Shown: positions 1 through 22,605 of the stretch, one piece after another
How the letters are laid out: every line of letters starts with the position of its first letter
Numbering within the stretch: position 1 is the stretch's first letter
IMG/VR virus record: IMGVR_UViG_3300022752_000418
Location: 1 to 22,605 of that record
Origin: a virus
Length of the DNA: 22,605 bases
Strand: one strand, 5' to 3'
Notes under the pieces: model-generated
What the model was told of the DNA's origin: nothing
Database searches by the model: none
What the model saw: only the letters and a program-made list of their open reading frames with translations
Program-made: the position numbers and the translations under genes

Positions 1-312
1 GTGGACCAGACCACAGGCAACGTCGTCCAGACCCCCGAGGTCGTCGAGTATCTCGCTGCCCTCACCCTCCAGGCGCCCAACTGGCACCCCGAGGCCGGAA
101 CTGATTCCACGACCTACGCCTGCAAGGGCCGCCTGCTCAGCCCCGTCACCCTGGACCCGCGGATCACCAACGGTTCCCAGGCCGAGGCCACCATCAACGG
201 CTACCGAGGCCGCTTCGAGCTGGTTTTCAACCTCTCGATGGACGCCTATCACCGCCGCGACCTCCGCCAGGAGATCGAAGGCACCTTCCGCGTCGTTGGA
301 GGGCCCGCCTGA
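1..312 (+). CDS. Probable head-tail joining protein, 5' end uncertain
   Basis: A 103-codon frame opens with GTG at the very first base, so it may be a complete gene or the 3' part of a longer one. I do not recognise the family from sequence. It is rich in beta-strand-like stretches, with no signal peptide or membrane segment. Its stop overlaps the start of the next gene by one base (TGATG), which suggests translational coupling. Position immediately before an HK97 gp10-like gene and two genes before the major tail protein fits a head-closure or connector (stopper) protein, which joins the portal vertex to the tail. That role is inferred only from gene order. Confidence 0.6.
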   Translation: MDQTTGNVVQTPEVVEYLAALTLQAPNWHPEAGTDSTTYACKGRLLSPVTLDPRITNGSQAEATINGYRGRFELVFNLSMDAYHRRDLRQEIEGTFRVVGGPA

Positions 313-686
313 TGGCCCAACGCAAAGGCGACCTCAACAAAGCACTGGATCAAGCCGTAGCCCAAGCCACCAAACAACTTGGTACTTGGCTCGACGCCCG
401 CTTCACAGAGGAAATCTCCGCTGTCAAGTGGAAGTATCCAACGCCCCCGCAGGTCCGCGACATCGTCGACACCGGCCGCCTCCGTGCCAGTCAGACGCGC
501 GTCGTCAACAGCGACGGCAGCGTCACCTTCACCTGGCCCACCGAGTACGCCGCTCAGGTCCACGAGGGCGGAGTTTCCGACACCGGACTCCGCTTCCCTG
601 GCCGCCCCTGGACGAAAGCCCCCCTCGAGGAGGCCCCCGCCAAGTTCGGCGAGTTCCTGCGCTCCGCACTGGAGGCGCAGAAATGA
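312..686 (+). CDS. HK97 gp10-like neck/tail-completion protein
   Basis: The product has 124 residues. It starts with a basic amphipathic helix (residues 1-35), followed by a segment typical of the HK97 gp10/minor capsid-tail joining family: a DTGRLRAS block near residue 53, a short strand with TFTWPTEYAAQVHEGG (residues 72-87), then GRPWTKAPLEE and a C-terminal helix. Proteins of this family sit at the head-tail junction. The length is normal for the family. The start ATG overlaps the previous stop by one base, and the stop TGA overlaps the next ATG (ATGA), so the three genes look translationally coupled. The assignment rests on motif resemblance and position. Confidence 0.72.
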   Translation: MAQRKGDLNKALDQAVAQATKQLGTWLDARFTEEISAVKWKYPTPPQVRDIVDTGRLRASQTRVVNSDGSVTFTWPTEYAAQVHEGGVSDTGLRFPGRPWTKAPLEEAPAKFGEFLRSALEAQK

Positions 687-1156
687 CCATCTCAACGGCC
701 TGCCCCCCGGTCACCGCCCTGCGGACCACGCTTGAGCGCCACATCCTCGACCTGTTTGAGGCTGACGGCTCCACCCTCAAGCCCTACACCCAGTGGCCAG
801 GCTATTACACACTACCTAATAAAACGCGCATTCCTGCTGTCTTTGTCGTCGGCAAAGACATGGTTCCATCCAACTGGAACATCACAGGCATTGAATGCAC
901 GATTGACGACGTTCCTGAAATCCCGGATTCCCCCTCAGTGGGATACGTGATTTCCATGGAGACATGGCCTGTTCGTTTCACGAACTACGGCACCAAGGAA
1001 GGCACCACCATGCCGATCTCGATGCTTGACATCCGTCGCCGCATCGCCCGGGCCTTCCCCCGAGACCGTGCGGTCTACATGCGCCGCACCGAAGTGACGT
1101 TCGAGTCGCTCACGGTGTCCATCCTCGGACCCACCATCAACCCCCTGATCCCCTGA
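683..1156 (+). CDS. Probable tail terminator / tail-completion protein
   Basis: A 157-residue protein. The frame is open upstream to 296, but the ATG at 683 is chosen because it overlaps the previous stop as ATGA and because upstream codons lie inside the gp10-like gene and encode an Arg/Pro/Ser-rich shadow peptide. The N-terminus has an amphipathic helix (about residues 9-25, LRTTLERHILDLFE), followed by alternating beta strands and a second helix near residues 113-125 (MLDIRRRIARAF). This alpha/beta make-up, the length and the position just before the major tail protein match tail terminators (lambda gpU-like), which cap the growing tube and join it to the head. Family assignment is by context and size; no diagnostic motif is visible. 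Confidence 0.6.
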   Translation: MTISTACPPVTALRTTLERHILDLFEADGSTLKPYTQWPGYYTLPNKTRIPAVFVVGKDMVPSNWNITGIECTIDDVPEIPDSPSVGYVISMETWPVRFTNYGTKEGTTMPISMLDIRRRIARAFPRDRAVYMRRTEVTFESLTVSILGPTINPLIP

Positions 1157-1161
1157 AGGAG
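1156..1161 (+). promoter_or_regulatory. Strong Shine-Dalgarno for the major tail protein
   Basis: AAGGAG lies 8 bases before the ATG at 1170 and overlaps the stop codon of the previous gene. Most other starts in the window have weak or no Shine-Dalgarno and rely on stop/start overlap. A strong independent site here fits the high copy number needed for the tube subunit. Confidence 0.75.
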
Positions 1162-1169
1162 TCATCACC

Positions 1170-2174
1170 ATGGCCGACTACGCCATCGGGCTCTCATTCC
1201 ACAAGGCCCATCGGACGATCGTCCGAGCCGTGGACCTGACCCCTCCCTGCCGCTATTTCGCCACCCGCGACAACGCCGGCGCCATCACCCTGCCCACCCT
1301 CGACCCTGGTAGCAGCTACATCGAGCTGCAGGGCATCACCCAGACCAGTTTCCGTATCAACGACCAGAACCAGGACTTCCGTCTGCTCGGCGACGACGGC
1401 TGGATGGACTCGGTGATCACCGGCTCCTCGGTGCAGGCCTCGGTGACCGCCTACTTCCTGAAGGACGCTGAGATCCCCGCAGGTCAGAACTGCCCCGTCT
1501 TCCAGGGCAACTACGACCAGGGCTTCAACCTCATCCAGCGCGCCCGCTACAACAAGGACTACGAGATCTACATTGAGTTTCTCAAAGAGCTCGGTCGTAG
1601 CAACGGTTCCACCGGTAATTACATCTACGACTTCACCGGTTTCAACGCAGTCATTCAGAACTACCAAGAGCAGATCAACGCTCAAGGCCTGACTGAGATC
1701 ACCTTTGATCTCATGTCCCGCGCTCGTCCGGTCTTCGGCCGCTACGACGCCGGCTCCTCAGCCATCTCCTTCGGTGGTGTCCAGGCCAGCCTCCTCTTCC
1801 TGACCGCTGGCACTCGCCAGGCCGCCTCGGTGCCGACCGACAACGCCAGCGGTGTGGTTGTTGGCGACAACCTCACCGTCACCTACACCAGCAACGGCAC
1901 GGCGGCACTCACCCAGCTCTCCCTGGGCCAGACGGATGGCTCGGGCTTCAGCCTGGAGGTCGCCTCGACCGGCGTCAAGGTACCCGCTGCGGTAAGCCTG
2001 GCCACCAACGTGGTGACCATCGACCCGTCCGCGAACCTCAGCGCTGCCACCATCTACCGGCTCCGCGTCGCGGACGGCGCCATTGTCCAGGCGGTCGACG
2101 CCAACGGCACTGCATCGGCCTCGGGGATCAAGCGCCCCATCCAGGGCTTCACCCGCACCTTCCGCACCGCCTAA
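1170..2174 (+). CDS. Major tail (tube) protein with C-terminal Ig-like domain
   Basis: A 334-residue protein, the likely subunit of the tail tube through which DNA passes. Residues 1 to about 215 are strand-rich and contain a tube-type element, with QEQINAQGLTEITFDLMSRAR (about residues 166-186) just before a Gly/Ser-rich linker. From about residue 225 there is a separate domain resembling bacterial Ig-like folds (the Big_5/SbsA type): VVVGDNLTVTYTSN, a variable middle, then ATIYRLRVADGAIV. Such decorations on major tail proteins project from the tube surface and may bind host glycans. It has the strongest ribosome site in the window and is followed by a Rho-independent terminator. Tube identity is supported by size, order and expression signals; the Ig domain is motif-based. 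Confidence 0.82.
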   Translation: MADYAIGLSFHKAHRTIVRAVDLTPPCRYFATRDNAGAITLPTLDPGSSYIELQGITQTSFRINDQNQDFRLLGDDGWMDSVITGSSVQASVTAYFLKDAEIPAGQNCPVFQGNYDQGFNLIQRARYNKDYEIYIEFLKELGRSNGSTGNYIYDFTGFNAVIQNYQEQINAQGLTEITFDLMSRARPVFGRYDAGSSAISFGGVQASLLFLTAGTRQAASVPTDNASGVVVGDNLTVTYTSNGTAALTQLSLGQTDGSGFSLEVASTGVKVPAAVSLATNVVTIDPSANLSAATIYRLRVADGAIVQAVDANGTASASGIKRPIQGFTRTFRTA

Positions 2175-2197
2175 TCTTCCCCGAGCACGGCAGACCT

Positions 2198-2221
2198 GGC
2201 CCCTTCACCGGGGCCTTTTTT
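2198..2221 (+). terminator. Rho-independent terminator after the major tail protein
   Basis: GGCCCC (2198-2203) pairs perfectly with GGGGCC (2210-2215) around a 6-base loop, followed directly by six T residues (2216-2221). The next gene starts only 9 bases later and no promoter can fit between, so the terminator is probably leaky. It would lower the expression of chaperone and tape measure relative to the abundant tube protein. Confidence 0.85.
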
Positions 2222-2230
2222 ATTGCAGCC

Positions 2231-2491
2231 ATGAACCACGACTTACTTATTGATCCCATCAACACTGTCTTTGCGGTCAACTGCCGAGAAGAAGGCTCCA
2301 CGCTCCACTGCGGAGCCCTCTACCTCGAACCCCTGATCCAGAGTCAGTCTATACGCCTGGCGTATGGCGAGGCTAGTATTCAGGTCGAACTCCCATTTGA
2401 ACTGCTCCACCAACCAGCGCCCTATGTGGCGTGGGAGGTGAAGCTTCCTGTCGATCATGAGCAAGTACGCAAGCCTGCTTTTCTCACCTGA
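2231..2491 (+). CDS. Small hypothetical protein between tail tube and chaperones
   Basis: An 86-residue frame beginning 9 bases after the terminator. I do not recognise the family. It is mildly acidic, strand-rich and soluble, with two cysteines (residues 18 and 27), and has no membrane segment. It overlaps the next gene by 35 bases, longer than the stop/start overlaps elsewhere, which slightly weakens the call; but without it there would be a 235-base gap in an otherwise gap-free operon. The reverse-strand frame in the same place is a shadow. Confidence 0.55.
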   Translation: MNHDLLIDPINTVFAVNCREEGSTLHCGALYLEPLIQSQSIRLAYGEASIQVELPFELLHQPAPYVAWEVKLPVDHEQVRKPAFLT

Positions 2492-2999
2492 GAAGTACCA
2501 CGAGATCGGACCATTCCGCTTTCCCGTATACCACGATCTGAACCCGGGAGAGATTGAAGCGATTGAAAAAGCAAATAGACAGCAATCAAAAAATGCTTTT
2601 AAGTCTATTAAGCTTGCTCAACGTATCGCAGCTGACAAAGGCATCACCGTCAAAGAAGCGGTAGAGGTATTGAAGAAAGCAGGAGAAGACGAAGTTGAAG
2701 ACATCATGTACTCTTACGGTGAAGAACTGGAAGAGCTGCAAGACAGTAACATAAGCGCTGTTACTCAGCAAGTACTCTTCGTCACTGTATTCATGCAGTA
2801 CCGAGGCGAGGTACAACTTGAAGGTGAATGGAAACCTTGCCCGGACTGGACTGAAGCAGATACCCGTCGGACCCCAGGAAAGTACCTCGAGCAGATCTTC
2901 AACCTGATCATGTGGGAACGAGACGGCTGGCCCCCCGAGGGCGCTGAGGGAAACGACCAGGAGAGCCCGAAGCCGATCCCGACCCGGAAGAGATCCTGA
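2457..2999 (+). CDS. Tail assembly chaperone, unshifted form (gpG-like)
   Basis: A 180-residue, strongly helical and charged protein: helices at about residues 31-60, 65-76 and 78-96, with acidic runs (EDEVED, EELEEL), then a helical C-terminal half ending in a Pro/Lys/Arg tail. It lies between the major tail protein and the tape measure, exactly where siphophages encode the chaperone that coats the tape measure before tube polymerisation. The role is known for lambda gpG; here it is inferred from position and from the frameshift signal at codons 165-166 (2948-2954). The last 14 residues are found only in the unshifted product. No close Shine-Dalgarno precedes the ATG; a GGGAGGTG lies about 16 bases upstream, so coupling to the preceding gene is possible. 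Confidence 0.82.
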   Translation: MSKYASLLFSPEKYHEIGPFRFPVYHDLNPGEIEAIEKANRQQSKNAFKSIKLAQRIAADKGITVKEAVEVLKKAGEDEVEDIMYSYGEELEELQDSNISAVTQQVLFVTVFMQYRGEVQLEGEWKPCPDWTEADTRRTPGKYLEQIFNLIMWERDGWPPEGAEGNDQESPKPIPTRKRS

Positions 3000-3430
3000 G
3001 GCTCTGCGAGCAGTATTTACGCACACCCCCTACTGATTGGGATTCCATATATCTGCGCATCAAGCTATCACCGCTCTCGGGGGAGTTCACTCGGGCTGGT
3101 TTTCTGCGAACTCCTATAAGCACCATACGCTGGGTTCTTAGAGAACTAGATGATTACGAAAAGGCTCAGTCAAACCTGCGTTCTGTCTCAGTAGCTCGAC
3201 TAACAACCACTCTAATAAATATCGCCCACGGATTTTCAGGTAGTAACGCACCACCGCCGCAAGTACAAACAAAGGACTTTTTACCGTTCCCGGACTGGTC
3301 GCCCTCCTCGACCCCCGAGGACGGACCTTCAACTGAAACTAAGACAGTCCTTACACAGTTACTGAAAGAACGCCGTATACCCCCTCATATTTTTTCGGCG
3401 CTGATTACACCAACGCAAACAAGTCCTTAA
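2457..3430 (+). CDS. Tail assembly chaperone, -1 frameshift fusion (gpGT-like)
   Basis: Predicted join of 2457-2954 and 2954-3430 after a -1 slip, giving about 324 residues (166 from the first frame, 158 from the second). The second frame is open from the GGG at 2948 to TAA at 3428-3430 and contains no ATG, GTG or TTG, so it is hard to express except by shifting. Its protein opens with an acidic Pro-rich linker (GEPEADPDPEE), continues with a helical region (EEILRLCEQYL, then PISTIRWVLRELDDYEKA), and has KDFLPFPDW near the C-terminus, similar to T domains of other tail chaperones. In lambda the T domain recruits the tube subunit while G binds the tape measure. The arrangement explains 2948-3430, which otherwise looks gene-free after 2999. 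Confidence 0.88.
2948..2954 (+). promoter_or_regulatory. Programmed -1 ribosomal frameshift heptamer GGGAAAC
   Basis: The heptamer sits as G GGA AAC in the frame of the upstream gene, exactly the X XXY YYZ layout for a tandem -1 slip to GGG AAA. The -1 frame has a TGA directly before it (2945-2947), so the open overlap starts precisely at the slip site. Lambda uses GGGAAAG in the same place. Confidence 0.88.
2962..3005 (+). other. Possible frameshift-stimulating stem-loop
   Basis: AGAGCC (2962-2967) is complementary to GGCTCT (3000-3005). The stem would begin 7 bases after the slippery heptamer, a usual spacer length for stimulatory structures. The 32-base loop is long, but contains two GATC copies that could pair and shorten it. 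Found by eye; no folding energy was computed. Confidence 0.4.
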
Positions 3431-3459
3431 AATAGATCAGCCTCAGGACGCGTCGAGCA

Positions 3460-6400
3460 ATGACTGACTTTAGAATAAAAGTCTCTGCTGAAACTGAGGA
3501 AGCTAGCAGAAAGCTACGTGAAGTCGATAAAGAAGCAGAAAAGGCAAGCCGGAAGCGCCAGATTAGTTTCGACTTTCCAAGTCTTGAACAGACTAAGAGA
3601 TCGCTTCAAGAACTAGGACAAGTAGCAAACATAGCGTTCACTGTATTTAAGAATGTCACTCCTCTTGGACGTAGCATTCAAGACCTTGAAGAAAATGTTG
3701 GCGTTGCAACTAAGTCACTAGAAGGCTTCGGCAAGAGCATTATTAGTGCTAGTAAATACGCGGATCCTGTTCGAGGCATCAAAGACAGCTTCGGCGTCGT
3801 AGGAGACACCATTCAAGGTGTAACTGAGACGACCGCACAACTAGGCTTTGCGATATTCGGTGTCACCCAGTCCTTAGACATTCTTAAAGCCGCATTCGGA
3901 AAAGCCTTTGATGAGACGATTGGACGCGAGATCAGACTAAGAGAACAAATACTACAGACCTCAACCGCTCTAGCGAGCACAAACCGCATTTTTGCAGACG
4001 GCATCGAAATTGATGACCCCGTCAAAAAGCTACAAGCGCTTGAGCAGCCGCTGAACGCGAGCATCGAACGGCTTCGTGAGAAGTCTCTTGAGATCGCCGG
4101 GACCACCTCCGAGGCCGTCATCGATACCTTCGGGATCGTCGCACAGCAAATCGGCAACTTTGGAGGGACTCTGCGTGACGCCGAGAACTTAGCCGCGAAG
4201 TTCGCCGGAGCCCTTGGAACGCTTGGGATGTCGGATCCCTCGTACGCAAGGCAAGAAATCGGTTCCATAGTACGAGGAGACATAGGCCCTGACTCGGTAC
4301 TTGCAAAAACCCTCGGTATTAGCAACGCGGACATTGCTAAAGCTAAGACACAAGCTGGAGGTCTTGTTGAGTTCCTAAACACAAAGCTGGCCACTTTTGA
4401 AGCAGGTCAGAAAAAAGCTGCATTGGGCTTTAGAGGTATTACCTCAAACCTGGAAGAACTGAGTCAAGAAATCAAGCGCAACTTCGGTGCTCCGATACTT
4501 GATCCAATCCTGAAGCGCCTTGAAGCTTTCTATAAGGTCGTAGGAGGAAAAGACACAACCAAACAGTTTTTACAGACCGCGCGCGGTTTCGGATCTTTAG
4601 TAGGCGGAGCCCTGAACACCACCGCTGGCATCGTCGCTGATTCGCCCGCTCTTCAGAATGTCGATGGCAAGCTTCTCGAAGACCTTGCTAAGCGACTTGA
4701 ACAAGTCTTTGCTCGTATCTCCACTTATATTCAAGAGCAATTCGCGCGAGCCGGAACAAACATCCAACAAGTAGTCGACGGGATTGCAGCGACCATAGCT
4801 CAGCTAGCGCCAGCGTTTGCGTCGATAGCAGCGGCACTCGGTCGCCTCAAAATCAACGAGTTACAGCTACAGCTTAGATCATACAAAGATCTAGTACAGA
4901 CTATTGCATTGTTGTCAGGCGCTTACAGCGAATACCTACGCACAGTCGAACAGTTTCTATCTCTACCAATAACCGGCTATATTAACGACTTACGCGTTAC
5001 TTTTAAGCTACTGAGCCAAGCCGGCATTATCGATGTCGTAAACTTGGTGATTGCTATTGGTGGAATCATAACAGCTATTAAACCTATTAAAGCGGCTTTA
5101 GTCCAGTTTGCCTCAACCATATCGGCTGTTATTACAAGTATCACAACGTTCATAGTAACCAACACTAATAAGGTATCAGCCTTCATCACAGCCTTAATTG
5201 CCCGCATCGTAGTAAGCATCTCATCAGGTCTTCAGACCATCGTTAAGTTTGTACAGGGTGTATTAGGACGTATAGAAATAGCGCTGAATGCGTTCTCCAC
5301 AAAGCTAATGCTTATGGGAGGCGTGTTTGAAGCTCTCAGTCGTCCAATATATGCTGTAAGCACCGCTTTAGGCGCACTGAATAACTCTTTAGATAAGCTT
5401 GATGTAAATATGGCAGATTTTGCTAACAAGACTCGTATTGCTATGGGACAGGTAGATGCAGCTGTCCAGAAAACTACAGCAAAAGTTCAAGACTTGGGAA
5501 CCATCCTTGGTGGAAAGCTCGTTCAAGGTGCGCAAGCAGGCGGCAATGCCATCATCGGCATGGTCGGCGGTATTGTTGCGAATATCGCTAAGTTCGTGTT
5601 TTGGCAAATCGCTATAACTGCAGTTGTAGATGCTCTCGGCCGGCTAAGCGAATGGTGGAACAAATACAGTCAGAACCAGCAGTATAAGCAGGCAATAAGC
5701 AGCATCAACAACGGCCTTGCCGATCAGGTGCGCATCGCACGAGAGACGGGACGTGCTTTGGACGCAGTAACCGAAGCACGAAAACGCGACGCTGAGGCGG
5801 CTATACGTCAAACAAATGCGAATAACGTTGAAGTCTATCGTAAGCTTAATGATGAGCTTTATAGACGTTCGCGTAACATCAAAGCACTCGAAGACGCACG
5901 TAGCAGGAACACAAACCAACCGTTGATTGGAAACGAACGAGCGGTTGAGCTAGCACGAGAGCGTGACCCTGAATTTGCAAAGCGTATTGATCGCTTCAAA
6001 GCAGAGATCGCTAAAGGTGAAAAAGCGCTCCGTGATCTTCTCGGCGAAGACATCACAACAAAACCAGAGGATACCCAACTCAAACAGCAAGAAAACCGTC
6101 AACTCATCGAAGACCTCGCACGCTTCGAGCGCGATACCCGTCAAACAATCGAAGACGAAATCTACAATTACAGACGTCAACTGCAGAGTCGTGAACTCGA
6201 TCTTTTCCGTGCCCAAGGTCAACTACAGATTGAACAGGCCGAAGCACGCAACAGAAAACTAATCGAAGGTACTCAAGAAGAAGCCAAAGCAGGTGCTACA
6301 GCACTGGTCCAGTGGATCAGCACAAAGCGCCGAGGTGAACTCGACATCGAAACGAAGAAGCGTGAGGCAGCTGCCGCCCTAGCCGAGGTCGAACGTGCTC

Positions 6401-9318
6401 TCGGGCGCTTCCGTCTGAATCTCGAGCGTCAGATCACAGAACTCCGCAAGCGCATGGCGCAATACGAGATCGACGTCCTCGACAAGCGCCTGAAGGCTGA
6501 GCAGACCATCGCCAACATCCGCAACGGTTCCCTGGTGCAGGATCCAACCTCCGGCATCCAGGGTCGAACAGGCCTACGCATGGGCCGCACCGGCACCGCC
6601 ACCGGAGATCACTACCACATCGAAGGCGCTGCCACCGAGGACGAAGCGCGCGCCATCTTCGCCCGCGGCCGTGAACGCGGTGTCGTGATGACGAGCCCTC
6701 CAGGCCCACGTCGCGCACCAACGAGAGGAGCCAGCACCATGCACGGTGGCTGGGATCTGGCAGGAGCACCCATCGCTGATCTTGACCTTGCACCTGGCTA
6801 CACCCTCATCTCCTTCCAGATGAATCAAGGTGGTCTAGGCAATGTCGCTACTGTCCGCCGAGACAGTGACGGCAAGATCTTCAAGCTCGGACATATTGCA
6901 AACCCTGCCAAAGGATGGACATTCAATCAGAACCAGTCTGGTAGTTCATACGCAGCAACGACGCTAAACCGTCGAGCACAAGCAATGCAGTTCTTTATGG
7001 AGAAAGGACTTCCACGTGTGAGTGCCGCCGCGCTCGTGGGTGGATTCCAACAGGAATCAGCTGGACTAGACCCCAGCAGGGAAAATCCGACAAGTAAAGC
7101 ACTGGGCATCGCTCAGTGGACAGGTACAAGACGCTCCAATATGCTCGCCGCAGGAGGACAAAACAATTTCCAAAAGCAGCTCGAGTTCGCTTGGCAAGAG
7201 CTTAACACAACGGAAAATGCATCTCTTAAAAAACTGCGTGACGCAAAAACCTTAAATCAAGCTCTGATGGGTGCTGCTTCATTCGAGCGATTCGCAGGAT
7301 GGCAAAGAGGCCCCGGTGGCGGTGGTGAGTGGGGATCCCGCGTCCAATACACGAAGGAGCTGCTCAGCGGTGTCGCCCCCGGGGGCGGTCCCGGTGCTGC
7401 CGGCATCAACGCCGTCGGGGGAGCACCTAAAGCTCCAGACATCACACTCAACCTCGACACGTCTGAGCTCGATACAGTCCTCGGGGGTCTTAAACGTGTC
7501 AATGCTGAGCTTCAAAAGCTCGATGCACAGTCTGTAGAGCTTCGCAATAAAGAGAGCTTCGACGCCTTTGTCAGAAGCATCGATCAAAGCAGCAAACAGC
7601 TAGAGCAGATTACGATTGATGCCCAAAATCAACTGACAAGCTACGAAACCTCAGCCAAAGCTTTAGCAGATACACCATTCCTTGATCGTGATGTAATCAA
7701 TCTCGACATAACACGCAAACAACTAACAGACGAAGCGGAGCGCAAAAAGTTAGCGCTACTAAAAATGACACGCGAGATCCAAAACGCCACCGAGGACGAA
7801 AGGAAAAAAGCAGCTGCAGCAATCGAAGCCCAGTACACAAAAGATATTTCTAACCTCGATCTCATTTTTAAGAGCCGCTTACAGATCCTACGTCTCACTA
7901 AAGAAGAAAACGCCCTGTACGCACTGCGGGACCAGCGTGTTAGCGATAACATGCAGTATCAGCGTGACCTAATCCAAACACGTGCCGAAGCATTCAGATC
8001 AACTCTCAGTCCTACCGACTTTGTAGGCCGACGTCAACTCGATGCACGTGTCAATGCCAGTACAAGGCTGATTGAACTCACCAAAGGAGGAACCGAACCT
8101 ATTGGCGACGCGCTTGCTAATAAGTTCAACGAAGAAGTACAGCAAGGACAAGCTATCGCCAAGCAACTTGCTATCGTTGACTCAGAACTGTACAAGTTTT
8201 CCGAACGGCTAAGGATGGCGCGTGAAGTCACAGCCACTTTCGTCGAATCAAACAAAAACATACTCAAGAGTGTTCTCCAAGGTAACTCGGTTGTAGACGC
8301 TGTGACACAGATGAGCGAGACGATTGCCAATAAGTTTACTGATATGGCGCTTGACTATGCGTTTAAGCCTATCGAACAACAAATGGAGACCTTCTTCAAA
8401 GGTGTGTTCAACGCAGATTCAGCAGAGCAAGCCAATACCACAGCACTAAGCAGTCTCACATTGAGCATTGATAACAAACTTATACCTGCCATAACGACTC
8501 TAACGACGGCTGTACAAGGTCAAACAACGGCAACGACAGCAGCTACAACCCCTGGCACAAGCGGCACTCCGGCTACGCCTGAAGAAAAAGTCAATAAGTT
8601 CGCAGAAACACTACAGAAAGCTACAGCTGCTGTCGCAGTAGTTGCGACTTCAGCGCTGTCTATCGCAGGCGGCATCCAACAAGTGCGCAAAGGAGGTGCG
8701 TACAACGTCCTCATGGGCCTCGCTGGTGTCTTCTCAGGCATCGGTTCTGTCACAGGTGCTTTCGGCAAAGGCGGCGCCCTCTCCGGCCTGTTCAAGGCCT
8801 CCGGCGGCCCCGTCACCGCCAACCGCCCCTACATCGTTGGCGAGCGCGGCTTCGAGCTCTTCGTCCCCCAGACCAACGGCACCGTCGTCTCCAACGACCG
8901 CAGCCGCGCCCTCCTCGACGCCCGCGGTGCCCTGTCCACCAGCAGCACCAGCAGCAGCTCCCCCGAGGGCGGCGCTCTCACCTATTCGACCTCGGGTAAC
9001 CCCGACCTCTTCAGTGCGACCCGCAACGCCCTCACCTACACCTCCGATCCCAACCCCTTCGCTGCCAGCCGCGGCGCCCTGTCCTCCACGACCAACCTCA
9101 CCCGAGAGCGTCAGAGCGAACGCATCCTCACGACCACCCTCAACGCCGCCCCCAAACCCCTGGACATTCGCTACCAGAGCGAAGTCATCAACAGCACCGA
9201 GTACGTCTCCGCGGACCAGTTCCAACGCGGCATGTCCGAAGCCGCCGAGCGCGGCCGTGCCCTCACGCTCAGCGCATTGAAAAACTCTGTCCGTGCCCGT
9301 CGTCAAATTGGTATCTAA
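3460..9318 (+). CDS. Tape measure protein with M23-like and tail lysozyme domains
   Basis: A 1952-residue protein, by far the longest in the tail-assembly part, directly after the chaperones. Residues 1-60 and large parts of 740-1020 and 1330-1660 are charged, helical and coiled-coil-like. Hydrophobic helices occur near 521-610, 696-728 and 1724-1778, as in tape measures that insert in the host membrane. The C-terminal segment SGGPVTANRPYIVGERGFE (from about 1781) is a tape-measure signature. Two hydrolase domains are embedded. Residues 1040-1150 are M23/LytM-like with H1051-x-H1053, H1095-xxx-D1099 and H1145. Residues 1171-1305 resemble phage tail lysozyme, with QQESAGLDP (E1199 the likely acid) and GIAQWTGTR. 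It should set tail length and cut peptidoglycan at DNA entry. Composition is patchy: AT-richer through most of 3460-8740, GC-rich near 6400-6800 and after 8750. Confidence 0.92.
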   Translation: MTDFRIKVSAETEEASRKLREVDKEAEKASRKRQISFDFPSLEQTKRSLQELGQVANIAFTVFKNVTPLGRSIQDLEENVGVATKSLEGFGKSIISASKYADPVRGIKDSFGVVGDTIQGVTETTAQLGFAIFGVTQSLDILKAAFGKAFDETIGREIRLREQILQTSTALASTNRIFADGIEIDDPVKKLQALEQPLNASIERLREKSLEIAGTTSEAVIDTFGIVAQQIGNFGGTLRDAENLAAKFAGALGTLGMSDPSYARQEIGSIVRGDIGPDSVLAKTLGISNADIAKAKTQAGGLVEFLNTKLATFEAGQKKAALGFRGITSNLEELSQEIKRNFGAPILDPILKRLEAFYKVVGGKDTTKQFLQTARGFGSLVGGALNTTAGIVADSPALQNVDGKLLEDLAKRLEQVFARISTYIQEQFARAGTNIQQVVDGIAATIAQLAPAFASIAAALGRLKINELQLQLRSYKDLVQTIALLSGAYSEYLRTVEQFLSLPITGYINDLRVTFKLLSQAGIIDVVNLVIAIGGIITAIKPIKAALVQFASTISAVITSITTFIVTNTNKVSAFITALIARIVVSISSGLQTIVKFVQGVLGRIEIALNAFSTKLMLMGGVFEALSRPIYAVSTALGALNNSLDKLDVNMADFANKTRIAMGQVDAAVQKTTAKVQDLGTILGGKLVQGAQAGGNAIIGMVGGIVANIAKFVFWQIAITAVVDALGRLSEWWNKYSQNQQYKQAISSINNGLADQVRIARETGRALDAVTEARKRDAEAAIRQTNANNVEVYRKLNDELYRRSRNIKALEDARSRNTNQPLIGNERAVELARERDPEFAKRIDRFKAEIAKGEKALRDLLGEDITTKPEDTQLKQQENRQLIEDLARFERDTRQTIEDEIYNYRRQLQSRELDLFRAQGQLQIEQAEARNRKLIEGTQEEAKAGATALVQWISTKRRGELDIETKKREAAAALAEVERALGRFRLNLERQITELRKRMAQYEIDVLDKRLKAEQTIANIRNGSLVQDPTSGIQGRTGLRMGRTGTATGDHYHIEGAATEDEARAIFARGRERGVVMTSPPGPRRAPTRGASTMHGGWDLAGAPIADLDLAPGYTLISFQMNQGGLGNVATVRRDSDGKIFKLGHIANPAKGWTFNQNQSGSSYAATTLNRRAQAMQFFMEKGLPRVSAAALVGGFQQESAGLDPSRENPTSKALGIAQWTGTRRSNMLAAGGQNNFQKQLEFAWQELNTTENASLKKLRDAKTLNQALMGAASFERFAGWQRGPGGGGEWGSRVQYTKELLSGVAPGGGPGAAGINAVGGAPKAPDITLNLDTSELDTVLGGLKRVNAELQKLDAQSVELRNKESFDAFVRSIDQSSKQLEQITIDAQNQLTSYETSAKALADTPFLDRDVINLDITRKQLTDEAERKKLALLKMTREIQNATEDERKKAAAAIEAQYTKDISNLDLIFKSRLQILRLTKEENALYALRDQRVSDNMQYQRDLIQTRAEAFRSTLSPTDFVGRRQLDARVNASTRLIELTKGGTEPIGDALANKFNEEVQQGQAIAKQLAIVDSELYKFSERLRMAREVTATFVESNKNILKSVLQGNSVVDAVTQMSETIANKFTDMALDYAFKPIEQQMETFFKGVFNADSAEQANTTALSSLTLSIDNKLIPAITTLTTAVQGQTTATTAATTPGTSGTPATPEEKVNKFAETLQKATAAVAVVATSALSIAGGIQQVRKGGAYNVLMGLAGVFSGIGSVTGAFGKGGALSGLFKASGGPVTANRPYIVGERGFELFVPQTNGTVVSNDRSRALLDARGALSTSSTSSSSPEGGALTYSTSGNPDLFSATRNALTYTSDPNPFAASRGALSSTTNLTRERQSERILTTTLNAAPKPLDIRYQSEVINSTEYVSADQFQRGMSEAAERGRALTLSALKNSVRARRQIGI

Positions 9319-9320
9319 CC

Positions 9321-9797
9321 ATGACCGTAGCTTTCTGCAACTTCGTCCGCTTCAAAAGTCTCAACGGCACCTACCAAGCTGGCCGTGACTTTCAGAATTT
9401 CTTCATCGGTGAAACCCGCACCCGGGGATCGGTCTCCTACGCCTTCGCCCCCTTCGCCGTCACCCCCGGTGCTGGCACCAAGGGTGGAGACCGCAGCGAT
9501 TCCGCCGTCGTCGCGCCCGCCAGCCCCCTGGTGACCAACCTCTTCCTCGAGGCCTCCACCGAGCGCTGGCTCTGCGAGATCACCGTCGTCCTCCTCGACC
9601 CCGAGACCTTCTCCGAGGTCTTCCAGGTCACCACCGAAACCTGGGTCTGCTCCCGCCTCGAGATCCCCTCCCCCGAGCGCGCTGTCCTCCGCCTCTCCTC
9701 TCCCCTCGACGCCGTCGACAGCCAGATCCCCCGCCGCACCCTGAGCAGCCGCCTGGTCGGCAGCCTCCCCTCCACCGGCAACATCTCCGCGGCATGA
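9321..9797 (+). CDS. Distal/minor tail protein, gpL-like
   Basis: A 158-residue protein starting two bases after the tape measure stop. The C-terminal half is the informative part: a strand-rich ERWLCEITVVLLDPETF block (about residues 81-97), then LSSPLDAVDSQIPRRTLSS (about 124-142) and LVGSLPSTGNIS. I recall this arrangement from small tail proteins that follow the tape measure in siphophages and cyanobacterial prophages, equivalent in position to lambda gpL or a distal tail protein. These bridge the tube end and the hub. No cysteine cluster of the lambda gpL iron-sulfur type is seen (only C6, C85 and one near residue 110). The stop overlaps the next start as ATGA. Confidence 0.7.
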   Translation: MTVAFCNFVRFKSLNGTYQAGRDFQNFFIGETRTRGSVSYAFAPFAVTPGAGTKGGDRSDSAVVAPASPLVTNLFLEASTERWLCEITVVLLDPETFSEVFQVTTETWVCSRLEIPSPERAVLRLSSPLDAVDSQIPRRTLSSRLVGSLPSTGNISAA

Positions 9798-10183
9798 GCA
9801 CGGCCAAGCCCTGGATGCGCTACATCGGACTCCCATACCGCCTGGGAGCTGACCCCCGCACTGGCCGCGGAACGGACTGCATTCGCCTGGTTCTCCGTGT
9901 CCTCGAGGACGCTGGCTTCAACCCGCCCTCGGTGGAACGCCGCTGGTACAAGCTCCTGGCACAGCGCGACTACGCCGCCATCGAAGCTGATTGGTACTCC
10001 CTAACAGAGCAGACATCAGTACCAGAGCAATACGCCATGACCCTCCTCCCCACCGAGGGCGACTTCTCTATAGCCATTGTCGTTGACCAAGGCATTCTTG
10101 CAGTACGAGCTACGATTGGAGTTGTATGGGTGCCACTGAGCAGCATGCGCCCTTTGAACTATCGACGCCTCAAGCATGTCTGA
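9794..10183 (+). CDS. NlpC/P60-like tail-tip protein, apparently lacking the catalytic His
   Basis: 129 residues. The N-terminus WMRYIGLPYRLGADP followed by GTDC with C29 matches the start of phage NlpC/P60 (gpK-type) cysteine peptidases: a strand, a short loop and the Cys at the head of a helix. In active members a Gly-Asp turn and a strand starting with His follow; here the matching part is TEGDFSIAIVVDQGILAV (about residues 87-104) with Ser where His is expected. The only other His is next to the C-terminus. It may therefore be a structural tail-tip subunit rather than an enzyme. It sits between the gpL-like and gpJ-like genes, the gpK position, and overlaps both neighbours by 4 and 8 bases. 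Confidence 0.68.
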   Translation: MSTAKPWMRYIGLPYRLGADPRTGRGTDCIRLVLRVLEDAGFNPPSVERRWYKLLAQRDYAAIEADWYSLTEQTSVPEQYAMTLLPTEGDFSIAIVVDQGILAVRATIGVVWVPLSSMRPLNYRRLKHV

Positions 10184-13100
10184 TGCCTTTCCGCTGCTCC
10201 CATCAGACCGCTACGTCGCCAGTCTTCTTGGATTAACCGACGATCAATATCGCTACTTTCAGGCTGAGGTTCGCCGCCGTGCCCTCGCCCAGCCCCGCCC
10301 CGCGGTCGTCGCCGAACCCACCACCCTGGCGACCATCTCGCTGATCGCAACCCTTGTCTCCGTTGGCCTGACCATCGCCGCTTCGTTCTTCAAACCAAAA
10401 GAACAGTCGCAGCCACGCCTGCAGCAAAACCAGTCTCAAGGCCAGTCGATCAACAACCTCCGGCGCTTCGTACCCAGGCAAGGCTTCGACTCCGCCCAGA
10501 ACGTCGCATCGATCGGTGACTTTATCCCACTGGTTTATACACGTCGCGAACTCATCAACGGTCAGTACTACGGAGGTGTCCGCATCAACGCTCCTCTTAT
10601 CTGGAGCCAGATCAGTGCCATCGACAAAAGCCAGCTTTTTCGTGCCATTTTTCTCATTGGTGAAGGTCACCCCGACTTCGCCATCGATCCTAACAACATC
10701 GCCATTGGTAACAACACTCTCGGTTCCTACCTCTTAGGTAACGACGAAAACTCCCGCTTCACCGTCTACTTCCGCCCCTACGGCGGGCGCATCACCGCCT
10801 CTGACCGCATCCTTGGCACCAGCAATGACCCAGGCCGTCTCACCGAGAGCGATGTCTACGCCGTCCTCGATGAAAACGGAAACCCCGCTCCCTACTTCTG
10901 TCACGCCCGGCGACCCAACACCCAAACGCAGTTCGGGGTCTACTCTCTCATCGGTAACGGTTTCGGACTAAGAGTCAACCCTTCGCTTCGCCCTGGCGTC
11001 AACGCTCAGATCACCGTCAAAGTCAGCGGCTCCAAGAAAAGAAGCAAGGCTGAGGGCCGCGTTGTCTGTGAGCCGGACTTCGTTTCCCTAGCCCAACGCA
11101 ACAAGTTCAAGGCCAAGTTCAGCGGTCGTTCAGGTCTCATTGACAATGACGGCAGCACTTGGACCTACCACCTCTCCAACACCTCGGATGCGCTTACTGT
11201 TTTCGAGGCTGGAGAGAACCTTTCCAGCTGGGACACGCGGGTCGAAGTTGCTGAAAACCCCTTCCCCAGCGTTCCAGATTCCACCGTCGAAGGCTGGTTG
11301 CAACTCGGTGACGTCATCTCCTCTGGTAATTCACTCTCCGTGATTGCCACGCTCAGTCCAGAGTCAGTCGAACCGGCAATCGCCAGCCAGGACGATGGCA
11401 CGTACGTCGTGAGCTACAGCATTTTCTTCGTGCGGGGCAGCAAGGACATCTACACCGAGCACGTTGTCTCGATCTCCAAAACAACCACCATCGTCGCCGG
11501 CTTGCCGGTGGTTACCTACGGCTACACCAACCTCGAGGCCACGCTCACGGTCTCGGTGAACGATCGTCTTGATGTCCATCAGGAGCGCTCCGGTGACGTC
11601 GCCGCCGCTGTCGCCGGCCGCCAAAAGGCCTGGGACGACAGCCTCCAGGTTGGCGAACTCTTCAAGATCGGCAGCGCCCTGGCCATCTGCTCCGCCCGCA
11701 ACCCGGCCGACATCACCTTCAACTCCGATGCGGACTTTGAACCCGTCAGCCCCAGCCAGGGCAACGCAGTAGAGGTATCCCTCAAAGTCATCCGCAGCGG
11801 CTCATCACAAACAGTCAGTCTCAACGACATCACAAAAAGCGCACTCGACGATCCCGCCTTCTACTCAGCCACGAACTTCCCGCATCTATACCGCATCGCG
11901 ATTGCCAATTTCTCCACCTTGCGAGAGTGCCGGATCGTTGAGGTCTGCCTTCGTAGTGCCCTCGGCATCCGCATCTCAGGCCTCTGCAATTTCCGCGACA
12001 CGCTCACCTATGAGCAAATCGACAACCGGGCCTGCTACGACAAAGAAAACAACGCCATTCAACCTGGCGACTATCTGACCGTTGACATCTTCAACAGCGG
12101 CCAGATGAACAGCTCGGAAGAGCGCTACTCCTTCTTCCGAATCCGCTACCGGGAAGCTGGCACCGAGGACGGCTTCACCGAGCTCGCCCCCTGCTTCGGC
12201 GTCCGCGGCATCACCCAGCAGAACGTCTTCAACGACTTCCGCCTGGTGATGCCCGCCACGAAACGGTGGGAGTTCCAGCTGGAGCCCCTTTCAGGCTGGG
12301 AGATCCGCTCTGGCACCGCCACCGGCGACCTCGAGCTGATCGACAGCGGTCTCTCCACCCAGCGCACCCTCACCACTAACGGCATCACGATCAGCTTCCG
12401 CGGCGCCATCGGGCCAACAGGCGCAGCCTTCATCCCGGCTGTCCTGCGCAGCTCCCTGGGCCCTGAACGGTTCCGCCTGGCCAGCGTGCAACGCGGCAAC
12501 AACGGCGAGATCGGCATCGGCTACAGCGACGGCAGCTCCTACCTCGATGCCTGGGGCAAGCTCGCCGAGGGCTTCGTCTACGAAGAGGTCCGCTCCAGCG
12601 CGGAAAGCGCCCCCGAGCACGAGATCGTCAACGTCAACGAGATCATCCCCAATCTGACCGCCCCCCAATACGACAAGCTGGCGATCATCGGGTTCAACGT
12701 CCGCTTCGGGCCTGAGTTCCAGCAGTTCGGCCAGCTGAGCATCTACCCGCGTCAGGCCCTGGCCGCCGGCACCCACCTCTTCCCTGAGGTGTTGCTCGAC
12801 GCCATGATCAACCCCGAGTACGGCCGCGGGGATCAAATCAGCCTGGAGCAGATTCACACCGACAGCTTCGCCGCCTCGTCCGTCTGGTGCCTGGATCGCC
12901 TGATGTTCTTCGACGGCGGCGTCACCGGTCGCATCAACATCCGCCAGTGGGCCGCAGACGTGGCCGCCGCCCATCTCCTGCTGTTCGGCGAAAGCGGCGG
13001 TCGCTTCTGGCTCCGCCCCGCCTGGCCCGGCACCGTCGCAGCACCGCTGCCCGTCCCGATCCAAGGCATCTTCACCGCCGGCAACATCACCGAGGGCTCC

Positions 13101-13790
13101 TTCTCCCTCGAGTACCTCCTCCCTGAAGACCGCCGCCCCATCCAGGTGAGCGTTCGCTACCGCGAGGAGCGCCTCTCAACCAACCTCAGCAACCCCGGCG
13201 TCTTCCCCACCGAGCTCGAGGTGCTGGTCCGCGAAGCCTCCCCCTTCGGCGCCGACACCGACCCGATCGAGAGCCTCGACCTCAGCGACTACGTCACCAG
13301 CCGGCAGCACGCCATCGACGCCGCCAAGTTCGTCGTTCGCATGAGGCGCATCCCCGATCACGCCATCCGTTTCGAGACCACCCACGAAGGCCTCGTTGCC
13401 TCCATCCAACCCGGCGACTGCATCCGCGTCGCCATGGAAGTCATCAACGTCAACGAGCTGCGCAACGGCGCCGTCCTCGCCAACGGCACCGTTGTCTCAA
13501 CCGAGCCCTTCGCCGATGGCACCTACTCCGTCCTGGCCTGGGACGGCACGAGCAATACCGACCCCGCGCCTACAACCCTCGTCGTCTCCAACGGCCTCGC
13601 GCAACCAACAGGTGTCATTTTCACGCTCATCAACGAAGCCACTTCAACTAGCACTTATCAGATCGAACGCATCACACCAACAGAAGATGGTCGCTTCGGA
13701 ATCGAAGCCATCCATATGCCTACCACCGAGGCCGGTATTCTTGTGATGGCTGAAGGCTTTACCGATGCAGCCAACTGGGTGATCTCCTGA
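10176..13790 (+). CDS. Tail-tip hub / host-specificity protein, gpJ-like
   Basis: 1204 residues. Residues 50-70 form one hydrophobic segment (ATISLIATLVSVGLTIAASF), which resembles the membrane-active stretch of lambda gpI and may represent a gpI-type module fused in front. Residues 95-175 (FIPLVYTRRELINGQYYGGVR) look like the hub entry domain. Around 860-930 lies a hub block with LLDAMINPEYGRGDQISLEQ, similar to the 'NPAYGLG' region of gpJ-like proteins. Residues 1040-1085 carry RQHAIDAAKFVVRMRR and GDCIRVAM, typical of gp27/gp44-like hub beta domains. The protein closes the tube and anchors the fibres. Start ATG overlaps the previous gene by 8 bases; the stop overlaps the next start as TGATG. 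Domain borders are approximate. Confidence 0.85.
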   Translation: MSDAFPLLPSDRYVASLLGLTDDQYRYFQAEVRRRALAQPRPAVVAEPTTLATISLIATLVSVGLTIAASFFKPKEQSQPRLQQNQSQGQSINNLRRFVPRQGFDSAQNVASIGDFIPLVYTRRELINGQYYGGVRINAPLIWSQISAIDKSQLFRAIFLIGEGHPDFAIDPNNIAIGNNTLGSYLLGNDENSRFTVYFRPYGGRITASDRILGTSNDPGRLTESDVYAVLDENGNPAPYFCHARRPNTQTQFGVYSLIGNGFGLRVNPSLRPGVNAQITVKVSGSKKRSKAEGRVVCEPDFVSLAQRNKFKAKFSGRSGLIDNDGSTWTYHLSNTSDALTVFEAGENLSSWDTRVEVAENPFPSVPDSTVEGWLQLGDVISSGNSLSVIATLSPESVEPAIASQDDGTYVVSYSIFFVRGSKDIYTEHVVSISKTTTIVAGLPVVTYGYTNLEATLTVSVNDRLDVHQERSGDVAAAVAGRQKAWDDSLQVGELFKIGSALAICSARNPADITFNSDADFEPVSPSQGNAVEVSLKVIRSGSSQTVSLNDITKSALDDPAFYSATNFPHLYRIAIANFSTLRECRIVEVCLRSALGIRISGLCNFRDTLTYEQIDNRACYDKENNAIQPGDYLTVDIFNSGQMNSSEERYSFFRIRYREAGTEDGFTELAPCFGVRGITQQNVFNDFRLVMPATKRWEFQLEPLSGWEIRSGTATGDLELIDSGLSTQRTLTTNGITISFRGAIGPTGAAFIPAVLRSSLGPERFRLASVQRGNNGEIGIGYSDGSSYLDAWGKLAEGFVYEEVRSSAESAPEHEIVNVNEIIPNLTAPQYDKLAIIGFNVRFGPEFQQFGQLSIYPRQALAAGTHLFPEVLLDAMINPEYGRGDQISLEQIHTDSFAASSVWCLDRLMFFDGGVTGRINIRQWAADVAAAHLLLFGESGGRFWLRPAWPGTVAAPLPVPIQGIFTAGNITEGSFSLEYLLPEDRRPIQVSVRYREERLSTNLSNPGVFPTELEVLVREASPFGADTDPIESLDLSDYVTSRQHAIDAAKFVVRMRRIPDHAIRFETTHEGLVASIQPGDCIRVAMEVINVNELRNGAVLANGTVVSTEPFADGTYSVLAWDGTSNTDPAPTTLVVSNGLAQPTGVIFTLINEATSTSTYQIERITPTEDGRFGIEAIHMPTTEAGILVMAEGFTDAANWVIS

Positions 13791-14197
13791 TGTCTGTCCC
13801 GTTTCCAAACATACAACCCAGCTCAAGACGCTTTGTCCCGCCTCGTTGGGCAAACACCAGTAGCCGCAGCCAATCAGGTGTTACAACAAAGCGCCTGTGG
13901 GGCAACAAGCCTAGCGAAGCGCAATTATCCCTAGGATTTAACAACGTCCGCGACTCTGTCGCCGATCAGATCCTAAGCTCTTACGATGCTGCAAGAGGTT
14001 CGATCGCATCTCTGACGCTCCCTTCTTTAGTATTTGAAGGCATCACTGGTTCGCTCAACGCACGCCTCCAATCAGCTTTGACCCAGTCAGGCCTCCTATG
14101 GTTCTTCAAAGACGATGATCCCCCCGAGGTCGAGAGCGTAGCCCCCGGCATCTGCAACGTTCGAGTGAACTTGGTCGCAGAGCTTAGAATGGACTGA
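13790..14197 (+). CDS. Small tail-tip accessory protein
   Basis: A 135-residue protein with an FPNIQPSSRRFVPP N-terminus, a SQSGVTTKRLWGNK strand pair near 27-40, a LSLGFNNV-DSVADQILSSYD helix region (about 47-66) and a C-terminal VAPGICNVRVNLVAEL strand (about 117-132). I recall proteins of this make-up next to hub genes in cyanobacterial phage tail clusters but cannot name the family with certainty. It is soluble and strand-rich. The one-base stop/start overlap with the hub suggests stoichiometric co-expression and a role as hub partner or fibre connector. Function is inferred only from context. Confidence 0.65.
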   Translation: MSVPFPNIQPSSRRFVPPRWANTSSRSQSGVTTKRLWGNKPSEAQLSLGFNNVRDSVADQILSSYDAARGSIASLTLPSLVFEGITGSLNARLQSALTQSGLLWFFKDDDPPEVESVAPGICNVRVNLVAELRMD

Positions 14198-14218
14198 CAG
14201 TAATCTCGGCGTGAAGTC

Positions 14219-14614
14219 ATGGCTCTAGTCACCGGTAGCAACGGAGAGCTGCGATATAACGGCACACGAATCGCCAAGTGCCGTGAGTTCAGCATTGACA
14301 TCAGCCGCGATGCCTTGGACTCATCCGTGCTCGGGGCGTACGACCGCACCTTCATCGAAGGTATGCGTGGAGCGACAGGCTCTGCCACCATCTTGTACGA
14401 CGAAGACGACCCGGCGACCGTAGCGCTGATAAACAATATCTTTAGCAACAGCCGCGAAGATCAAGCCTTCGCGCTGTACCTCAACACCACCAGCAACAAG
14501 GCTCTGTCCTTCAACGCCCTGACGACACAAGTCAGCACTCCAGTGCGCGTTGGAGATGTCACCGCATGCAGTGTCAGCTTTCAAGTCAGCGGCCCTATTG
14601 ACGGTACATTCTGA
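14219..14614 (+). CDS. Tail-tube-like protein, short form
   Basis: 131 residues. The core FSIDISRDALDSSVLG followed by RGATGSATILYDEDDPA resembles the tube-fold element of phage tail tube proteins (a strand, a 'D-A-L-D-(S/T)-(S/T)' turn, then a G-x-(G/A)-(S/T) strand), and the C-terminus VGDVTACSVSFQVSGPIDGTF matches the usual last strands. The major tail protein is already present upstream (1170-2174), so this is probably a minor tube, tip or fibre-base ring subunit. It is separated from the previous gene by 21 bases containing a weak GTGAAG purine stretch, and its stop overlaps the next start as TGATG. Assignment is by motif recall. Confidence 0.68.
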   Translation: MALVTGSNGELRYNGTRIAKCREFSIDISRDALDSSVLGAYDRTFIEGMRGATGSATILYDEDDPATVALINNIFSNSREDQAFALYLNTTSNKALSFNALTTQVSTPVRVGDVTACSVSFQVSGPIDGTF

Positions 14615-15537
14615 TGGCAGTTCTAGGTGCAGGCGGCAGTCTCCGATTACGCCGAGAAGCCCCGGATCCAGTCGTACTTACCACAGAAGCGACGCATTAT
14701 ACTTCCAACTCGCTCTACGTTCTCGACCCAGCATTTTGGAGCGGCGACCAAGTCACCGTCTCCGCGAGCTCGGGTCTCCCCTTCAACATCGGTGGAAACG
14801 TCGCCGCCTGCCCTGATGGCTACGCCGCCTACACCGGAAGTGAGTGGCTCGTAGGTCCAAACAGAACCCACGTCGCAGACGACAACGACACGTTCTACAA
14901 CTCAGATAACAACGTCCACTTCTACGTCACTGCTGACGACACAGGACTCATTCAGAGTCAAACGTTCTTCATCTACCGCGATCAACTTGACCGCATCAGT
15001 TTCTACACTACACATGAAGCCGCCCTTAAGGGTGACACCAGCCAACGAGCTACCATCCTGGAAGTCGACTTCAATAGTCTGAGCCTGGCACCGTACGGAT
15101 CTTCCGATCAATGGCTGTGGACGGTGCAAGGGCAGATGAGTGAATGGAGCCTGAACCTCACTGCTCAAGAAGTCGACACCACATCCATCGGTGATCGCTT
15201 TGGCGATGCAGTCAAGAGCATTGTTACGGGAGGAGGCTCGATTGACTTTATTGTTGATCGCCGAATTTCGAACGATCAGCAAGGCGCTGAGATGACAGAC
15301 TCAACCGCCCTAATGCGCCTTCTCCTCATGACTGAGAAAGGCTGCAAAGCTGACGCAGAGTTCTGGATGATCGAAGATCAGGTCGATCGATGCAAACTCC
15401 TTCCAGGCGATCTCTATTATGAGACACAGCTGCTGATCACTTCTGTAGCTATCAACACGCGGGCAACTGAGTTCATCGCCGGCTCTTTGAACTTTGTCAC
15501 TGTAGGCGAGATTAAACTACAAATGGGCACGAACTAG
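14614..15537 (+). CDS. Tail-tube-like protein, long form
   Basis: 307 residues. The C-terminal half repeats the layout of the preceding protein: WSLNLTAQEVDTTSIGDRFG near residues 180-199, then GGGSIDFIVDR, a helix (ALMRLLLMTEKG), and closing strands (TQLLITSVAINTR, EFIAGSLNFVTVGEI). The N-terminal half (about 1-150) is a separate region rich in Asp, Asn and aromatic residues, with no recognised fold. The pair looks like paralogues, the long form having gained an N-terminal domain. Placement after the hub and before the fibre suggests a tip collar or fibre attachment role; this is inference. Similarity between the two was judged by eye. Confidence 0.65.
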   Translation: MAVLGAGGSLRLRREAPDPVVLTTEATHYTSNSLYVLDPAFWSGDQVTVSASSGLPFNIGGNVAACPDGYAAYTGSEWLVGPNRTHVADDNDTFYNSDNNVHFYVTADDTGLIQSQTFFIYRDQLDRISFYTTHEAALKGDTSQRATILEVDFNSLSLAPYGSSDQWLWTVQGQMSEWSLNLTAQEVDTTSIGDRFGDAVKSIVTGGGSIDFIVDRRISNDQQGAEMTDSTALMRLLLMTEKGCKADAEFWMIEDQVDRCKLLPGDLYYETQLLITSVAINTRATEFIAGSLNFVTVGEIKLQMGTN

Positions 15538-15538
15538 C

Positions 15539-15553
15539 CATCCGTTTCGGATG
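15539..15553 (+). other. Short hairpin in the gap before the giant fibre gene
   Basis: CATCCG (15539-15544) and CGGATG (15548-15553) form a perfect 6-bp stem with a TTT loop, just after the stop at 15535-15537. No T-tract follows, so it is not a standard terminator; it could be an mRNA-processing or stability element. The rest of the 47-base gap shows nothing further apart from a weak CACAGG upstream of the GTG start. Confidence 0.35.
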
Positions 15554-15584
15554 TCTAAAGTGGTCACAGGTAACCGCACGAGCT

Positions 15585-18500
15585 GTGACGAAAATCATCA
15601 GGGCTGGCCAGTCTGGTGCGCTCGACAATATCAACCTCGCACAGTCGAACTTCCGAAGTCAGATTGCAGCAGTCACGGACGCCGTTCGTCAGCTCGGCGG
15701 CTCCCCCGAGATCGGTTCCGGCGCAGTCATCAACGACCCGCTCTCGGCCCCCTACGTTCTCTACGTCAACTTTTACACTGGCAGCGACAAGTTCGTCTCA
15801 GGCAGTTACTCCACAAGTGGATCGGCGACGCAACGCATCGAATTGCAGCGTCTCGAATGTGGCTACACACCTAGTCGACCATTCAAGACAATCAGCCGCG
15901 CAATTATTGAAGCCGGCATCATCACCTCTAAGAGCTACTACCAGCAACCGCTCGGTAACAACGACCTCGTCAGCATCGTCTTGATGCCTGGCGCCACTGT
16001 CGTTCTCAACGGCGCCGGCTCCTCCGTGTCGGAGTGGGCCAACGGCAAGACCCCCACCGACGCTGAGCTCCAGGCCTTCAATCCGACCACCACCGGCGGC
16101 ATCATCCTGCCTCGCGGCTGCAGCCTGGTTGCAGTGTCCAGCGACCTGCGCAAGACCATCCTGCGCCCCGAGACCGTTCCCACTCCTGCCGACGAAGCAG
16201 CGGACTGCAGCAACCGCCGCACCATCTTCAAGGTCACAGGCACGGGCTACTACTGGGGCCTCACCTTCATGGACAAGGTGGGCAGCACCAGCTCCCACCA
16301 CCTGCTCCACTGCTTCGAGTTCGCCAGCTCAGCTGAGCTCGATGAGTTCTACGGCAAGATCCGCACCGCCTTTGCCGGCGCCAACAACACCGGCGGCCTC
16401 GACCCCGCCCTGGCCGTCACCCGCACCACCGAGTACGAGATCGTCGGCCCCAGGCCCGCCTCCGGCAGCCAGACCGCGGCAACCGACACGACGACTTCCG
16501 CATCGCCCTACATCTTCAACTGCAGCATCCGCAGCAACTACGGCCTGTGCGGTGTCTTCGCGGACGGTTCCAAGCCCACCGGCTTCAAGTCGATGGTGCT
16601 CGCCCAGTTCACCGGCGTGAGCCTCCAGAAGGATCTGAGCTGCTGGCAGCAGTTCACCTCCACCCCGAGCGCGGCCTGGAATACGGTCAGCAGCTATGCC
16701 AACTACATCAACGCCGATCCCAATGATCTGCGGATGAATCCCGATCGTCGATCGTTCCACATCCGGGCGATCAATGACGCAATCATGCAGGAGGTGTCCG
16801 TTTTCGCCATCGGCCAGGGGATCCACCACTGGACCCAAAGCGGCGGCGAGCTGACCGTCACCAACTCCAACAGCAACTTTGGTGGCTGTGCTGCATTGGC
16901 CGAGGGTCACAAGACCACCGCCTTCGTCTCCGACGCCAGCTGGAACATCGGCTCCATCCGCGTCGCCACCAACCTCAGCGAGAAGACCAACAACGTCCGG
17001 CGCATCTTCCTGGGCACCGTCGCCGAATCAACGACGAACACCGCCACGACGATCACCCTGACGGAAAACCTCGCCAACAGCACCGTCAATCCAGGCGTTC
17101 CCGAGCTCCTCGACAAGGACGGCTACTCCCTGGTCAGCGGCCACTGGGTCTGGATCGAGAACCCCCGCGGTGAGGACTACCGAGCGCAGCTTGCCTCCAC
17201 CTCATGGAGCTCAGCCAACCCCAACCGCATCGTCGTCACCGCTGCCTTCGAGAACGGCAACGGCGAAGCCCCTGGTGATCCGATCGAGAACGCGCAGGGG
17301 TTCCCGACCGGCAGCACCTTTCCCCCGCTGGCCGGTGCCCGCGTCTACGTCCGCCGCTTGGTGGACACCCGCTCCGTCGACGAACGGCGCTACAGCCTGC
17401 GATGCAACAACACCATCAGCCGCTCGCGCACGCCAGTCCGCGACTACGTGTTGCAGACCACGCCTGGCGATGGCGGCATCACCGGCACCATCAGCGACAG
17501 CCAACTGCTTGTGGTCGCCTCCGCAGCCTCGATCGCCCCCGAGGGCGCCGGTGTCATCCGTTCGGCCTCGGTGGAGCTACGCCGTGCCAACGCCGCCAAC
17601 ACCTGGGCCAGCGCTCAGATCTACCGCATCGGCGACGTGGTTCGCCGCGACCTCAAGGCCTACAGCTGTAAACAGGCCAATCAGGACACGACATTCGACC
17701 CGAACAAGTGGGAAGAGATCTTCGTCCACATGGAGTCCACGTTCAAGCCCGAGGACTTCTGGAAGAACACCCAGCCGATCATTATCTTTAACAACGACAC
17801 CGACCCGGACTCGGCAACCTGCGGCTACACCCTGAGCACCGTCTGGTCCACTGACGAGGCCATCCGCAAGCAGCTGCGTTCCGGTGTCGACTACCTGGCG
17901 CTCCATTCCCTGCTGGTGAGCCTCGGCTTCAGCACTACCAACGCCCACACCATCCTCCTGCCCAAGACCAGCAGCACCCGAGAGCGGAACCCCGCCAGTG
18001 CCCTGGACGGCCTCGGTGCTCCCTCCGGCGCTGCAAACGCCTGGGGCAACTGGGCGATCGAGTTCCGTCGTCCATCGAACATCCGCCTGTTCGGCCACGC
18101 CTGGGAATGGGCGGGCTTCCTCAACTACTCCAAGTCCCTGCCTGAGTACCAGCTCGAGCTCAGCCCTCTCAACAAGTTCACCTACTACTTCTCTAACAAG
18201 AACGGCGGCAGGGTTTACGGCAGCGGCTTCAACGAGGAGGGTTTCCTCGTCACACCCCAGGGCCTTCAGGATCTGGCCACCGGTAACGAGATCACAGTCG
18301 AAAACCTCGGTGATCGGGACGTGCCGATCGATCAGGTCGAGTTCCCGACTGTGTTCCAGAACATCACCGTTGAGGACAATGCAACGATCACCAATTTGAT
18401 CGTCAATGGCACCATCACAGGTCAGCCCAACTGGGACGACGAAGATCCCTACGGGCCTTCCAGCTTCCTGCCTGAGCTCCCCGCCGCCAGTACCACCAAG

Positions 18501-21074
18501 GCCGGCATCGTCGAGCTCGCCACCACCGCTGAGGCCGTGGCCGCCGCCATCAGCGACCGGGCTGTCACACCCGAAGGCCTGGGCGCCTTCCAGGACGACT
18601 TCCTGGATCGACTGGAGTTCATGAGCGACGCCGAGTCGATCGTATATGTTGATGCTTCTGTTGTCATCAATGGCAGCAATGTTGCTACCTACGCCAGCAT
18701 TTCAAATGCTATCTGGACTGACATCAAGGCAAATCGTGTTGTCCATGATCTTGATAGCTGGGCTACAACGGCACCAGCAGAGACCTCGGATCAGTACAAG
18801 TTTGCAAGAAATGTCGTCTTCAAGACAGTCAAGCAAGCTTTTGATTTTATCAATAGTCGGGTTCCGATCACTCGCGACACGATTGAGATCAGACTGTATC
18901 AGTCCAGCGACTCAAACGCCAGTGGCATCGTAACTTGCAGCTATCGCGGTACGGCCAATCTGCTGATTGCCGCTGGCGCATCTGCAACGCTTCTGACCAA
19001 CGGCTGGAGTGCAGAGCACTACTGCGGCTATCTGTCAATTCCCTATGCAACGCTGAAGCTACAGCAGGCCAACCTGAACATCACAGGCACTGCTGCAGCG
19101 CCAGACACCAGGCGCTCCAATGGACGACCTGTTGTCGCCGGAAGCATTGAGATTGTCAATTCAAGAGTCAAGTGCGTATCTACATCTACCAATGGCGCGA
19201 TCATCTTCCTTGCTGCGACAGAGCAATTCTCGATTCTCGCCAACGAATCATTCTCCAACAAGAATGAGATCACCGTTGACTATAACTCAGCCACGCTTGG
19301 TCGTGTTGTGCTTGCAAGCTGCAAGGATCTGACAATCAACTCAAGGCAGTCTGCTATCAATACCAGCAAAACACTTGATGTTGCGCTGAGCTTCAAGAGA
19401 ACTGGCATATCTGCTGGCAAGTCGCAGACTACCTGCTTCTCCGTGTCCGAAAGCGCCAGGCTATACATCGACCCAAATAACGCTCTGCCTTTCTCAAGAT
19501 TTGTCCTTTCGTTCGACTTCACATCTTCACAGGCTACAAGTTTTGACTTTATTTACGCAGAGGCCGGCTTCAAGGTTTCCGAGATTGGTCGCTTCACTGC
19601 AGATGCAAATAACTTTACTCAAATCAATATGCCGATTGCCCAGAAGGGCAGCCTTACAGAAGTCTTTGGTATTCGCGCTGGTGGTCCCGTCACTCTAACC
19701 TGGAATACATTCGGCACTCCATCTGCACTTCTCCCGAATCAAACGGGATTCCTGTTTACGCTTGCCACGGCGTTCAACGCAGCTGGGCTATCAACAACTG
19801 CATCCTATCTGTGGGAGATTCCTGCAGGCAGCACCCGCTATGGCACATTTTTGCTGTCTGGCCTTGATTCAGCAAATATTTCTAATGCCGGTACTCCATA
19901 CGATCCACCCGGTGGAACAGCTGGAACCGGAACCCTTACAGATGTGAATCTGTCGCTTTCACCTGGAACTGTATTCAGTGTAGTAAAAAATGACACCGCC
20001 GTCCCCGGAGAAATTACTTTTACCGGCAGCCTTAATCAGCAGCTAGCAAATAGAATTTTTGCGGGTCCGTCAAGCGGCAGCTCCGCTACGCCTTCGTTCC
20101 GACAGCTGGTCGCAGCTGATCTGCCAAGCGATGTAGTTACCACAACCGGTACTCAGACGCTTTCAAACAAAACCCTTGCTTCGCCAGTCATCAACGGGAC
20201 GGCAGCCTTCGCAGCAGGCACGGCAGCTGCCCCGAGTGCGGCGTTCGGCGAAGCAAACAGTGGCTATTACAGGATCAGCACCGGCGTGCTCGGTCTCTCT
20301 ACGGGCGGCGTTGAGGCCCTTCGGGTCGATGCAAGTGGCCGCATCGGTTCGCGTAGCTCCTCTCTTGGAGGCATCAATGGGGCCTACAGCCTGGCAGCAG
20401 CTCCAACCGGAGGAACAACTTCACACGGCATCGTCTACGCTCCGGTTATTGCATCAGATGTAACAGATACATGTAATGCGATCCTATGTAATCCGTCTAA
20501 AAGCGCAGGTTCAACTCTTCCCAACCTTCGTCACTTTACTGCCGCGCAGGGCACTCTTACCGGAACGGTCACCGATCAGATTGGCTTCTTCGCTCAAGGT
20601 ACCCTAATTGGCGCGACAAGAAACTACGGTTTCTACTCGCTAATTGCAAGTTCTACCGGTCGCTGGAACTTTTATGCGGGTGGTAACGCTCCAAACTATT
20701 TTGAGGGAGACATCCGCACAGGAACGGTTCTCACGCAGCGTCAAGTGCCTGCAGGTACCGCTTTTGTCGCAAACGCAGCTGTTCTTACGAACACTGCCCT
20801 GACTGACGGGATTGTCACAGGGACACCGACAGCTGCTTCCACAATGCAGCTGCCAACGGGGACCAACATGGATAGCGTGTTCCAAGAACTGCAAAACAAC
20901 CAAATGTTTGAATGGACTCTGATTAACCTCGCTACTGCCACACATACCATCACTGTGACAGCTAACACAACCCACACCGTTATCGGAAATATGGTCGTGG
21001 CCGCAAACTCCTCCGCGCGGTTCATTACCCGTAAAACCACCGCCAACACCTTCATCACCTACCGAGCTTCTTGA
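15585..21074 (+). CDS. Giant tail fibre / tail appendage, cyanophage type
   Basis: 1829 residues with a GTG start; the only upstream ATG (15551) is in another frame. Residues 80-460 look like a right-handed beta-helix with blocks I recall from cyanophage tail-appendage proteins: SDLRKTILRP (about 186), SHHLLHCFEF (about 237), then RRSFHIRAINDAIMQEVSVF and SNSNFGG. Near 966-1008 is an ASTTKAGIVELAT...RAVTPEGL segment, a tail-fibre repeat. Residues 1020-1450 are a second region with beta-helix-like strand turns and no recognised family. From about 1495: a LVAADLP motif, GTQTLSNKTLASP (about 1520), a collagen-free beta region with GYYRISTGVLGLSTGG, and a terminal NMDSVFQELQ...NTHTVIGNM-type domain. 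It probably trimerises and binds the host surface. GC is high before about 18640 and much lower after it, although the frame is uninterrupted. Confidence 0.88.
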   Translation: MTKIIRAGQSGALDNINLAQSNFRSQIAAVTDAVRQLGGSPEIGSGAVINDPLSAPYVLYVNFYTGSDKFVSGSYSTSGSATQRIELQRLECGYTPSRPFKTISRAIIEAGIITSKSYYQQPLGNNDLVSIVLMPGATVVLNGAGSSVSEWANGKTPTDAELQAFNPTTTGGIILPRGCSLVAVSSDLRKTILRPETVPTPADEAADCSNRRTIFKVTGTGYYWGLTFMDKVGSTSSHHLLHCFEFASSAELDEFYGKIRTAFAGANNTGGLDPALAVTRTTEYEIVGPRPASGSQTAATDTTTSASPYIFNCSIRSNYGLCGVFADGSKPTGFKSMVLAQFTGVSLQKDLSCWQQFTSTPSAAWNTVSSYANYINADPNDLRMNPDRRSFHIRAINDAIMQEVSVFAIGQGIHHWTQSGGELTVTNSNSNFGGCAALAEGHKTTAFVSDASWNIGSIRVATNLSEKTNNVRRIFLGTVAESTTNTATTITLTENLANSTVNPGVPELLDKDGYSLVSGHWVWIENPRGEDYRAQLASTSWSSANPNRIVVTAAFENGNGEAPGDPIENAQGFPTGSTFPPLAGARVYVRRLVDTRSVDERRYSLRCNNTISRSRTPVRDYVLQTTPGDGGITGTISDSQLLVVASAASIAPEGAGVIRSASVELRRANAANTWASAQIYRIGDVVRRDLKAYSCKQANQDTTFDPNKWEEIFVHMESTFKPEDFWKNTQPIIIFNNDTDPDSATCGYTLSTVWSTDEAIRKQLRSGVDYLALHSLLVSLGFSTTNAHTILLPKTSSTRERNPASALDGLGAPSGAANAWGNWAIEFRRPSNIRLFGHAWEWAGFLNYSKSLPEYQLELSPLNKFTYYFSNKNGGRVYGSGFNEEGFLVTPQGLQDLATGNEITVENLGDRDVPIDQVEFPTVFQNITVEDNATITNLIVNGTITGQPNWDDEDPYGPSSFLPELPAASTTKAGIVELATTAEAVAAAISDRAVTPEGLGAFQDDFLDRLEFMSDAESIVYVDASVVINGSNVATYASISNAIWTDIKANRVVHDLDSWATTAPAETSDQYKFARNVVFKTVKQAFDFINSRVPITRDTIEIRLYQSSDSNASGIVTCSYRGTANLLIAAGASATLLTNGWSAEHYCGYLSIPYATLKLQQANLNITGTAAAPDTRRSNGRPVVAGSIEIVNSRVKCVSTSTNGAIIFLAATEQFSILANESFSNKNEITVDYNSATLGRVVLASCKDLTINSRQSAINTSKTLDVALSFKRTGISAGKSQTTCFSVSESARLYIDPNNALPFSRFVLSFDFTSSQATSFDFIYAEAGFKVSEIGRFTADANNFTQINMPIAQKGSLTEVFGIRAGGPVTLTWNTFGTPSALLPNQTGFLFTLATAFNAAGLSTTASYLWEIPAGSTRYGTFLLSGLDSANISNAGTPYDPPGGTAGTGTLTDVNLSLSPGTVFSVVKNDTAVPGEITFTGSLNQQLANRIFAGPSSGSSATPSFRQLVAADLPSDVVTTTGTQTLSNKTLASPVINGTAAFAAGTAAAPSAAFGEANSGYYRISTGVLGLSTGGVEALRVDASGRIGSRSSSLGGINGAYSLAAAPTGGTTSHGIVYAPVIASDVTDTCNAILCNPSKSAGSTLPNLRHFTAAQGTLTGTVTDQIGFFAQGTLIGATRNYGFYSLIASSTGRWNFYAGGNAPNYFEGDIRTGTVLTQRQVPAGTAFVANAAVLTNTALTDGIVTGTPTAASTMQLPTGTNMDSVFQELQNNQMFEWTLINLATATHTITVTANTTHTVIGNMVVAANSSARFITRKTTANTFITYRAS

Positions 21075-21076
21075 TC

Positions 21077-21259
21077 ATGCCTGAACCCGTTGAGCAATCT
21101 CATTTCTCTGGTCAACTGCAATTCATCTATCCTGACGGCACAGTCCAGTACAACGATCAAATCGGCGCCCCTGAGGATTTCCCCCTCACCGAGGCCGAGA
21201 TCCTCCAGATCACCCGTCAGTTCGAGGCCGACCCCATCGAGCCGCCCCCCGAGGGCTGA
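21077..21259 (+). CDS. Small acidic hypothetical protein after the fibre
   Basis: A 60-residue acidic product starting at the ATG two bases after the fibre stop; a TTG at 21071 in the same frame would overlap the fibre but is less likely. The sequence has a strand pair (LQFIYPDGTVQYND) and one helix (LTEAEILQITRQFEA), ending in a Pro/Glu tail. It may be a fibre chaperone or cap because of its place directly after the fibre gene, but no family is recognised. Confidence 0.6.
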   Translation: MPEPVEQSHFSGQLQFIYPDGTVQYNDQIGAPEDFPLTEAEILQITRQFEADPIEPPPEG

Positions 21260-21289
21260 TTAGTCTTTCTCGCCCGTCCCGTTGAGCAG

Positions 21290-21376
21290 ATGTCAAAAAC
21301 CATGCACTGGAGCTTCAAACCCGGCGCACCTAGCCTTTGTCAGAGCCGTCCATCAACATCGCTCCCGGCCTCATGA
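21290..21376 (+). CDS. Possible 28-codon leader ORF
   Basis: An ATG at 21290 opens a 28-codon frame whose TGA (21374-21376) overlaps the ATG of the next gene as ATGA, like other gene junctions here. There is no clear Shine-Dalgarno and no recognisable motif in the peptide, so it may be chance. If translated it would deliver ribosomes to the membrane protein gene that follows. Confidence 0.2.
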   Translation: MSKTMHWSFKPGAPSLCQSRPSTSLPAS

Positions 21377-21609
21377 CTCCATCGCCCGTACCGCTCTGGC
21401 GCGAGGTCCGAGCCACCGTCATCGCCGGAACGCTGGTGGTGGTAGCGACGAGCATCCTCGGTGGAATTGCGTATCTCATCCACCGGGTTCCAAACCAGCT
21501 GGATCGCGTCATCGATAACCAGACCCAAATCCGCCACCGGCTGGAGTTGATGGAGCGCACGGTAGAACAACACGGCTACCGCATCGTCCGCTTGGAGGCG
21601 ACGAAATGA
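21373..21609 (+). CDS. Single-span membrane protein with coiled coil, holin-like candidate
   Basis: 78 residues from the ATG at 21373; an in-frame TTG at 21337 would add 12 residues. One membrane segment lies at about residues 15-34 (VIAGTLVVVATSILGGIAYL), preceded by WREVR and followed by a charged heptad-like helix (NQLDRVIDNQTQIRHRLELMERTVEQHGYRI with no more than short runs conserved). Small phage proteins with one span and a coiled coil include holins, antiholins and spanin-like partners. The stop overlaps the next start as ATGA. No endolysin is visible in the window, so the lysis role is only a hypothesis. Confidence 0.6.
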   Translation: MTPSPVPLWREVRATVIAGTLVVVATSILGGIAYLIHRVPNQLDRVIDNQTQIRHRLELMERTVEQHGYRIVRLEATK

Positions 21610-21908
21610 AGCTCTCCGCCATCCTCGGCACCATCGGCGGTGCCGCCACCGTCTTCAAGGCAGCCAGCAACGTCGCGCTCATCGCCGGAGCGCTCTACCT
21701 GGTCGACTGCCGCCTCAGCAACCGGGGCCCCGAAAGCATGGACCGCTGCTGGATGACCGCCCTGCCGATCGCCGGCATCGGCGCCGCTGGCCGGGGAGGC
21801 TTCACCCTGGGCTACGGCACCTACAACCCCGCCCTGCGCCCCGAGGACGGCCCCACCGGCGGCGGCGAGCGCGACGAACACGGCCGGTTCAAGCGCCGTC
21901 AGCCCTGA
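21606..21908 (+). CDS. Small membrane-associated phage protein
   Basis: 100 residues. Residues 1-32 form a small-residue-rich hydrophobic helix pair (ILGTIGGAATVFKAAS, then NVALIAGALYLVDCRL), and residues 50-70 a second one with TALPIAGIGAAGRGGF. The C-terminus is hydrophilic and basic (GERDEHGRFKRRQP). Two-span small proteins adjacent to a one-span partner are a common holin/antiholin layout, but I know of no motif that proves it. The DCRLSNRG and MDRCWMTALPI blocks look conserved in cyanobacterial phage clusters as far as I recall. Confidence 0.6.
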   Translation: MKLSAILGTIGGAATVFKAASNVALIAGALYLVDCRLSNRGPESMDRCWMTALPIAGIGAAGRGGFTLGYGTYNPALRPEDGPTGGGERDEHGRFKRRQP

Positions 21909-21911
21909 ACC

Positions 21912-22262
21912 ATGCCTCGCATCCGCCCCGCCAACTACACGCTGCACATCCCCCAGCGGGCGACGCTGGGGGAACCGATCACGCTCAAGGCTGGTGGCGT
22001 GGCACTGAACCTCACCGGCTACACGGTGCTGGCGCAGATCTGGAAGGATGAAAACCGCCGAACGAAGCTGGCTGATCTGACAGTGACCTATGTCAATCGC
22101 GTTCTGGGGCAGATCAAGCTGTCGCTGACCAGAGCGCAGACACGTTTGATTACTCAAAACTGTTTCTGGGATCTACTCGTAATCGAACCGGGAGGTGATG
22201 CGGATTATTGGTTGGAAGGTCTGGCTATGTTGGATCCCGGCCTCACAGATGACGTGCCATGA
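21912..22262 (+). CDS. BppU N-terminal-like fibre/baseplate protein
   Basis: 116 residues, all-beta. The pattern ATLGEPITLKAGGVALNLTGYTVLAQIWKD, followed by a spacer, then LGQIKLSLTRAQTRLI and CFWDLLVIEPGGDADYWLEG, matches the N-terminal domain of phage BppU-like upper baseplate and fibre proteins (an Ig-like sandwich that attaches receptor-binding proteins). It is nearly the size of the isolated domain, so it likely acts as an adaptor for the next gene. The stop overlaps the next start as ATGA. GC is high at first and lower from about 22050. Confidence 0.68.
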   Translation: MPRIRPANYTLHIPQRATLGEPITLKAGGVALNLTGYTVLAQIWKDENRRTKLADLTVTYVNRVLGQIKLSLTRAQTRLITQNCFWDLLVIEPGGDADYWLEGLAMLDPGLTDDVP

Positions 22263-22605
22263 GCAATCAAGTCGAGGTCATCGTTAACGAGGCCAGCATC
22301 CCCACTGTGGTGGAGGTGAATGCGCCTGGATCCCAGGGCATCCCCGGCAAGACCGCCTATCAGGTCGCGGTCGAGCAGGGCTTCCAGGGCACCGAAGCTC
22401 AGTGGCTGGCGAGCCTGGCGGAAGAGGCGAACGGCATCGCCATGGCCTACGCCGACGCCGCCGAGGCCTCCGCTACCGCTGCAGCTGGGAGCGCTTCGGT
22501 CGCCGCCAGCAGTGCCACCAGCGCTTCGGGATCTGCCGCTACCGCAACCACAAAAGCCAGCGAAGCCAGTAGCAGCGCCACCAGCGCCTCGGGCTCAGCA
22601 TCCAC
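22259..22605 (+). CDS. Tail fibre with Ala/Ser repeats, 3' end outside the window
   Basis: At least 115 codons, open to the window end. It starts with a short strand region (VEVIVNEASIPTVVEVN), followed by GSQGIPGKTAYQVAVEQGF and GTEAQWLASL, a motif common in phage tail fibres after a short collagen-like stretch. From residue 61 it becomes Ala/Ser/Thr-rich and coiled-coil-like. The decapeptide SSATSASGSA occurs twice, encoded at 22508-22537 and 22571-22600, 63 bases apart. This matches phage tail-fibre repeat regions, which form the shaft of trimeric fibres. The receptor-binding end must lie beyond the window. The start ATG overlaps the previous stop as ATGA. Confidence 0.8.
   Translation, partial: MSNQVEVIVNEASIPTVVEVNAPGSQGIPGKTAYQVAVEQGFQGTEAQWLASLAEEANGIAMAYADAAEASATAAAGSASVAASSATSASGSAATATTKASEASSSATSASGSAS
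22508..22600 (+). repeat. In-frame fibre repeat, two copies
   Basis: Two 30-base units (22508-22537 and 22571-22600) encode the same ten residues with several synonymous differences, 63 bases (21 codons) apart. The synonymous drift shows selection on the protein rather than recent DNA duplication. More copies probably follow beyond the window. Confidence 0.65.

Follow-up and report, generated by a model that had tools for sequence, protein, structure and literature searches.

The tail gene region

The window, a stretch of 22,605 bases that makes up the whole of its own record, carries a series of tail genes in which an open reading frame (ORF) for a putative G-like chaperone is overlapped at its 3' end by a second, T-like frame in the -1 register. 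The features of this region are as follows.

1170..2174, + strand: candidate for the major tail (tube) protein, carrying a Big_5 domain (Pfam), from weak PHROG matches to major tail proteins
2231..2491, + strand: small ORF of 86 aa sharing 35 bases with the beginning of G; its counterpart in Synechococcus phage S-CBS4 is gp031
2457..2999, + strand: putative G-like chaperone ORF of 180 aa, with stop codon TGA at 2997-2999; homologues in 74 distinct stretches
2945..2947, + strand: TGA closing the -1 frame just 5' of the slip site, read from the sequence
2948..2954, + strand: slippery heptamer G GGA AAC matching the codon phase of the G ORF, read from the sequence; a slippery heptamer occupies this place in all 74 stretches
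2948..3430, + strand: T-like -1 frame of 160 codons plus TAA, supported by conservation and selection
2962..3005, + strand: candidate 6 bp stem, AGAGCC (2962-2967) pairing with GGCTCT (3000-3005), present but not conserved
3460..9318, + strand: tape measure protein of 1952 aa with a tail-lysozyme domain, from profile matches

An earlier note on this DNA had described the second frame, and its account of the TGA at 2945-2947, the heptamer at 2948-2954, the 160-codon -1 frame and the TAA at 3428-3430 matched the window base for base. The junction at which the frames would be joined was also correctly placed between N166 and R167, the AAC of the heptamer being codon 166 of the G ORF. Re-reading bore out that the 160 sense codons of the T frame do not include a single ATG, GTG or TTG, and that start-based calling leaves 3000-3459 blank, at least among mechanically defined ORFs on the plus strand. 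The T frame between 3000 and 3427 is single-coding. When the region was subjected to 5000 dinucleotide shuffles, only 0.06% remained open over the length of the T frame; the lack of ATG, GTG and TTG is less rare, being found in 2.4% of the same shuffles.

The gene order of tail tube, small ORF, G, T and tape measure is common to relatives of this locus. Among those reaching far enough to be informative, the tail tube gene is present in 27 of 27, the small ORF in 32 of 34 and the tape measure gene in 30 of 31. The tail-lysozyme domain of the tape measure protein corresponds to Phage_lysozyme2 (residues 1172-1279, E 5e-18). Far downstream of the candidate tail tube gene at 1170-2174, positions 14219-14614 of the window encode a second tail-tube-like protein, which falls just below the cut-off for Phage_tube_2.

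Conservation of the slip site

Relatives were fetched by searches with the G and T peptides, and none through the heptamer. This produced 74 distinct stretches holding both G and T, the window and S-CBS4 included, which share kinship and do not represent 74 independent events. In contig IMGVR_UViG_3300043395_001679 the G and T proteins are identical to those of the window. In all 74 stretches, the -1 frame relative to G encodes a T homologue, and an in-phase slippery heptamer is found within the overlap: GGGAAAC in 47 cases, GGGAAAG in 23, GGGAAAA in two, and AAAAAAG and AAAAAAA in one each. Stops in the -1 frame of close relatives were sought, and the frame stays open in close and distant relatives alike.

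Across 37 more divergent members, placed on a quickly built tree with many weak forks, the heptamer has changed at least six times and its last base has switched between C and another base at least three times; C is the final base in most members, and slipperiness has been lost nowhere. Other in-phase heptamers are scarce in the G genes, being found at 16 of 5992 codons, and in-phase GGGAAAN is absent away from the slip site in the same 5992 codons. Similarly, the glycine codon at the site is GGA at 35 of 35 GGG-type sites, compared with 54 of the 307 glycine codons elsewhere in G.

Positions 2955-2999 of the window, which encode the last codons of G and the first of T at once, contain a strongly conserved DNA block, which reads approximately GAGTTCAGCCCACCCCCGAGCAAATCCTGA in most relatives. 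Double coding alone may account for this conservation.

The Synechococcus phage S-CBS4 locus

S-CBS4, an isolated phage, is homologous in sequence for both proteins. Its G homologue has 30% identity to that of the window (E 7e-13), and its T protein can be aligned with relatives at 29-30% identity, sharing their invariant residues. Gene order and frame relation are as in the window; the difference lies in the slip site, which in S-CBS4 is an in-phase A AAA AAA, after which the -1 frame encodes the T homologue. That another heptamer takes this position in S-CBS4 suggests that slipperiness, rather than the encoded peptide, has been kept.

In the public record of this phage, the start of gp032 is placed inside G and that of gp033 inside T; both are listed as separate hypothetical proteins, with no frameshift annotated. 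The G-T region spans 19779-20746 of NC_016766 (4001-4968 of the locus as fetched); the start of G and the frameshift are missing from its annotation. A search of the open-access literature found no description of frameshifting in S-CBS4-like phages. Kinship with S-CBS4 is what points to a cyanobacterial host, since psbA-type genes are absent from eight related records, S-CBS4 included; the hosts are probably cyanobacteria.

Selection on the T frame and alternative routes to its expression

Downstream of the G stop, variability at the three positions of T codons is 0.26, 0.17 and 0.51. The median dN/dS for the T frame is 0.18, across the 11 pairs whose synonymous sites are not saturated, whereas in the other two frames of the same DNA it is 1.3 and 2.2, values that are approximate because synonymous sites are near saturation in most pairs. 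These two frames also contain around 4.5 and 4.7 stops per sequence. Purifying selection is acting on the T frame and not on the others.

The second frame is thus protein-coding, and it lacks a usable conserved start of its own. In 31 of the 37 members the opening 30 codons of T contain no ATG, GTG or TTG, and in eight they contain no NTG whatever; relatives do have some ATG, GTG or TTG further into the frame, such that the absence over its whole length is peculiar to the window. There is little room, then, for the proposal that T is translated alone from a non-standard start, such as a CTG overlapping the G stop in a form of stop-start coupling, in place of frameshifting. Many members do possess a T-frame CTG that straddles the G stop, and the window has one at T codon 16, but the eight members lacking any NTG could not use such a start, and the proposal does not account for the presence of an in-phase heptamer in every member or for its GGA codon. 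This route is very improbable.

Slightly less probable again is that T is reached through transcriptional, rather than ribosomal, slippage at the site. The runs of seven A in S-CBS4 and six A in another relative, L170, would suit such a process, but GGGAAAC and GGGAAAG contain runs of three bases only, which are too short for efficient polymerase slippage, and the heptamer always occupies the phase that tandem tRNA slippage requires. If only the window were available, a single gene split into G and T by sequencing error or recent mutation could not be told from a homologous pair in adjacent frames. This possibility is refuted because the interruption recurs, with an unchanged frame relation, in all 74 distinct stretches, which derive from numerous metagenomes and one isolate.

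RNA signals around the slip site

The earlier note had also drawn attention to a 6 bp stem downstream of the heptamer. The stem exists, AGAGCC/GGCTCT beginning 7 nt 3' of the heptamer as described, but it is neither conserved nor unusually stable. An alignment of 32 sequences contained no consensus helix downstream of the site, other than three G-C pairs formed with the GGG of the heptamer itself and lacking covariation, and downstream folding energies equalled those of shuffled sequences (mean z 0.02). Hence the stem is probably not a required signal. Likewise, elements resembling a Shine-Dalgarno (SD) sequence upstream of the slip site are present in just seven of 37 members and are not conserved.

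Protein families and structure models

Neither G nor T gave a convincing match in profile searches of PDB, Pfam and PHROGs, and a PDB fold search with G was without a match. The profile search for T-domain homology that the earlier note had put forward as a check gave no significant match, either with Phage_tail_T or with lambda T in HHalign. The window protein has no match to Pfam PF06223 (Phage_tail_T), for which the curated cut-off is 25.9 bits; six of 37 relatives have matches below this threshold, the best at 17.3 bits (E 0.0066), hence sequence does not place T in this family, and six-frame searches of the window and eight records for Phage_tail_T were empty. Against eight lambda-type T proteins, the HHalign probability was 1.4% over 23 columns, which does not place T in the lambda T family. 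In searches of 50,697 phage records, tblastn with the window T found no match, while the window G and the G and T of S-CBS4 matched S-CBS4 only.

Structure models of G and T, built from the window and fetched-locus sequences with the S-CBS4 row left out, had mean pLDDT values of 76 and 81. Their Foldseek matches, at modest TM-scores, were the unnamed proteins A0A346A5Z9 and A0A346A600, with accession numbers that look consecutive and perhaps denote adjacent genes of one phage. The weak Phage_tail_T and Foldseek signals agree with the proposed identity of T, the Foldseek matches serving as leads. The name 'T domain' is based on where the frame lies, on the mechanism, and on weak signals from structure or Pfam.

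A putative G/GT frameshift system

Taken together, the sequence itself, its conservation, the relation of the frames, the selection on T and the order of the genes make it very probable that an S-CBS4-like phage with a long tail here encodes its G/GT tail assembly chaperone pair and produces it by -1 ribosomal frameshifting; from these we infer the slippage, its rate and the chaperone roles of the products. The suggestion of a hidden T frame expressed through a -1 shift at GGGAAAC is accordingly upheld at the sequence level by the conserved open frame, purifying selection, the heptamer and the gene position. Most ribosomes would read the G ORF to the stop at TGA 2997. In a minority, the Gly and Asn tRNAs on GGA AAC would slip back by one base and re-pair with GGG AAA, after which translation would continue in the T frame to TAA 3428, generating a G-T fusion of approximately 324 aa. 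By analogy with lambda, G may form a coat on the tape measure protein, and the T portion may recruit the tail-tube protein.

The parallel with lambda is supported by the arrangement. Lambda G is likewise positioned between the genes for the major tail protein and tape measure, and a GGGAAA-type heptamer close to its 3' end gives access to T in the -1 frame. The window has the same organisation, its overlapping frames lying between the tail-tube and tape-measure genes, with the second in -1 and a conserved in-phase X XXY YYZ heptamer in the overlap. By contrast, sequence homology to lambda T is not detected, and the heptamer of the window ends in C whereas that of lambda ends in G. The lambda G-T fusion is needed for tail assembly, with gpG and gpGT made at a ratio of about 30:1, and G binds the tape measure protein while T binds the tail-tube protein (PMC5009743).

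The g-t site of the haloarchaeal siphovirus HCTV-1 is listed as G_GGA_AAC (PMC5009743), identical to the heptamer of the window, although in an archaeal host. HK97 gp13 with its -1 frameshift product, and genes 14/15 of N15, are annotated as -1 frameshifts in the equivalent place, ahead of the tape measure gene; at the level tested their sequences are unrelated to those of the window, and in HK97 a moron gene lies in between.

Several observations count against this reading: there is no conserved stimulatory structure or SD-like element, no significant profile match to lambda T and no PDB fold match for G, and, for A-type heptamers in E. coli, A_AAA_AAC is reported to be less shift-prone than A_AAA_AAG (PMC5009743).

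Lambda-type frameshifting is a system already known, and the proteins constitute a family without curated models. A tentative extension, rather doubtful at present, is that G/T represent a chaperone family absent as such from Pfam and PHROGs and form a natural series, one slip site having switched its A-site codon between AAC (Asn) and AAG (Lys) in the absence of a conserved stimulatory RNA structure. If true, the hosts slip well enough on AAC, beyond what would be expected from E. coli. The set of slip sites at this one locus (GGGAAAC, GGGAAAG, GGGAAAA, AAAAAAG and AAAAAAA) would be useful for testing the determinants of -1 frameshifting rates in these hosts. The annotation is also corrected, adding a missed gene to a common group of phage contigs and to the isolate S-CBS4. 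The pair is also borne by OMII01000188.1, which is filed under a Proteobacteria genome bin and may be a phage contig that was binned with a Proteobacteria genome.
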